Origin: Micromonospora sp. NBC_01796
Lineage (GTDB): Bacteria; Actinomycetota; Actinomycetes; Mycobacteriales; Micromonosporaceae
Length of the DNA stretch: 64,000 nt
Direction of reading: 5' to 3'
NCBI RefSeq assembly: GCF_035917455.1
Contig: NZ_CP109078.1
Span: 3,348,001-3,412,000 of the forward strand
Made by a program: the position numbers and the translations under genes. The notes under the pieces are model-generated. The model saw only the letters and a list, made by a program, of their open reading frames with translations. It searched no databases and was not told where the DNA came from. Positions 1-64,000 of the stretch are shown piece after piece. Position 1 is the first letter of the stretch. Each line of letters begins with the position of its first letter.

Positions 1-63
1 CTCGCGTTCGGCCCCGGTCTCACCCTGTACGCGACCCTGCTCGAATTCTCCGCGCCGTGCTGA
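1..63 (+). CDS. C-terminal end of a thiolase-fold ketosynthase, possibly type III PKS (partial)
   Basis: Only the last 20 codons are present, reading LAFGPGLTLYATLLEFSAPC before a TGA at 61-63. The G-P-G-L-T turn followed by a hydrophobic strand is typical of the extreme C-terminus of chalcone-synthase-like (type III polyketide synthase) and KAS III proteins. The fragment is too short to separate these families or guess a substrate. Its stop overlaps the start of the next gene (GTGCTGA), so the two are probably translationally coupled. Confidence 0.4.
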   Translation, partial: LAFGPGLTLYATLLEFSAPC

Positions 64-689
64 CCGGCACAACCGGCGGCACGACCGCCGACCCGACCAG
101 CGCCGACCCGACCAGCGGTGGCAGGAGCGCCGACCCGACCAGCGGTGGCAGGAGCGCCGACCCGACGAGGGGTACCGGTCTCCTGCTGGCCCTGGGAACG
201 GCGGCGGTGCTGGCGGTCGGGGGCTGGTGGTGGGTTGCCGCAGCGCCCGCGCCGGCCGTGTCGGTCGCCGAACCGCCGGTCGTACCGCAGGTGGTGCCGT
301 CGGTGGGGCCGTCCGACCTGTTCTTCCTGATCGATCCGGAGACCGGGGAGGTGGTGGTGCCCGACGCCGGCAACGTGCTGCCGGAGTTCCCCGGGACCGT
401 GCGCCGGGACCTGTTCTCGGTGCACGAGGGGACCAGCACCGACTGGCCGGTCCCGGTCGAACCGGGTGGGCGCTACCTGTTGCAGTACGTCTGCACCGGT
501 CCGGGCGAGCTGACCATCCGGGTCGACGGCATCCGTACGGGGAAGACCGAGACGGCGCTTGTCTGCGGGGACGGGTTCACCAGTACCGAGGTGACCGCGG
601 CCGACGCGCGGATGGTCATCCAGGTGTCCCGATCGCGCCCGCAGCCGGGACGGGCCGAGGTGGCGATCCAGTTGCTCGCCCTGTCCTGA
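57..689 (+). CDS. Single-pass membrane-anchored protein of unknown function with N-terminal repeats
   Basis: This is a 210-aa protein I do not recognise. The GTG start overlaps the stop of the preceding gene. Residues about 10-38 are low-complexity and built on ADPTSGGRS, encoded by perfect 27-bp DNA repeats. A hydrophobic helix (LLLALGTAAVLAVGGWWWVA) spans about residues 42-61. The remaining ~150 residues are presumably extracytoplasmic and contain two cysteines (near YVCTGPG and ALVCGDG) that could form a disulphide. The pattern of cytoplasmic tail, single helix and exported beta-rich domain suggests a cell-surface protein. It converges with the next gene at a short gap. Confidence 0.6.
   Translation: MLTGTTGGTTADPTSADPTSGGRSADPTSGGRSADPTRGTGLLLALGTAAVLAVGGWWWVAAAPAPAVSVAEPPVVPQVVPSVGPSDLFFLIDPETGEVVVPDAGNVLPEFPGTVRRDLFSVHEGTSTDWPVPVEPGGRYLLQYVCTGPGELTIRVDGIRTGKTETALVCGDGFTSTEVTAADARMVIQVSRSRPQPGRAEVAIQLLALS
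102..155 (+). repeat. Perfect 27-bp tandem repeat (2 copies plus partial flanking units)
   Basis: Bases 102-128 and 129-155 are identical 27-mers beginning GCCGACCCGACCAGCGG. Partial copies start near 87 and 156. The repeat is in frame with the coding sequence and adds nine residues per unit, so copy number could vary without a frameshift. Confidence 0.85.
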
Positions 690-722
690 CCCCGCTCCGG
701 GCAGGGCGAACCCACCGGGGTC
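688..722. terminator. Weak hairpin between convergent genes
   Basis: GACCCCG at 688-694 pairs with CGGGGTC at 716-722 across a 21-nt loop. It lies between two convergent genes, where a shared terminator would be expected, but the stem is short and has no T tract. Confidence 0.25.
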
Positions 723-726
723 GGCC

Positions 727-1491
727 TCAGCGTCGGGTGAGTACGGGCAGGTTCGCCTGGTAGTCGGCGGGCGAGGTCAGCGTGGGCAGGACCCGGACGA
801 TCTCGCCGAAACGGTCGACCAGTACGGCCGTCGCGACGCCGGGTTGTGGTTCCACCTGGATGGCGCCGCGCAGTTCGGCGGCTGGGTCGGCCAGCGCCCG
901 CAGCGGTGCACCGCCCACCGGTGGCGCGCTCGGCAGCGGGCTGGGTTGGGACCGGCCGCTGGTCACCACGACCACCGTGACCCCGGCTGGTGCCGCCGAG
1001 GCTGCGGCGCGTACCTGGTCGGCGCAGGCGCAACTGTCGGTGAGCAGGATGACCGCGGGCAGGAGCCCGCGCAGGGCGACCGGGGCGGCGTTCGAGTCGA
1101 CCAGGTCGAGCGCGGGCAGGGTGGCGAGGGCGGGCAGCGTACGGCCGGGGCTGCCGCCGGTGCTGGTGCGCGGGGCGGCGGGTTGGCGTTGCTGGCCGGG
1201 CCAGACGACGGCGAAGAGGCTGCCGAGCGCGGCGATCAGCGCCAGCGGCATGATCAGCAGGGTGAGCCGGACCGCGCTGAGGCGGCGGGTGGAGCCGAGT
1301 CCGAGGCGTCGCCGCCAGGTCGACCGCCGGGCCCGCTGGCGCAGCTCACGGCGGACCAGTGCCGCCTCGGCGGCCAGTTCGGCGGGGTCGTCGGGGATGA
1401 CGATCGGACCCCAGTCCGGCGGCAGGTCGGGCAGGCCGTCCGGCGGTCCGCCGTTTTCCGGCCAACCCTCGCTGTTTCCCGGCGTGCCCAT
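727..1491 (-). CDS. Membrane protein with a possible thioredoxin-like extracytoplasmic domain
   Basis: A 254-aa protein. The N-terminal ~75 residues are cytoplasmic and basic toward the membrane (RRELRQRARR, RRRLGLG). One transmembrane helix follows (LTLLIMPLALIAALGSLFAVVW). The exported domain contains a predicted strand followed by a C-A-C pair (PAVILLTDSCACADQVR) and later LVDRFGEIVRVLP. This strand-CxC-helix and later D-R-x-G-x-I pattern resembles the start and end of TlpA/redoxin-type thioredoxin folds, though spacing is compact and a classical CxxC is absent. The fold is inference. The ATG at 1491 is preceded by a G-rich stretch. It is divergent from carD. Confidence 0.55.
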   Translation of the reverse strand: MGTPGNSEGWPENGGPPDGLPDLPPDWGPIVIPDDPAELAAEAALVRRELRQRARRSTWRRRLGLGSTRRLSAVRLTLLIMPLALIAALGSLFAVVWPGQQRQPAAPRTSTGGSPGRTLPALATLPALDLVDSNAAPVALRGLLPAVILLTDSCACADQVRAAASAAPAGVTVVVVTSGRSQPSPLPSAPPVGGAPLRALADPAAELRGAIQVEPQPGVATAVLVDRFGEIVRVLPTLTSPADYQANLPVLTRR

Positions 1492-1762
1492 CGTGCCCCC
1501 TGGCCGGTCACGTGATAATGGATCGGGCTCCTCGTCCAGCGTCCCGTACGGGGGCCCTTACCGCTAGTCTCCGGCGCCCCCTAAGGGGGAGAGATATGAT
1601 TGAACCACCGGAACGCCCTACATCCGATTCTTCCGACTAGCCTCGCCGGCCGGTGATCCGGAGGTTACGGAGCGTGGTGGAACTCGTGGTCTGGCGGCCT
1701 GTCAAGCGGAAGAAAGACCTCTCACAGGGCCTCTGAGCTGCGCTAATGGTCAGGACTGAGGT

Positions 1763-1809
1763 GGGACATCGGTGCCTGAGCGTGTTACCCTAGACACAGC
1801 GAAAGGGGT
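1763..1809 (+). promoter_or_regulatory. Candidate carD promoter and ribosome binding site
   Basis: GGGACA (1763-1768), a 17-bp spacer and TACCCT (1786-1791) fit a housekeeping-sigma promoter of high-GC actinobacteria. GAAAGGGG at 1801-1808 is the ribosome binding site for the ATG at 1819. The rest of the 327-bp gap (1492-1818), between the divergent membrane-protein gene and carD, shows no convincing ORF. Confidence 0.45.
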
Positions 1810-1818
1810 TTCGAACCT

Positions 1819-2304
1819 ATGGTTTTCAGTGTCGGCGAGACCGTTGTTTACCCCCACCACGGGGCCGCACTCATCGAGGCAATCGAGACTCGGGTCATCA
1901 AGGGCGAGCCAAAGCAGTACCTCGTCCTCAGGGTCGCTCAGGGTGACCTGACGGTCCGGGTGCCCGCTGAGAATGCCGAGATCGTCGGCGTCCGCGAAGT
2001 GGTTGGCGAAGAGGGCCTGGGCAAGGTCTTCGATGTCCTCCGGGCTCCTCACACGGAGGAACCGACCAACTGGTCGCGGCGTTACAAGGCGAATCTGGAA
2101 AAGCTGGCTTCCGGAAACCCCCTGAAGGTGGCGGAGGTTGTTCGCGACCTTTGGCGCCGGGAGCGGGAGCGGGGCCTGTCGGCGGGCGAGAAGCGGATGC
2201 TCGCCAAGGCCCGCGACATCCTGGTCGGCGAGGTCGCGCTCGCCGAGAAGAGCACCAAGGACGAGGCGGAGAACCTCCTCGACAAGGTGCTCACCGAGGC
2301 GTAA
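1819..2304 (+). CDS. carD: CarD family RNA polymerase-binding transcription regulator
   Basis: The 161-aa protein matches mycobacterial CarD in length and layout. It has an N-terminal RNA-polymerase beta-subunit interaction domain (residues 1 to about 55) and a C-terminal helical DNA-binding domain. Residues shown in Mycobacterium to matter are in register: R25 and R47 (polymerase contact), W85 (in TNWSRRYK, wedges into the minor groove at the upstream edge of the -10 bubble) and K90. CarD stabilises the open complex and sets transcription of many genes, including rRNA. It lies directly before ispD and ispF, the order known from Mycobacterium. Confidence 0.96.
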
Positions 2305-2370
2305 CACCCGAGCAGGGATGATCCGCCTGAATCCCTCTCATGGATTCGCAGAGAAGACGAGGACCGCGAC

Positions 2371-3075
2371 GTGACCGCGCAGCTCAATCCGCGCGGTGAC
2401 GTCGCGGTCCTCGTTCCTGCGGCGGGTGCCGGCGTACGACTGGGGCCCGGCGCTCCGAAGGCGCTCCGGCTGCTCGCCGGGGAGCCGCTGCTGGTGCACG
2501 CGGTGCGCCGGATCGCGAGCGCGCCTTCCGTACACACGATCGTGGTTGCCGCGCCGCCCGCCGAGGTCGAGTCGGTGCGCCGGCTGCTGGCACCGATCGC
2601 CGAACTGACCGTGGTTGTCGGTGGCGCCACCCGACAGGCATCGGTCGCCGCCGCCCTGGCCGCCGTACCGGACGGGCCGTCGATCGTGCTGGTGCACGAC
2701 GCGGCGCGGGCCCTGATCCCACCGGTGCTGGTCGAGTCGGTCGCCGCGACGATCCGGGCCGGGCACGACGCCGCCATCCCGGTCCTCCCGGTGATCGACA
2801 CGGTCAAGGAGGTCGACGCCGAGGGTCTGGTGCTCGGGACCGTGGACCGGTCCGCGTTGCGGGCCGTACAGACGCCGCAGGGCTTCCGCCGGGAGGTGCT
2901 GGCCGCCGCGCACGCCGCAGCCGTCGACTCGCTCACCGACGATGCCGGGCTGGTGGAGAAGCAGGGCGTACGCGTCACCTGCGTGCCCGGATCGCCGTAC
3001 GCCATGAAGATCACCCAGCCGTTCGACCTGGCCCTGGCCGAGCACCTGTTGCAGAGCCAGCCGGGCGCCGCCTGA
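2371..3075 (+). CDS. ispD: 2-C-methyl-D-erythritol 4-phosphate cytidylyltransferase
   Basis: This enzyme transfers CMP from CTP to 2-C-methyl-D-erythritol 4-phosphate, the third step of the MEP isoprenoid pathway. The nucleotide-binding loop [17 protein letters not shown] is at residues 16-32, with K30 as the conserved lysine. Other family motifs are GGATRQASV (about 84-92), the metal/ribose motif VHDAAR (108-113), VQTPQGF (166-172) and TDDAGLVE (189-196). Length (234 aa) is normal. The GTG start at 2371 follows GACGAGG. It sits 66 bp after carD and 35 bp before ispF. Confidence 0.96.
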
Positions 3076-3098
3076 CCGGTCCCGGTCCGGCCGATCGG

Positions 3099-3104
3099 TA
3101 CCCT
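3099..3104 (+). promoter_or_regulatory. Candidate -10 box for leaderless ispF mRNA
   Basis: TACCCT ends seven bases before the ispF GTG at 3111, which would place the transcription start on the start codon. No Shine-Dalgarno sequence is seen in the short gap after ispD, consistent with a leaderless internal promoter. Confidence 0.4.
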
Positions 3105-3110
3105 GTCCCG

Positions 3111-3584
3111 GTGATCGTTCCCCGGGTCGGCATCGGCACCGACGTACACGCCTTCGAAGCTGGCCGGGCCTGCTGGGTGGCGGGCCTGCACTGGCCCGGC
3201 GTCGACGGGCTGGCCGGGCACTCCGACGGTGACGTGGCCGCACACGCCGCCTGCGACGCACTGCTCTCCGCCGCCATGCTGGGCGACCTCGGCGCGAACT
3301 TCGGCACCGACCGGCCCGAGTGGGCAGGCGCGGCCGGGGTGGTCCTGCTCGCCGAGACCGCCCGCCGGGTACGGGCCGCCGGGTTCGAGATCGGCAACGT
3401 GTCGATCCAGGTGATCGGCGTACGGCCGAAGATCGGTCCCCGGCGCGACGAGGCCCAGCGGGTGCTGGCCGAGGCGGTCGGCGCCCCGGTGTCGGTCTCC
3501 GGTACCACCACCGACGGCCTCGGGCTGACCGGCCGGGCCGAGGGGCTGGCCGGGCTCGCGGTGGCCCTGATCCATTCCCGTTGA
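3111..3584 (+). CDS. ispF: 2-C-methyl-D-erythritol 2,4-cyclodiphosphate synthase
   Basis: IspF cyclises CDP-methylerythritol 2-phosphate to methylerythritol 2,4-cyclodiphosphate with release of CMP, as a homotrimer. The zinc ligands are visible as D11 and H13 (GTDVHAF) and H45 ([12 protein letters not shown]); GHSDGD is at 36-41. The C-terminal CMP-binding stretch is [14 protein letters not shown]. Length (157 aa) is typical. It shares the pathway with the adjacent ispD. The GTG start is fixed by the near-N-terminal VGIGTDVH. Confidence 0.96.
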
Positions 3585-3643
3585 CGGTCCCGGCCATCCA
3601 TTCCCGCCGAGGCGTGTTCGTCCGGCCCGTCTAGGCTCGGGCG

Positions 3644-4711
3644 GTGTCCAGCGACGCCGCACCCGAACAGCACGCCTCCGCCGACGACTACCTTCAGCGG
3701 GCCGACCTCATGGCCGAACTCGGCCGGTACGACGACGCCGTGGCCGAATTGGGCTACGCCATCACCCTTGACCAGGCGAGCGTACGGGCGTGGACGATGC
3801 TCGCCCGGGTCCAGTTGGCGGCGGAACGCCCCGAGGAGGCCCTGACCGCCGCCGACACCGCGGTTGCCGTGTCCACCGCGACGGCGGCCGTACCCGGTGC
3901 CGCACCGGACTGGGCGGCCCCACTGGTCGCCCGGGGGCTGGCCCTGGTCGACCTGCGCCGGTTCAAGGAGGCCGCCGAGGTCGCCGACGAGCTGCTGCGC
4001 CGGGGACCGGCGGACGCGTACGCCCAGCGCAGCGCCGCCGCGATCCTGGCCGATGCGCGCAACGGCCAGCCGGCGCTGAACGCGGCCTGGCGTGGGGTCG
4101 AGCTGGCTCCCCGGGAGGCGCAGGCGCACCTCGTTCTCGGCATGGTCGCCGCCCGGCTGAACCTGTTCGACATCGCCGAGCGGGCCTACCGGGAGGCGTT
4201 GGACCTCGATCCGGAGCTGGCCGAGGCCCGCAACGACGTGGGGCAGAGCCGCCTGGAGCGGCGCCGGTACGTGTGGGCGCTGGAGGAGGTGGCCGCCACC
4301 GTCGCGGTCACCCCGGTACGCACGAACAGCGCCCGGTCGGTCGGCGAGAGCCTGCTCCGCCTGGTCCTCTACGGGGCCGGTTACTCGATCGTGGCGGCGG
4401 TGCTGGTGGCGTTCATGGCCACCGGCAGCGGTGGCGGTTCGAGGGTCTGGGCGGCGCTGTTGGCGATCGTCGGCGGGGTGCTGCTGTGGCGGTTCGCCTC
4501 GGCCGTGCCCGGCCTGGTCCGGACGATCCTGCCCGAGCTGCTGCCCCGGGACCGGACCCTGGCCCTCGCGGTGTACGCCTCCCTGGCCGCGCCCGCGCTG
4601 ATCCTGCTCTACGCCCTGGTCGGCTCCCCGTGGCCGCTGGTCCTGGCCATCGCCGCCGCCTCGGTGGCGGAACTGGCCGTCCTGCGCCGGTACGGCCCCG
4701 CCCCGAGCTGA
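3644..4711 (+). CDS. TPR-repeat membrane protein
   Basis: A 355-aa protein. Residues 1 to about 205 form helical tetratricopeptide-like repeats (for example AYREALDLDPELAEARNDVG). The C-terminal ~120 residues contain about four hydrophobic helices (YGAGYSIVAAVLVAFMA, WAALLAIVGGVLLW, LAVYASLAAPALILLYALV, WPLVLAIAAASVAELAVL). The repeats therefore probably sit in the cytoplasm at the membrane as a protein-interaction platform; partner unknown. GTG start at 3644. A TAGGCT box at 3632-3637 lies seven bases upstream, so the message may be leaderless. Confidence 0.75.
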   Translation: MSSDAAPEQHASADDYLQRADLMAELGRYDDAVAELGYAITLDQASVRAWTMLARVQLAAERPEEALTAADTAVAVSTATAAVPGAAPDWAAPLVARGLALVDLRRFKEAAEVADELLRRGPADAYAQRSAAAILADARNGQPALNAAWRGVELAPREAQAHLVLGMVAARLNLFDIAERAYREALDLDPELAEARNDVGQSRLERRRYVWALEEVAATVAVTPVRTNSARSVGESLLRLVLYGAGYSIVAAVLVAFMATGSGGGSRVWAALLAIVGGVLLWRFASAVPGLVRTILPELLPRDRTLALAVYASLAAPALILLYALVGSPWPLVLAIAAASVAELAVLRRYGPAPS

Positions 4712-4754
4712 GGCTCGGCCGCCGGGGCCGGCGCCCCTTCGGTGCCGCCGAGAC

Positions 4755-4822
4755 CCGCACCCTTTCAGGGAAAGCGTGCCCACTCCCGCGCGGACGGGCA
4801 CGCTTTCCGTGGAAGGGTGCGG
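4755..4822. terminator. Strong bidirectional hairpin terminator
   Basis: Bases 4755-4781 pair with 4796-4822 (25 of 27 positions Watson-Crick) around a 14-nt loop. It lies between the convergent TPR gene and hmgA, as expected of a shared terminator. Confidence 0.8.
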
Positions 4823-4840
4823 ATCTCGGTTCGGACCGGG

Positions 4841-6010
4841 TCAGACCGTACGGCGGGCCCAGGTCCAGGCGTAACCGGGATCCTCGACGCTCAGGCCGGG
4901 TTCGCAGAGGTCGAGCGGTCGGAAGGTGTCGACCATGACGGCGAGTTCGTCGAAGTGGTCGACGCCGATGGAGCGTTCCGCCGCGCCGGGCTGGGGGCCG
5001 TGGGTGAAACCGGCCGGGTGCAGCGAGATGGAGCCCTGTTCGATGCCGGAGCCGCGCCGGGCCTCGTAGTTCCCGCCGGTGTAGAACAGCATCTCGTCCG
5101 AGTCGGTGTTGTGGTGGTTGTACGGCACCGGGATCGCCAGCGGGTGGTAGTCCACCTTGCGCGGGACGAACGAGCAGATGACGAAGTTCGGGCCCTGGAA
5201 GGTCTGGTGCACCGGCGGTGGTTGGTGCACCCGGCCGGTTATCGGCTCGAAGTCGTGGATGGAGAAGGCCCACGGGTAGAGGTGCCCGTCCCAGCCGACC
5301 ACGTCGAACGGGTGGTTGGCGTAGACGTACCGGGTCCAGCCGCGCCGGTGCTGGACGTACACCTCGACGTCCTCCTCGTCGACCAGGAACGGGTCGGCGG
5401 GGCCGCGTACGTCGCGTTCGCAGTAGGGGGAGTGCTCCAGGAACTGGCCCCGGGCGGAGAGGTAACGCTTGGGTGGGCCGATGTGCCCGGTCGCCTCGAC
5501 GGTGAGCAGGCGCAGCGGCTCGGGGGCGACCGGCACGATCCGGTGGATCACCGAGGTCGGGATGATCACGTAGTCGCCGGCGGTCACCCCGAGCACACCG
5601 AAGGTCGACTCGATCCGGGCCGCACCGGACTCGACGTACAGGCACTCGTCGCCGATGGCGTTGCGGTAGAGCGGGGACGGCCGGTCGGCGACCACGTACG
5701 AGATGCGTACGTCGTCGTTGGCGAGCAGGTGCTGCCGACCCAGTACGGGGTCCGCCCCGCCCGCGTCGAGCTTGTGCGTACGCAGGTGGCGGGGCTTGAG
5801 CGGCAGGTTCGGCAGCCGGGACCAGGCGGGCGGGGTGAACTCCTCGGCGGCCACGATCGCGGTCGGCGGGTAACGGTGGTAGAGCAGCGACGAGTCGGAG
5901 GAGAAACCCTCCTGGCCCATCAGCTCCTCGGCGTACAGGCTGCCGTCGGGTTGGCGGAACTGGGTGTGGCGTTTACGGGGCAGCTCACCGACGCTGCGGT
6001 AGTAAGGCAC
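4841..6010 (-). CDS. hmgA: Homogentisate 1,2-dioxygenase
   Basis: This Fe(II) cupin enzyme opens the ring of homogentisate to maleylacetoacetate in tyrosine/phenylalanine breakdown. Conserved stretches are PFDVVGWDGHLYPWAF, the metal-binding run PVPYNHHNTDSDEMLFYTGG and SISLHPAGFTHGP. I place the start at GTG 6010 (MPYYRSVGEL, 389 aa) because GGAGG sits five bases upstream. The open frame continues to 6112, but that would overlap the divergent gene and lacks a ribosome site. It is divergent from the 6106 gene and fahA, with a palindrome between them. Confidence 0.95.
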   Translation of the reverse strand: MPYYRSVGELPRKRHTQFRQPDGSLYAEELMGQEGFSSDSSLLYHRYPPTAIVAAEEFTPPAWSRLPNLPLKPRHLRTHKLDAGGADPVLGRQHLLANDDVRISYVVADRPSPLYRNAIGDECLYVESGAARIESTFGVLGVTAGDYVIIPTSVIHRIVPVAPEPLRLLTVEATGHIGPPKRYLSARGQFLEHSPYCERDVRGPADPFLVDEEDVEVYVQHRRGWTRYVYANHPFDVVGWDGHLYPWAFSIHDFEPITGRVHQPPPVHQTFQGPNFVICSFVPRKVDYHPLAIPVPYNHHNTDSDEMLFYTGGNYEARRGSGIEQGSISLHPAGFTHGPQPGAAERSIGVDHFDELAVMVDTFRPLDLCEPGLSVEDPGYAWTWARRTV

Positions 6011-6048
6011 TTTGACCTCCGCATTTGTCCCATTCAGCGGCCGACCGT

Positions 6049-6063
6049 GTCCGATAATCGGAC
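6049..6063. promoter_or_regulatory. 15-bp palindromic operator candidate between hmgA and the fahA operon
   Basis: GTCCGATAATCGGAC is a perfect 7+1+7 palindrome, and a related half site TGTCCG follows at 6070-6075. It lies in the short divergent intergenic region, so a dimeric regulator here could control both homogentisate operons. The regulator is unknown; no regulator gene is adjacent. Confidence 0.55.
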
Positions 6064-6105
6064 GCTGTTGTCCGTTAGTCGTAGCGTCCCGTAAGTTCTC
6101 TGTTC

Positions 6106-6963
6106 GTGTCAACGCAGGTGCCCCGGCTCTTCGCCGGCCTGGTCGACGACGCGGCCGTCTTCCCGCCCGGCAGCGCGTCGCTGGACGACGCCGTCATCGC
6201 CCACCGGGCGCACCGGACCGCCTGGTACGCCGACCTCGTCGGCCCCCTGCTCGTCCCGGCCTCGGCACTCGTTCACCTGCCCGCCCTCCTGAGTCCGGAC
6301 GAGCGGATCGAGGTGGGCGTGATCACAGACGTGCCGATCCACCGCCTGTCCGGCCTGCTCGCGGCGGCCGACCCCCGGCTGGTCCCACGGCAACTCGAAG
6401 CGGCGGTCGCCAAGCGCGGCGAGGACCCGCTGCCCGGACTGACCGAACTCCTCGCACTCGGCACCAACCTGCCGACGATGGACCTCTACGCCGAGGTCCC
6501 GCTCACCTGGGGGCTGCTCGCCGCCCTGGACCGGATCGCGCGGGCACGGGCGGACGGCGTACGGATCGCGGCGAAGTTCCGAACCGGAGGGCTCGCCGCC
6601 GAACTCTTCCCCAGCCCGGTCGAACTGGCCGCCGTCATCCGCGCCTGCCGGGACCGGGACCTGCCGTTCAAGCTCACCGCCGGGCTGCACCACGCGCTGC
6701 GGCACACCGACCCGGAGACCGGCTTCACCCACCACGGTTTTGTCAACGTACTGGTCGCCACCCTGGCTGCGGCCGAGGACGCCGAGGTGGCCGAGATCGC
6801 CGAACTGCTCGCCAGCAGCGACCCGCTGCGCCTGGTCGAGCCGGCCCGGATCCGCCGCGACCGGTCCCGGCCGCTCTGGCGCGGCTTCGGCTCGTGCAGC
6901 ATCGACGAACCACTGACCGACCTGGCCCGACTCGGGCTGATGAACCAGGGGGAGACCGAGTGA
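6106..6963 (+). CDS. Conserved protein of unknown function in the homogentisate operon
   Basis: A 285-aa, apparently soluble protein with no signal peptide or membrane helix. I do not recognise a named family. Visible features are a near N-terminal LFAGLVDDAAVFPPG, regular alternation of strands and helices suggesting an alpha/beta barrel-like fold, AAKFRTGG about residues 150-157, and LPFKLTAGLHHALRH about 186-200 containing several histidines. The stop overlaps the fahA start (GTGA). The gene sits between hmgA and fahA where a maleylacetoacetate isomerase would be expected, but it resembles neither GST-type nor DinB/mycothiol-type isomerases. A role in this pathway is inferred from context only. 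Confidence 0.65.
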   Translation: MSTQVPRLFAGLVDDAAVFPPGSASLDDAVIAHRAHRTAWYADLVGPLLVPASALVHLPALLSPDERIEVGVITDVPIHRLSGLLAAADPRLVPRQLEAAVAKRGEDPLPGLTELLALGTNLPTMDLYAEVPLTWGLLAALDRIARARADGVRIAAKFRTGGLAAELFPSPVELAAVIRACRDRDLPFKLTAGLHHALRHTDPETGFTHHGFVNVLVATLAAAEDAEVAEIAELLASSDPLRLVEPARIRRDRSRPLWRGFGSCSIDEPLTDLARLGLMNQGETE

Positions 6964-8165
6964 GCTGGGTCGAGGGCGCGGCGGGTTCGCCGTACGACGT
7001 GCACAACCTGCCGTACGGCGTGTTCGTGCGCGGCGACGAGGGTGCGCGGCGGATCGGCGTACGGATCGGGGAATCCGTCCTCGACCTCGACGGCGCGGAG
7101 GCGGCCGGGCTGATCCTGGCCGGCGGTGCGCTGCGCGAGCCGTCACTCAACGGGTTCATGGCGCTCGGGCACGCCCAGTGGGGCACCGTCCGGCAGCGGA
7201 TCGTGGAACTGCTCACCGAGACCGGGCACCGGGCGGCGGTGGCGCCACTGCTGGTCCCGCTCGCCGAGGTGGCCATGGTGCTGCCGTTCGAGGTCGGTGA
7301 CTACGTCGACTTCTACTCCTCGGAGCAGCACGCGAGCAACGTGGGCCAGATCTTCCGTCCCGGTGAGCCGCCGCTGCTGCCGAACTGGAAACACCTGCCG
7401 ATCGGCTACCACGGGCGGGCCGGCACGGTGGTCGTCTCCGGTACGCCGATCGTCCGTCCCTGCGGGCAGCGCTCCACCCCGGACGGTCCGGTGTACGGAC
7501 CCTCGATCCGGCTCGACATCGAGGCCGAGGTCGGCTTTGTGGTGGGGCTGCCGTCCGCCCTCGGTGACCGGGTCCCGGTCGAGGACTTCGCCGAGTACGT
7601 CTTCGGGGTCGTACTGCTCAACGACTGGTCCGCCCGGGACCTGCAGAACTGGGAGTATCGCCCGCTCGGCCCGTTCCTGGGCAAGTCGTTCGCCACCTCG
7701 ATCTCGCCCTGGGTGGTGCCCCTGGACGCGCTGGCGCACGCCTGGGTGCCCGCGCCGGAGCAGGACCCGCCGGTTCTCGACTACCTGCGCGACGACCCGC
7801 ACCTCGGCCTCGACCTGCGTCTGGCCGTGGACTGGAACGGCAGTCGGGTGAGCGAGCCGCCGTTCGCCGGCATGTACTGGACCCCGGCCCAGCAGTTGGC
7901 CCACCTGACCGTCAACGGCGCCTCCGTACGCTCCGGCGACCTCTACGCCTCGGGCACGGTCTCGGGTGACCGGCGCGACCAGGTCGGGTCATTCCTGGAG
8001 CTGAGCTGGGGCGGCAGCGAGCTGTTGAAGCTGACCGACGGCACCACCCGTACCTTCCTCGAAGACGGCGACACCATCACCATCACCGCCACCGCACCTG
8101 GCCCGGACGGCCGCCCCCTCGCCCTGGGCGAGGTAACCGGCACCATCACCCCCGCCCGCCGGTAA
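6960..8165 (+). CDS. fahA: Fumarylacetoacetase
   Basis: This enzyme hydrolyses 4-fumarylacetoacetate to fumarate and acetoacetate, the last step of tyrosine breakdown. An N-terminal SH3-like domain is followed by the catalytic FAH fold. Active-site motifs are DFYSSEQHASNVGQIFRP (metal Asp and catalytic His), LDIEAEVGFVVG (two metal Glu) and LLNDWSARDLQNWEYRPLG (metal Asp). The 401-aa length is typical. The open frame runs far upstream, but GTG 6960 (MSWVEGAAGSPY) overlaps the previous stop and agrees with family N-termini. Confidence 0.95.
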   Translation: MSWVEGAAGSPYDVHNLPYGVFVRGDEGARRIGVRIGESVLDLDGAEAAGLILAGGALREPSLNGFMALGHAQWGTVRQRIVELLTETGHRAAVAPLLVPLAEVAMVLPFEVGDYVDFYSSEQHASNVGQIFRPGEPPLLPNWKHLPIGYHGRAGTVVVSGTPIVRPCGQRSTPDGPVYGPSIRLDIEAEVGFVVGLPSALGDRVPVEDFAEYVFGVVLLNDWSARDLQNWEYRPLGPFLGKSFATSISPWVVPLDALAHAWVPAPEQDPPVLDYLRDDPHLGLDLRLAVDWNGSRVSEPPFAGMYWTPAQQLAHLTVNGASVRSGDLYASGTVSGDRRDQVGSFLELSWGGSELLKLTDGTTRTFLEDGDTITITATAPGPDGRPLALGEVTGTITPARR

Positions 8166-8371
8166 CCCTTCCGGGTCGCGGCAGTGCGGCTATAGCGAGC
8201 CGGACTCGCACCGACGGTCGGAGAGACAGCGCTCGTCCATCGATTGTGGAACGGGCGAGGTGCGCTGTCCGTTGCGCCCATCGCACAGGACGTCCGTAGG
8301 GCTGCCGCTGTTCTCCGGCATGTTGCACTCGGTAACGCGTGTCGCACTCTGCGCCGTGAAAGAATACCGAC

Positions 8372-8392
8372 TTGTGCACAAATATGTGCATA
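8372..8392 (+). promoter_or_regulatory. Tandem TGTGCA-type sites upstream of a DUF397 gene
   Basis: TTGTGCACAA (8372-8381) is a perfect 10-bp palindrome. A second TGTGCA begins at 8385, giving a 12-bp direct spacing (TGTGCACAAAT then TGTGCATAAAC). The stretch is AT-rich against a very GC-rich background and ends 24 bp before the DUF397 start. It is a possible operator. The rest of the gap 8166-8371 holds no supportable gene. Confidence 0.35.
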
Positions 8393-8415
8393 AACGTGGA
8401 CCAAAGGGGTATAAA

Positions 8416-8619
8416 ATGCAGATCGATCTCGCGCGCGCGGCGTGGCGTAAGAGCACCCGCTCGAACGACCAGGGCTGGTGTGTGGAGGTGGCCGACAACA
8501 TGGCCGACGTCGTGGGTGTCCGCGACTCCAAGGACGTCACCGGTCCGGTGCTGGCCTTCAGCCCGAACGACTGGTCCGCGTTCGTCGGCGCGGCACGATC
8601 CGGCGCCTTCGACGGCTGA
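8416..8619 (+). CDS. DUF397 domain protein (orphan copy)
   Basis: A 67-aa protein with the whole DUF397 pattern: ARAAWRKSTRSNDQGWCVEV, then VRDSKDVTGPVLAFSPNDWSAFV and a C-terminal GAFDG. DUF397 proteins usually pair with XRE-family regulators of the WhiJ type in Streptomyces development and are proposed to act as their antagonists. Here no XRE gene is next to it; the nearest is at 9758 with two further DUF397 genes. ATG 8416 is preceded by AAAGGGG. The open frame upstream to 8260 has no family similarity. Confidence 0.85.
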   Translation: MQIDLARAAWRKSTRSNDQGWCVEVADNMADVVGVRDSKDVTGPVLAFSPNDWSAFVGAARSGAFDG

Positions 8620-8647
8620 TTCAGACCAACCGCAACGTCTGGTTTCC

Positions 8648-8690
8648 GGGCGGCCCCGCCCATTCCGTGACTGGCCGGGGCCGCCCTTTT
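8648..8690 (+). terminator. Rho-independent terminator after DUF397
   Basis: GGGCGGCCCCG (8648-8658) pairs perfectly with CGGGGCCGCCC (8676-8686), followed directly by TTTT. This is one of the few intrinsic terminators in the window with a T tract. Confidence 0.8.
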
Positions 8691-8726
8691 GCGTCCGGCG
8701 CCGGTTGCCGCCGGCACCAGACAGAA

Positions 8727-8930
8727 TCAAGACCTCATCGGTACGGGATAAGCGGCTGCGCCGCCGTCGCGCACCTCGTACGCCCAGGCGAGTTGCGGGC
8801 AGCCGGTGGGCGTGCACTGCCAGCAGGTGCCCGGATTCCAGGTGTTGCCGCCGGGTTCGTGCTGCCGGATCGTCAGACCCGCCGCCATCTGAAGCGTCGC
8901 CACCGTGATCGGCTCAAGGTTGCGACTCAC
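8727..8930 (-). CDS. Small cysteine-containing protein of unknown function
   Basis: A 67-aa protein from a GTG start at 8930 that overlaps the stop of the upstream gene (GTGA), indicating translational coupling. A central NTWNPGTCWQCTPTGCPQLA holds three cysteines in C-x2-C-x4-C spacing, which could bind metal or form disulphides. No signal peptide is seen. I do not recognise the family. Its partner at 8927-9514 is also cysteine-rich, and both lie divergent from the XRE/DUF397 operon. Confidence 0.55.
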   Translation of the reverse strand: MSRNLEPITVATLQMAAGLTIRQHEPGGNTWNPGTCWQCTPTGCPQLAWAYEVRDGGAAAYPVPMRS

Positions 8931-9514
8931 CGGGCCCTCGCCCGAGTTCTCGCCTCGCGGATCAGGGCCTCCACCCGGGCGAGGAGTTCGACACACGGTG
9001 GGTGCCGCTCGGCGGACTGCCAGGAACACTCCGGCAGATGCCCGGTGACCCAGACCTCCTGGTCGTTGGAATGCGCCCGATCGATGTGCACCCTGAGGAC
9101 ATGCAGGTCCACGGTTTCGCCGGGATCGCGACCGGCGCAGTGTGACCATTCGCCGGGCAGGAGCCTGATCGGCGTACCCGGGGGTGGGTCGAAGGTGCCG
9201 ATCTCGACCCGCGCCCCACGGAGGAGGTGGCAGTCGCCGGGTGCGGCACACCGGTCACACATCCGGTTGTCGCGGTGCGCGTCGATGATGCGGTGCGATC
9301 GGCCTATGAGCACGGGCCAGAGATGCCGCGAGAAGATGATCATATGCGCCGCCTCGGCCAGCCGGGTCCCCGGTTGATCCCGCGACGACGGCTCGACGGG
9401 TCGGGCGCCGGACTCGTTCTCGTCGTGACGGTCGGACTGGTTGTCGGGCGGGGACGGCTGCTGTTGCGGGTCCGGATCCTCGGGATCGGACTGGCCGGCC
9501 AGGGCTGTGCGCAT
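8927..9514 (-). CDS. Cysteine-rich hypothetical protein
   Basis: A 195-aa protein with an acidic, Pro/Gln-rich N-terminal third and a C-terminal domain with cysteine pairs: MCDRCAAPGDC, GEWSHCAGRD and LPECSWQSAERHPPC. The C-terminus is a basic helix (ALIREARTRARAR). I do not recognise the family. ATG 9514 (MRTALAGQSD) is chosen because GGAGGCGAG precedes it; an upstream ATG at 9550 in the same frame lacks a ribosome site. It forms an operon with the 67-aa cysteine protein. A metal-binding role is possible but unproven. Confidence 0.55.
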   Translation of the reverse strand: MRTALAGQSDPEDPDPQQQPSPPDNQSDRHDENESGARPVEPSSRDQPGTRLAEAAHMIIFSRHLWPVLIGRSHRIIDAHRDNRMCDRCAAPGDCHLLRGARVEIGTFDPPPGTPIRLLPGEWSHCAGRDPGETVDLHVLRVHIDRAHSNDQEVWVTGHLPECSWQSAERHPPCVELLARVEALIREARTRARAR

Positions 9515-9622
9515 CTCGCCTCCAGACCCGCCCGCCCTGTCATCGGGCATGGCGAATCGCGCCCGGTTCGGGCGTGTTTCGGTTGATTATCGGGACAACC
9601 TGAGTCTTCCTCGATCCGTTTC

Positions 9623-9640
9623 GGTGACGCAATGGTCACC
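9623..9640. promoter_or_regulatory. Inverted repeat upstream of the XRE regulator
   Basis: GGTGAC and GTCACC flank a 6-bp spacer in the divergent region between the cysteine-rich protein and the XRE gene. It is a possible autoregulatory operator. Confidence 0.35.
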
Positions 9641-9757
9641 ACGGGATGTGGTAGAGATAGGTACGAATAGCCGAGGCCCGACATCGGGCGAGTGCGCATC
9701 GTCTTTGCCGACAGCACGACCGGACGAGTGGACGGTGCACAGGCCGGGGGGAGCACC

Positions 9758-10630
9758 ATGCCGGAGTCCGTTGTCGGGTCGACCGTCCCACGTCGACAGC
9801 TCGGCCGGGAACTGCGTCGACTACGCGAACACGAGGCACGCATCCCGCAGGTGGATGCCGCCCGCGCGCTGGAGTGGTCGGTCACCAAGCTGTGGCGCCT
9901 CGAAGGCGGCGAACTGGCCGTACGCGCGCTCGACGTGAAGGCCATGTGCGAGCTGTACGGCGCCGACGAGCAGACCACCACCGCCCTCACCGCCATCGCC
10001 CCGCACACCAAGTCCAAGGGCTGGTGGCACGACTATTCCGAGATCCCGCCCTGGTTCGAGCTGTTCATCGGTCTCGAAGAGGCCGCGAGCAAGCTTCGCG
10101 AGTACCACACCGATCTCGTGTCCGGCGTCCTGCAAACCAGGGAGTACGCCACGGCGGTGTTCACGAGAAGCGTGCTGAAGCTGTCTTCCGAGGAGATCGA
10201 GCGGCGTGTTGCTGTGCGGATGAGCAGGGCTCGTCTGCTGACCCGACTCGACCCGCAAGCACCGGTCTTCGACGTGATGCTCGACGAAGCCGTCATTCGT
10301 CGGCCGGTCGGGAGCGGGGCGGTGATGGCGGGTCAGTTGCGCCGGCTGGCCGAGGCAAGTGAGCTGCCCAACGTATCCATCCGTTTGCTGCCGTTCAGCG
10401 CTGGTATACACGGTGCCACGATGGTTGGCGGATTCACCATCATGGACTTTCCGAAGCGCCACGAACCCACGACAATCTACGTGGAGGGCCTGACCGGCGC
10501 CCTCTACCTGGACAAGCCAGCCGAGGCCGCGCGGTACACCCTCGCCTTCGAGGACCTCACTGCGTCGGCGCTGGACGAGGCCGCATCGCGCGACGTGTTC
10601 GTGCGCACGGCGAGGGAGTATGAGTCGTGA
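9758..10630 (+). CDS. XRE-family regulator with DUF5753 domain (WhiJ-like)
   Basis: A 290-aa regulator. A helix-turn-helix of the XRE class occupies about residues 12-70 (RQLGRELRRLREHEARIPQV, then EWSVTKLWRLEGGE). The C-terminal ~190 residues match the DUF5753 pattern (YHTDLVSGVLQTREYATAVF, MLDEAVIRRPVG, VSIRLLPFSAGIH). Such proteins repress developmental or secondary-metabolism genes in streptomycetes together with DUF397 partners. ATG 9758 follows GGGGGGAG; the frame extends to 9692 but those residues are not family-like. The stop overlaps the start of the DUF397 gene. Confidence 0.9.
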   Translation: MPESVVGSTVPRRQLGRELRRLREHEARIPQVDAARALEWSVTKLWRLEGGELAVRALDVKAMCELYGADEQTTTALTAIAPHTKSKGWWHDYSEIPPWFELFIGLEEAASKLREYHTDLVSGVLQTREYATAVFTRSVLKLSSEEIERRVAVRMSRARLLTRLDPQAPVFDVMLDEAVIRRPVGSGAVMAGQLRRLAEASELPNVSIRLLPFSAGIHGATMVGGFTIMDFPKRHEPTTIYVEGLTGALYLDKPAEAARYTLAFEDLTASALDEAASRDVFVRTAREYES

Positions 10631-10827
10631 GCAATCTTTCAGGTGCCCGTTGGCGCAAGAGCAGTCGTTCAAACGACCAAGGTCAGTGTGTTGAGGTGGC
10701 GGACAACCTGGTGGGGGTTGTCGGGGTTCGTGACTCGAAGGACGTGGCTGGGCCGGTGCTGGTGGTGGAGCCGGCTGGTTGGGTGGCGTTCGTTGCCGGT
10801 ACGAAGTCCGGTGCGTTCAAGCGCTGA
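10627..10827 (+). CDS. DUF397 protein paired with the XRE regulator
   Basis: A 66-aa protein with the DUF397 signature (GARWRKSSRSNDQGQCVEVA, VVGVRDSKDVAGPVLVV, GWVAFVAGTKSGAFKR). The GTG start overlaps the regulator stop (GTGA), so the pair is co-translated. This is the typical regulator/antagonist arrangement. It is most similar to the next DUF397 gene, from which it differs at few positions, indicating a recent duplication. Confidence 0.9.
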   Translation: MSNLSGARWRKSSRSNDQGQCVEVADNLVGVVGVRDSKDVAGPVLVVEPAGWVAFVAGTKSGAFKR

Positions 10828-10839
10828 GGGTGGAAGTTC

Positions 10840-10904
10840 ATGATCCACGCGCGCTGAGCTGTTCTGCGGGTGGTCGTGAGAACAGCTCAGAGCGCAATGA
10901 TCAT
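10840..10904. repeat. DUF397-associated hairpin, copy 1
   Basis: CTGAGCTGTTCT pairs perfectly with AGAACAGCTCAG around a 13-nt loop, with further pairing of flanking GCGC and of ATGATC/GATCAT (10840-10845, 10899-10904). A near-identical element follows the next DUF397 gene. It could act as a terminator, operator or part of a duplicated cassette. Confidence 0.75.
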
Positions 10905-10967
10905 CGTTTGACTGCCGTATGCCGCGCCAACTGACATGTGCTTCGATGTCTCGGCAGGGAGTGAGTC

Positions 10968-11168
10968 GTGATCAATCTTTTGGATGCCCGTTGGCGCAAG
11001 AGCAGCCGCTCGAACAGCCAGGGCGATTGTGTTGAGGTGGCGGACAACCTCGTGGGCGTAGTGCGTGTGCGTGACTCAAAGGATGCGGCTGGACCGGTGC
11101 TGGTGGTAGGGCCAGCGGGTTGGGCGGCGTTCGTTGCCGGTGCGAAGTCCGGTGCCTTCCGGCGCTGA
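10968..11168 (+). CDS. DUF397 protein, tandem duplicate
   Basis: A 66-aa DUF397 protein (DARWRKSSRSNSQGDCVEVA, VVRVRDSKDAAGPVLVVGPA, GAKSGAFRR). GTG 10968 is preceded by CAGGGAG. The coding sequence and the hairpin after it both duplicate the preceding unit. No further XRE gene follows, so this copy either shares the 9758 regulator or acts elsewhere. Confidence 0.88.
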   Translation: MINLLDARWRKSSRSNSQGDCVEVADNLVGVVRVRDSKDAAGPVLVVGPAGWAAFVAGAKSGAFRR

Positions 11169-11180
11169 GGGTGGGTGACG

Positions 11181-11245
11181 ATGATCCACGCGCGCTGAGC
11201 TGTTCTGCGGGTGGTCATGAGAACAGCTCAGAGCGCAGTGATCAT
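11181..11245. repeat. DUF397-associated hairpin, copy 2
   Basis: It has the same 12-bp stem CTGAGCTGTTCT/AGAACAGCTCAG and the same outer ATGATC/GATCAT arms as copy 1, with only scattered substitutions. The remaining gap up to bluB (11246-11355) shows nothing supportable. Confidence 0.75.
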
Positions 11246-11355
11246 GCTTCGCAAGCCGGCACTTCCGCTTGACGGGTCAGTGGTTGGTGAGGCGCTGGTA
11301 GGGGATGTGTCCGGCCACTCGCTGGCGAGTCTGAGTAGGCGAGCCCGATCCAGAA

Positions 11356-11988
11356 TCAGACGGAGGGACGCCAGCGGTCCTGGTGGATCGCCGCCGACAG
11401 GGGACGGCGTTGACGCCAGCCGTGTCGTTCCAGGTCGGGGGTCTGCTCGAAGTGGGTCACCGGGCCGAGGCAGAGCCAGGCGACCGGGCGGATGGTGGCG
11501 GGGATGCCGAGCAGTTCCCGCAGGAACGGCTCCCGGTAGAACGACACCCAGCCGACCCCGAGCCGCTCGGCGCTGGCGGCCAGCCACAGGTTCTGGATCG
11601 CCAGGCAGACCGAGTAGAGGCCGGCGTCGGCGATCGCGTGCCGACCGAGCACGGCTGGTCCACCCCGCTCCGGGTCGTACGTGACGACGATCGACAGGGT
11701 CGACTCGCGTACGCCGTCGATTTTGATCCGGGCGAAGCGTTCGGCGGCTTCGCCGTCCAGAGTGGACGCGAAGGTGTCCCGCTCCCGCTCCACGTGCCGG
11801 TGGAACTCCTGCCGCAGGTCCGGATCCCGGACCAGGACGAAGTCCCAGGGCTGGGACAGCCCCACACTCGGCGCGGCGTGCGCCGCCGTCAGGACGCGGT
11901 GCAGCACCTCGTCCGGGATCGGGGCACCGGTGAACTGGGCGCGTACGTCCCGGCGACGGTGGATGACGTCGTAGAGATCGGTGTCCAA
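11356..11988 (-). CDS. bluB: 5,6-dimethylbenzimidazole synthase (BluB), nitroreductase fold
   Basis: BluB uses FMNH2 and oxygen to fragment the flavin into 5,6-dimethylbenzimidazole, the lower ligand of vitamin B12. The protein starts LYDVIHRRRDVRAQF and continues AAHAAPSVGLSQPWDFVLVR, both characteristic of BluB within the nitroreductase superfamily; the C-terminal half contains AIQNLWLAASAERLGVGWVSFY and PVAWLCLGP. I favour TTG 11988 (210 aa) with GGGAG six bases upstream; a GTG at 12018 in frame would begin inside the leader. A cobalamin riboswitch precedes it, which supports the assignment. Confidence 0.88.
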   Translation of the reverse strand: MDTDLYDVIHRRRDVRAQFTGAPIPDEVLHRVLTAAHAAPSVGLSQPWDFVLVRDPDLRQEFHRHVERERDTFASTLDGEAAERFARIKIDGVRESTLSIVVTYDPERGGPAVLGRHAIADAGLYSVCLAIQNLWLAASAERLGVGWVSFYREPFLRELLGIPATIRPVAWLCLGPVTHFEQTPDLERHGWRQRRPLSAAIHQDRWRPSV

Positions 11989-12035
11989 GGCAGGCTCCCG
12001 CTGCGCTCGCGCCCCCACAGAGGGGCTGGTGACAG

Positions 12036-12225
12036 CGAGGCCGGTCTTCGGACTTCCGGATCTGCGCTGGTCACCCGCCTTCCCAGCCCTGTTCGGGCCA
12101 GTGGCTGCGTCTCGTACGCGTGGGTGGCAGCTCCCCGGTCACCGCGGCGGGCCCGTGCCGGAATCACACCGGCTTCCCGATTCTCCCCGCTCGCGCGGGG
12201 CACCTCGCAACAGTTCGTGCCGGTC
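12036..12225 (-). promoter_or_regulatory. Cobalamin riboswitch upstream of bluB
   Basis: Read on the minus strand, the leader holds GGTGCCCCGCGCGAGCGGGG, then AGAATCGGGAAGCCGGTG with TGATTCCGGC, then CGGGCCCGCCGCGGTGA, and later GTCCGAAGACCGGC. Order and spacing match the conserved core of cobalamin aptamers. Downstream, CCCC/GGGG and GCGC/GCGC pairings lie close to the ribosome site, so B12 probably represses bluB translation. Boundaries are approximate. Confidence 0.88.
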
Positions 12226-12362
12226 CGAACCCTAGCGGGACCGGCTCCCGGATCCGAGTGCGGCGGGTTCGATCGTCACTCGGGTCACGTTCTCGTCGCC
12301 TTCCGCGAATGTTCGCGTTAATGGTCGGTCACCCCCCGTACGGTGGAGGTTCGGGAGGTGTG

Positions 12363-12875
12363 ATGGCGACGGTAGCGGTGACCCGGCTGGTGCAGGCGTC
12401 CGCCGAGGAGTTGTGGCGGGTCTTCACCGACCTGCCCGGCCGATCCGACTGGCTCTCCACGATCAGCGGGATCGAGGTGCTCACCCCCGGTCCGACGCGG
12501 GTCGGCACGGTCTGGCGGGAGAGTCATCACCTGCCGGACGGCACCGAGTTGCTGGAGGAGTTCCGGGTGGAGGAGTTCAGCCCACCGCACCGGCTCACCG
12601 TCAGCTCGTCCGGCGTAGGCGTCGACTACCGGACCGCGTACACGTTCACCCCGGTCCAGGGGCGACGTCGGCGGCGGCGCAGTGGCTGGACCGCGGTCAG
12701 CGTGGTGCAGGAGGGCGCGGTCACGGCACCGTACGCCCGGCTCCTCGCGCTGGTGTTCGGCGGACTCGCGGCCCGTACCGTCGAGGGTGCGCTGCGACGT
12801 GACCTTGCCGACCTGGCCGCCGTGGTCACCTCGACCAATCATGATCATCGCGGTGATCCGGCCGCTGCCGCCTGA
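12363..12875 (+). CDS. SRPBCC (START-like) domain protein
   Basis: A 170-aa protein. The N-terminus (VTRLVQASAEELWRVFTDLPGRSDWLS) is the classic first strand and helices of the SRPBCC ligand-binding fold, followed by LTPGPTRVGTVWRESHH and EEFSPPHRLTVSSSG. Such proteins bind hydrophobic ligands or act as polyketide cyclase-like proteins; the ligand here is unknown. ATG 12363 is preceded by GGGAGGTG. The C-terminal tail (after about residue 155) is low-complexity. It is followed 54 bp later by a membrane-anchored propeller protein. Confidence 0.8.
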   Translation: MATVAVTRLVQASAEELWRVFTDLPGRSDWLSTISGIEVLTPGPTRVGTVWRESHHLPDGTELLEEFRVEEFSPPHRLTVSSSGVGVDYRTAYTFTPVQGRRRRRRSGWTAVSVVQEGAVTAPYARLLALVFGGLAARTVEGALRRDLADLAAVVTSTNHDHRGDPAAAA

Positions 12876-12929
12876 CCTGCCAGCCGCACGTCGGGGCTGT
12901 CTCGGTAGGGTGCCCAGCGGAGGTACTGG

Positions 12930-14189
12930 ATGCGATCGCGGGGCCGCGTGTGGGGCCGGCGCCGGCCGGCTGTGGTCGCGCTGGTGGCGGTGCTGGTCGT
13001 CGCGGCGGCAGCCGTGGTCACCTTCCGCGTGCTCGCCCCCGCCGAGGTGCTCACCCCTGCCCGCGCCGACTATCCGGCCCCGGTGCGGGCGGCGACCGGG
13101 GTGGTCGGCACGCTCGCGTCCGCCCCGCTGATCGTGGACGGCCGGTTGCGGGTCTACGCCACCGCCCGCCAGATCCGGGCCGACGAACCGGTCGACGCCC
13201 GGACCCGGCGCACGCCGTACTGGTCCTACCGGCGCTGGCCGGCCGAGCTGATCGGCATCGTGGCCAGCGGGACCACCGTGGTCAGCCGTTGGTCGGACGG
13301 CGACCTGGTCGCGCTGGACGCCCGGACCGGCCGGATCCGGTGGCGGGCCGACGGGCCACCACCAGGACACGGGTACGACGGCCGCCGCACCGGGGCGAGC
13401 ACCGTCTACACCCCCGCCGGACTGATCCCGGCCACCGGCAGCGGGGGGCGCGCCGTACTGGTGGTGATCGGCGGGTCCGGGCTGCGCGGTCTGGACCTGT
13501 CCGACGGGCACGAGTTGTGGCGGATCGACATCGACGGCTCCTGCCGGGCCGGGGCGCTCACCACCACCGCCGGTCAGCTCGTCACCGTCGACGCCTGCGC
13601 GTCCCCTCAGGTGGCGGAGTTCCACGACGTGGAGACCGGCCGCATGGTGAACCGGTGGCGGCCGGAGGACGCCGGGCCGGAGTTGGCGGTGGTGCCGGTG
13701 GGCTGCGGCAACGGCGGCTCGAACTGTCCGGCGCTGCGGACCACCAGCGCCGGCAACAGCCGAGGTTGGCTGGTGGACCGGGGCGAACCGACCCCGATGC
13801 CGCTGCTCGACCCGACCGAGGCGGTGCTCGAAGGAGACGTGGCGCTCACCCCGAGCGGGAACGAACTGGTGGCCCGTTCGGTCCGGGAAGGGACCGAGTT
13901 GTGGCGGCGTACGGGGCCGGGGCCGATGCGGATCGTCGCCGTACAGCCGGGTTTGGTGCACCTGCTCACCGACGGGCACGAGTTGATCACCCTGAACTCG
14001 ACCACCGGGGCGCAGCGGTCGAGCTTCCCGCTCGTCGCCGGTGACGAGGTGGTGCCCTGGCGCCCCGGTTTCGCGTACGCGGCGGACGGTTTTGTCGCGG
14101 TGGAGCGGTTGGCGCAGGCGGCGCCCCCGGACGCGGCCGACGCGCAGTTCTACGCCGCCCCGCAGCCGGTGATCCTGGCCGCCAGCTGA
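12930..14189 (+). CDS. Membrane-anchored PQQ-like beta-propeller protein
   Basis: A 419-aa protein with one N-terminal helix (AVVALVAVLVVAAAAVVTF, residues 14-32) and an exported beta-propeller. Propeller blades are recognisable from repeated D-x-x-x-G-x-x-x-W motifs such as LVALDARTGRIRWRAD, LRGLDLSDGHELWRID and LVARSVREGTELWRRT. It lacks a c-haem site and the usual PQQ ligands cannot be judged, so an enzymatic role is not claimed; many such proteins are structural or assembly factors. ATG 12930 follows GGAGG. Two other propeller proteins are encoded at 20779 and 32241. Confidence 0.8.
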   Translation: MRSRGRVWGRRRPAVVALVAVLVVAAAAVVTFRVLAPAEVLTPARADYPAPVRAATGVVGTLASAPLIVDGRLRVYATARQIRADEPVDARTRRTPYWSYRRWPAELIGIVASGTTVVSRWSDGDLVALDARTGRIRWRADGPPPGHGYDGRRTGASTVYTPAGLIPATGSGGRAVLVVIGGSGLRGLDLSDGHELWRIDIDGSCRAGALTTTAGQLVTVDACASPQVAEFHDVETGRMVNRWRPEDAGPELAVVPVGCGNGGSNCPALRTTSAGNSRGWLVDRGEPTPMPLLDPTEAVLEGDVALTPSGNELVARSVREGTELWRRTGPGPMRIVAVQPGLVHLLTDGHELITLNSTTGAQRSSFPLVAGDEVVPWRPGFAYAADGFVAVERLAQAAPPDAADAQFYAAPQPVILAAS

Positions 14190-14225
14190 CTCGGCGCCGG
14201 CGGCCAGGGGTCTTCCCGGTCGTGC

Positions 14226-15221
14226 CTAGGCCGACATGTCGTACCGGTGGCGCCGGGAACGGCGGCGGATCAGGAGCACCAGTACGGCGATCAGGATCAG
14301 GCCCACCAGTGACGCGGCGGCCAGGACCCACGGCGAGTCGAAGCGGCTCAGGGGCGAACTGGGCTTGCCGACCCTGCCCGGGTCGGGGAAGGTGATCCTC
14401 GCGGAAAGGCTCTCCTTGACCTGGCCGCTTTCCAGGTTGACGTCGATCTGCCAGGGTCCGTTGGGTATCTCGGCGGGGAGAGTCGCGAGCACCGTTCCGG
14501 ACTCACCGGGTGCAAGCGTGGTGCCCTCGACCACGTCGAACGGGCCGGCTTGCATGCCGGCCGGACCGTCGGAGAGGGTGACCGAGCCGGTCAGGTCCAG
14601 GGCCCGCTCGCCCGTGTTCTTGACGGCGATGCGTACCGAGGGGACGCCGAGGGTGTCCCGGGCCGGGACCAGGTCGCCGATCTCGAAACTGGAGGGCGGC
14701 TCGCCGCCGATCCCGATGTCGAGGTAGGTCCGGACACCGACTCTGTGGATCTTGTTGACGTTCGCGTCGGGGTTGGCCTCCGAGGCGATCGAGGCCCAGA
14801 TCACCGCGTACCGTTCGCCCTTCGGTGCCGCCGGTGGCACGGTGATGGTGGCCCGGAACCGGGCCTCGTCGCCGGGCTCCAGCTCCACCTTCTTGCGGTC
14901 GAGCGAGATCCACGACGACAGCTCGTTCGGGGTGCGCCCCTCACCGAACTGGAACCGGGCGTCCGCCACGGTCGCGGCGGCCGGGTACAGCTCGATCTCC
15001 TGCCGTTTGTCGGTCTTGTTCGCCACCAGCATCTGCCGCTTGACGACCGTGCCGGGTGGCAGGTGGTCGACGATGTAGCGCCGGGCGCGAGGGTCCTCGC
15101 GGCGGTCGGCCGGTCCCTCGAGCAACTGGATGCCGATGCTCCCCAGGTCGGGGTCCGGCTCGGCCGCGCTGGCCCGGGCGGGAAGGCCCAGGCCAGCGAG
15201 GCACAGCAGCGCCAGGGACAC
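14226..15221 (-). CDS. DUF916-like (WxL-associated) secreted protein with C-terminal membrane anchor
   Basis: A 331-aa protein with a signal peptide (LALLCLAGLGLPARASAAEP), two Ig-like beta domains (LPPGTVVKRQMLVANKTDKR; RIAVKNTGERALDLTGSVTL) and a C-terminal helix (WVLAAASLVGLILIAVLVLL) followed by RRRSRRHR. In Firmicutes, DUF916/DUF3324 proteins bind peptidoglycan and partner WxL surface proteins. Here the gene follows, by 25 bp, a small secreted protein with a WxL-like end. It is probably the membrane-held partner of that protein. Start GTG 15221 is inferred from the signal peptide; the ribosome site is weak. Confidence 0.72.
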   Translation of the reverse strand: MSLALLCLAGLGLPARASAAEPDPDLGSIGIQLLEGPADRREDPRARRYIVDHLPPGTVVKRQMLVANKTDKRQEIELYPAAATVADARFQFGEGRTPNELSSWISLDRKKVELEPGDEARFRATITVPPAAPKGERYAVIWASIASEANPDANVNKIHRVGVRTYLDIGIGGEPPSSFEIGDLVPARDTLGVPSVRIAVKNTGERALDLTGSVTLSDGPAGMQAGPFDVVEGTTLAPGESGTVLATLPAEIPNGPWQIDVNLESGQVKESLSARITFPDPGRVGKPSSPLSRFDSPWVLAAASLVGLILIAVLVLLIRRRSRRHRYDMSA

Positions 15222-15246
15222 GTGACGTGCCGACCGGCTCCGGCGG

Positions 15247-15801
15247 CTACGCCACCGAATGCGTCACCGTCCCGGTGTAGGTGCCGGCCTGGCTGTCCAG
15301 CGGTGCGTGGACGATCAGGCTCGGGTTCCAGGTGGCGGAGTTGTTTCCGGTGCCGCCGGTGTGGGTGAAGGCGATCACCGGCACGACGTTGTCGAGCACC
15401 TCGGCGTCGCCCGCGGCGGTCTGCCCCTCCTCGAAGGTGCCGTCACCCGTGGTCGCGGTGGACTCACCCGACCAGTACTCGACCTCGCTGGCGAGGATCG
15501 TCTCCGACGGGGTGGCTGCACCGGTGGTGAAGTCGGTCGAGATCACGCTGGCCACCCAGGAGCCGTCGTCCGAGGCGCGGGAGTCGGTGACGGTGACCGG
15601 GCCGATGGTGCCGGTGATGTCGGTGCCGGGCGGGCCGCCGCCGATGTCGGCGGTGGCGGGCGCCAGGATGTCGAGAGTGCCGGCTTCGATGTCGAAGCTG
15701 ACGACGGTGGTGTCGGTGGGTGCCGCCGCAGCGGGCGCTGCGGCGAACCCTACGGCCGCTACGGCGGCGGTGCCGACGAGAAGAATTTTGCCAATGCGCA
15801 C
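15247..15801 (-). CDS. Secreted WxL-like domain surface protein
   Basis: A 184-aa protein with a clear signal peptide (ILLVGTAAVAAVGFAAAPAA, cleavage about residue 27). The mature part is Thr/Ser/Gly-rich beta structure: TVVSFDIEAGTLDILAP, ITGTIGPVTVTDSRASDDG, then GTYTGTVTHSVA at the C-terminus. This matches the WxL domain layout, in which a final strand A-G-x-Y-x-G-x-V/I-x-x-S-V/L ends the protein, though the WxL tripeptide itself is not obvious. It has no membrane anchor, so it is likely released or held by its downstream DUF916-like partner. GTG 15801. Confidence 0.68.
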   Translation of the reverse strand: MRIGKILLVGTAAVAAVGFAAAPAAAAPTDTTVVSFDIEAGTLDILAPATADIGGGPPGTDITGTIGPVTVTDSRASDDGSWVASVISTDFTTGAATPSETILASEVEYWSGESTATTGDGTFEEGQTAAGDAEVLDNVVPVIAFTHTGGTGNNSATWNPSLIVHAPLDSQAGTYTGTVTHSVA

Positions 15802-15895
15802 GGCTCTAGCCTCGGCTTCCTTGAAGTGTCGATCAGGTCGTGGCGCCCAGGTGTGGCGCTACGGGGCACTTCGAAACATAAAGGAGCTAGAGCCG
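15801..15895. repeat. 10-bp inverted repeat flanking the leader of the WxL-like gene
   Basis: CGGCTCTAGC (15801-15810) and GCTAGAGCCG (15886-15895) are perfect inverse copies 75 bp apart, spanning the ribosome site of the WxL-like gene. Possible regulatory fold or operator pair. The rest of 15802-15943 holds nothing else clear. Confidence 0.4.
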
Positions 15896-15943
15896 TGATA
15901 CCCATAAAACGGACCAAATCGGGACTACTGCTGGCAAAGCCGA

Positions 15944-17062
15944 TCAGAGGACCGACTCCGCGACGGCAAGGAAGGCGTCGTTCTCGGCCGGCGTACCGAT
16001 GGTGACCCGTACGCCCTCGCCCGGGAACGGGCGGACGATCACGCCACGCGCCTCACACGCGCGGGCGAACTCCACCGCCCGGTCACCCTGCCCCGGCACC
16101 CCGGACAGCGGCAGCCAGACGAAGTTCGCCTGGCTCTCCGGCACCTCCGGCAGCAGCTTGCGCAGCGCCTCGGTCACCCGGTCCCGCTCGGCCACCACCA
16201 GCGCGCACCGGCGGCGTACCTCCTCGGCCTGTGCGAGCGCGGCGAGCGCCCCGGCCTGGGCGACGATGCTGCTGGAGAACGGGGTGACCACCTTGCGGAC
16301 CGCGGCGGCCACCTCCGGGTGCGCGACCAGGAAGCCGATCCGCAGCCCGGCCAGGCCCCACGCCTTCGACAGCGTCCGCAGGATCACCACGTTCGGCCGG
16401 TCGCCGTACGTGACCAGCGCGTCCGGGACGTCGGGGTCGGTGACGAACTCCCGGTACGCCTCGTCGAACACCACCAGGACGTCGTCCGGAACCGCGTCCA
16501 TGAACCGGTCCAGCTCGGCCCGGCGCAGGCTGGTGCCGGTCGGGTTGTTCGGGTTGCAGACGAAGATCAGCCGGGTCCGGTCGGTGATCGCACCGGCCAT
16601 CGCCGCCAGGTCGTGCCCGTGCCCGCTCGTGTTCGGCACCCGTACGCTGGTCGCCGCGCTGGTCGCCGCGATGATCGGGTACGCCTCGAACGACCGCCAG
16701 GAGTAGACCACCTCGTCACCCGGCAGGCTGGTGACCCGTACCAGGTGCTCGGCGAGCGCCACCGAACCACAGCCGGTCGCGATCCGGTCCGCCGCCACGT
16801 CGTAGTGCTCGGCCAGGGCGTCCCGCAGGGCCACCGCCGCCAGGTCGGGGTAGCGGTGCATACCGGCAGCCGCCTCGGCGACCGCCTCCACCACACCCGG
16901 CAGCGGGCCGTACGGCACCTCGTTGCTGGCCAGCTTGATCGCCTCGGGCAGGCCGAGTTCACGGGCCAGGTCGGCGGGGCTGCGTCCGGGTACGTAGTTT
17001 GGCAGCCCGGCCAGGTCGGCTCGGGTCAGCCGGTTCGGCTGGCTGGGGTCGCGGCCGGTCAT
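15944..17062 (-). CDS. HisC-family aminotransferase (histidinol-phosphate or aromatic amino acid)
   Basis: A 372-aa PLP-dependent class I/II aminotransferase. Signatures are IKLASNEVPYGPLPGV near the N-terminus, FVCNPNNPTGT, VVFDEAYREFV and the PLP-lysine motif RTLSKAWGLAGLRIGF. In actinobacteria the HisC and aromatic (Pat) aminotransferases are close paralogues that are hard to separate by eye. No other his genes are here, while tyrosine-degradation genes (hppD, hmgA, fahA) are within 10 kb, so conversion of tyrosine to 4-hydroxyphenylpyruvate is plausible. ATG 17062 follows AGGAGGT and overlaps the stop of the RDD gene. Confidence 0.82.
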   Translation of the reverse strand: MTGRDPSQPNRLTRADLAGLPNYVPGRSPADLARELGLPEAIKLASNEVPYGPLPGVVEAVAEAAAGMHRYPDLAAVALRDALAEHYDVAADRIATGCGSVALAEHLVRVTSLPGDEVVYSWRSFEAYPIIAATSAATSVRVPNTSGHGHDLAAMAGAITDRTRLIFVCNPNNPTGTSLRRAELDRFMDAVPDDVLVVFDEAYREFVTDPDVPDALVTYGDRPNVVILRTLSKAWGLAGLRIGFLVAHPEVAAAVRKVVTPFSSSIVAQAGALAALAQAEEVRRRCALVVAERDRVTEALRKLLPEVPESQANFVWLPLSGVPGQGDRAVEFARACEARGVIVRPFPGEGVRVTIGTPAENDAFLAVAESVL

Positions 17063-18081
17063 GACGTGGGACCTCCTGGGGTGTCGCCACGGTCTGCCGT
17101 GGGCGGCGGGGACGGGGTGTCGACCGACCGGTCGAGCCGTACGACGACGGTCTGCGCGCGTTTGTCGTGCAGGGCCTGGCGCAGCGGTCGGTCGAAGAGC
17201 ACGAAGGCACAGTCGACGAGTTGCAGCAGGAAACCGAGACCGCAGCAGTACCAGAAGAAGGTCGGCAGGCCGAGCGTGTTCCACCGGCGGGCGGAGCGAC
17301 CGAAACCGAGCTTCTCGTCGGTGCCGAGCGAAACGACCTTGAGCCGGAGTACGCGCTTGCCGAAGGTCTGTCCGGTGTTCGCCACCGACGGCACCTCGTA
17401 CGCGAACCAGAGCGCGGCGGCGATCACCAGGATGACCAGGAGCAGCCAGTCGGCCTGTGCGCTGACCGGGGGCAGACCCTCGGTGGAGGAGTTGCCGGCC
17501 ACCGACCGGCGGACGATCTCCCGGTAGACCGGGCCGATCTCCTCCACGTACCGCCAGACGAACCAGCCGTTGACCAGGACGTTGAGCAGCAGGACGGCGC
17601 CGATGTCGATCAGGCGGGCGGCGAGCCGGGCACCGAGCGGTGCCAGCGCCTTGCCGTGCGGCCGTGGCTCCTGGAAGACCGGGAACACGGAGGGCGGGTA
17701 CCCCCAGGCCGGCGGCACCGGACCGCCCTGGCCGGGCGAGGGCGGACCGACCGCGCCCGGCCACGGCGGTACGCCGTTCACCGGTGGCGCTCCGGGCGGA
17801 CCGGGCTGGACCGGTGATCCGGGTACGCCCGGCAGGCCGCTCGTCGGGCGCGCAGTCGGGGTGGCGGTGGTGGTCGTCCCCGTTCCACCGGGTGAACCGG
17901 GCGCGTCCGTTGCCGGTGTGCCGGGCGCCGGGCTGGTCGGCGGCTCCGGCTCGGCGGGCGGCGGACCCGGCGGCGGGGTGGCGTCGGCGGGCAGTGGCGC
18001 ACCGATCCAGCCGCCGCCGTCCCAGTAGCGCTGGGTGTTCGGCTCGGCGGGGTCGGTGTACCAGCCCGGTTGCACCGTCAT
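17059..18081 (-). CDS. DUF2510-RDD family membrane protein
   Basis: A 340-aa protein. It begins with a DUF2510 module (QPGWYTDPAEPNTQRYWDGG, residues 4-23) that is common before membrane domains in actinobacteria. A Pro-rich stretch of ~110 residues follows, then an RDD domain with R-L-I-D (ARLIDIGAVLLLNVLVNGWF) and a GKR motif (TGQTFGKRVLRLKVVSLG), and three or four membrane helices. Function is unknown; RDD proteins may be transport-related. Start and stop overlap the flanking genes by 4 bp (ATGA) on both sides, so RDD2, RDD1 and the aminotransferase form one transcript. Confidence 0.85.
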   Translation of the reverse strand: MTVQPGWYTDPAEPNTQRYWDGGGWIGAPLPADATPPPGPPPAEPEPPTSPAPGTPATDAPGSPGGTGTTTTATPTARPTSGLPGVPGSPVQPGPPGAPPVNGVPPWPGAVGPPSPGQGGPVPPAWGYPPSVFPVFQEPRPHGKALAPLGARLAARLIDIGAVLLLNVLVNGWFVWRYVEEIGPVYREIVRRSVAGNSSTEGLPPVSAQADWLLLVILVIAAALWFAYEVPSVANTGQTFGKRVLRLKVVSLGTDEKLGFGRSARRWNTLGLPTFFWYCCGLGFLLQLVDCAFVLFDRPLRQALHDKRAQTVVVRLDRSVDTPSPPPTADRGDTPGGPTS

Positions 18082-18827
18082 GGCGCCAACCTCAGTTCGT
18101 TCACCCTGGGAACCTTAACGACTGCCGTCCGGGCGGCCTTGTCGTGGAGGCACTGTTGGTACGGCTTGTCCCACAGTTGCCAGAGCACGTCGAGGTAGAT
18201 CAGGAGCGGTACGAGCGAGCCGGCCAGGAACTGCACCAGGTAGCGCTTGACCGCGGCACCACGGGTGAGGGTGGCGTTCGGGTCCAGCGGCACCACCCGG
18301 ATTTTCATGATCCGCTTCCCGATCGTCTGACCGGTCCGGAACATCATCTCGACGTGGTAGACGTACGCCAGCGCGAGCAGGACCACGAACAGGGCGAGCT
18401 CCATCAGCAGCATCGGCCCGAGGAGGGCGAGGAAGTCCGGCTCGACCAGGGTGCCGTCCGGGTTCGTCTCGAACAGGTCCGGCAGCACCCGGGTGAAGTA
18501 GTAGATCATCACGGGCACCGCGAGGACCATGCTGACCAGGAAGTAGATCCCGTAGTCGATCAGCCCGGCCAGGAACCGGTCGGAGAACTCGGCCAACGGC
18601 TGACCGGCCGGACTCACCGGTGGCGGGGTCGGATACCCCGGCCGGTAGAGCGGCGGTACGGCCGGCCGGGGCTGTCCGTACGGGCCGGGAGGCGGTGTGC
18701 CGTACCACAGGGCGGGCGGCGGCCCGGCCTGTGCCGGGATGTGGCCGCCCGGCGGGACCTGTCCCTGGGGGTTGGGGGTGGGGGTCCCGCCGGGCGGCGG
18801 CGACGAGGGTGGGGGCGGGGCGGTCAC
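18078..18827 (-). CDS. RDD family membrane protein
   Basis: A 249-aa protein with a Pro/Gly-rich N-terminus (~75 residues) and an RDD domain: FLAGLIDYGIYFLVSMVLAV with the conserved Asp, a second helix region (LLLMELALFVVLLALAYVYH) and TGQTIGKRIMKIRVVPLD. It is a paralogue of the next gene, sharing the closing HDKxAxTAVVK pattern. The GTG at 18827 has no clear ribosome site; TAACAC ends seven bases upstream (18835-18840, minus strand), hinting at a leaderless message. It is first gene of the three-gene operon ending in the aminotransferase. Confidence 0.82.
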   Translation of the reverse strand: MTAPPPPSSPPPGGTPTPNPQGQVPPGGHIPAQAGPPPALWYGTPPPGPYGQPRPAVPPLYRPGYPTPPPVSPAGQPLAEFSDRFLAGLIDYGIYFLVSMVLAVPVMIYYFTRVLPDLFETNPDGTLVEPDFLALLGPMLLMELALFVVLLALAYVYHVEMMFRTGQTIGKRIMKIRVVPLDPNATLTRGAAVKRYLVQFLAGSLVPLLIYLDVLWQLWDKPYQQCLHDKAARTAVVKVPRVNELRLAP

Positions 18828-18837
18828 GCGGACAGTG

Positions 18838-20148
<1,311 letters not shown>

Positions 20149-20179
20149 TCAGCTTGCACATTCGGTATGGTGAACCACC

Positions 20180-20695
20180 GTGACCGCTGTACAGGATGTC
20201 CAGCTCGATCGGCTGGACGCGAGACTGATCGACCTGCTCGCCGCCGAGCCGCGGATCGGGGTCCTCGAATGCTCCCGCCGGCTGCGGGTGGCCCGGGGCA
20301 CGGTGCAGGCCCGGCTCGACAAGCTGCTGGCCCGGGGGGTGATCCGGGGGTTCGGCCCGGAGTTGGCCCCGGCCGCGATCGGGTTCGGGGTGACCTCCTT
20401 CGTCACCCTCGAGATCAGCCAACGGCACGGCCACGACCCGGTCGCGGCCCACCTGCGGCAGATCCCCGAGGTGCTGGAGGCCCACACGATCACCGGATCC
20501 GGCGACATGCTCTGCCGGATCGTCGCCCGGTCCAACACCGACCTCCAGCGGGTGATCGACCAGATCGTCTCGTACGAGGGGATCGCCCGCGCCTCGACGA
20601 TCATCGCCCTGGCCGAGCAGATCCCGTACCGGATGCTCCCGCTGGTCCGCTCGGCGGCGGCCGGGGGGCCGGCGGCCGGCGGGAAGTCGCGGTGA
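20180..20695 (+). CDS. Lrp/AsnC family transcriptional regulator
   Basis: A 171-aa regulator with an N-terminal winged helix (LDRLDARLIDLLAAEPRIGV, then RRLRVARGTVQARLDKLLARGVI) and a C-terminal RAM ligand-binding domain (VTSFVTLEISQRHG, VLEAHTITGSGDMLCRIVAR). The family senses amino acids. Divergence from hppD across 133 bp suggests it controls tyrosine catabolism in response to an aromatic amino acid; this is contextual inference. GTG 20180; a TATGGT box at 20166-20171 is close to the start, so the leader is very short or absent. Confidence 0.9.
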   Translation: MTAVQDVQLDRLDARLIDLLAAEPRIGVLECSRRLRVARGTVQARLDKLLARGVIRGFGPELAPAAIGFGVTSFVTLEISQRHGHDPVAAHLRQIPEVLEAHTITGSGDMLCRIVARSNTDLQRVIDQIVSYEGIARASTIIALAEQIPYRMLPLVRSAAAGGPAAGGKSR

Positions 20696-20778
20696 ATGCC
20701 CTGATAAATCGTTAAGTCAGGACGACACGGGCGGCGAGCGTCCCGCGTTTGCCCCTCCCGCGTCGCTACGGTAGCCGG

Positions 20779-22227
20779 ATGGCGAAGGGGAGCGCCGGGC
20801 GGAGCGCGAAGTGGTTCCTCGCCTTCATGCTGGTCGCGGTCATCGTGCTCTCGGCCACCGGGGTCTGGAACCCCTTCCCCAACCTGGTGTCCTGGATCAA
20901 CCGCAGCCAGCCACTTTCCGAACCGGACGTGGTCTGGCAGCAGCGGGTCGGCGGCACGCCCAAGAGCGTCACCATCGCCGGCAGCACCGTCGTGGTCGAG
21001 CAACGCACCTTCGTGGAATCCCGCAGCCTGGCCACCGGCGGCAAGCTCTGGGAACGCAAGGCCGACTGGGCCGCGGTCGCCGGCGGCGAGACCGACCCGG
21101 TCGTCGCGACCGGAAAACTGCTGGAGAAGGGGTACGAGCTGATCGACCCCGAAACCGGTGCGGTACGCCGACGCGACACCAGGGCCAGCGGAGTCTGGAC
21201 CTACCGCAACGCCCTGCTCGACGTCCGCTGCTCCGAGCCGCGCGAGTGCACCCTGAGTCGTTGGGACCCGCGCGGCACCAAACCGGTCTGGACCGCGTTC
21301 CTGCCCGGCGTCGGCACCGGACTCTTCGCCGACAACCCGGAGGTCCTCGGCACCCGACGGCTGACCACCAAACTCGTCGCCGACGACGCGAGCGGCCCGG
21401 AGACGATGCCGTCCCTGCTCGGCTTCCCCGTCGACGGCCGGGTGCACATCGTGGACACCGCCACCGGGCGGGTTCTGCGCGACGTACAGCCCGGTCGGGC
21501 CGACCGGCTGGTGGTCGTCGGCGGGCGGATGCTCCGGATCGAGGCCCGCGCCGAGGACGGTAGCTGCTACTTCACCGTACTGGCCCGGGACCCGATCACC
21601 GGGCAGGAGGTGTGGCGCCGCTCCGGGATCAACCTGCGCACCGCCAACGCCGGTGGGTGCGTACAGCGGGATGATCCGCAGGGCGGGCAGAGCGTACTGG
21701 TCGGTGTCGGCCCGGACGGGCGCGAGACGATCCTCGACGGGTACGACGGACGGGTCCTCTGGTCCGGCGCCGAAGGCGAGAAACTGCTCTCCGTCGACGA
21801 CCGGTACGCGCTGGTCCGGTCGGCCGACCGGCAGACCGTCATCGGCCGTGAACTGGGTCGCGACGCCCCCCGGTGGAACCGTCCGCTGAGCCCCGAGGGC
21901 GCCTCGACCCTGACCCGCGCCGCGGCCGTACTGGTCGACGAGAAACCGAACCGGGTGATCGCCCTCGACCCGCTCAGCGGACGTGAGCTGCTCACCCTCG
22001 CCACGTCGGCGAAGGTGCTCGCGGTCGGCTCGGCCGGGATGGTGATCGGCGACGGTCGGGACATCGGTTATGTCCAATTCGGCACGGCGGCCGGTGTACC
22101 GGGGCCGGGTCCCGGCGCCCCCGGCACCTCCCCGGGACCGGACGCCGGTCCGGGTGACGTCGGGCCTACCTGCGGCGGGCCGAAGATGGAGCAGTGCCGT
22201 CCCGCCGACTCCGGCAAGGACGGTTGA
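20779..22227 (+). CDS. Membrane-anchored PQQ-like beta-propeller protein
   Basis: A 482-aa protein. An N-terminal helix ([19 protein letters not shown]) is followed by an exported beta-propeller with blade motifs such as [34 protein letters not shown] and [16 protein letters not shown]. Cysteines in [17 protein letters not shown] and at the C-terminus ([10 protein letters not shown]) may form disulphides outside the cell. The C-terminal ~45 residues are Pro/Gly-rich. ATG 20779 is chosen over an upstream TTG; TACGGT (20767-20772) is seven bases ahead, suggesting a leaderless transcript. Function unknown. Confidence 0.78.
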
Positions 22228-22328
22228 GCGGCGCCACGCCCTCGCACAGCGCCGCGGAGGCCGGGGATGATGCGGGACCGACCCGGCGGCTAGGACGGTT
22301 CCGGTCGGCTGGCCTAGGCTTTCCGCTC

Positions 22329-23999
<1,671 letters not shown>

Positions 24000-24030
24000 C
24001 CACCGGACCAACCCGAACCGGTACGACCGC

Positions 24031-24102
24031 CCGGTGCACCCGCCGCAGTCGACTCCGTGGCACGGCCACGGAGTCGAGGAAAAAACGCCGACGGGTGCAC
24101 CG
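24031..24102. terminator. Nested inverted repeats after fumA
   Basis: An inner perfect 12-bp stem (24049-24060 with 24066-24077, sequence TCGACTCCGTGG) is enclosed by an outer perfect 11-bp pair (CGGTGCACCCG at 24032-24042, CGGGTGCACCG at 24092-24102). An A6 run follows the inner stem. It is probably the fumA terminator; the nesting could also mark an attenuator or protein site for the next gene. Confidence 0.65.
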
Positions 24103-24257
24103 CCCCCGATCAGGGCAGACCGACGATCGTCGGGAACCCGCTGCGCATCGTGCACCGGGCCGCTCTCGAATCACTCCCGGACCGCTATCGCCGGGCCATA
24201 ACGGGCTGTGCCGGCCAGGTTAGGCTTCGGTCATCGCTGGTCGCACGAGGGCGGGGA

Positions 24258-27155
24258 ATGCGCTTCGGAATCCTGGGTCCGCTGGAAGTGGACGGTGGAA
24301 TAACGGTCACCGCGGGTCGGGACCGGACGGTGCTCACGATGCTGCTGCTGCGAGCCGGCCGGACCGTACCGGTCGACGAACTCGTGGACGCCGTCTGGGG
24401 CGACGACCCACCAGCCACCTCCCGGGCCCAGTTGCAGACCTGCGTGTCCCGGCTGCGCCGACTGTTCACCCAGGCCGGCATGGGCAACGACGTCATCGTC
24501 ACCGACCCGGTCGGGTACGGCTTCCGGCCCGGCACGGTCGAGTCGGACGCACAGGCGTTCACCCGTCTGGTCGACGCCGGGCGGGTGGAGGTCGCCGAGG
24601 GGCGGCTGCCCGCCGCCCGGCAACACTTCCGGGACGCGCTGGCACTCTGGCGGGGACCCGCCCTCGGCGGGATCTCCGGTGCCGGCGTACGCCGGGCGGC
24701 GGTCGCGCTGGACGAGGAGCGGACCGTTGTCACCGAGGAGTGCGTGGAGGTCGAGCTGCGGCTCGGGCGCGACGGTGAACTGATCGGCGAGCTGACCGAC
24801 CTGGTGGCCCGACACCCGCTCCGGGAGCGGCTGCGCAGCCAGCTGATGCGTGCCCTCTGCGGGGTCGGCCGGCAGGCCGAGGCGCTCGCCGTCTACCGGG
24901 ACGCCCGGCGGGCACTGGCCGAGGAGCTGGGCATCGATCCCGGTGCCGAGCTGCGTGAGCTGCACCGCCGGATCCTCGCCGGTGAGCTGCCCGACCGGGT
25001 GGCCGACGACGGCGACGAGGCGACCCCGGCCCGGTGCCTGCCCCGGGACGTGGCGGACTTCACCGGGCGGGCGGAACTGCTCGGCCGGGTCCGGCACGCG
25101 ATCGGGGCCGCCGACCCGGACAAGCCGGTGGTGGTGCTGGTCGAGGGGATGGCCGGGAGCGGGAAGACCGCGCTCGCGGTGCACCTGGCCACCTCGCTGG
25201 CCGCGAACTACCCCGACGCCCACCTCTTCCTCGACCTGCACGGGCACAGCGAGCGGAGCCCGGTCGACCCGGGCGCCGCCCTGGTGACCCTGCTGCGGCA
25301 GTTGGGCGTCGGCAGCGAGCGGATCCCGGTGGACTTCGAGGAGCGGCTGGGGCGGTGGCGTACCGAGCTTTCCCGGCGGCGGGCGGTGATCGTGCTGGAC
25401 AACGCGGCCAGCGCGCAGCAGGTGGGTCCGCTGCTGCCGGCGGGTGCCGGGTGTCTGGTGCTGGTGACGACCCGGCGGCGGCTGGTCGGGCTGGACGGGG
25501 TGCAGCCGTACCCGTTGCCGGTCTTCGACCCCCACGAGGCGGTGGAGCTGCTGGCCCGGATCGCCGGCCCGGAGCGGGTACGGGCCGAGCCGGCCGCCGC
25601 CGCCGAGGTGGTCCGCAGGTGCGGTTACCTGCCCCTGGCGATCCGGCTGGCCGGTGCCCGGCTGGCCCACCGGCCCCGGTGGACGGTCACGGACCTGGTC
25701 GACCGGCTCGCCGACGAGGGGGCGGTGCTGACCGAGCTGGCGGCCGAGGAGCGGACGGTGGCGGGGGCCTTCACCCTGTCGTACGTCCAGTTGCCCGCGC
25801 CGGCCCAGCGGATGCTCCGGCTGCTGGCCCTGCATCCGGGTGAGTCGTTCGACGCGGCGGCTGCGGCGGCGCTCACCGGGGGCACCCCGCTGGCCGCGCG
25901 GGACCTGCTCGACAGCCTGGTGGACGGGCACCTGCTCGAAGAGCCGGCCGCTGGACGGTTCCGGTTCCATGACCTGATGCGCCAGTACGCGGCGAACCTG
26001 GTCGCCACCGATACCCCGGAGGTACGGCGTACCGCCGGGATCGGGCTGTTGGACCACCTGTTCCACCTGGTCGCCCGGGTGACCCGGCCGATGGAACCGT
26101 TGACCGTGCCGCTGACCGGGCTTGAGCCCGCCGCCCCGCTGCGCCCGGACCTGCTGCCCGCCGTGGGCGAGGGCGGGCTGGACCGGTTGGAGCCGGAGCG
26201 GGCCACCGTGGTCCGCGCCGTCCGGTACGCGATGGCCCAACAGCACGACGCGTACGCCTGCGCCCTCGCCCGGGCCCTCTGGTTCTACCTCTACCTGCGC
26301 GGTTACCACGACGACCTGATCGACACCCACCAGCAGGCGATCATCTCGGCGCAACGGCTCGGCGATCCGAACCTGGTCGCGTTGCTCCGCGTACAGGCCG
26401 CCTCGGGTTACTACGGGGCCGGGCAGTGGGCGGCGGCGAAACGTGAGCTCGAAGCGGCGCTGCCGGTGTACGAGACGCACGGGGACCTGGTCGGGGTCGC
26501 CCGGGTCCGGACGAACCTGGCCGGCGTGCTCACCCACATGGGCAGGTTCGAGGAGTCGGAGCGGCACGTGCGGCTGGCCGCGGTGGAGTGGGGCAGCGAG
26601 AGGCTCACCCTGCTCCGTCTTCCGCAGGGGCTCAGCGACCTCTACCTCCAGATGGGCCGGCTGACCGAGGCGCTGCCGCTGGCGCGACAGAGCCTCTTCC
26701 TGGCCCGGGTGTACGGCACCGACCGGAACCTGACCACGGCGCTGTGCAACATCGGCCACACCCGGGCCCGACTGGGCCACCACCGGCCCGCCCTCCGGCT
26801 GCTCACCGCCGCACTGCGGCGTGCGGTCGCCACCGACGACCGGCTCACCGAGGGGGAGATCCGGCACAGTCTCGGGCTGGCCCTGCGTGGGCTCGGGCGG
26901 GACGAGGAGGCGGTCGGCGCACTGCACGAGGCCCTGCGGATCCTCCAGGGGTTCGGCGTGACCCGGGTGCTGGTCGACTGCCAGATCGAGTTGGCCCGAG
27001 CGGTGTGGGACACGGGTGACCGGGTCAGCCCGCTTCCCCTGTACGAGCGGGCGCTGGCGTCGGCGACCGCCCTGGACTATCCGGCCGGGCGGGCGCTGGC
27101 GCGGGCGGGGATGGCCGCCTGCGAGCCGGACCTGCAACCCGTCGGCGGCCGGTGA
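24258..27155 (+). CDS. AfsR/SARP-type BTAD regulator with NB-ARC and TPR domains
   Basis: A 965-aa regulator. Residues 1 to about 95 are the OmpR-like winged helix ([40 protein letters not shown]). About 96-245 is the bacterial transcriptional activation domain ending in [19 protein letters not shown]. An NB-ARC ATPase follows, with P-loop [10 protein letters not shown] near 297-306 and VIVLDNAAS near 377. The C-terminal third is TPR repeats. AfsR and related proteins activate secondary-metabolite clusters by binding direct repeats, often under phosphorylation control. No biosynthetic cluster lies next to it, so targets are unknown. ATG 24258 follows GGGCGGGG. Confidence 0.92.
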
Positions 27156-27201
27156 CGGGGATCATCTGCGCGTCGGCGCGAGGCGCGGCAGGATGGAACA
27201 C

Positions 27202-28602
27202 GTGAGCACATCAGGGACAGCGGGTTACCGGGTCGAGCGGGACACGATGGGCGAGGTCGAGGTCCCCGCCGACGCGTTGTGGCGGGCACAGACCCAGCGG
27301 GCGGTGCAGAACTTCCCCATCTCCGGACGCGGGCTGGAACCGGCGCACATCCGCGCCCTGGCCCAGATCAAGGGCGCGGCGGCGCAGGTCAACGCCGAAC
27401 TCGGCGTGATCGACTCGGACGTGGCGGCGGCGATCGCGACCGCGGCGGCGCACGTCGCCGACGGCGGCTACGACGACCAGTTCCCGGTGGACGTGTTCCA
27501 GACCGGGTCCGGCACCTCGTCGAACATGAACGCCAACGAGGTGATCGCCACTCTGGCCACCCGTGAGCTGGGCCGCGACGTGCACCCGAACGACGACGTG
27601 AACGCCTCCCAGTCCAGCAACGACGTCTTCCCGTCGTCGATCCACCTGGCGGCCACCCAGTCGGTGATCCAGGACCTGATCCCGGCGTTGCGGCACCTCG
27701 AACTGACCCTGCGTTCCAAGGTGGAGGAGTTCGCCACGGTGGTGAAGGCCGGGCGTACGCACCTGATGGACGCCACCCCGGTCACCCTCGGGCAGGAGTT
27801 CTCCGGCTACGCGACCCAGGTCGCGTACGGCGCCGACCGGATGGAGTCGGTGCTGCCCCGGCTGGCCGAGCTGCCGCTCGGCGGGACCGCGGTCGGCACC
27901 GGGATCAACACCCCGGCCGGTTTCGCCCCGGCGGTGATCGCGAAGCTGCGCGAGCAGACCGGCGTACCGGTGACCGAGGCGGGCAACCACTTCGAGGCGC
28001 AGGGTGCGCGGGACGCGCTGGTGGAGACCTCCGGCCAGCTCCGGACGATCGCGGTCGGCCTCTACAAGATCGCCAACGACATCCGCTGGATGGGCTCCGG
28101 CCCCCGCGCCGGCCTGCGCGAGCTGCGGATCCCCGACCTCCAGCCCGGTTCGTCGATCATGCCGGGCAAGGTCAACCCGGTGGTCTGCGAGGCGGTCCGC
28201 CAGGTCAGCGCCCAGGTGATCGGCAACGACGCCACGGTCGGCTTCGCCGGCTCGCAGGGCGACTTCGAACTCAACGTGATGCTCCCGGTGATGGGCCGCA
28301 ACCTGCTGGAGTCCATCCGCCTGCTGGCCGCCGTCAGCCGGTTGCTGGCCGACCGCTGCGTGGCCGGCCTGGTCGCGAACGCTGAGGTTGCCCTGGCGTA
28401 CGCGGAGGGCTCGCCGTCGGTGGTCACCCCGCTCAACCGCTACCTCGGGTACGACGAGGCGGCCTCGATCGCCAAGGAGGCGCTGGCCAGCGAGTCCACC
28501 ATCAAGGCGGTGGTGCTCGCCCGTGGCCACGTCGAGGCCGGCAAGCTCACCGAGCAGCAGCTCGACGACGCCCTCGACGTCCTCCGGATGACCCACCCCT
28601 GA
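27202..28602 (+). CDS. fumC: Class II fumarate hydratase
   Basis: The iron-free, oxygen-stable fumarase of the aspartase/fumarase superfamily. The family signature [11 protein letters not shown] is at about residues 316-326; other conserved stretches are [32 protein letters not shown] and [20 protein letters not shown] 27202 ([14 protein letters not shown], 466 aa) has AGGA eight bases upstream; ATG 27193 in frame is an alternative. It follows the BTAD regulator by 46 bp and duplicates the reaction of fumA. Confidence 0.95.
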
Positions 28603-28614
28603 GGGCAGGGCCCT

Positions 28615-29262
28615 TCAGGCGAGGGCCCGGCCGATGGCGTGGGCGGCGGCGCGTACCTGCTCGCCGACGGTGAGCACGTCCAACGGGGCGAGGGCCACCA
28701 CCCCGACACTCGCCTCCAGCCCCGGTACGCCGAGGACCGGCGCGGCCACCCCGTACGCCCCGGGTTGCAGTTCGCCCGTGGTGGCGACCGGATCGGGCTG
28801 CCCGGCGCGCCCGGCGATGATCGCCTGCCCGGCGGCCCCCCGGTCGAGCGGATGCCGCGAGCCGGTGCGGTACGCCACGTGAAACGAGGTCCAGCTCGGT
28901 TCGACCACCGCGACGGCAACCGCCTCGGCCCCCTCGACCACGGTCAGGTGGGCGGTCGCGCCGGCCTGTTCGGCCAGCCGGCGCAGGGCCGGCAGCGCGC
29001 CCTCGGCGAGCAGGGGCTGGGCCCGACGGGCCAGGTGCAGGACCCCGACCCCGAGGCGCAGCCGCCCGGCGGAGTCGCGCCGGACCATGCCGTGCTGGGT
29101 GAGGGCGCCGACCAGCCGGTAGACCACCGCCCGACCCACCCCGAGACGGGTCGCCGCCTCGGTCACCGTCAATCCGCCGGGTGCGTCGGCGACCAGGTGC
29201 AGCAGGCGCAGGCCCCGGTCCAGGGTCTGTGCCGTCTCACCCGCGTGACCCGTCGGCTCCAC
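28615..29262 (-). CDS. IclR family transcriptional regulator
   Basis: A 215-aa regulator. The N-terminal winged helix reads TLDRGLRLLHLVADAPGGLT and LGVGRAVVYRLVGALTQHGM. The C-terminal effector-binding domain contains RRLAEQAGATAHLTVVEG, RTGSRHPLDRGAAGQAIIAG and APVLGVPGLEASVGVVA. It is slightly shorter than usual (about 250 aa). GTG 29262 (MEPTGHAGETAQTLDRG) gives a family-like N-terminus; the frame is open to a TTG at 29322. IclR proteins often regulate aromatic or central carbon catabolism. Target unknown; it converges with fumC after 12 bp and diverges from cysS. Confidence 0.88.
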   Translation of the reverse strand: MEPTGHAGETAQTLDRGLRLLHLVADAPGGLTVTEAATRLGVGRAVVYRLVGALTQHGMVRRDSAGRLRLGVGVLHLARRAQPLLAEGALPALRRLAEQAGATAHLTVVEGAEAVAVAVVEPSWTSFHVAYRTGSRHPLDRGAAGQAIIAGRAGQPDPVATTGELQPGAYGVAAPVLGVPGLEASVGVVALAPLDVLTVGEQVRAAAHAIGRALA

Positions 29263-29342
29263 ACCAGGCAGCGTACGGCGATGCCGGTCCCGGATCACGG
29301 CTGAGGGCTGCCGCGCGTACAACGGCCGTAACCGGTGACCGT

Positions 29343-29348
29343 TACCCT
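29343..29348 (+). promoter_or_regulatory. Candidate -10 box for leaderless cysS mRNA
   Basis: TACCCT ends seven bases before the GTG at 29355 and no ribosome binding site lies between, so transcription probably begins at the start codon. Confidence 0.45.
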
Positions 29349-29354
29349 GGTGCG

Positions 29355-30770
29355 GTGACGCTACGCCTATATGACACCGCCACCCGATCGGTGCGGGACT
29401 TCGTCCCGCGGCAGCCCGGCAAGGTGGGGGTCTATCTGTGTGGTCTCACCCTCCAGGGCCCGCCCCACATCGGCCACCTTCGCTCCGGCGTCAACTACGA
29501 CGTCCTGCGCCGGTGGCTGACGTACGCCGGTCTCGACGTGACCTTCATCCGGAACCTGACCGACATCGACGACAAGTTGCTGGTCAAGTGCCGGGAGCAG
29601 GACCGCCCGTTCTGGGCGATCGCGTACGCCAACGAGGTGATCCTGGCGCAGACGTACCGGACGCTGAACGTGGCGCCGCCGACGTACGAGCCACGGGCGA
29701 CCGGGCACATCCCGGAGATGCACGAGCTGATCCAGGCACTGATCGACGGCGGCCACGCGTACGTGGCCGGGGACGACTCCGGCGACGTCTATTTCGACGT
29801 GAAGTCCGACCCCGACTACGGCTTCCTCTCCGGTCAGCACGTCGAGGCGATGCAGGCCGGGGCGGACGAACTCGAACGGGGCAAGCGGGACCCCCGTGAC
29901 TTCGCCCTCTGGAAGGGCATCAAACCGGAAGAGCCGGTCGATGCTTCCTGGCCGTCGCCGTGGGGGCGGGGACGGCCCGGCTGGCACATCGAGTGCTCGG
30001 CGATGTGCCGCCGCTACCTCGGCGCCGAGTTCGACATCCACGGCGGCGGTCTCGACCTGGTCTTCCCGCACCACGAGAACGAGCTGGCCCAGTCCCGCTC
30101 CGCCGGGCTCCCGTTCGCCCGCTACTGGGTGCACCACGGCCTGCTCAACCTCGGCGAGGCCAAGATGGGCAAGTCGCTCGGCAACGCGCTCGACCTGGCG
30201 CACGTCACCGCGCTCGGCGTACGCCCGGTGGAGCTGCGGTACTACCTCGCGTCGCCGCACTACCGGTCCCGGATCGACTACTCCGACGAGGCGCTGGGCG
30301 AGGCCGCGGTCGCGTACCGCCGGCTCGAGGGTTTCGTCCAGCGGGCGGTGGAGCGGGTCGGCCCGGCCGAGCTGGGCGCCGTACCGGCCGCCTTCGCCGC
30401 CGCGATGGACGACGACCTGAACACCTCGGCCGCCCTGGCCGTGGTGCACGACGCCCTCCGCGACGGCAACAACGCGCTGGCCGAAGGCGACAACAACGCC
30501 ACCCGCAGTACGCTGGTGGCGGTCCGCACGATGCTGGACCTGCTCGGCGTTGACCCCCTCGATCCGGCCTGGGCCGGTAACGGGCAGGACGGCGAGCTGC
30601 GGGACGTCGTCGACGCGCTGGTGGCGCTGGCGCTCGAACAGCGGACGCAGGCCCGCGCCCGGAAGGACTGGACCGCCGCCGACGGGGTGCGCGACCAGCT
30701 CAGGCACGCTGGTGTTGTGGTCGAGGACACCCCCCACGGACCCCGTTGGACGATCGGAGAACAGGACTGA
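29355..30770 (+). CDS. cysS: Cysteine-tRNA ligase
   Basis: A class I aminoacyl-tRNA synthetase that charges tRNA-Cys. Zinc ligand C29 lies in [15 protein letters not shown] with the HIGH motif at 38-41. The zinc site continues in WHIECSAMC and [11 protein letters not shown]. The second catalytic motif reads KMGKSLGN (270-277) in place of the usual KMSKS. The 471-aa length and anticodon-binding C-terminus fit CysS and exclude the shorter mycothiol ligase MshC. Its stop overlaps the rlmB start (TGATG). cysS and rlmB usually follow ispF in actinobacteria; here they are 25.8 kb away. Confidence 0.95.
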
Positions 30771-31930
30771 TGGCCGGCAATTCACAGCGGCGTGGCCGGC
30801 GGGTGACCGCCAAGAAGGGCGCTCCCGCCGGATCCGGCGGCAAGAACCGGGCCTCGCTCGCCGGCCGGGGCCGTACCCTGCCCGCCGACGAACGCCCCTG
30901 GCACAAGGGCTACTCGGGCACCGAGCAGCTGCCGCAGCGCACCGCCTGGAAGCAGGACAAGGAGCGCCGGGCCGCGGCCGAGGAGGGTCGCGCCCCGAAA
31001 ACCGGTCAGCCGGGCAGCAAGGACACCACCTGGGGCGCCGGTGGCGGCGGCACCGGTCGGGGCAGCCGTGCGGCCGGGGCGACCCGGGGCGCGAGCGCCG
31101 GCCGGGGTGCCGGTGGCCGGGGTGGCGCGAAGCAGCCGAGCCGGGGACCCCGGGTCGCGCCGGGGCGCAAGTCGAACCCGGCCAAGGACGTACCGGAGCT
31201 GTTGGTCGGGCGGAACCCGGTGGTCGAGGCGCTGCGGGCGAACGTACCCGCGACCGCGCTCTACATCGCGCAGGGCATCGAGATCGACGACCGGGTGAAC
31301 GAACTGGTCCGGATCGCCGCCGACCGGGGCATCGCGATCCTGGAGATCAGCCGGGCCGAGCTGGACCGGATGACCGGCGGGGTTCTGCACCAGGGCGTCG
31401 GCATCCAGGTGCCGCCGTTCGCGTACCAGCCGTTCGACGACCTGATGACCGCGGCGCTCGAACAGACCGCGCCGCTGCTGGTCGCGCTCGACGGGGTGAC
31501 CGACCCGCGCAACCTCGGTGCGGTGATCCGGTCGGCGGCCGCGTTCGGCGCCCAGGGGATCTTCGTACCGGAACGCCGGGCCGCGGGCATCACCGCGACC
31601 GCGTGGCGGACCAGCGCCGGGGCTGCGGCCCGGGTGCCGGTGAGCCAGGTGGTCAACCTGACCCGGTCGTTGAAGGCGTGCCAGGAGGCCGGCTTCATGG
31701 TGGTCGGGCTGGACGCCGACGGCGAGACCGACTTGTACGACCTGGAGGCCGCGGTCGGGCCGCTGGTTGTGGTGGTCGGCTCGGAGGGGCGCGGGTTGTC
31801 GCGGCTGGTCGGGGCTACCTGTGATCTGCGGGTGAGCATTCCGATGATGTCCGAGGTCGAGTCGTTGAACGCGAGTGTGGCGGCGGCGGTGACGTTGGCT
31901 GAGGTGGCTCGGCGGCGGGCTGCTCTCTGA
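30770..31930 (+). CDS. rlmB: 23S rRNA (guanosine-2'-O)-methyltransferase RlmB (TrmH/SpoU family)
   Basis: A 386-aa SPOUT methyltransferase that modifies G2251-equivalent in the ribosomal P-loop. The N-terminal ~135 residues are a long basic, Gly/Arg/Lys-rich tail typical of actinobacterial RlmB and probably bind rRNA. A substrate-binding domain follows ([20 protein letters not shown]). The knotted SAM domain shows [35 protein letters not shown] and [22 protein letters not shown] 30770 overlaps the cysS stop by one base. Confidence 0.93.
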
Positions 31931-31989
31931 TCTTGGTTTTGGCTCGCCGTGCGTTTTCTGCGTGGCGGGGGTTGGTGTGCGCGTGCGGT

Positions 31990-32087
31990 GGGGTTGGGCC
32001 CGCCGTGCCCGGTGTGGGGTTGGGCCCGCCGTGCCCGGCGAGGGCCGTCAGGCTTGATCCCCTCGCCGGTCACGGCGGGCCCAACCC
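31990..32087. terminator. Very long hairpin with duplicated 5' arm
   Basis: Bases 32017-32044 pair with 32060-32087 at 27 of 28 positions around a 15-nt loop. The 5' arm lies in a 26-bp tandem repeat (31990-32015 and 32016-32041, sequence GGGGTTGGGCCCGCCGTGCC), so either copy could form the stem. It probably terminates cysS-rlmB. The rest of the 310-bp gap is G-rich low-complexity sequence without a gene. Confidence 0.75.
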
Positions 32088-32240
32088 TTTCGTGGCTGGC
32101 CGGGGCGGTGGGGCTGGTCAGCGGCTGGGGTGGTGGGGGCTGCTCGGTGGGTGGGGGCTGCTGGTGGGTGGGCGGTGGGGCTGCGGGGTGGCCGTAGCAT
32201 TCGGGGCCGGGTAATCCTCTCGGGCCCTAGGAGTCGGTAG

Positions 32241-34997
32241 ATGGCAGGGCAGGACGGCGGCTACGCACTCGGCGTCGACCTTGGTACGTCCAACACCGTC
32301 GCGGTGCTGCGCTGGCCGGACGGGCGGACCCGGCCTCTGCTGTTCGACGGGCAGCCGGTGATGCCGTCCGGGGTTTTCCTCGACGGTGCCGGTCTGTTGC
32401 ATGTCGGGCGGGACGCGCAGCGGTTGGCCCAGGCGGATCCGGGACGCTACGACCCGAACCCGAAACGGCGGATCGACGAGCCGGGTGTCCTGCTCGGTGA
32501 CGCCGAAGTGGCCACTGTGGACCTGCTCGGTGGGTTGCTCCGGGCGGTGGCGCAGGCGGCGGTCGAGGCGGTCGGCTTCCTGCCGCCGGCGGTGTTGACG
32601 TACCCGGCGAGTTGGGGTGCGCGGCGCCGGGGTGCACTGGCCACGGCGGTTGCTCGGGCGGGTTGGCCACCGGTACGGGCGGTTGACGGCGGGGCGGGTG
32701 CCGGTGGTGGCGGCACGCTGCTGGTGGCGGAGCCGGTGGCGGCGGCACGGTACTTCGCCGACGTGTTGCGGCGTCCGGTGCCGGTGGGTGCGGCGATCGG
32801 TGTCTTCGACTTCGGCGGCGGCACGCTCGACATCGCGGTCGTACGCAACGAGGGGCTCGACCAGTTTGGTCGGGCCCGGTTTGTCGTGGTCGGCTCGGGC
32901 GGGCTGCCGGAGCTGGGCGGGCTCGATCTGGACGCGGCGTTGGTGGAGCACCTCGGTCGGCTGGTCGGCGCCACGCAGCCGGAGGTGTGGCGGCAGTTGG
33001 CGCAGCCGGAGAGCACCACCGGTTGGCGCAACCGGCGGCAGTTCTGGGACGACGTACGCGGCGCGAAGGAGATGCTGTCGCGTACGACGGTGGCGCCGAT
33101 CGCGGTGCCCGGCGTCGAGCAGGCGGTGCACCTGACGCGCGACGAGTTGGAGCGGCTGGCGACCCCGCTGCTGCGGCCCGCGGTCTTCGAGGCCGCCTCG
33201 GTGATCGGCCACAGTGGACTGCGCCCGGACCAGCTCGCCGGGTTGTTCCTGGTCGGCGGGTCGTCCCGGGTGCCGCTGGTGGCCCGCCTCCTGCACGCCG
33301 AGTTGGGTGTGGCACCGACGGTGCTGGAGCAGCCGGAGCTACCGGTGGCGGAGGGAGCCCTCGCCGAGCTGAGCGTGAACGCGATCGGGACCCCGGAACC
33401 GACATCCATCACCGTGGGGGCGGCGGGGGCTGTTTCCGGGGCAGCGCCGGCTGGGGCGGTGGCGGGGTCGAGCGCGTCGGATCCGACGGTGGTGGGTTCG
33501 GTTGTGCCGGTGTCGGAGGCGGGTGCGGGGGGATCGGGAGCGGCGGGTGCGGGCCGGACGGCGTACGCGGGGGGTGATCCTCGGGCGGGCGGCTCGGCGT
33601 ACGCCGGGGGTGTTGGTCGGGTGCCCTGGCTGCGTGGGCGGCGCGCGGTCCTGATTGGTGCGGGCGCCGTGCTCGCGCTTGCCGGGGTGGTCACTGCGGC
33701 GGTGCTCTACTTCACCCGGGACGGCTATGCCGATATCGCCTTCGAGCCCTTCCGGGACATCGGCGAGGGCATCCCGTTGGGGGAGGAGCGGCCGTTCTAC
33801 ACCTACACGGCCTTGAGCGGGGACCGGGCCTACGTCGCCTACGAGCGCGAGGACAAGCGGCTGCGGGTGATCGCCGCCGAGGCCGGCACGGGCACCCGGG
33901 CGTGGCAGGTGACCACGGAGGTGAGCTCCGATCGGTGGGACGGGATCACCGCCCTGCCGGACGGGTTGGTGCTGCTCACCGACGAGGCAAGCGCCACCCA
34001 GTCACGGGAGTTGGTGGTGCTGGACCCGGCCGACGGGGGCCAGATGTGGCGGCGCACCATCAACGGTGACGACTCGGTGCTGTACTTCGACCGGACGCTG
34101 GTGCTGGTGGATCGGGTGTCCGGGCAGGTGATCGGGCTCGACCTCGGCACCGGGAAGGCGCGGTGGGACGAACCGAGCCCCAAGGACACGTACGGCAAGG
34201 CGCCGACCTCGGTCTATCCGGTCACCGTCCCCGAGGACCTGGGCGGGGCTGCCAGTCTGGCCGGTGTGCAGGCACCCGTGGGCGGGAAGGAGCCGCGGAT
34301 CGTGCAGATCGGCGCGGACCGCTCGGCGCGGGTGATGGACGTGAACACCGGCAAGGTGCTCAGGACGGCGAAGGGCGCGGCGGACTACACCGACCTGGTG
34401 GTGGCGCACGACGGCCGGCTGTACATCGCGCCGAAGGACGGGGCGTACCGGGTCACCGCGTACGACCTGGAGCGGATGGGGGAGCCGACGAGCCTCTACA
34501 CCGCCGACCCGCAGCACTACCCGGACCGGTTGGTCGCCTGTGGTCGGGACCGGGTCTGCCTGTTGGACCGGGAGAACTTCGACATCGAGACGACCGAGCT
34601 GCTGTCGATTCCGGCCAAGGGCGACGGGGCCGAGGAGGCAGAGCTCTGGCGCAAGCCGGCGGCCAAGGCCGACGAGCTGTTGCCGGTGGGTGACCATGTC
34701 GCGGTGGGCAGCGGCACCCTGGACACCACCACCGTCTACGGCCCCGACGGCACCCAGGTGATCAGCAAGGAGGGGATCGCGGTCCGGGTCGACGGCGGCA
34801 ACCTGCTGCTGTTCGCCGACGAGCCGTCCTCCGCCTCCACCGATGTCAGCGTGGCCGGCGTACGGGTCAGCTCGAACCAGCCGGTCGAACTGGGCGAACT
34901 GAAGGGCGTACGCCCCTCGGCCTGCTCCTGGAACAGTTCGGTCATCGTCTGCCCCGGCGAGTCGGACCTCCGGTTCCGAACCTTCGTCAAGAACTAG
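32241..34997 (+). CDS. Hsp70-like ATPase fused through a membrane helix to a beta-propeller
   Basis: A 918-aa protein. Residues about 8-380 are an actin/Hsp70 ATPase domain: phosphate 1 GVDLGTSNTVAVLRW, phosphate 2 FDFGGGTLDIAVV and adenosine motif GLFLVGGSSRVPLVA. No Hsp70 substrate-binding domain or lid follows. Instead there is a Gly/Ala linker to about 465, one transmembrane helix (AVLIGAGAVLALAGVVTAAV, about 469-491) and a ~420-residue exported propeller (VLDPADGGQMWRRT, IGLDLGTGKARWDEP). This topology puts an ATPase inside and a propeller outside the cell. Function unknown; signalling or envelope quality control are guesses. ATG 32241. Confidence 0.88.
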   Translation: MAGQDGGYALGVDLGTSNTVAVLRWPDGRTRPLLFDGQPVMPSGVFLDGAGLLHVGRDAQRLAQADPGRYDPNPKRRIDEPGVLLGDAEVATVDLLGGLLRAVAQAAVEAVGFLPPAVLTYPASWGARRRGALATAVARAGWPPVRAVDGGAGAGGGGTLLVAEPVAAARYFADVLRRPVPVGAAIGVFDFGGGTLDIAVVRNEGLDQFGRARFVVVGSGGLPELGGLDLDAALVEHLGRLVGATQPEVWRQLAQPESTTGWRNRRQFWDDVRGAKEMLSRTTVAPIAVPGVEQAVHLTRDELERLATPLLRPAVFEAASVIGHSGLRPDQLAGLFLVGGSSRVPLVARLLHAELGVAPTVLEQPELPVAEGALAELSVNAIGTPEPTSITVGAAGAVSGAAPAGAVAGSSASDPTVVGSVVPVSEAGAGGSGAAGAGRTAYAGGDPRAGGSAYAGGVGRVPWLRGRRAVLIGAGAVLALAGVVTAAVLYFTRDGYADIAFEPFRDIGEGIPLGEERPFYTYTALSGDRAYVAYEREDKRLRVIAAEAGTGTRAWQVTTEVSSDRWDGITALPDGLVLLTDEASATQSRELVVLDPADGGQMWRRTINGDDSVLYFDRTLVLVDRVSGQVIGLDLGTGKARWDEPSPKDTYGKAPTSVYPVTVPEDLGGAASLAGVQAPVGGKEPRIVQIGADRSARVMDVNTGKVLRTAKGAADYTDLVVAHDGRLYIAPKDGAYRVTAYDLERMGEPTSLYTADPQHYPDRLVACGRDRVCLLDRENFDIETTELLSIPAKGDGAEEAELWRKPAAKADELLPVGDHVAVGSGTLDTTTVYGPDGTQVISKEGIAVRVDGGNLLLFADEPSSASTDVSVAGVRVSSNQPVELGELKGVRPSACSWNSSVIVCPGESDLRFRTFVKN

Positions 34998-35035
34998 CCG
35001 AGCCGCCCCGTCCCCGCCCCCGCCCCGCCCGCCCC

Positions 35036-35110
35036 GCCGATCTTGCACTTGTGGCGCCCAGATTAGGGCATTGATGCGGGTTTGTGTGCCACCACAAGTG
35101 CAAGATCGGC
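35036..35110. repeat. Palindromic repeat element, copy 1
   Basis: Perfect 19-bp arms (35036-35054, GCCGATCTTGCACTTGTGG, and its inverse at 35092-35110) enclose a 37-bp centre. The 69-bp core (35039-35107) is homologous, in inverted orientation, to the element at 59052-59120, with 8 differences clustered in the centre. It lies between convergent genes and may also terminate transcription. Confidence 0.88.
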
Positions 35111-35123
35111 GCGGGGCTCCTGC

Positions 35124-36155
35124 CTAGCGGGGGATCCGGGCTCCGGCGAACGCCGTCTGGATCCAGTTCGGGTACGCCGGAGGCAGTGCGCTGACCTTGT
35201 CGAGTTCGGCGAGATCCTGCTCGGTGAGCGTCAGTTCGCTGGCGCCGATGTTGTCCTCGAGTTGGTCCAGCCGCCGGGCACCGACAACCACGCTGGTGAC
35301 TCCGCGCTGCGCCAGCAGCCAGGCGAGTGCGACCCGGGCGCAGCTCACCTCGTGCCGGGCGGCAACGGCCCGTACGACGTCGAGTACGTCGTGCCCACGC
35401 TCGTAGTCGATGGGCGTGAAGTCGGCGAAGCCCTCCTGCGCCCGGCGCGAGCCGGTGTCGTTCACCGTGCCGTTGCGGTCCTGCTTGCCGGCGAGGAATC
35501 CACCGGCGAGCGGGCTCCACACCGTCATGCTCAGGCCTTCGGCCTCGACCATCGGGAGCAGGTCCCGCTCGGCGTCCCGGCCGACCAGCGAGTAGTAGGA
35601 CTGGACCGAGACGAACTTGGCCTGGTCGTGCAGGGCGGAGATCCCCAGCGCCCGGCTGATCTGCCAGGCGGCGAGGTTGGCGCAGCCGATGTAGCGGACC
35701 TTGCCCTGGGTGACCGCGTCGTCGAGGGCGCTCAGCGTCTCCTCGAACGGGGTGATGTGGTCGAAGTTGTGGATCTGGTAGAGGTCGATGTGGTCGGTGC
35801 CCAGTCGGCGCAGGCTGTCCTCCAGCGCCTGCATCACGTGCAGTCGGGACAGGCCGTTGTCGTTGGGGCCCGGACCGGTCGGCGCGTGCAGCTTGGTGGC
35901 CAGGACAACATCACGGCGACGGTGCTTGAGCGCCCGTCCGAGCATCTCCTCGGACTCGCCCTCGCTGTAGACGTCGGCGGTGTCGATGAAGTTGACCCCG
36001 GCGTCCAGGGCGGTGCCGACCATCCGGTCCGCGTCGTCCTGCTGCAAACCGCCCAGGCTGCTGAAGATCGGGTGATCCTTGCCGCCGAAGGTCATGGCTC
36101 CCAGCGAGATCTCCGAGACCCAAACCCCCGTACGCCCCAGAAGGCGGTATTTCAT
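35124..36155 (-). CDS. Aldo/keto reductase
   Basis: A 343-aa NADPH-dependent (beta/alpha)8 oxidoreductase. The N-terminus MKYRLLGRTGVWVSEISLGA is that of the AKR11-14/tas-like branch. Catalytic residues are visible as D and Y in FIDTADVYSEGESEEMLGRA, K in VVLATKLH and H in YQIHNFD. The C-terminal GARRLDQLEDNIGA binds the cofactor phosphate. Substrate unknown. ATG 36155 follows GGGAG. Two palindromes in its upstream region suggest control by a dimeric repressor that is not encoded beside it. Confidence 0.92.
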   Translation of the reverse strand: MKYRLLGRTGVWVSEISLGAMTFGGKDHPIFSSLGGLQQDDADRMVGTALDAGVNFIDTADVYSEGESEEMLGRALKHRRRDVVLATKLHAPTGPGPNDNGLSRLHVMQALEDSLRRLGTDHIDLYQIHNFDHITPFEETLSALDDAVTQGKVRYIGCANLAAWQISRALGISALHDQAKFVSVQSYYSLVGRDAERDLLPMVEAEGLSMTVWSPLAGGFLAGKQDRNGTVNDTGSRRAQEGFADFTPIDYERGHDVLDVVRAVAARHEVSCARVALAWLLAQRGVTSVVVGARRLDQLEDNIGASELTLTEQDLAELDKVSALPPAYPNWIQTAFAGARIPR

Positions 36156-36225
36156 CCGTACTCCCTGTTTGTTCGCTCGGTCGAGCGTGATCGCGGGCCT
36201 ACCGCACCGCTGCCCCCCGATGGGC

Positions 36226-36264
36226 CGGACATGCTGTCCGACGGTACGTCGGACATGGTGTCCG
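36226..36264. promoter_or_regulatory. Paired 15-bp palindromes upstream of the aldo/keto reductase
   Basis: CGGACATGCTGTCCG (36226-36240) and CGGACATGGTGTCCG (36250-36264) share the arms CGGACA/TGTCCG, centre-to-centre 24 bp. This is typical of tandem sites for a TetR- or MarR-like dimer. Confidence 0.55.
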
Positions 36265-36319
36265 GCGAAATGTTACACCGGCTGGCCGCAGGTCGACAGG
36301 GCGTGACGGAAGGGCCGTT

Positions 36320-36349
36320 GACCTGCGCGGAGAGGACCTGCGCGGAGAG
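36320..36349. repeat. 15-bp perfect tandem duplication
   Basis: GACCTGCGCGGAGAG occurs twice back to back just beyond the end of the minus-strand membrane protein gene. No function is apparent. Confidence 0.8.
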
Positions 36350-36369
36350 AGGCGGTGGTGTCGGAGCTC

Positions 36370-37071
36370 TCAGACGGTGGCGGCGGCGCGCTGGGTGGCG
36401 CGGCGCAGGCACAGCATCGAGACGAGCAGGCCGGCGCCGAGCGCGAGCGCGGGCCACCAGGCGGGGTAGCCGTCCACCGAGCCGACCGCGACCACCGAGC
36501 CGACGGCGACCACCGCACTCACGAGGGTGCCGCGCAGTACGCCCCGGCTTCCGGCAGCCGTCTCCGGTCCGGCTTCCTGCCCGCGCGAACCGAGCAGCAG
36601 CACCAGCCGGCTGGCGAGCTTCAACGCGCAGAGGGCGAAGACGGGGAAGAGCAGGATCACGGTCACGAACCGGGTCGGGGTCTGCCAGCCCGGATGCACG
36701 TCCGTGCCGTTGACCTGGATGACCGTGCTCCGCCAGAGGCGTACCGGTACCTCGGTGGCAGCGGGCCCGACGGTGCCGTACGGGACCGAGATCTCGGTCC
36801 GGCCGGTCCCGCCCGGTACGTCGAGGATGAGCCGGGTGCGGGTCAGTTCGCCGTCCCGGCCGCCGGGGTGGGGGCGTACCGTCTCGGTGTCGACCACCTG
36901 CGCGACCTCCGGCCGCAGGCAGCTCTCCGGACAGGTACGGGCCCGGTCGATGGCGGTCTCCTGCACCGCCCAGCAGCCGAAGAGGAATCCGAGGGCGACC
37001 GCCACCAGCAGATAGTTACGGAGTCCGGACAGGTCGTGGGCGTGCGACGTGGAAACCGACTGTTGCGCCAT
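36370..37071 (-). CDS. Four-helix membrane protein of unknown function
   Basis: A 233-aa protein. An N-terminal helix (YLLVAVALGFLFGCWAVQ) is followed by an exported ~100-residue loop with a CPESC cysteine pair and IQVNGTDVHPGW. Two or three C-terminal helices follow (FVTVILLFPVFALCALKLAS, LVSAVVAVGSVVAVGSV, WWPALALGAGLLVSMLCL). The helix-loop-helix layout resembles other actinobacterial proteins of unknown role. ATG 37071. It is separated from both neighbours by more than 100 bp and probably transcribed alone. Confidence 0.65.
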   Translation of the reverse strand: MAQQSVSTSHAHDLSGLRNYLLVAVALGFLFGCWAVQETAIDRARTCPESCLRPEVAQVVDTETVRPHPGGRDGELTRTRLILDVPGGTGRTEISVPYGTVGPAATEVPVRLWRSTVIQVNGTDVHPGWQTPTRFVTVILLFPVFALCALKLASRLVLLLGSRGQEAGPETAAGSRGVLRGTLVSAVVAVGSVVAVGSVDGYPAWWPALALGAGLLVSMLCLRRATQRAAATV

Positions 37072-37173
37072 GACGCGTGCCTCCGAGCTGATAAATGCCT
37101 GCCCGGCAGCCTAGTGAGCGACGCAGGTCCCCGCATCGATCGAATTGGGGATGGCGGTGGTGGCCAGGTGCTC

Positions 37174-37827
37174 TCAGCGGTTGGGGGACGACCGCTCGAT
37201 TCGGCGTACGGTCGCGTGCAGGGCGAGCAGCGTGTAGCCGGCCAGGATCGGCGTGATCAGCGGCAGGATCAGACCGCAGAGGACGGCCACCAGCCCGAGC
37301 ACCCCGGTCAGCGCGATCGGTACGACCGGTCGGGTTACCGCAGTCCGCCCGGCCTGCCGGACGGCTTCCCGCCAACCCTGCGCGTCCTGCCGACCGAGTT
37401 GCACCACGGTCAGCCCGGCGAATCCGGTCACCGCCCCGGCGAGCAGGACGGTGACCACGATCAGCGCCGGGCCACCGGGAACGACACCCCGGCCGAGGGC
37501 GAGCAGGTTCACCGTGAACAGGGCGGCGACCCCGGCAGCGATCAGGGTGGCGAGGGCACCGGGCAGCAGGGCGCGTACGAACCCGCGCACGACCGTACGG
37601 AATCCCGGCCAGCTCTCGTTCTCGCTCCAGTGGTGCACGGCCGCGCTGGCGGTGGCGACCGCGGCACCCGCGGTCAGCACCGGCAGCGCGGCCACCGTGG
37701 TGAGGATGCCGACGAGGGCCAGGTCGCTGGCGTTGCGCAGGGTGTCGCGCCAGTCCGGCCGCCGGGCCACCGACCCGCCCGGCTCCTCCGGCCACCCCGC
37801 CCCGCGCCCAGCCACCCCGGTCATCAC
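37174..37827 (-). CDS. DUF624/YesL-like membrane protein
   Basis: A 217-aa protein with about five membrane helices. The start of the domain (TLRNASDLALVGILTTVAAL, then AGAAVATASAAVHHWSENES) matches the DUF624 family, named for B. subtilis YesL. YesL lies in the rhamnogalacturonan operon next to a carbohydrate ABC transporter, and the same neighbourhood occurs here behind two CUT1 permeases. A role in uptake of pectin oligomers is inferred from that context. A 144-bp gap with a tandem repeat separates it from the permease. Confidence 0.7.
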   Translation of the reverse strand: MMTGVAGRGAGWPEEPGGSVARRPDWRDTLRNASDLALVGILTTVAALPVLTAGAAVATASAAVHHWSENESWPGFRTVVRGFVRALLPGALATLIAAGVAALFTVNLLALGRGVVPGGPALIVVTVLLAGAVTGFAGLTVVQLGRQDAQGWREAVRQAGRTAVTRPVVPIALTGVLGLVAVLCGLILPLITPILAGYTLLALHATVRRIERSSPNR

Positions 37828-37853
37828 CCATCACTCCATCCGTACCTCGTGCT

Positions 37854-37935
37854 CGACGAAATACCTCGCCCACCGACTACCGGCACCGCTCTACCGCGAC
37901 GAAATACCCCGCCCACCGACTACCGGCACCGCTCT
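37854..37935. repeat. 43-bp-period tandem repeat
   Basis: Two 39-bp units starting CGACGAAATACC at 37854 and 37897 differ at one base. They lie upstream of the YesL-like gene in the permease-YesL gap and could carry duplicated regulatory sites. Nothing else is evident in 37828-37971. Confidence 0.85.
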
Positions 37936-37971
37936 GCCCAACCACCGACCACCCTGCCGTGACCCTCCAAT

Positions 37972-38877
37972 TCATCCCTTCAGACCACTGGTGTTCAGGC
38001 CTTCGACCAGCATTCGTTGGAAGGCCACGAAGAAGAGGAAGACCGGTAGCAGGGAGAGTACGGACATCGCGAACATCGGTCCGACCGCGCTCTGGCTGGT
38101 CGAGTCGATGAACAGGGTGAGCGCCACCGGCACGGTGTAGTCCTCCAGGTCGGAGAGGTACACCAGTTGCCGGAAGAAGTCGTTCCAGGTCCAGATGAAC
38201 GAGAAGATCGCCGTGGTGACCAGGGCCGGGCGGCTCAGCGGCAGGATGACGTGCCGGAAGATGCCGAACGGGCTGGCCCCGTCGATCTTCGCCGCCTCGT
38301 CCAGTTCGCGCGGGATGCCGCGGATGAACTGGACCATGAGGAAGACGAAGAACGCCTCGGTGGCCAGGAACTGCGGCACCACCAACGGCAGGTACGGCCA
38401 CGGGCCGCCGACCATGTCGAAGGTCCGGAACAGGATGTACTGCGGCACGATCAGCACGTGACCGGGGAGGAGCAGGGTCCCGATCATGATGGCGAACCAG
38501 AAGCCGCGCAGCCGGAACTTCAGCCGGGCGAAGGCGTACGCGGCGAGCAGGCAGGAGACCGCGTTGCCGAGCACGGTGAGCAGGCTGACCATCGCGCTGT
38601 TGAGGAAGAACCGGCCGAAGCTGACGTCGAAGTTGCTCCAGCCGTCGGGGTAGTTGCCGGGGGTGAACTCCCGGGGCAGCAGCCCGATGTTGTTGACGAT
38701 CTCCTCGGGTGACTTGACCGACGTACCGATCATCCAGAACAGCGGGTAGAGCACGACCGCGAGGATCGCGACCAGGATGAGCAGGCGGCCGAGGTGCCGG
38801 CCGGTGCCGCTGGGGCGCCGGGTCGGCGTCGACGCCGTTGCCGGGGTCGTGACCACGGCCTCGGTCTGGGTAACCAT
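37972..38877 (-). CDS. CUT1 carbohydrate ABC transporter permease (MalG type)
   Basis: A 301-aa inner-membrane permease with six predicted helices. The cytoplasmic EAA loop reads DEAAKIDGASPFGIFRHVILP, which docks the ATPase. N-terminal LYPLFWMIGTSVKSPEEIV is typical of MalG/LplC-type subunits. The ATG at 38877 overlaps the stop of the upstream permease by one base. With the SBP and the other permease it forms an importer whose likely cargo is oligogalacturonides, judged from the adjacent lyase and uronate genes. Confidence 0.93.
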   Translation of the reverse strand: MVTQTEAVVTTPATASTPTRRPSGTGRHLGRLLILVAILAVVLYPLFWMIGTSVKSPEEIVNNIGLLPREFTPGNYPDGWSNFDVSFGRFFLNSAMVSLLTVLGNAVSCLLAAYAFARLKFRLRGFWFAIMIGTLLLPGHVLIVPQYILFRTFDMVGGPWPYLPLVVPQFLATEAFFVFLMVQFIRGIPRELDEAAKIDGASPFGIFRHVILPLSRPALVTTAIFSFIWTWNDFFRQLVYLSDLEDYTVPVALTLFIDSTSQSAVGPMFAMSVLSLLPVFLFFVAFQRMLVEGLNTSGLKG

Positions 38878-39860
38878 CAGCGGCCCTCCCCGTCGGAGTA
38901 GTGCACCCAGAACCGGCCGGTGCTGAACAGCACGATCGTGATCACCGCGATGGCGAGGAGGAAGACCCAGGCCATCGCCGAGGCGTAGCCCATCTCCAGG
39001 TCGACGAAGCCCTTGATGTAGAGGTTGAGCGTGTACATCAGGGTGGAGTCGACCGGCCCACCGGTGCCGTTGCTGAGCACGAACGCGGAGGTGAAGCCCT
39101 GGAAACCGTTGATCGTCTCGAGCACCAGGTTGAAGAAGATGACCGGTGAGAGCATCGGCAGGGTGACGCTGAGGAACTGCCGGACCTTGCCTGCGCCGTC
39201 CACCGACGCGGCCTCGTACAACTCGGTCGGCACCTGCTTGAGCCCGGCCAGGAAGATCACCATCGGTGCGCCGAACTGCCAGATGGCCAGCACCATCAGG
39301 GTTTCCAGGGCCCACTCCGGGTCGTTCACCCAGGGCTTGCCCTCGATCCCGAATAGGCTGAGGAACGAGTTGAACGCACCGTCCCGGTTGAACATGCTGA
39401 CCCAGACGATGGCCAGCGCCACGCTGCCGCCGAGCAGCGACGGCAGGTAGAACAGGCCGCGGAACAGCCCGACGCCGCGCCAGGCGCGGTTGAGCAGCAG
39501 TGCCACGCCGAGGGCGGCGGCCAGCTTCAGCGGTACGGCGATCAGCGCGAACGAGAGCGTCACCTGCACGGCGTGCCAGTACGACGCGTCGCTGGTGAAC
39601 ATCCGTTCGTAGTTGGCCAGCCCGACCCACTCGATTTCCGACCAGGGGGTGAGGATGTCGTAGTTGGTGAAGCTCAGGTAGAGCGACAGAAGCATGGGGA
39701 CCGCCGTGATGGCCATCAGGCCGATCAACCACGGCGACAGGAAAACGTACCCGGCCAGACCCTCGCGCTGCCAGATCCGTCCGGACCCGCGCTGGTCAGC
39801 GGGGGTCCGGACGGGGCCGGTGGCGCGCGGAGTCGAGCTGGGCGCCGTGGTCAGCGCCAC
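38877..39860 (-). CDS. CUT1 carbohydrate ABC transporter permease (MalF type)
   Basis: A 327-aa permease. A first helix (GYVFLSPWLIGLMAITAVPM) and SLYLSFTNYDILTPW are typical of UgpA/LplB-type subunits; the EAA loop is YEAASVDGAGKVRQFLSVTLP split over the conserved G. It is encoded between the SBP (33-bp gap) and the second permease. No nucleotide-binding subunit is present in the cluster, as usual for actinobacterial CUT1 systems that share one MsiK-type ATPase. Confidence 0.93.
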   Translation of the reverse strand: MALTTAPSSTPRATGPVRTPADQRGSGRIWQREGLAGYVFLSPWLIGLMAITAVPMLLSLYLSFTNYDILTPWSEIEWVGLANYERMFTSDASYWHAVQVTLSFALIAVPLKLAAALGVALLLNRAWRGVGLFRGLFYLPSLLGGSVALAIVWVSMFNRDGAFNSFLSLFGIEGKPWVNDPEWALETLMVLAIWQFGAPMVIFLAGLKQVPTELYEAASVDGAGKVRQFLSVTLPMLSPVIFFNLVLETINGFQGFTSAFVLSNGTGGPVDSTLMYTLNLYIKGFVDLEMGYASAMAWVFLLAIAVITIVLFSTGRFWVHYSDGEGR

Positions 39861-39893
39861 GAGCCGGCTCCTCTCCGAGTGGTGCGCCGATCG

Positions 39894-41246
39894 TCAGGCG
39901 ATCGCGCTCTTGCAGATCTCCAGGAACGCGCCGGCGGACTGTGACGGTGACTGGCGGTTGTACTGGACCTCTTCGGCCGCCTTGATCAGCTCGGCCCGGA
40001 TCTTGCTGTGTCCCTTGAGCGGGACCTGGGGGGACTGGCCGAACTTGGTGGCCAGCTCGGTCTCCACGTCGATGGAGAGCTTCATCGCCGGGTCGGTGAC
40101 CCCCTCGCTGACCGACTTGCGTACGTCCAGGTTGGACGGCAGCCCACGGTCGGTGCCCAGGATCTTGCCCGCCTCCGGGTCGTTGACCAGGAAGTTCAGC
40201 ACGTCGACCGCGACGTCCTTGTGCTCGCTGCTGCGGGCCACCGAGTAGTAGAGCGAGGCCCGTGCCCACTGTGCGCTCGGGTCACCGGGGTAGGCGACGA
40301 CGCCCAGATCGTCCTTGGTGGCCTTCTTCAGCTCGGGAAGTTGGTTCGCCCAGACGAACGAGGTCGCGGCCTTGCCGGTGACCACCAACTGCTTGGTGAT
40401 GTCGGTGGCGTTGCCCTCGTGGATCACGTCGGCGGTCGGGGTGGCACCGCGCTCGCGGGCGCCCTTCCACAGGTCGAACCACTTGGTCACGTCGTCGGCG
40501 GTGAAGCCGAGTTCCTTGCCCTTGTACAGGTCCTTGCCCTGCTGGCGCAGCCAGACCCAGAACGCCTTGTAGTCGGCGCTCGGGTCCATGGTGCCGGGGA
40601 CATTGGCCGTCCTGGAGACGTTCTCCGCCCAGGTGATGAAGTCCGCCCAGCTCATGCCGGTGGTCGGCTCGGGCAGGTTGTGCTTCTGGAGCAGGGTCTT
40701 GTTGTAGACCAGCCCCTGGGTGTTCTCACCGCCGGCGATGCCGGCCAGCTTGCCGTCGACGACGCCGTACTGCCAGAGGCTCTCCGGGAGCTTGGTGACG
40801 TCGAGCTTCTTGTCGTCCTTGTACTTGGTCAGGTCCAGGGTGACGTTGCGCGACGCGTACTCGGTGAGGAAGTTGTCGTCGATCTGGAAGATGTCCGGCG
40901 CGTCACCGCTCGCGGTGAGGGTGGCCAGCTTGTCGAAGTAGCCCTGGTTGGCCTGCCAGGTCTTCTTGAACGTCACGTTGGGGTGCTTGCTGGTGTAGAG
41001 GGCGAGGGCGTCCTCGGTGAGCTTGGCCCGCGCCTCACCGCCCCACCAGAAGACCGACAACTCGACCGGTGTGTTCGGGGCGGCGGGACCGTCGTCTTCG
41101 TCGCCACCGCAGGCCGCGGTGCCGAAAACGAGCGGTAGGACGATGGCGGCGGCCACCAGACGGTGGATCAGGCCGCGACGGGGGAACGGGGTACGGTGAT
41201 CGTGCGCGGCACGTTCGTCCGCCATCGGGGGTGTTGCGGGGTGCAT
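39894..41246 (-). CDS. Lipoprotein sugar-binding protein of a CUT1 ABC transporter
   Basis: A 450-aa extracellular solute-binding protein (family 1). The signal peptide ends in a lipobox, FGTAACGG, with C46 as the lipidated residue. The mature domain contains SVFWWGGEARAKLTEDALAL, SGDAPDIFQIDD and NTQGLVYNKTLL, characteristic of the family. Acidic and aromatic residues suit a sugar ligand, probably pectin oligosaccharides given the neighbours. ATG 41246 follows AAGGAG. It lies 19 bp after the LacI gene and heads the transporter. Confidence 0.93.
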   Translation of the reverse strand: MHPATPPMADERAAHDHRTPFPRRGLIHRLVAAAIVLPLVFGTAACGGDEDDGPAAPNTPVELSVFWWGGEARAKLTEDALALYTSKHPNVTFKKTWQANQGYFDKLATLTASGDAPDIFQIDDNFLTEYASRNVTLDLTKYKDDKKLDVTKLPESLWQYGVVDGKLAGIAGGENTQGLVYNKTLLQKHNLPEPTTGMSWADFITWAENVSRTANVPGTMDPSADYKAFWVWLRQQGKDLYKGKELGFTADDVTKWFDLWKGARERGATPTADVIHEGNATDITKQLVVTGKAATSFVWANQLPELKKATKDDLGVVAYPGDPSAQWARASLYYSVARSSEHKDVAVDVLNFLVNDPEAGKILGTDRGLPSNLDVRKSVSEGVTDPAMKLSIDVETELATKFGQSPQVPLKGHSKIRAELIKAAEEVQYNRQSPSQSAGAFLEICKSAIA

Positions 41247-41265
41247 GTGCGCTCACTCCTTGGCG

Positions 41266-42405
41266 TTAGGAGGCGACAGCTTCGGGGTTGACCGCGGCCG
41301 CGTTGACCGGGTCCGCAGGGCTGTGCGGGCCCGGGTCAGCGGTTGTGGTGGTGGCCGCGGGGCTGGTCCGGCCGGGAACGGCCGGTGGGCGGGGCCCCGT
41401 CGAGTCGCGGATGACCAATTCGGTCTGGAGCATTACCTGTGCGGTGGTACGACGGTCGTCTGCTGCGACGGTCCTGTTGCCACCCCGGTTGCGATGGGCG
41501 GCGGCACTGTCGTGTTGGAGCAGCATGTCGACGGCCGTCCGGCCGGCGGCCGCTGTTGGTGTGGCCACCGTCGTCAATTTCGGCCGGACCAGTCGGCTCA
41601 GCGCGATGTCGTCTATGCCGACGACGCTGACCTCCTGGGGCACCCGGATCCCGAGCGAGTCGAGCCCTTCCATCAGGCCGATCGCCATCAGGTCGTTGTA
41701 GGCGAGGACAGCGGTGACGCCCGCCCGGCGGACCTGTTCCGCGTTGGCGATGCCACCACCCTCGGTGGGCGGGTTGGGGCCGAGCACGGTCAGCGCCGCG
41801 TCGGCGGAGCGGGCGGCGGCGGTGGCCGCCCGGCGGATCTCACGGCTGGTCCAGGATCCGCGGGGGCCGCCGAGCAGGGCGAGGTTGTGGTGTCCGAGCC
41901 CGGTCAGGTGCTCGATCGCCAGCCTGGCCCCCTGTCCGACGTCCATCACCACCGCCGGTAGTCCGGTCACCTGACGGTTGATCACGACCAGCGGCACCTC
42001 GCGGCTGAGCTGCTCGATCAGGCTGTTGCTCATGCGGGGGCTGCAGAGCAGGATGCCGTCGACCTGTTTGGCCAGCGCGTGGACCAGGTCCTCCTCGGCG
42101 GCCGGGTCCTCGTTCGTGTCGGCCACGAAGATGTGGTAGTCGCGGTGCCGGGCCTGGCTCTCGGCCGCCTTGATCAGTGGTGGGAAGAACGGGTTCGCGA
42201 TGTCGGCGACGATCAGGCCGATGTTGTGCGTACGGCCGGTGATCAGCGCGCGGGCCGCGCGGTTGGGTCGGTAGCCGAGGTGCTCGGCGCAGGCCAGCAC
42301 CCGGAGACGGGTCTCCGGGTTGACCAGGTGCGGGGCGGAGAACGTGCGGGACACGGTGGAGATGTGCACGCCGGAGGCACGCGCGACGTCTCGGATGGTG
42401 GCTGG
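41266..42405 (-). CDS. LacI family transcriptional regulator of the pectin/uronate cluster
   Basis: A 379-aa repressor. The N-terminal helix-turn-helix (PATIRDVARASGVHISTVSR) and hinge helix (YRPNRAARALITGRT) are canonical, followed by the periplasmic-binding-like sugar domain (IGLIVADIANPFFPPLIKAA, YNDLMAIGLMEGLDSLGI). I place the start at GTG 42405, where AAGGGA lies six bases upstream; the frame extends to 42486. A Ser/Thr/Pro/Ala-rich C-terminal tail of ~45 residues is unusual. It probably represses both its own transporter operon and the divergent uronate operon through palindromes at 42491 and 42642. Confidence 0.93.
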   Translation of the reverse strand, partial: PATIRDVARASGVHISTVSRTFSAPHLVNPETRLRVLACAEHLGYRPNRAARALITGRTHNIGLIVADIANPFFPPLIKAAESQARHRDYHIFVADTNEDPAAEEDLVHALAKQVDGILLCSPRMSNSLIEQLSREVPLVVINRQVTGLPAVVMDVGQGARLAIEHLTGLGHHNLALLGGPRGSWTSREIRRAATAAARSADAALTVLGPNPPTEGGGIANAEQVRRAGVTAVLAYNDLMAIGLMEGLDSLGIRVPQEVSVVGIDDIALSRLVRPKLTTVATPTAAAGRTAVDMLLQHDSAAAHRNRGGNRTVAADDRRTTAQVMLQTELVIRDSTGPRPPAVPGRTSPAATTTTADPGPHSPADPVNAAAVNPEAVAS

Positions 42406-42490
42406 CACGCGAGTCCCTTCGCTCTCCACGCCGGCCGGTGTCCGGTGGCCGACGGTTGTGCTCGTCATCACATTGGGTGTCGCCAATTAA

Positions 42491-42504
42491 TGCAAACGGT
42501 TGCT
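42491..42504. promoter_or_regulatory. LacI-type operator candidate (transporter side)
   Basis: TGCAAACGGTTGCT fits the LacI/GalR-family consensus of TGnAAnCGnTTnCA. It lies upstream of lacI in the 303-bp divergent region. Confidence 0.6.
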
Positions 42505-42641
42505 CCGGTGTCAACGGGTCTTGGTTACGGGTTTGTTGCGGCGAGCATCCTTCGATGCCGTCATACCTTCGTAAATCCGGAGAAAATACGCCGGTTTGTT
42601 GTCGATCGTTGACGACGAGAGTCCTCACGTGGTTACTTCGG

Positions 42642-42657
42642 CTGCAAACCTTTGCAG
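42642..42657. promoter_or_regulatory. LacI-type operator candidate (uronate operon side)
   Basis: CTGCAAACCTTTGCAG is a perfect 7+2+7 palindrome 52 bp before the uronate operon, sharing TGCAAAC with the other site. Apart from these sites and a short direct repeat (TTTGCAGTCACAC and TTTGGCAGTCACAC), the gap 42406-42708 holds no gene. Confidence 0.62.
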
Positions 42658-42708
42658 TCACACCGAGGCCACCACCGGCCTTTGGCAGTCACACGGAGGC
42701 CGAGCGGG

Positions 42709-44037
42709 ATGTCCACAGAACCCGGAAAACGACTTCGTTACGCCGTCGTCGGCACCGGCGCGCGGGCCGAGATGTTCGTCCGCGCGCTCGTGCTCGACCA
42801 CCCCGCGACCGCCGAACTGGTCGCGTTCGCCGACGTCAACCAGGCCAGGATGGACGCGCACAACGAGTGGCTGGAGGAACTCGGCTTCGACTCGGTGCCG
42901 ACGTACCTGGCCGTCGACTACACGACCATGCTCGAGAAGGAACGGGTCGACGTGGTCCTGGTGACCACCGTGGACCGGGTGCACGACGAGTACATCGTGG
43001 CCGCGCTGCGCTCCGGTCGTGACGTCATCACCGAGAAGCCGATGACCATCGACGTGCCCCGCTGCCAGCGGATTCTCGACGCGGTGGCCACCACCGGCCG
43101 AAAGGTTTCGGTGGCGTTCAACTACCGCTACAACCCGTTGCACGAGAAGGTGCGCGAGGTGCTCGCCGCCGGCGAGATCGGCGAGATCGGCTCGGTCCAC
43201 TTCGAGTGGCTGCTCGACGTCCGCCACGGCGCCGACTACTTCCGACGCTGGCACCGGGAGAAGGCCAACTCCGGCGGCCTGATGGTGCACAAGGCCAGCC
43301 ACCACTTCGACCTGGTCAACTGGTGGCTGGACGCGGTGCCGGAGGAGGTCTACGCCTCCGGCCGGCTCTTCTTCTACGGCGAGAACGGCAAGCGCCACGG
43401 GTACGCCCGCGACTACGACCGGGCGCACGGCTCCCCGGCCGCCGCCGGTGACCCGTTCGCGCTGCACCTGGCCAGCCACCCCCGCCTGCGGGCGCTCTAC
43501 CTGGACGCGGAGGCCGAGGACGGCTACCACCGGGACCAGAACGTCTTCGCGCCCGGCGTCACCATCGAGGACGACATGTCGGTGCTGGCCAGGTACTCCA
43601 ACGGCGCCACCATGACCTACCACCTGACCGCGTACGCGCCCTGGGAGGGCTACCGGGTGATGGTCAACGGGAGCAAGGGGCGGCTGGAACTGGAGGTCGT
43701 GGAGAGCGACTTCGTCAGCCCGTACGCGGCCGGTGAACTCAAGGGCGCCGCGCTGCACGGCGTACAGGCCGCGATCGAGGAGGGCTGGGCGAAGCTGACC
43801 GTCCGGCCGTTCTGGGAGCAGGCCCGACAGGTGCCGGTGTCCGGCTACACCCGTACCGGTCACGGTGGTGCCGACGTACGGATGACCGGGGTGCTCTTCG
43901 GTGGGCACCCCGACCCGATGGACCGTGGTGCCACCGCCCGCGACGGCGCGTTGGCGCTGCTCACCGGCCTGGCGGCGAACCGCTCCTTCGAGACCGGCCA
44001 GCCGGTCCGCGTTGCCGACCTGCTCACCATTCCCTGA
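42709..44037 (+). CDS. Gfo/Idh/MocA family oxidoreductase
   Basis: A 442-aa NAD(P)-dependent oxidoreductase. The N-terminal Rossmann fold reads RLRYAVVGTGARAEMFVRAL; the family EKP motif is ITEKPMTIDV, and the catalytic-domain HxxD pattern lies in GGLMVHKASHHFDLVNWWLD. It is longer than the common 340-aa type. First gene of a five-gene operon with uronate enzymes, so it probably oxidises a uronate, aldonate or glycoside. ATG 42709 follows GGAGGCCGAGCGGG. Gap to uxaC is 19 bp. Confidence 0.88.
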   Translation: MSTEPGKRLRYAVVGTGARAEMFVRALVLDHPATAELVAFADVNQARMDAHNEWLEELGFDSVPTYLAVDYTTMLEKERVDVVLVTTVDRVHDEYIVAALRSGRDVITEKPMTIDVPRCQRILDAVATTGRKVSVAFNYRYNPLHEKVREVLAAGEIGEIGSVHFEWLLDVRHGADYFRRWHREKANSGGLMVHKASHHFDLVNWWLDAVPEEVYASGRLFFYGENGKRHGYARDYDRAHGSPAAAGDPFALHLASHPRLRALYLDAEAEDGYHRDQNVFAPGVTIEDDMSVLARYSNGATMTYHLTAYAPWEGYRVMVNGSKGRLELEVVESDFVSPYAAGELKGAALHGVQAAIEEGWAKLTVRPFWEQARQVPVSGYTRTGHGGADVRMTGVLFGGHPDPMDRGATARDGALALLTGLAANRSFETGQPVRVADLLTIP

Positions 44038-44056
44038 TCACGAGGAGCCCGCTTCC

Positions 44057-45490
44057 GTGCCCCCACTACCAGGAGCCGACCTGCTCCTCCCGGCCGAGCC
44101 CACCCAACGGGCGATCGCGCGGGAGCTGTACGCGTTGGCGAAGGACCAACCGCTGATCTCCCCGCACGGGCACGTCGACCCGGCCATCCTCGCCGAGGAC
44201 GCTCCGTTCCCCGACCCCGCGCGGCTGATCATCGTCCCTGACCACTACCTGACCCGGATGCTGCTCAGCCAGGGCATCCCCCCGGCCGACCTGGGCGTGC
44301 CCACGGTCGACGGGGCGCCGGTGGAGACCGACGGCCGGACCATCTGGCGCCGGTTCGCCGCGAACTGGCACCTCTACCGGGGGACCCCGTCGCGGCTCTG
44401 GCTGGAGCAGACGTTCCGCCAGGTCTTCGGGGTCACCACCGCGTTCGGGCCGGTGACCGCCGACGAGATCTACGACGAGATCGCGGCGCGGCTGGCCGAG
44501 CCGGCGTTCCGCCCCCGGGCGCTGTTCGAGCGGTTCAACATCGAGACCCTGGCCACCACCGAGTCGCCCCTGGACGACCTGGGCCGGCACGCCAAGCTGG
44601 CCGCCGACGGCTGGGGCGGACCGGGCGGACGGGTGATCACCACGTTCCGGCCGGACAACGTGGTCGACATGGAGTTCGACGGCTGGGCCGAGAACGTCGA
44701 ACGCCTCGGCGCCGTCGCCGGTACGGACACCGCGACGTACGCCGGTTACCTCGAAGCCCTGCGGGTGCGCCGGCAGGCGTTCATCGCGGCCGGGGCGACC
44801 TCGTCCGATCACGGCCACCCGACCGCGCTGACCCTGCGGTTGAGCCAGGCCGAGGCGGCCACCCTGTTCGACCGGGGCCGGCTCGGCACCGCCACGCCCG
44901 AGGACGCCGAGGCGTTCCGGGCGCACATGCTGGTCGAGTTCGCCGCGATGTCGATCGAGGACGGGCTGGTGATGCAACTGCACCCCGGCGCCGTACGCAA
45001 CCACAACCGCTGGCTGTACGGCCGGCACGGGCGCGACGTCGGCGGCGACATCCCGCAGGCCACCGAGTACCTGCACGCCCTCACCCCGCTGCTCGACGCG
45101 TACGGCAACGATCCCCGGCTGCGGTTGGTCGTCTACACCCTGGACGAGTACACCTTCACCCGCGAGCTGGCCCCGCTGGCCGGCGGTTACGCCGCGCTCT
45201 ACCTGGGCGCGCCGTGGTGGTTCCTGGACTCGCCCGAGGTGCTGCGCCGGTTCCGCGAGGCGGTCACGGAGAGCGCCGGCTTCTACAACACCGCCGGTTT
45301 TGTCGACGACACCCGCGCGTTCTGCTCCATCCCGGTACGCCACGACGTGTCCCGCCGGATCGACGCCGGCTTCCTGGCCCGGCTGGTCGCCGAGGAGCGG
45401 CTGCCGCTGGACGAGGCCGCCGAGACGATCGTCGACCTGGCGTACCACCTGCCCAAGCGGGTCTTCAAGATCGGGGAGAAGCTGCAATGA
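44057..45490 (+). CDS. uxaC: Glucuronate/galacturonate isomerase
   Basis: UxaC isomerises D-galacturonate to D-tagaturonate and D-glucuronate to D-fructuronate, the first intracellular step after pectin depolymerisation. It belongs to the amidohydrolase superfamily; metal-binding SPHGHVDP is near the N-terminus, and family stretches ESPLDDLGRHAKLA, TFRPDNVVDM, LVMQLHPGAVRNHN and DIPQATEYLHAL follow. Length 477 aa is normal. GTG 44057 has GAGGAG upstream. Its stop overlaps the next start (ATGA). Confidence 0.95.
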   Translation: MPPLPGADLLLPAEPTQRAIARELYALAKDQPLISPHGHVDPAILAEDAPFPDPARLIIVPDHYLTRMLLSQGIPPADLGVPTVDGAPVETDGRTIWRRFAANWHLYRGTPSRLWLEQTFRQVFGVTTAFGPVTADEIYDEIAARLAEPAFRPRALFERFNIETLATTESPLDDLGRHAKLAADGWGGPGGRVITTFRPDNVVDMEFDGWAENVERLGAVAGTDTATYAGYLEALRVRRQAFIAAGATSSDHGHPTALTLRLSQAEAATLFDRGRLGTATPEDAEAFRAHMLVEFAAMSIEDGLVMQLHPGAVRNHNRWLYGRHGRDVGGDIPQATEYLHALTPLLDAYGNDPRLRLVVYTLDEYTFTRELAPLAGGYAALYLGAPWWFLDSPEVLRRFREAVTESAGFYNTAGFVDDTRAFCSIPVRHDVSRRIDAGFLARLVAEERLPLDEAAETIVDLAYHLPKRVFKIGEKLQ

Positions 45491-46782
45491 CGGTGACCAT
45501 CACCGCCGCCGAGGTGCACGACGTACGGTTCCCGACCGCGGCGGCCGGCGACGGCTCGGACGCGATCAACCGGGGCGACTACTCGGCCAGTTACGTCGAG
45601 CTGCGCACCGACGACCCGAGCGGGGTCTTCGGCGCCGGGTTCACCTTCACCAACGGTCGAGGCAACGAGCTGACCTGCGGTGCCATCCGAGCGCTCGCCC
45701 ACCACGTGGTCGGCCGTACGGTGGAGGAGATCTTCACCGATCCGGTGACGTTCTGGCGCTCGCTCAGCGCGGACGTGCAGTTGCGCTGGCTCGGCCCGGA
45801 GAAGGGCGTCATCCACATGGCGACCGGCGCCCTGGTCAACGCCGTCTGGGACCTGCGGGCCAAGCTCGCCGGCAAGCCGATGTGGCGCCTGCTGGCCGAG
45901 CTGCCGACGGAGGAACTCGTCGCCAGCATCGACTTCCACCACATCAGCGACGCCATCACCCCGGCCGACGCTACCGCCATCCTCGACAACGGACTCGTCG
46001 GGTTGAAGGAGCGGCTCGCCGAGCTGGAGGAGAGTGGCTTCCCGTCGTACACGACGTCGGTCGGGTGGCTCGGTTACCCGGACGAGAAGGTGCGGGCGCT
46101 GACCCGGGCGGCGTACGCCGACGGGTGGCGGGCGATGAAGATGAAGGTCGGCGGCCCGATCGAGGACGACGTAAGGCGGGCCCGGATCATCCGGGAGGAG
46201 ATCGGCCCGGACGCGCTGCTGATGATGGACGCCAACCAGGTCTGGGACGTGGACGAGGCGATCGCCAACATGGAGCGGCTGGCCGAGGTGGAGCCGTACT
46301 GGATCGAGGAGCCGACGCACGCGGACGACGTACTCGGGCATGCCCGGATCGCCCGCGCGGTGGCACCGGTACGGGTGGCCACCGGCGAGGTGGCGGCGAA
46401 CCGGGTCATCTTCAAGCAGCTGCTCCAGGCCGAGGCGATCCGGGTCTGCCAGATCGACGCCTGCCGGGTCGGCGGGGTCAACGAGGTCCTCTCGGTGATC
46501 CTGATGGCGGCCAAGTTCGGGGTGCCGATCTGCCCGCACGCCGGTGGGGTCGGCCTCTGCGAGTACGTCCAACACCTGGCGATCTTCGACTACCTGCGGG
46601 TCGGCACCTCGCTCGACGGCCGCATGGTCGAGTACGTCGACCACCTGCACGAGCACTTCGAGGACCCGGTACGCACCCGCGAGGGCCGTTACCTGCTGCC
46701 GGAACTGCCCGGTTACAGCGCGACGATCAAGCCCGCCTCGATCGCCGAGTTCAGCTTCCCGGACGGCCCGGCATGGCGGTGA
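45487..46782 (+). CDS. Enolase-superfamily sugar-acid dehydratase (L-fuconate dehydratase type)
   Basis: A 431-aa member of the mandelate-racemase branch of the enolase superfamily. Its N-terminus (DVRFPTAAAGDGSDAINRGD, FTNGRGNELT) and QLRWLGPEKGVIHMA closely follow L-fuconate dehydratases. Catalytic elements are the K-x-K motif MKMKVGG, metal ligands in LLMMDANQVWD, WIEEPT and ATGE, and the base His in CPHAGGVGLCEYV. Placed between UxaC and a tagaturonate/fructuronate-reductase-like enzyme, it may dehydrate altronate, mannonate or a related aldonate to 2-keto-3-deoxygluconate instead of fuconate. Substrate is unproven. It overlaps both neighbours. Confidence 0.88.
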   Translation: MTVTITAAEVHDVRFPTAAAGDGSDAINRGDYSASYVELRTDDPSGVFGAGFTFTNGRGNELTCGAIRALAHHVVGRTVEEIFTDPVTFWRSLSADVQLRWLGPEKGVIHMATGALVNAVWDLRAKLAGKPMWRLLAELPTEELVASIDFHHISDAITPADATAILDNGLVGLKERLAELEESGFPSYTTSVGWLGYPDEKVRALTRAAYADGWRAMKMKVGGPIEDDVRRARIIREEIGPDALLMMDANQVWDVDEAIANMERLAEVEPYWIEEPTHADDVLGHARIARAVAPVRVATGEVAANRVIFKQLLQAEAIRVCQIDACRVGGVNEVLSVILMAAKFGVPICPHAGGVGLCEYVQHLAIFDYLRVGTSLDGRMVEYVDHLHEHFEDPVRTREGRYLLPELPGYSATIKPASIAEFSFPDGPAWR

Positions 46783-48299
46783 CCGTCGGCGCGTCGCCGC
46801 TGGGGCTCGGTGCCCTGCGCCGGCTGCCGTCCGCTGCCCGCCCGCTGGTCCGGCCCGGTACGGTGCCGGCCGGCATCGTGCACCTCGGCCTCGGCGCGTT
46901 CCACCGGGCCCACCAGGCGGTCTACACCGAGCAGGCGGTCGCGCGGGGCGGTGGCGACTGGGGCATCGTCGGGGTGGCGCCGCGCAGCACCGAGGTGGTG
47001 AACCAACTCGCCGCGCAGGACTGCCTGTTCAGCGTCACCACCCTCTCCGGCGCCGGCAGCGAGACCCAGGTGATCGGGGCGCTCGCCGGGGTACGGCACG
47101 CGCCCAGCGATCCGGGCGCGATCGTGGCCCTGCTGGCCGATCCGGCGATCCGGATGGTCACGCTCACCGTGACGGAGAAGGCGTACCAGCTCGATCCGGC
47201 CAGTGGCCGGTTCAGCCCGGACGCCGAGGTGACCGCCGACCTGACCACCGACCGGGACCCCCGTACGGTTCCCGGGCTGCTGGTCCGTGGCCTGCTCGCC
47301 CGAGCGGTCGCCGATGCCGGTCCGCTGGCCCTGGTGAGCTGCGACAACCTGCCGTCGAACGGCAAGCGGCTGCACAGCCTGGTCGGCCAGGCGCTGGCGA
47401 TGCTGGCCGAGGCGGCAGGTGGGCGCAACGGGGCCAACGGGGCACGGGCGGAGCGGATCGCCGACTGGCTGCGTACGAACGTGACGTATCCGGGGACCAT
47501 GGTGGACCGGATCGTCCCGGCGAGCACGGCGGAGACGTTCGCCGCCGCGCAGTCCGCGCTGGGCTTCACCGACCTGGCCGCGGTGGCGGCGGAGCCGTAC
47601 CGGCAGTGGGTGATCGAGGACGACTTCCCCGGTGGCCGTCCGGCCTGGGAGCAGGCGGGGGCGGTGCTGACCGACGACGCCGGACCGTGGGAGCGACTGA
47701 AGCTGCGGGCGCTCAACGGGGTGCATTCGGCCACGGCGTACCTGGGTGCGCTCGCCGGGCGGGAGACGATCGCCGACGCGCTGGAGATCCCGTACCTGCG
47801 TGAGGTGCTGCGTCGGCTGATCGCCGAGGACGTGGCGCGCAGTTTCAGCCCGCCGGACGGGGTGTCGGTGGTCGACTACGGTGAACAGGCGCTGGCCCGG
47901 TTCGCCAACCCGGTGATCCGCCACCGGACCATCCAGGTGGCGATGGACGGTTCGCAGAAGCTGCCGCAGCGGATGCTGCACACCCTGGTCGACCTGCGGG
48001 CCGCCGGACACTCACCCCGGTACGCGGCACTGGCGGTCGCCGCCTGGATGCGGTTCGTCCAGGGGCGTGCCGACGACGGCACCCCGCTGCCGTTGGACGA
48101 CCCGCTCGCCGACCGGATCCGGGCGGCGTTGGCCGCCGGGAAGGACACCCCGGCCGGGGTGGTCGACTCGCTGTTCGCGCTGACCGAGGTCTTCCCGGCC
48201 GAACTCGCCGCCGACGAGGTGGTCCGCGAACTGGTGCTGGAGTGGTTGACCGCGCTCGACCGGCACGGGGTCGAGGCGACCCTGGCGGGTGCGAGATGA
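46773..48299 (+). CDS. Mannitol dehydrogenase family, probable tagaturonate/fructuronate reductase
   Basis: A 508-aa long-chain polyol dehydrogenase. The Rossmann motif is IVHLGLGAFHRAHQAVYTEQ, followed by TLTVTEKAYQLDPASG, LVSCDNLPSNGK, and the catalytic-lysine region ERLKLRALNGVHSATAYLG. The family covers mannitol, arabinitol, fructuronate (UxuB) and tagaturonate (UxaB) reductases. Its position after uxaC points to reduction of tagaturonate or fructuronate to altronate or mannonate. ATG 46773 overlaps the previous gene by 10 bp, and the stop overlaps the next start. Confidence 0.9.
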   Translation: MAVTVGASPLGLGALRRLPSAARPLVRPGTVPAGIVHLGLGAFHRAHQAVYTEQAVARGGGDWGIVGVAPRSTEVVNQLAAQDCLFSVTTLSGAGSETQVIGALAGVRHAPSDPGAIVALLADPAIRMVTLTVTEKAYQLDPASGRFSPDAEVTADLTTDRDPRTVPGLLVRGLLARAVADAGPLALVSCDNLPSNGKRLHSLVGQALAMLAEAAGGRNGANGARAERIADWLRTNVTYPGTMVDRIVPASTAETFAAAQSALGFTDLAAVAAEPYRQWVIEDDFPGGRPAWEQAGAVLTDDAGPWERLKLRALNGVHSATAYLGALAGRETIADALEIPYLREVLRRLIAEDVARSFSPPDGVSVVDYGEQALARFANPVIRHRTIQVAMDGSQKLPQRMLHTLVDLRAAGHSPRYAALAVAAWMRFVQGRADDGTPLPLDDPLADRIRAALAAGKDTPAGVVDSLFALTEVFPAELAADEVVRELVLEWLTALDRHGVEATLAGAR

Positions 48300-49573
48300 C
48301 CGGGGTCGCCCACGGTCAGGTGCCAGGACGGGTGCGGGCCGCCGAAGAAAGCCTCGCGGACCGGCGAGGCGGGACGGGATCCGGGCCGCCCCGAGTGGCG
48401 TTGATCGGTGCCAGCGGCCACGGCCGCTGGCACCGGCAGGTCATCGCCGAACTGGGCGGTGCCGGTCGGCTGGAACTGGTCGCCCTGGTCGACGTACGGC
48501 CGGTCGAGCCGTTGCCGGACGCGGAGACCGCCGAGACCTCGGCGGTCTTCACCGACCACCGGGAGATGCTCCGGACCGTCCGCCCGGACGTGGTGGTCGT
48601 GTGTACGCCGCCGCACACCCACCTGCCGATCGCCCTGGACGTGCTCGCGTCCGGGGCCGATCTGCTGCTGGAGAAGCCACCGGTGCTCGGTACGCACGAG
48701 CACCGGGCCCTGTCGATGGCCCGTGCCGCCAGTGGCCGGCCGATCCAGGTCGGCTTCCAGGCGCTCGGCTCGGCGGCCCTGGCGGAACTGCTCGCCGCCG
48801 TCGCCGACGGCCGCCTCGGTACGGTCACCGGCATCGCCACGGTCGCCTCCTGGCAACGTACCGACGCCTACTACGCCCGGTCCCCGTGGGCCGGGCGGCG
48901 CAGCCTCAACGGGCATCCGGTGCTCGACGGCGCGCTGGTCAACCCGCTGGCGCACGCGGTCATGCAGTGTCTGGCGGTGGCCGCCGCCGTGCCGTCCCGG
49001 CTCGGTGTGCGGGGAGGCGATCCGATCGCGGTCGAGCTGGAGCGGTACCGGACCCGGCCGATCGAGGTGGACGACACCGCCTCGCTGCGGGTGACGCTCC
49101 GCTCCGGTCTGCCGGTGGTGGCGGCGGTGACCCTGGCCGGGGAGGAGTTCATCCCCGGTGAGGTGATCGTGCGCGGCACGGCGGGTCGGGCGGTGCTGGA
49201 GTATCCGACCGACCGGCTGCTGTTGCCCGGCGACCCGGAGCCCCGCGAGGTGCCCGGTCGGGTGGGCCTGTTGGCGAACCTGCTGGACCACCGGGAGGAC
49301 CCGGAAGGGGTGCCGCTGATCGTGCCGCTGGACCGTACGGAGGGTTTCACCGCGCTGATCGAGGCGATCCACGCGGCCCCCGAGCCGACCCTGCTGGGCG
49401 GCGGGAACGTGCTCGGTACGGGCGAACCGCCGGACAGGGTGTGGTCGATCCGGGGTGTGAACGGGGTGCTGCGGCAGGCCGCCGAGTCGGGTGCGCTGCT
49501 GCACGAGTTGGGCGTGCCGTGGGCGGTCAAGCCGTACCGGGTGGCGCTGGGCGAGGAGACGGGCAATGGCTGA
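48296..49573 (+). CDS. Gfo/Idh/MocA family oxidoreductase
   Basis: A 425-aa NAD(P)-dependent oxidoreductase. Rossmann segment VALIGASGHGRWHRQVIAEL, then VVVVCTPPHTHLPIALDVL and the EKP motif LLLEKPPVLGTHEH. It has a ~33-residue N-terminal extension before the fold. Last gene of the uronate operon (ATGA overlap with the dehydrogenase gene). Its specific substrate in pectin-sugar catabolism cannot be read from the sequence; members of this family process oligosaccharide ends or inositol-like sugars. Confidence 0.86.
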   Translation: MTGVAHGQVPGRVRAAEESLADRRGGTGSGPPRVALIGASGHGRWHRQVIAELGGAGRLELVALVDVRPVEPLPDAETAETSAVFTDHREMLRTVRPDVVVVCTPPHTHLPIALDVLASGADLLLEKPPVLGTHEHRALSMARAASGRPIQVGFQALGSAALAELLAAVADGRLGTVTGIATVASWQRTDAYYARSPWAGRRSLNGHPVLDGALVNPLAHAVMQCLAVAAAVPSRLGVRGGDPIAVELERYRTRPIEVDDTASLRVTLRSGLPVVAAVTLAGEEFIPGEVIVRGTAGRAVLEYPTDRLLLPGDPEPREVPGRVGLLANLLDHREDPEGVPLIVPLDRTEGFTALIEAIHAAPEPTLLGGGNVLGTGEPPDRVWSIRGVNGVLRQAAESGALLHELGVPWAVKPYRVALGEETGNG

Positions 49574-49643
49574 GCCGCGTACGGAAAACCGGCTGCAAAT
49601 TATTGGGACAGCCGTGCGGTAGGAATCGGACCGAATACCCACT

Positions 49644-49666
49644 TCTCGGCCAGCGGGCGGCCGAGA
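49644..49666 (+). terminator. Terminator of the uronate operon
   Basis: TCTCGGCC (49644-49651) pairs with GGCCGAGA (49659-49666) around a 7-nt loop, followed by the AT-rich CAATTAATATT. Confidence 0.55.
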
Positions 49667-49715
49667 CAATTAATATTGCCTCCATTCCCTGCAACATAAC
49701 TGCACACGTAGCACA

Positions 49716-49745
49716 TTGACTCATGTGACTGCGTTTCCTTACCGT
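49716..49745 (+). promoter_or_regulatory. Candidate promoter of the first pectate lyase gene
   Basis: TTGACT (49716-49721), an 18-bp spacer and TACCGT (49740-49745) resemble a sigma-70 promoter. The surrounding 49574-49812 region is unusually AT-rich for this genome and holds no gene. Confidence 0.42.
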
Positions 49746-49812
49746 CTGTTTGTGAACAGGTTTCGTGCGCGTTACGGAACCGGAAATCGACAGGCAGACG
49801 CGGAGAGTGCAG

Positions 49813-51162
49813 ATGCGACTGATCAGGTTGACCGCCGTACTGGTGGGGATCTCGCTCGCGGTAGTGCCGGGAACGGCCGTAACCGCAGGTGGATCACATG
49901 ACCGACTGTCCTGGGGAGCCCGTCTGCTGGGCCGGCAGGCACTGCCGGTGAATGACGGCTGGGCCGCCGCCGGACCTGGTACGACCGGCGGTTCCGCCGC
50001 CACCGAGGACCAGATCCACGTGGTGGACAGCCGTACCGAACTGGTGGCCGCGCTCGGTGGCGACAATGCCACCAACCGGAGCAACGCCACCCCGAAGATA
50101 ATCTACGTCCAGGGTTCGATCGACGGTTACGAAGCCGCCGACGGAACGCTCCTGGACTGCGCCGACCTGGCCGATCCGGAATACAGCCTGCCCGCCTATC
50201 TGGCCGCGTACGACCCGGCGGTGTGGGGGCGGGTGGCACCGAGCGGGCCGGTCGAGGCGGCCCGGGTGCGGTCGGTGGCGAACCAGACCCGACAGACCCA
50301 GATCAACGTGGGGCCGAACACCACCATCATCGGGCTGCGGGGTGCCACGCTCGCCGGGCTGACCCTGATGCTCGACGGGGCCAGCAACTCCATCGTCCGC
50401 AACCTCACCTTCGACGACGCCCGCGACTGCTTTCCGGCCTGGGCGCCGACCGACGGCGAGAACGGCAACTGGAACTCCCAGTTCGACCAGGTCTCGGTAC
50501 GCCGCAGCGAGAACGTCTGGGTCGACCACAGCACCTTCACCGACGGCGACAACCCGGACTCGGCGCAGCCGGTCTACTTCGGTCGGCCGTACCAGGTGCA
50601 CGACGGTTCGCTGGACATCACCCACACCGCCAGCCGGGTCACCGTCTCCTACAACCGGTTCACCGGCCGGGACAAGGTGATGCTGATCGGCTCGTCGAAC
50701 ACGGTCGGCCCGGACGTGGGCCGGCTCAACGTCACCCTGCACCACAACCTGTTCGCCGGCACCCTCCAGCGCCTGCCCCGGGTGCGGTTCGGCCAGGTCG
50801 ACCTCTACAACAACCACTACCAGCTCGCCGGCGGCGACTTCCAGTACGCGCTCGGCGTCGGCGTCCAGTCGGCCCTCTACGCGGAGAACAACTTCTTCGC
50901 CGTCGCCGACGGGATCGCGCCGGAGGATCTGCTCTACGACTGGGGCGGCACCGCGCTCACCGAGCGCGGTAGTTGGGTCCGTACCGATGGGGGTTGGCCC
51001 CGGCCGACCAGCCTGCTCGACGCCTACAACAGCACCCACGACCCGGACCTGGGCGCGGACGCCGGCTGGACCCCCACCCTGCGCGCCACCCCGCCCCTGC
51101 CCACCGCGTTGGTTCCGTTGGCCGTCCAGCTCCTGGCCGGCGCCAACCGCCTACCCGTCTGA
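49813..51162 (+). CDS. Secreted pectate lyase, PL1 family, single domain
   Basis: A 449-aa enzyme that cleaves polygalacturonate by beta-elimination. Signal peptide MRLIRLTAVLVGISLAVVPG is followed directly by the right-handed beta-helix catalytic domain, without the jelly-roll module of its neighbours. PL1 motifs are NTTIIGLRGATLAG, the vWiDH-type NVWVDHSTF, DGSLDITHTASRVTVSYN (calcium and substrate strand) and RLPRVRFG with the catalytic arginine region. ATG 49813 follows GGAGAG; the frame extends to 49765. Sequence is diverged from the following four lyases, so it is probably a separate PL1 subfamily. Confidence 0.93.
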   Translation: MRLIRLTAVLVGISLAVVPGTAVTAGGSHDRLSWGARLLGRQALPVNDGWAAAGPGTTGGSAATEDQIHVVDSRTELVAALGGDNATNRSNATPKIIYVQGSIDGYEAADGTLLDCADLADPEYSLPAYLAAYDPAVWGRVAPSGPVEAARVRSVANQTRQTQINVGPNTTIIGLRGATLAGLTLMLDGASNSIVRNLTFDDARDCFPAWAPTDGENGNWNSQFDQVSVRRSENVWVDHSTFTDGDNPDSAQPVYFGRPYQVHDGSLDITHTASRVTVSYNRFTGRDKVMLIGSSNTVGPDVGRLNVTLHHNLFAGTLQRLPRVRFGQVDLYNNHYQLAGGDFQYALGVGVQSALYAENNFFAVADGIAPEDLLYDWGGTALTERGSWVRTDGGWPRPTSLLDAYNSTHDPDLGADAGWTPTLRATPPLPTALVPLAVQLLAGANRLPV

Positions 51163-51165
51163 CCC

Positions 51166-51204
51166 GGTGGGAAGGGCCCGCCCGTCCCGCGGGCCCTTCC
51201 CACC
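51166..51204 (+). terminator. Terminator after the first pectate lyase
   Basis: A perfect 16-bp stem, GGTGGGAAGGGCCCGC (51166-51181) with its inverse at 51189-51204, and a 7-nt loop four bases after the stop codon. Confidence 0.8.
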
Positions 51205-51272
51205 ACCCGAACCCGTCCCACCCCGAACCCGTTTCACCCCCAACCCTGTTCCACCACCACAGGAGGCCCACT

Positions 51273-52895
51273 GTGAAATCGATCCGGACCCGGGGACGAC
51301 CGACCTGGCGTGTGCTCGCCGCGACGGTCGCCGCCGGCACCCTCAGCGTCGCCGCGGTCACCTTCGGGATGCCGTACGCGTTCGCCGACACGCTGCTGTC
51401 GGACACCTTCGAGGACGGCAACTCCAACGGCTGGTCGAAGTCCGGCGGTAGCTGGTCGGTGGTGACCGACGGCTCGCTGGTCTACCGCCAGTCCGGGCAG
51501 AGCAGCGACGCCCGCACCCTGGTCGGCCAGCCGAGCTGGGGCGACTACGGCGTCCAGGCGCGGGTGAAGCCGACCGGCTTCAACGGCGCCAACCGGCACG
51601 TCGGCGTGGTCGCCCGTGCCCAGAGCAGCAGCAGCTACTACGCCCTCGTGGTGACCAGCGGCGGCGCGGTGCAACTGGTCAAGCGGGCCGGCGGCGACCC
51701 GGTCGCGCTCGGCACCGGCTCGGCCGCGGTGCCGGTCGGCACCTGGGCGACCCTGCGGCTGGACGCCGTCGGCAGCTCACTGCGCGGGTACGTCAACGGC
51801 AACCTGGCGGTCCAGGCCACCGACACCGGCTTCAGCTCCGGCCGGGCCGGGCTTGCCACCTCGTACGCCAGCGCCTCGTTCGACGACGTCGAGGTGGCGA
51901 CGGTGACCGGCCCGCCGCCGACGACCGGCCCGACCACCGGCCCTACCCTGCCGCCGACCGAGCCGCCGCTCGATCCGGGCGCCCCGCCGATCGGCTTCGC
52001 GTCGGTCAACGCGCTCGGCCAGAACGGCACCACCGGTGGGGCCGGCGGCCCGACCGTCACCGTCGACACCCCGGCCGAGCTGCTGGCCGCGATCGCCCAG
52101 TCGGGACCGCTCAACATCCGGGTCAGCGGCATGATCGCGCTGCCCGGACCGATGCACGACGTGACCTCGGACAAGACCATCGTCGGTGTCGGGGCCAGCT
52201 CCGGGATCACCGGCGGTGGGCTCAACATCGGCATCCCGGTCAGCAACGCGACCAGTCCGCCCGCCGACGCGGTGCACAACGTCATCGTCCGGAACCTGAA
52301 CTTCCGCAACACCGTGGACGACGCGATCAACGTGCAGATGTTCACCCACCACGTGTGGATCGACCACAACGACCTGTCGCTCGGTTACGACGGTCTGATC
52401 GACATCAAGCGGGGGGCCAGCTACGTCACGGTCTCCTGGAACCACACCCACCACCACACGAAGAACATGCTGCTCGGCCACGACGACAGCAACGCGGCCC
52501 AGGACGTCGGTTACCTGAAGGTGACGTACCACAACAACTGGTTCGACCGTACGCCGCAGCGCAATCCGCGGGTCCGGTTCGGTGAGCCGGTGCACGTGTT
52601 CAACAACTACTTCGTCTACAACACCGACGTCGGTGTCGCCTGCCAGCTCAACTCCGGCTGCGTTGTCGAGGGCAACTACTTCGAGGACGTCGAGGTGCCC
52701 TGGTCGGTCAGTTACGCCGGATCACGGGGCCGTCTGGTGGCCCGCAACAACGTACTCGCGGGCACGAGCGAGCCGGGTGACTCCGGCGGCACGGTGCAGG
52801 AACCGAGCACGTACTACAGCTACACGGTCACCGATCCGAACAACATCAAGGCGGTCGTGACGGCCGGTTCCGGCACGGGCAAGATCGGCCTCTGA
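51273..52895 (+). CDS. Secreted pectate lyase with N-terminal jelly-roll-like module
   Basis: A 540-aa protein. Signal peptide to about residue 38 (AFA/DT). Residues 39 to about 212 form a beta-rich module (LLSDTFEDGNSNGWSKSGGS, ARVKPTGFNG, LRLDAVGSSLRGYVNGNL) resembling concanavalin-like glycan-binding domains. A Pro/Thr linker (about 213-240) leads to a PL1 domain with TSDKTIVGVGASSGITGGG, HHVWIDHNDL, DGLIDIKRGASYVTVSWN and RNPRVRFG. GTG 51273 has AGGAGG six bases upstream. The module probably holds the enzyme on pectin or cell wall. Confidence 0.94.
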   Translation: MKSIRTRGRPTWRVLAATVAAGTLSVAAVTFGMPYAFADTLLSDTFEDGNSNGWSKSGGSWSVVTDGSLVYRQSGQSSDARTLVGQPSWGDYGVQARVKPTGFNGANRHVGVVARAQSSSSYYALVVTSGGAVQLVKRAGGDPVALGTGSAAVPVGTWATLRLDAVGSSLRGYVNGNLAVQATDTGFSSGRAGLATSYASASFDDVEVATVTGPPPTTGPTTGPTLPPTEPPLDPGAPPIGFASVNALGQNGTTGGAGGPTVTVDTPAELLAAIAQSGPLNIRVSGMIALPGPMHDVTSDKTIVGVGASSGITGGGLNIGIPVSNATSPPADAVHNVIVRNLNFRNTVDDAINVQMFTHHVWIDHNDLSLGYDGLIDIKRGASYVTVSWNHTHHHTKNMLLGHDDSNAAQDVGYLKVTYHNNWFDRTPQRNPRVRFGEPVHVFNNYFVYNTDVGVACQLNSGCVVEGNYFEDVEVPWSVSYAGSRGRLVARNNVLAGTSEPGDSGGTVQEPSTYYSYTVTDPNNIKAVVTAGSGTGKIGL

Positions 52896-52905
52896 CGGCC
52901 GTCGG

Positions 52906-52935
52906 GGTCGGCCGCCGCCGTACGGCGGCCGAACC
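52906..52935 (+). terminator. Hairpin after the second pectate lyase
   Basis: GGTCGGCCGCCG pairs with CGGCGGCCGAACC (one bulged base). No T tract. The rest of 52936-53120 shows no gene. Confidence 0.5.
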
Positions 52936-53120
52936 CTCCGGTGCGCGCCGGGAGCGGTACGGGCGAGTCGGCCCGGTTCTCCCGCATCCCTCCCGGCGTG
53001 GCGCCGATCGATCCGAGTGGGCCAGGGACGGCACTTTTCCCAAGGGCGAACCCTGCCCACAAAGATCGAAAGTTATCGATCTATCTGCCTACCTGGGCGG
53101 ATAGCCACCAAGGAGGTTCA

Positions 53121-55694
53121 GTGACAACCACAGAAACCCGGCGCAGGCATCGCCGCGGTCTCCTGATCGCGGTCGGCGCGGCAGTCGCCGCGGTCGCCCT
53201 GGCGCTCGGCATGGGCGCCACCGCCTACGCCGCGACACTCTTCTCCGACGACTTCGAGGACGGCAACTCCACCGGCTGGACACCCTCGGGCGGAAGCTGG
53301 TCGGTCGCCACCGACGGCTCCAGGGTCTACCGGCAGAGCGGCACCAGCAGCGACGCCCGCTCCATCGCCGGTACGGCGAGCTGGACCAACTACTCGGTCC
53401 AGGCGACCGTCAAGCCGACCGCCTTCAACGGGTCCAACCGGTTCGTCGCCCTGCTCGGCCGGGTGCAGAGCAGCACCAGCTACTACTACCTGGCCCTGCG
53501 CAGCAACAACACGGTCGAGCTGAAGCGACTCTCCGGCGGCTCCTCCACCACCCTCGACACGGGCAGCGTGACGGTCAGCGTCGGCACCACGTACACGCTC
53601 CGGCTCGACGTCAACGGCAGCTCGCTGCGGGGGTACGTCAACGGCACCCTGCTCACCGAGGGCACCGACAGCCAGTACGCCACCGGCCGGATCGGCGTCG
53701 CCACCTTCAACGCCTCGGCGAACTTCGACAACGTCGTGGTCTCCTCCGGCGGAAGTGACCCGACGCCGACCCCGACCAACCCGACCCCGACCCCGACCAC
53801 GCCGACTCCGACCCCGCCCGGCAACCCGGGCAGCAACGTCGCCGACGGCTGGGCCTCGGTCGACGCGTGGGGCCAGAACGGCACCACCGGTGGTGCGGGC
53901 GGCCCGACCGTCACCGTCACCACCGCCTCCCAGTTCATCACCGAGGCGGCCTCGACCGGACCGAAGATCATCCAGGTCAGCGGCCTGATCGCGCTGCCCG
54001 GACCGATGCACGAGGTCACCTCCGACAAGACCATCGTCGGCCTCGGGGCGAACTCCGGCTTCACCGGCGGTGGGCTCAACATCGGCCTGCCGATCGACAA
54101 CGCGATCACCGCACCCCCGGCGAACGCCGTACACAACGTCATCCTGCGCAACCTGAACTTCCGGGACTGGGCGGACGATGCGGTCAACGTGCAGATGTTC
54201 TCGCACCACATCTGGATCGACCACAACACCTGGACCACCGGGTTCGACGGCGGCGTCGACGTCAAGCGCGGCTCGTCGTACGTGACGATCTCGTACAACC
54301 ACGCCGACGGCACCGACAAGAACATGCTGCTCGGCCACGACGACGGCAACGCCGCCCAGGACACCGGCCGGCTGAAGGTCAGCTACCACCACAACTTCTT
54401 CGACAACACCAACCAGCGCAACCCCCGGGTCCGCTTCGGCGACCAGGTGCACGTCTACAGCAACTACTACCTGAACACCGGCAACTACGGGGTGGCCGCC
54501 ACCGAGGACTCCGGCGTCATCGTCGAGGACAACTACTTCGAGAACGTCGACGACCCGTACCACCTGGGTGAGGCGTCCTCCGGGGACGGGCGACTGGTCG
54601 CCCGGAACAACTGCCTGGTCAACTCCGGTGCCGGCGAGACCGGCGGCAGCGTCACCAACCCGCCGTACCCGTACACGATCGGCACCGCCTGCGACACCAA
54701 GGCCACGGTGACCGCGCAGGCCGGGGTCGGCAAGGTCGGCCTGCCCGGCGGCCCGACCAACCCGCCCGCCACCACCCCGCCGGCCACCACGCCCCCGGCG
54801 ACCACCCCGCCGGCCACCACACCCCCGCCGACCGGGCCGCCGCAGACCGGCCTGATCGGCTGGGCCGCGCAGAACGGTGGCACCACCGGCGGTGCCGGCG
54901 GCTCGACCGTCACGGTGACCACCGGGCAGGCGCTCGCCGACGCCCTGGAGTCGTCGTCACCGCTGATCATCCGGGTGCAGGGCTCGCTGAGCTTGCCCGA
55001 CACCATGAACGACGTCCGGTCGAACAAGACCGTGCTCGGCGTCGGCACCAACGCGACCCTGGACAACGGGCTGAACGTCAGCTCCGCGACCAACGTCATC
55101 ATCCGCAACCTCACCTTCCGGGGCTGGGACGACGACGCGATCAACGTGCAGGGCTCGCGCAACGTCTGGATCGACCACAACACCTTCGACAGCGGCTACG
55201 ACGGCGCGGTCGACGTGAAGCGGGAGTCGGACTTCGTCACCGTCTCCTGGAACCGGGTCGTGAACCACACCAAGAGCATGCTGCTCGGCCACGACGACGG
55301 GCACACCGCCGACATCGGCCACCTGCGGGTGACGTACCACCACAACTGGTTCGACGGCAGCAAGGAACGGCACCCCCGGGTGCGTTTCGGCGACCCGGTG
55401 CACGTGTTCAACAACTACTACTTCGGCGCTGACTACGGCGTCGCGTCCACCATGGGCGCGGGCGTCCTGGTCGAGGGCAACTACTTCGAAAACGTCACCC
55501 GGCCGACCGCCGTCGGTTATGCCGAATCGGACCCGGGTGACCTGGTCCAGCGCAACAACTTCTTCGTCAACTCCGGTGCCCCGGAGAGCGCGGGCGACGT
55601 AGCGGCCATTCCGTACGCGTACAGCACGGACGCGGCGGCGAACGTCAAGTCGATCGTCACCGCGGGCGCGGGCGCCGGTCGCATCAACCCCTGA
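53121..55694 (+). CDS. Secreted pectate lyase with two tandem PL1 domains
   Basis: An 857-aa protein: signal peptide (to about 37, AYAATL), jelly-roll-like module (38 to about 210), TP-repeat linker, PL1 domain 1 (about 240-545; HHIWIDHNTW, DGGVDVKRGSSYVTISYN, RNPRVRFG), a PATTPPATT linker (about 546-575) and PL1 domain 2 (about 576-857; NVWIDHNTF, DGAVDVKRESDFVTVSWN, RHPRVRFG). Both lyase domains keep the catalytic motifs. Domain 1 resembles the upstream lyase, domain 2 the downstream one, so the gene looks like a fusion within the array. GTG 53121 follows AGGAGG. Confidence 0.94.
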   Translation: MTTTETRRRHRRGLLIAVGAAVAAVALALGMGATAYAATLFSDDFEDGNSTGWTPSGGSWSVATDGSRVYRQSGTSSDARSIAGTASWTNYSVQATVKPTAFNGSNRFVALLGRVQSSTSYYYLALRSNNTVELKRLSGGSSTTLDTGSVTVSVGTTYTLRLDVNGSSLRGYVNGTLLTEGTDSQYATGRIGVATFNASANFDNVVVSSGGSDPTPTPTNPTPTPTTPTPTPPGNPGSNVADGWASVDAWGQNGTTGGAGGPTVTVTTASQFITEAASTGPKIIQVSGLIALPGPMHEVTSDKTIVGLGANSGFTGGGLNIGLPIDNAITAPPANAVHNVILRNLNFRDWADDAVNVQMFSHHIWIDHNTWTTGFDGGVDVKRGSSYVTISYNHADGTDKNMLLGHDDGNAAQDTGRLKVSYHHNFFDNTNQRNPRVRFGDQVHVYSNYYLNTGNYGVAATEDSGVIVEDNYFENVDDPYHLGEASSGDGRLVARNNCLVNSGAGETGGSVTNPPYPYTIGTACDTKATVTAQAGVGKVGLPGGPTNPPATTPPATTPPATTPPATTPPPTGPPQTGLIGWAAQNGGTTGGAGGSTVTVTTGQALADALESSSPLIIRVQGSLSLPDTMNDVRSNKTVLGVGTNATLDNGLNVSSATNVIIRNLTFRGWDDDAINVQGSRNVWIDHNTFDSGYDGAVDVKRESDFVTVSWNRVVNHTKSMLLGHDDGHTADIGHLRVTYHHNWFDGSKERHPRVRFGDPVHVFNNYYFGADYGVASTMGAGVLVEGNYFENVTRPTAVGYAESDPGDLVQRNNFFVNSGAPESAGDVAAIPYAYSTDAAANVKSIVTAGAGAGRINP

Positions 55695-55769
55695 CCCACC
55701 AAACCCGTCCCCATACCGGCGGGGCGGCGGCCGCAATCCGTCGCCCCGCCACCCAACAACGGAGGAATC

Positions 55770-57365
55770 GTGCACGTACCGAAGAGAGCAAGCCTGCACC
55801 GGCGCGGCCTGCTGGTCGCGCTCGGTGCGGCCGGAGTGGCGGTGGCACTCACCGTCGGTCTGACCACGGCGGCGCAGGCCGCCACGCTGTTCGCGGACAA
55901 CTTCAACGACGGCAACGCCGACGGCTGGTCGAAGTCCGGCGGCGACTGGTCGGTGGTGACCGACGGTACGGCCGCCTACCGGCAGGGCAACACCGGCAGT
56001 GAACTCGCCCGTGCCTTCGCCGGCCAGACGAGCTGGACCGACTACCAGGTGCAGGCCAGGGTCAAGCCGTTGGCGTTCAACGGCTCGAACCGCGTGGTCG
56101 GCATCGCGTCCCGGTCGAACAGCGCCACGAAGATGTACCGGCTGGCGCTGGTCAACAACAACCGGGCCGAGTTGCAGGCGGTCAACGGCAGCGCGGTCAC
56201 GGTGATCGGTTCGGCCTCGGTCTCGGTCTCCGCCGGCACCTGGTACACCCTGCGGCTGGAGGCGAGCGGCAGCACCATCCGCGGCTTCGTCAACGGCAGC
56301 CAGATCGGTTCGGGCAGCAACAGCGCCCAGACCGCCGGCCGGATCGCCCTGGTCACCACGTACGCCAGCGCGGTCTTCGACGACATCTCGGTGGACAGCA
56401 ACGGCGGCACCACGCCGACCACCCCGCCGACGTCGGGCCCGACCAACCCGCCGACGAACCAGCCGACCACCCCGCCGCCGACCACCGGTCCGACCCTGCC
56501 TCCGCAGACCGGGCTCGTCGGTTGGGCCACCCAGAACGGCGGCACCTCCGGCGGTGGCAGCGCCTCACCGGTCACCGTCTCCGACTCCGGCGCCCTGACC
56601 ACCGCCCTCGGCTCCACCAGCGCCTCGGTCATCCGGGTCTCCGGCACCATCTCCTGCTCCGGGATGCTCCGGGTCCGGTCGAACAAGACCATCCTCGGCA
56701 TCGGTTCCGGGGCCACCATCTCCGGTTGCGGATTCAACATCAACGGTGACCGCAACGTCATCATCCGCAACCTCAACTTCCGCGGCTGGGACGACGACGC
56801 CATCAACGTCCAGGAGTCGGCCACCAACATCTGGATCGATCACAACAGCTTCACCGACGGCTACGACGGCGCCGTCGACATCAAGCGCGGCTCCGACTTC
56901 GTCACCGTCTCCTGGAACCGCGTCTTCGGCCACGACAAGAACATGCTCCTGGGCCACAGCGACGACAACGGCAGCCAGGACATCGGCCACCTGCGGGTCA
57001 GCTACCACCACAACTGGTTCGACGGCAGCACCCAGCGCAACCCACGGGTGCGGTTCGCGAACCCGGTGCACGTCTACAACAACTACTACTACAACAACAG
57101 CGGGTACGGCGTCGCCTCCACCGAGGGTGCCGGCGTCCTCGTCGAGGGCAACTACTTCGAGAACGTTCCGGACCCGTACCACCTGGGTGAGGCCGACTCC
57201 GGCCCCGGCACCCTGGTCGCCCGGAACAACCACTTCGTGAACTCCGGCACCGGCCAGACCGGCGGCAGCGTCGCCAGCATCCCGTACTCCTACCAGCTCG
57301 ACACCGCCAGCAGCGTCAAGTCCATCGTCACCTCGGGCGCCGGCACCGGCCGGATCGGCCTGTAG
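55770..57365 (+). CDS. Secreted pectate lyase with N-terminal jelly-roll-like module
   Basis: A 531-aa protein. Signal peptide (LLVALGAAGVAVALTVGLTT, cleavage about 36), beta-rich module (LFADNFNDGNADGWSKSGGD; about 37-210), Pro/Thr linker (about 211-248) and PL1 domain (RSNKTILGIGSGATISGCG, TNIWIDHNSF, DGAVDIKRGSDFVTVSWN, RNPRVRFA). Two cysteines flank the first turns of the beta-helix (TISCSGM, ISGCGF). GTG 55770 has GGAGG five bases upstream. The leader (55695-55769) includes an imperfect GC-rich hairpin. Confidence 0.94.
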   Translation: MHVPKRASLHRRGLLVALGAAGVAVALTVGLTTAAQAATLFADNFNDGNADGWSKSGGDWSVVTDGTAAYRQGNTGSELARAFAGQTSWTDYQVQARVKPLAFNGSNRVVGIASRSNSATKMYRLALVNNNRAELQAVNGSAVTVIGSASVSVSAGTWYTLRLEASGSTIRGFVNGSQIGSGSNSAQTAGRIALVTTYASAVFDDISVDSNGGTTPTTPPTSGPTNPPTNQPTTPPPTTGPTLPPQTGLVGWATQNGGTSGGGSASPVTVSDSGALTTALGSTSASVIRVSGTISCSGMLRVRSNKTILGIGSGATISGCGFNINGDRNVIIRNLNFRGWDDDAINVQESATNIWIDHNSFTDGYDGAVDIKRGSDFVTVSWNRVFGHDKNMLLGHSDDNGSQDIGHLRVSYHHNWFDGSTQRNPRVRFANPVHVYNNYYYNNSGYGVASTEGAGVLVEGNYFENVPDPYHLGEADSGPGTLVARNNHFVNSGTGQTGGSVASIPYSYQLDTASSVKSIVTSGAGTGRIGL

Positions 57366-57375
57366 ACAAACGATC

Positions 57376-57414
57376 GGCAGGGGCCCCTTCCTGTTCGCGG
57401 AAGGGGCCCCTGCC
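57376..57414 (+). terminator. Terminator between the last two pectate lyase genes
   Basis: A perfect 16-bp stem, GGCAGGGGCCCCTTCC (57376-57391) with its inverse at 57399-57414, and a 7-nt loop. Confidence 0.8.
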
Positions 57415-57436
57415 CACAGCGTGGCCGGAGGGCTCC

Positions 57437-59029
57437 GTGATACCTCGATCCCGACTTCGGCGGGGCGGACTGGTCGCTGCGGCGGCCGGCACCGCGACCG
57501 CCCTGCTCGTCGCGTTCGGCGGCGGCTTCGCGTACGCCGACACGCTCCTCGCCGACAACTTCGAGAGTGGAAACTCCAACAGTTGGTCCAAGTCCGGTGG
57601 TAGCTGGTCGGTGACCGGTGACGGCTCGCAGGTGCTGCGCCAGTCGAGCACCAGCAGTGACGCCCGAGCCACCGCCGGCACCGCGACCTGGACCAACTAC
57701 ACCGTGCAGGCGCGGGTCAAGCCGACCGCGTTCAACGGAACGGACCGTTCGGTGGGTCTGGCCGCGCGGGCGCAGACCTCGTCGAGCTACTACGCGCTGG
57801 TCCTCTCCAACGCGGGGCGGCTGGAACTGCGCGAACGTTCCGGCGGTACGCAGGCCGTACTGGCCTCGGTCGCGGCCACGGTGACCGTGGGCGGATGGCA
57901 CACCCTGGCGTTGGAGGTGAACGGCAGCAGCCTGCGCGGCTGGCTGAACGGCACCGCCCTGCTCAGTGCCTCCGACAGCAGTCTGCCCACCGGCCGGGTG
58001 GGGCTGGTCACCGCGTACGCCAGTGGTTCCTTCGACGACGTGACGGTGACCGGTGCCGGTGGCACGCCGCCGACCACCACCCCGACGGCGACGCCGACCG
58101 TACCGCCGACCACCGGGCCGCCGACGAACCCGCCGCCGCAGACGCCGGCCGGGCTGGTCGGTTACGGCGCGGTCAGCGGGCGCGGCCTCGCCACCACCAC
58201 CGGCGGAACCGGCGGGACCGTGGTCACGGTGACCGACGCGGCCGGGTTCGAGACCCAGGCGGGGAGCCGGGAGACGCTGGTCATCCAGGTTTCCGGGATC
58301 ATCACCCTGGACGACGCGGTCTACGTACGCTCCAACAAGACCATCGTCGGGATCGGCGCCAACTCGGGCTTCACCGGTGGCGGGCTGAAGATGTCCGGCC
58401 AGCAGAACATCATCATCCGGAACCTGAAGCTCTCGTTCCCGGTCGGAGTTGACGCGATAACTGTGCAAAACAGCCATCATGTCTGGATTGACCATAATGA
58501 GCTGTGGAGCGACCGGGCCCACGACATCGACTACTACGACGGGCTGATCGACATCACCCACGCGTCGGACTTCATCACGGTCTCCTGGAACATCCTCCGG
58601 GACCACTGGAAGACCTCGCTGATCGGGCACGACGACGACAACGTCACCGAGGACACCGGGCACCTGACAGTGACCTACCACCACAACCACTGGTCCAACC
58701 TGGACGCCCGTGGCCCGAGCGTCCGGTTCGGCACCGCGCACGTCTACAACAACTACTACTCGAACGTGGTCAACGGGGTGCACTCCCGGATGAGCGCGCA
58801 GGTGCTGGTGGAGAACAACGTCTTCCGCAACACCGGTACGCCCGTCAAGACCACCACCCTCTCCGTCCAGGACGGGTACGCCGTGGAACGCGGCAACGAC
58901 TTCGGCGGTGGCGTCAACAACATCACCCAGGTCGGCAGCTTCACCACCCCGCCGTACACGTACCCGCTCGACCCGACCTCGTCGGTGATCGCCGCGGTCA
59001 CGTCCGGCGCAGGCACCGGCCGCATCTGA
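57437..59029 (+). CDS. Secreted pectate lyase with jelly-roll-like module (distinct PL1 branch)
   Basis: A 530-aa protein: signal peptide (VAAAAGTATALLVAFGGGFA, cleavage near YAD), module (LLADNFESGNSNSWSKSGGS; about 35-207), linker, and PL1 domain (about 237-530; RSNKTIVGIGANSGFTGGG, HHVWIDHNEL, YYDGLIDITHASDFITVSWN, RGPSVRFGTAHVYNNYY). The DITH in place of DIKR and the SVRFG in place of PRVRFG mark a branch closer to the Bacillus-type enzymes. A stretch near 58441-58500 (ACTGTGCAAAACAGCCATCA) is noticeably richer in A/T codons than its surroundings. GTG 57437 follows GGAGGG. Confidence 0.93.
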   Translation: MIPRSRLRRGGLVAAAAGTATALLVAFGGGFAYADTLLADNFESGNSNSWSKSGGSWSVTGDGSQVLRQSSTSSDARATAGTATWTNYTVQARVKPTAFNGTDRSVGLAARAQTSSSYYALVLSNAGRLELRERSGGTQAVLASVAATVTVGGWHTLALEVNGSSLRGWLNGTALLSASDSSLPTGRVGLVTAYASGSFDDVTVTGAGGTPPTTTPTATPTVPPTTGPPTNPPPQTPAGLVGYGAVSGRGLATTTGGTGGTVVTVTDAAGFETQAGSRETLVIQVSGIITLDDAVYVRSNKTIVGIGANSGFTGGGLKMSGQQNIIIRNLKLSFPVGVDAITVQNSHHVWIDHNELWSDRAHDIDYYDGLIDITHASDFITVSWNILRDHWKTSLIGHDDDNVTEDTGHLTVTYHHNHWSNLDARGPSVRFGTAHVYNNYYSNVVNGVHSRMSAQVLVENNVFRNTGTPVKTTTLSVQDGYAVERGNDFGGGVNNITQVGSFTTPPYTYPLDPTSSVIAAVTSGAGTGRI

Positions 59030-59047
59030 CGGTCGCCGCAGGCACCG

Positions 59048-59124
59048 CGACGATCTTGCACTTGTGGTGGTACACAAATCCGGATGAGTGCCGTGATCCG
59101 GGCGCCACAAGTGCAAGATCGTCG
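59048..59124. repeat. Palindromic repeat element, copy 2
   Basis: Perfect 20-bp arms (59048-59067, CGACGATCTTGCACTTGTGG, and its inverse at 59105-59124). The 69-bp core 59052-59120 aligns with the inverted copy at 35039-35107 with 8 differences and no gap. It lies between a pectate lyase stop and a lipoprotein gene. Confidence 0.88.
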
Positions 59125-59201
59125 AGGGAATCGGTGGTGCGGGCATCCGCGCCGTCGCGTCAAAGCCCTTGTCACGGGGTTGGACGAGGGAAGATGTCCT
59201 G

Positions 59202-59624
59202 GTGAAGCGAGTTCTGTACCTGGCAGTGGCCGCGGTCGCGCTGTCGGCATGCGGCGGACCGAAGGCGCCGGCCACGGACGTCTCCGCCTCCGCCGTCGCG
59301 GGTTCGGGGGAGGTCACGGACTGTGGGACCTTCGTGCTGTCGCAGGGTGAAGGACTTTCCGAACGTGCCGTCCGGTGCTTTGTGGACGCCGTGCAGGCCG
59401 GGCGTCCCGTACGGCTCAAACAGACCAGTCCCACCACCGAAGGCGACCCGATCATCACCACCTACGAGGCGGGCGTCGATGGCCGGGTCGAGATCGTCAC
59501 GGATTCCCGGCAGGACAACTTCGGTCCGCAGATCATCAGCCGGCACACCTGCACCGGGCCAACTCCCCGACCGGGGATGGTCGACTTCGCTCAGTGTTCC
59601 GAGCCCACTCCGATCGAGAGCTGA
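59202..59624 (+). CDS. Small lipoprotein of unknown function
   Basis: A 140-aa protein with a lipoprotein signal (KRVLYLAVAAVALSACGG); the lipobox cysteine is residue 17. The exported part has three further cysteines (VTDCGTF, VRCFVDA, RHTCTGP) plus one near the C-terminus (AQCSEP), suggesting two disulphides. Family not recognised. GTG 59202 is preceded by GGGAAGA; the frame is open to 59169. It converges with the caspase-like gene 8 bp away. Confidence 0.72.
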   Translation: MKRVLYLAVAAVALSACGGPKAPATDVSASAVAGSGEVTDCGTFVLSQGEGLSERAVRCFVDAVQAGRPVRLKQTSPTTEGDPIITTYEAGVDGRVEIVTDSRQDNFGPQIISRHTCTGPTPRPGMVDFAQCSEPTPIES

Positions 59625-59631
59625 CCGTACG

Positions 59632-61860
59632 TCAGCCGGGCCGGTGGGCCTGCTCGTACGCCCGGTGGCGTTCCTCCCACTGTCGTGCGCTGGCGACACC
59701 CGCGTACGCCCCGACCGCGAGGCAGGCCGCGAAGCCGAGGGCGACGAGGATTCCGTACCAGATGAGTGACCAGTCGGCGCGGTAGTAATCGGAGTTGTTG
59801 GAGACGTACTCCCAGAAACGCGCAGGCCCCCACTCGCGCAGGAGTTCGAAATCGGCCCGCGGTCCTTCCCTCGGCGGGCGGGCTGTCACACCGAAGAGCA
59901 CCATGACGGCGACACCGAAGATCGCGGCGCGTACGGATGGCAACCACGACGACGGTCTACCCGGCTCCGGGTGGTAGGCGGAGCCCAACCGATGGCCGCA
60001 TCGGACGAGAACGAACGCGGCTGCTCCTCCCAGGGTCAGGGCGTAGAACGTCAGCACCTTCGCGGTCTCGAAGTCACGGCTGGAGAGGCACCAGGCCAGC
60101 CAGACCGCGATGACGAGGATGAGACTCCAGCCCCCGGTGACGGCCAGCGCGCGAAGGACGGCCCGGTAGCGCGCGGCCCCGCTGAGTCGGCTGGCCTCGG
60201 CGGCGGACCACTGCTCGGCCCGGCGACGCAGGTCCTCCCGCTCGGCCTCCCGCTGGCGCTCCGACTCGACCCGGTCGCGGGCGGTTTGCTCCGCGACCGG
60301 GGCCAGATCCGCCTCCAGCAGCGCCCCGAGCACCGTCTCCCGACCGCCGGCGGCGGTGAGCAGTCGTTCGTACCAGGGGATGGAGACCTGCGGCGGTGAC
60401 CCGGTGGGCAGGTTTCGCGATATTTCGGAGACCCGGTCCTGGGGCAGTAGGCCGAACAGCAGTGCACCCGGACCGTTCGTGGCGGCCCATTCGGGCACGT
60501 TGCCGCGTACATCGGCGTAGCCGAGTTCGAACCGCATCTTCTCGACGGACTTCTCCCACGCCCGGCGGGCCCCGTCCCACTTCCGCTGCACACCCTGCAA
60601 CCCGTCGAGTTCGGCGAATCCGGAGAGGGCGTCGAGCAGCCCCGGCCGGGACACCTCCTCGAAGAGGCGTCGTTCGACATCGTCGGCGTCGACCCGGGTG
60701 CCAAGGCAGCCACGAGCCAGCATCTGGTACGTGACGTGGTGCCCGAGGTAGGTTGCCGCCCCGTCAGGATCGAGCCAGCGCAGCAGGTGCAGCACTTTGA
60801 GATCGGCGGGAAGTTTCCGGTCGGTGAGGTACCGGTCGACGAGCGCGATGCGTCCCTCGACGTCGTCGGCCACGGGGTCGTTGAACTGGCGTAGCCACGC
60901 CAACAGCTCGGTCCAGCTCTCCGAGGGAGCCGCCGGCCGGGCCGTCCGGGGGAAGAGGTGTTCGGCGGCGGTCGCCCAGTTCCGGCGGATCGTCGCGGCC
61001 AGGTCCTGCTTGGTGAAATGCAGGGCACCGGCGAGGACGAGTGGCTGGGCGACATACGCCTGCCGCATCGAGATCCGAGGCGGAGGAGCCGGGGGCGGCG
61101 CTGCCGGTTCGGCGGTCCGGGCCGCCGCCGCGTTTCGAGTGAGCGCGAGCTGGTGGGTCATCCCGCCGAAACGCTGCTCGGGCACCGGCAGCCCACGCTG
61201 GCGTACGTTGTGCCGCAACTGCTTGAAGACGGCATCCAGCGACAACAGCTCACCCGCGTCCGGTACGCCGCTGCCCAGGACATGCAGGAGTTCGCCGGTG
61301 AAGGAGGTGTGGTGCGCACCCGGCGGGGCGAGTGCCTGGGCGTTCGCGGCGGTCGCGGTCAGGACATAGGTGCCCTCGATCTCCAGTTGCTCCGCGGTCG
61401 CGGCCCCGGCGCCGCTCATTCCCTGGATCGCCCGGCCGCTGAAGCAGCAGTCCAGGACCACCACCTTGTTGACCGCCTTGCTGTCCATGACGAGGTCGCG
61501 AAGCAGTTCGTAGTCGAAGCCGCTGACCGGGAGGTTGGTTTCCCCGGTGTTCGTCAGGCCGAGATACAGCTTGCCGCGCGGCGCTGTCCGCCCGTGCCCG
61601 GCGAAGTAGACCAGCAGGGTGTCCTCGGTGTTCGCGGCGTGGTCCAGCAGCATGTTGTAGAGGGAGACCGGATCGGGTGGATCGGCCAGCATGACGCAGC
61701 GGTCCGGGGCGAACCCGCCCAGCAGCGGCGCGGTCAGGGTGGCCCGGAGATCCGTCAGGTTGTTGCGTACGGCCGGCAGGTCGGGGAGCTGGTCCGACTG
61801 GTACGTGGCGGTGCCGATCAGGAACGCGCGGGAATGCTCCGGGTCAGGTAGTCGGGTCAC
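59632..61860 (-). CDS. Caspase-like (C14) protease with C-terminal membrane helices
   Basis: A 742-aa protein. Residues about 9-245 are a caspase-fold protease: start RAFLIGTATYQSDQLPDLPA, catalytic His H89 in YFAGHGR and catalytic Cys C139 in VLDCCFSGRA. The middle ~350 residues are helical, of unknown family, with a charged coiled-coil-like run before the membrane (SERQREAEREDLRRRAEQ). Four hydrophobic helices follow (WSLILVIAVWLAWCL, VLTFYALTLGGAAAFVLV, AAIFGVAVMVLFGVT, LIWYGILVALGFAACLAVGA). GTG 61860 overlaps the EACC1-like gene by 17 bp. Caspase domains coupled to EACC1 proteins are effector modules in predicted conflict or cell-death systems. Confidence 0.88.
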   Translation of the reverse strand: MTRLPDPEHSRAFLIGTATYQSDQLPDLPAVRNNLTDLRATLTAPLLGGFAPDRCVMLADPPDPVSLYNMLLDHAANTEDTLLVYFAGHGRTAPRGKLYLGLTNTGETNLPVSGFDYELLRDLVMDSKAVNKVVVLDCCFSGRAIQGMSGAGAATAEQLEIEGTYVLTATAANAQALAPPGAHHTSFTGELLHVLGSGVPDAGELLSLDAVFKQLRHNVRQRGLPVPEQRFGGMTHQLALTRNAAAARTAEPAAPPPAPPPRISMRQAYVAQPLVLAGALHFTKQDLAATIRRNWATAAEHLFPRTARPAAPSESWTELLAWLRQFNDPVADDVEGRIALVDRYLTDRKLPADLKVLHLLRWLDPDGAATYLGHHVTYQMLARGCLGTRVDADDVERRLFEEVSRPGLLDALSGFAELDGLQGVQRKWDGARRAWEKSVEKMRFELGYADVRGNVPEWAATNGPGALLFGLLPQDRVSEISRNLPTGSPPQVSIPWYERLLTAAGGRETVLGALLEADLAPVAEQTARDRVESERQREAEREDLRRRAEQWSAAEASRLSGAARYRAVLRALAVTGGWSLILVIAVWLAWCLSSRDFETAKVLTFYALTLGGAAAFVLVRCGHRLGSAYHPEPGRPSSWLPSVRAAIFGVAVMVLFGVTARPPREGPRADFELLREWGPARFWEYVSNNSDYYRADWSLIWYGILVALGFAACLAVGAYAGVASARQWEERHRAYEQAHRPG

Positions 61861-62218
61861 CGTCGCCCACTTCCCGCTGCTCGGCGAACTCCGCCATCAG
61901 CCGCTTCGCTTCCGCCGGCCGTTTGGCGCTCAACTGCACCGTGGTGCCGTCGGGCTTCGTCACCGTGATCGTGATGTCGGTGCGCCGTTGGTCCAACCAC
62001 AGGGCGACCGACTGCGCCACCGCGGCCCAGAGAGCGCCCGCCCCGGAGATGACGGTCGCGATCTGAACGGTGATCTCCAGGCCGGATCCCATGGTGCCGG
62101 GAGCCGAGGGTCCGCTCTCCAGCCGTACGAGCCCGCGCAGGGCGCGTTCGGCGCGCAGCCACTCCCACAGGTCTTCCAGTTCGGCGTTGTTACCGCCAGC
62201 ATCGATCCGTACCGACAT
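61844..62218 (-). CDS. EACC1-like small protein (effector-associated constant component)
   Basis: A 124-aa protein. It has an N-terminal helix (LEDLWEWLRAERALRGLVRL), the segment GTMGSGLEITVQIATVISGA with an adjoining hydrophobic helix (ALWAAVAQSVALWL), then QRRTDITITVTKPDGTTVQL. This order, namely LRGRVRL-type strand, GxMG, helix, then RRxDxxxxVTxPDG, is the pattern I know for EACC1, described as a constant partner of trypsin- and caspase-like effectors. Its exact role is not known. ATG 62218 follows GGAGGGAG. It overlaps the caspase-like gene. Confidence 0.78.
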   Translation of the reverse strand: MSVRIDAGGNNAELEDLWEWLRAERALRGLVRLESGPSAPGTMGSGLEITVQIATVISGAGALWAAVAQSVALWLDQRRTDITITVTKPDGTTVQLSAKRPAEAKRLMAEFAEQREVGDGDPTT

Positions 62219-62319
62219 TCCGGAACTCCCTCCGCCCGACGGTCCATCCACTCGACATCCGGAAAACCCGCTCCGGTAGGTGAATGTATCGGTGGAGGGC
62301 ATGTGTCCCCGACCGTGTC

Positions 62320-63285
62320 TCACCGGCCGGGGGTGGCCCGGCCGTAGCGTTCGCTCAGCGTACGGAGATAGTCGACGAGTTCGGGGGGCTCGGTGACGTC
62401 GAAGTCGACGCCGAGCAGGCCGAGGTACACCGCGAGCGTCTGCACGCTGTCCGCCCCGGTGTTCAGCACACAGGTGCGATCGTCCACCGCCTCCACCACC
62501 CCCACCGCCGGGTTGATCCGCTCGGCCACCACGGTCGCGGGCGCGTGCACCAGGACCCGGGACCGGTAGCGCCAGGCCGCGGCCGACACACCCCTTGCGA
62601 CGTACGCGGCAGCGCCTCCCTCCGGCGGGTCGCGCGGCGGAAAACGTGGCCCGGTGGGCGTACGGGGGTGGATCCGGTCGACCCGGAACGTACGCCAGTC
62701 CTGCCGGTCGACATCCCAGGCGAGCAGGTACCAGCGGCGTCCCCACGACACCAGCCGGTACGGCTCGACCACCCGAACCGCACTCGACCCGTCATGGGCC
62801 CGGTAGTCGAACCGGAGTCGTTCCGAGTCCCGGCACGCCCCCGCGAGCACGATCAGTACGGCCGGGTCGACCACCGGTCCTGGCTGGTCCGCCGGCACCG
62901 GCTCGGTGTACGTCTGCAACGCGTTGACCCGGTGCCGTAGCCGGGCCGGCAGCACCTGTTCGAGTTTGGTCAGCGCCCGTACCGACGACTCCTCGATCCC
63001 GGCGACGGTGCCACCGGCTGCCGTACGCAGCCCGACCGCCACGGCCACCGCCTCCTCGTCGTCGAGGAGCAGCGGCGGCATGGCCGCACCCGCGCCCAGG
63101 CGGTAACCACCGTCGGTGCCCCTGCTGGCGTGCACGGGGTAGCCGAGGTCCCGCAGCCGGTCGACGTCGCGGCGTACGGTCCGTTCGCTCACCTGGAGGC
63201 GTTCGGCCAGCGCGGCACCGGCCCAGTCCCGCCGGGACTGCAACAACGACAGCAGGCGCAGCAGCCGCGCCGAGGTCTCCAACAT
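62320..63285 (-). CDS. HTH-WYL domain transcriptional regulator
   Basis: A 321-aa regulator. The N-terminal winged helix reads SARLLRLLSLLQSRRDWAGA with ERLQVSERTVRRDVDRLRDL; the WYL ligand domain lies around RLRFDYRAHDG, VEPYRLVSWGRRWYLLAWDV; the C-terminal WCX-like part contains ADSVQTLAVYLGLLGVDFDV. WYL proteins bind nucleotide or nucleic-acid ligands and often control defence loci (CapW, BrxR), but YafY-type members also control adjacent metabolic genes. Here it could serve the EACC1-caspase pair 101 bp downstream, the divergent epoxide hydrolase, or both. ATG 63285. Confidence 0.92.
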   Translation of the reverse strand: MLETSARLLRLLSLLQSRRDWAGAALAERLQVSERTVRRDVDRLRDLGYPVHASRGTDGGYRLGAGAAMPPLLLDDEEAVAVAVGLRTAAGGTVAGIEESSVRALTKLEQVLPARLRHRVNALQTYTEPVPADQPGPVVDPAVLIVLAGACRDSERLRFDYRAHDGSSAVRVVEPYRLVSWGRRWYLLAWDVDRQDWRTFRVDRIHPRTPTGPRFPPRDPPEGGAAAYVARGVSAAAWRYRSRVLVHAPATVVAERINPAVGVVEAVDDRTCVLNTGADSVQTLAVYLGLLGVDFDVTEPPELVDYLRTLSERYGRATPGR

Positions 63286-63317
63286 GTTCCCGAGTCTGGC
63301 AGGGCTTCCGGACAGAA

Positions 63318-63331
63318 GCTGACCGGAAGGG
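63318..63331. promoter_or_regulatory. Divergent WYL/epoxide hydrolase control region
   Basis: The 63-bp gap (63286-63348) contains CTTCCGG...CCGGAAG (7-bp arms, 11-bp spacer, about 63305-63329), a possible operator. TAGCGT (63336-63341) ends seven bases before ATG 63349, suggesting a leaderless transcript. The position given for the operator is approximate. Confidence 0.35.
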
Positions 63332-63348
63332 TCCGTAGCGTGGTTGAC

Positions 63349-64000
63349 ATGAGCGAGAACACCGAGGTCAAGCCCTTCCGCATCGACATCCCGCAGGCCG
63401 ACCTGGACGACCTCCGGAACCGGCTGGACCGCACCCGGTGGCCGGACGAGATCCCGGACGCCGGCTGGGACTACGGCGTGCCGGTGGCGTACGTGCGTCA
63501 GCTTGCCGAGCACTGGCGGGACGGGTACGACTGGCGGGCCTGGGAAGCGAAGATCAACCAGTATCCGCAGTTCACCACCGAGATCGACGGCCAGAACATC
63601 CACTTCCTGCACGTACGCTCACCGCACGCCGACGCGCTGCCGCTGATCCTGACGCACGGCTGGCCCGGCTCGATCGTGGAATACCTCAACGTCATCGAAC
63701 CGCTGACCAACCCGGCCGACGGGTCGCAGGCGTTCCACCTGGTGATCCCCTCGCTGCCCGGCTTCGGCTTCTCCGGACCGACCCGTGAACGGGGCTGGAA
63801 CCGTTACCGCACCGCCCGAGCGTGGGCGGAGCTGATGCGCCGGCTCGACTACGACCGGTACGGCGCGGCCGGCAACGACGGCGGTTCGTTCGTCGCCCCC
63901 GAACTGGGCCGGATCGCCCCGGAGCACGTGGTCGGCGTACACGTGACCCAGATCTTCTCGTTCCCGTCCGGCGACCCGGCCGAGTTCGCGAAGATCACCC
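63349..64000 (+). CDS. Epoxide hydrolase, N-terminal part (truncated by window end)
   Basis: The first 217 residues of an alpha/beta hydrolase. The EHN domain (KPFRIDIPQADLDDLRNRLD, RTRWPDEIPDAGWDYGVP) is typical of microsomal-type epoxide hydrolases of about 380 aa. The oxyanion motif is LTHGWPGSIVEY, and the nucleophile elbow appears as AAGNDGGSFVAPELG, where GNDGG carries the Asp that forms the ester intermediate. The remaining catalytic residues lie beyond the window. Diverges from the WYL regulator. ATG 63349. Confidence 0.92.
   Translation, partial: MSENTEVKPFRIDIPQADLDDLRNRLDRTRWPDEIPDAGWDYGVPVAYVRQLAEHWRDGYDWRAWEAKINQYPQFTTEIDGQNIHFLHVRSPHADALPLILTHGWPGSIVEYLNVIEPLTNPADGSQAFHLVIPSLPGFGFSGPTRERGWNRYRTARAWAELMRRLDYDRYGAAGNDGGSFVAPELGRIAPEHVVGVHVTQIFSFPSGDPAEFAKIT

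Follow-up and report, generated by a model that had tools for sequence, protein, structure and literature searches.

A cobalamin riboswitch upstream of bluB with the Shine-Dalgarno sequence in loop L13, and related leaders without the aptamer

The minus strand of the window, as we call the whole 64 kb stretch analysed, carries bluB (11356..11988, 210 aa from its TTG start) and, upstream of it at 12218..12022, what its match to Rfam family RF00174 identifies as a complete cobalamin riboswitch. It is highly probable that this element represses bluB translation when adenosylcobalamin is plentiful, through an L5-L13 kissing contact that hides the Shine-Dalgarno sequence (SD). With B12 bound, L5 (CCCG) would kiss L13 (CGGG) and so stabilise the short P13 hairpin; as L13 holds the SD GGGAG, the ribosome would be denied access to the TTG, six bases further on. 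In the absence of B12, P13 would be just a short stem with the SD open, and the outcome would be end-product repression of bluB translation. The aptamer, the identity of the gene, the SD within L13, the complementarity of L5 and L13, and the position of the start codon are all observed in the window. As a B12 switch on bluB the element is complete and probably working, and it is an ordinary one, another example of an established riboswitch class. The main surprise, and the part most worth follow-up, is the set of relatives whose bluB leaders carry no aptamer.

According to a gathering-threshold scan of the 64 kb, the only Rfam match in the window is RF00174 at 12218..12022 (minus strand), with 100.1 bits against a gathering score of 31.5 and E 7.8e-24; the match is full-length (model 1-189), not truncated, and directly 5' of the gene. 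An earlier sequence-only reading had placed a cobalamin riboswitch upstream of bluB, quoted four conserved aptamer blocks and proposed an Rfam search. All four blocks are found on the minus strand in the quoted order (among them GTCCGAAGACCGGC at 12053..12040), and the search yields the significant match just given. The span of that reading, 11356-12225, takes in the gene and the aptamer, with a -10-like TAGGGT (12234-12229) just outside. Read 5' to 3', the minus strand thus presents TAGGGT, the aptamer, a short hairpin, P13 with the SD, TTG, and bluB down to 11356. Within the aptamer, the P1 strands are GCGAGG (5' strand, 12203..12208) and CCTCGC (3' strand, 12035..12040), and L5 lies at 12148..12151, all on the minus strand.

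The gene is confirmed as bluB, which encodes 5,6-dimethylbenzimidazole synthase, the enzyme for the lower ligand of B12. The open reading frame 11356..12018 (minus strand) matches the NCBIfam BluB model TIGR02476 with 228.9 bits (curated cut-off 150), and its product matches the solved BluB structure 2isj (PDB; E 4e-56) as well as Pfam nitroreductase. In the alignment to 2isj, the motifs RRDVR and GWVS are conserved; they may contain the catalytic Asp32 and Ser167 of Sinorhizobium meliloti BluB, if the numbering is offset by three residues.

For the comparison of leaders, 43 of 101 genomes (the window's own and 100 relatives) gave a bluB match with E no higher than 1e-30. Of the 42 matches other than the window's, 29 (L009-L037) were scanned with Rfam, which reported a riboswitch upstream in 12 of the 29. 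A second set comprised the best 80 of 478 named bluB loci, a choice skewed to near relatives, and some genomes occur in both sets. Plasmid-borne bluB accounted for 118 records, all below 60% identity. Together, 109 loci and the window give 110 upstream regions, of which 66 contain the block GTCCGAAGACCGG and 44 lack it. Two of the 66 leaders were removed as identical, and L058, L068, and L099 because automatic delimitation failed, which leaves 61, the window included; alignment A1 contains 60, L054 being left out for its mis-set 5' end.

The structure evaluated on this alignment was taken from the window's Rfam alignment; P13, the platform hairpin, and the kissing pairs were manual additions. 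It pairs in 96.1% of cells across the 60 leaders, a count favoured by its having been fitted to the window. Changes on both sides occur in 16 of the 52 pairs against a shuffled mean of 7.4, with none of 500 shuffles reaching 16, and slid controls give 28-52% of cells paired and 3-9 pairs changed on both sides. The P1 3' strand is paired with its 5' partner in 100% of cells, and one P1 pair changes from A-U to G-C in two leaders. The four L5-L13 kissing pairs hold in 99.6% of cells, with a sole compensatory change, G-C to A-U, in the distant leader L028; L5 and L13 are nearly invariant, so it is this one change that the kissing contact rests on.

The P13-L13 hairpin, GCAG-CGGGAGC-CTGC (11990..12004, minus strand), pairs in 99.2% of cells, and its outer pair is changed on both sides in two leaders. 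The SD GGGAG (11999-11995) overlaps its loop, L13 being CGGGAGC (12000-11994), and the CGGG of L13 is complementary to the CCCG of L5 (12151-12148). When a 15-base piece lacking the first G of P13 is folded, the stem shifts to GCGG/CUGC (-3.8 kcal/mol), which leaves the exact register of P13 unsettled. Between P1 and P13 stands a variable hairpin, in the window GCCCC/GGGGC (12011..12026, minus strand). It is poorly aligned (76.9% of cells paired) and becomes clear when taken leader by leader: a perfect stem of at least 5 is present in 55 of 61 leaders against 39.5% of shuffles, and 44 different stems of 4 or more occur across the 61. Its absence in L086 indicates that it is dispensable. A further hairpin, 5' of P1, was discarded as too weak, with stems averaging 4.1 pairs against 3.1 in shuffled sequence and 31.6% of shuffles reaching 4.

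As for transcription, no sigma-70 consensus promoter was found, and the candidate box came from the comparison instead. A TANNNT box, chosen after looking at the leaders, precedes the GAGG/GGGG of P1 by 18-32 bases in all of 60 leaders, against 7 of 559 background stretches; in the window it is the -10-like TAGGGT (12229..12234, minus strand), from which transcription would start just upstream of P1.

The start of bluB is likely best placed at the TTG at 11988-11986 (minus strand), to which the sequence-only reading had pointed and with which the leaders agree. An in-frame start codon follows GGGAG at a spacing of 4-9 bases in all 61 leaders, six bases in the window, and the first start-type codon after GGGAG is ATG in 40, GTG in 11, TTG in 9, and CTG in 1. 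The CTG, at L044:1498-1500 of Micromonospora sp. C28SCA-DRY-2, occupies the bluB start place after P13 and is a possible CTG start. TTG is kept in all four members of the window's clade (the window, L009, L010, and L038; clade support 98). It is also the first codon clear of P13 and so has a place in the mechanism. The same counts lend no support to the further proposal that TTG makes initiation especially sensitive to the riboswitch: ATG is the usual start where this SD hairpin is present (40 of 61 leaders), so the switch needs no weak codon. That bluB instead begins at the upstream in-frame GTG 12018, inside the platform hairpin, with a protein ten residues longer, is very improbable, although the reading frame is open from there. 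In the long frame, the BluB profile is matched from residue 13 on, two residues after TTG; the stretch from P1 to the SD varies freely in length among the leaders (29, 29, 26, and 25 bases in the window, L009, L010, and L038, the step to L038 not being a multiple of three, though the step to L010 is); and the in-frame start after P13 is kept in 61 of 61. GTG 12018 was rejected on these three grounds, and the likely BluB start codon is now fixed for a large actinomycete genome.

The computed folds bear on the accessibility of the SD. When the native aptamer is enforced and the kissing contact left out, the SD of the window is 80% unpaired according to ViennaRNA, at a cost of 34.5 kcal/mol over the free optimum, and in the free ensemble it is 21% unpaired; the respective means over 60 leaders are 60% and 34%. 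Of these folds, only the constrained one speaks for the proposed model. Without constraints the aptamer fold is not obtained and the SD pairs with the P1 3' strand, which counts against the model, and the fold z-scores are weak (-1.56 and -0.33). Such energies include no tertiary contacts and leave the direction of the switch undecided; for that direction we rely on knowledge of the class (excerpts of PMC10653944, PMC11260477, and PMC2258182); the ligand and the switching itself we likewise infer from the class. According to an excerpt of PMC10653944, L5-L13 kissing controls access to the ribosome binding site in Escherichia coli btuB and env8. In Mycobacterium tuberculosis metE, mutants of L5 and of L13 raised expression and the double mutant came back near wild type (excerpt of PMC11260477).

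The alternative pairing is what an activating switch would use: without ligand the P1 3' strand (CUCGC) would sequester the SD (GCGGG), and B12 would draw that strand into P1 and free the SD. The CUCGC/GCGGG helix is part of the best fold computed from the platform by itself and could pair in 99.7% of cells across 60 leaders, and one activating corrinoid riboswitch, called the first, is described in an excerpt of PMC10653944. Yet two-sided changes are absent from all five pairs of the helix, P1 and L13 already account for the conservation of both strands, and activation of a B12 synthesis gene by B12 would make little metabolic sense; we therefore hold an activating switch to be improbable. 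Slightly less improbable, and still unlikely, is that the switch acts mainly on the transcript, by Rho-dependent termination or decay in the leader, with translation secondary. Indications of premature termination besides a translational platform are given for M. tuberculosis metE in an excerpt of PMC11260477. Against this stand the position of the SD inside the conserved L13 and the finding of no intrinsic terminator at 11900-12400, in a search confined to the intrinsic type. That finding makes control at translation the simpler reading, and repression by L5-L13 kissing remains the preferred one.

The sequence-only reading described bluB as a single isolated B12 gene. It is indeed solitary at its locus, yet the genome (8.56 Mb, one contig) has four further RF00174 matches over cut-off. 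In total at least 7 matches, at least 5 of them over cut-off, were obtained from the 150 of 712 first-look candidates that were scored, and more may exist. The four others (the further RF00174 loci of the genome are labelled G000:C1, L002-L007) precede genes resembling metE, cobN, the ribonucleotide reductase alpha subunit, and a putative cobaltochelatase, names that come from NCBIfam on 310-498 residues of each and hence lie below full-length cut-offs. Downstream of one sub-threshold match is a binding protein that scores 79.4 bits against BtuF (cut-off 234) and matches another substrate-binding model best; the other sub-threshold match precedes a short CbtB-like protein, named by eye. Thus bluB is physically alone and yet a member of a B12 regulon. 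CobT (PF02277) matches at two sites, G000:C1:4404332-4405522 and 5018202-5019131, and CobS at one; the second CobT site belongs to an open frame of 702 codons adjacent to CobS, possibly a fusion.

The divergent neighbour at 12363..12875 (plus strand) is polyketide-cyclase/START-like (PF10604, 55.7 bits) and not part of the switch; its product also matches weakly an Rv0910-type toxin model (43 bits, cut-off 100). Elsewhere in the window, a stretch of 297 bases is duplicated at 10621-10917 and 10962-11258, with 85% identity and a spacing of 341; both copies contain a 26-base inverted repeat. A third copy, matched over 112 bases, lies within a DUF397 gene (PF04149) at 8443-8554. The stretch 4841-8165 contains a weak homogentisate dioxygenase match (minus strand) and fumarylacetoacetase (plus strand), and between them lies an open reading frame, 6106-6963, with no Pfam match.

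Among the leaders without the core block, seven from Micromonospora and Salinispora were picked by eye as remnants (L069, L076, L052, L080, L083, L089, and L039). No Rfam match was obtained in the six that were scanned (L069, L076, L052, L080, L083, and L039). The remnants keep the promoter end and some also the P13/SD hairpin, with the aptamer absent. L069 has the promoter and GCACGATCATGCGAGGTGCCC, followed by the platform hairpin and P13; in Salinispora the start codon comes directly after the promoter and the P1 5' piece. None of 3508 background stretches reaches the 5'-piece score of L069, L080, L083, or L089; 1 does for L052, 5 for L039, and 2072 for L076, where an indel seems to shift the piece. 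For the P13 piece the corresponding counts of 3508 are 0 for L069, L045, and L081, 1 for L076, 5 for L042, and 2473 for L052; L042, L045, and L081 keep the SD hairpin motif and have no aptamer. The -10 box distance (-26) is kept in 5 of the 7 remnants, L076 and L052 having no TANNNT there. Remnants are not convincing in L072, L075, L063, L057, and L108, the best being reached by 43 of 3508. In L063 (Nonomuraea), a run of 15 bases ending four bases before the ATG is identical to part of the aptamer, although the 5'-piece score is unremarkable (359 of 3508). The clean background covered 15 of the 44 aptamer-free leaders; among the other 29, whose background contained real leaders, none stands out at the 1% level.

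A quick protein tree makes it likely, short of proof, that the aptamer was lost from the bluB leader more than once. It implies 13 changes of aptamer presence over 92 rows, although only 2 are forced by its starred branches; the fork uniting L069 and L076 with the aptamer-bearing L061 has a support of 94 and is not starred. Of the initial 110 rows, the tree omits 5 with identity below 60%, 5 duplicates, and 8 whose matched stretch contains a stop letter; L042 and L045, both with P13 remnants, belong to these 8. As for the manner of loss, a reasonably probable account is repeated excision of the aptamer alone, with the promoter and the P1 5' strand (GCGAGGTGCC or a near form) kept. The retained 5' piece would be joined to the platform hairpin and P13/SD, as in L069, or straight to the start codon, as in Salinispora, where GAGG, left over from P1, could act as a new SD. 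In L043, L044, L047, and L074, GGTGCCC occurs at the 5' edge of the aptamer and again in the platform hairpin, and recombination between these repeats would give an L069-like form. RF00174 is over cut-off in all 11 genomes searched, ten with aptamer-free loci (that of L063 not among them) and the control L061 (Micromonospora halophytica); because these genomes keep other cobalamin riboswitches, B12 control would be dropped for bluB in particular. Relatives that seem to lack only the aptamer would be natural deletion controls for the cost or gain of a bluB free of B12 control.

Among the open-licence papers listed, none is by title or abstract start on bluB riboswitches of Micromonosporaceae or on aptamer loss in these bacteria; the words 'loss of riboswitch' do occur in PMC5997356, on a yeast TPP riboswitch. 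Excerpts of PMC12713380, PMC9600662, PMC8192938, and PMC8123684 hold nothing on this bluB leader, and an excerpt of PMC4428469 treats Salinispora metH, with bluB absent.

In comparison with RF00174 in general, the window matches the model full-length and above the gathering score, its L5 is complementary to the platform loop, and no difference in the aptamer was found; the platform differs in being short, in having the SD inside L13, and in its extra variable hairpin. Cobalamin riboswitches also precede bluB in Sinorhizobium meliloti and Mesorhizobium loti and are listed as reporter constructs in an excerpt of PMC5948670; these bacteria belong to another phylum, and the likeness noted is one of gene setting. 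The M. tuberculosis metE riboswitch is, like that of the window, actinobacterial, with an L5-L13 kissing contact and an occluded initiation region. According to the same excerpt of PMC11260477, however, its anti-initiation strand and antagonist stand about 60 nt apart and L13 overlaps the antagonist, whereas L13 of the window itself holds the SD. As for E. coli btuB, L5-L13 kissing governs access to the ribosome site there too, although the contact stabilises P13, which in turn promotes a hairpin at the ribosome binding site (excerpt of PMC10653944). With its compact platform and the SD in the kissing loop, the bluB leader offers a clean case for testing direct sequestration.
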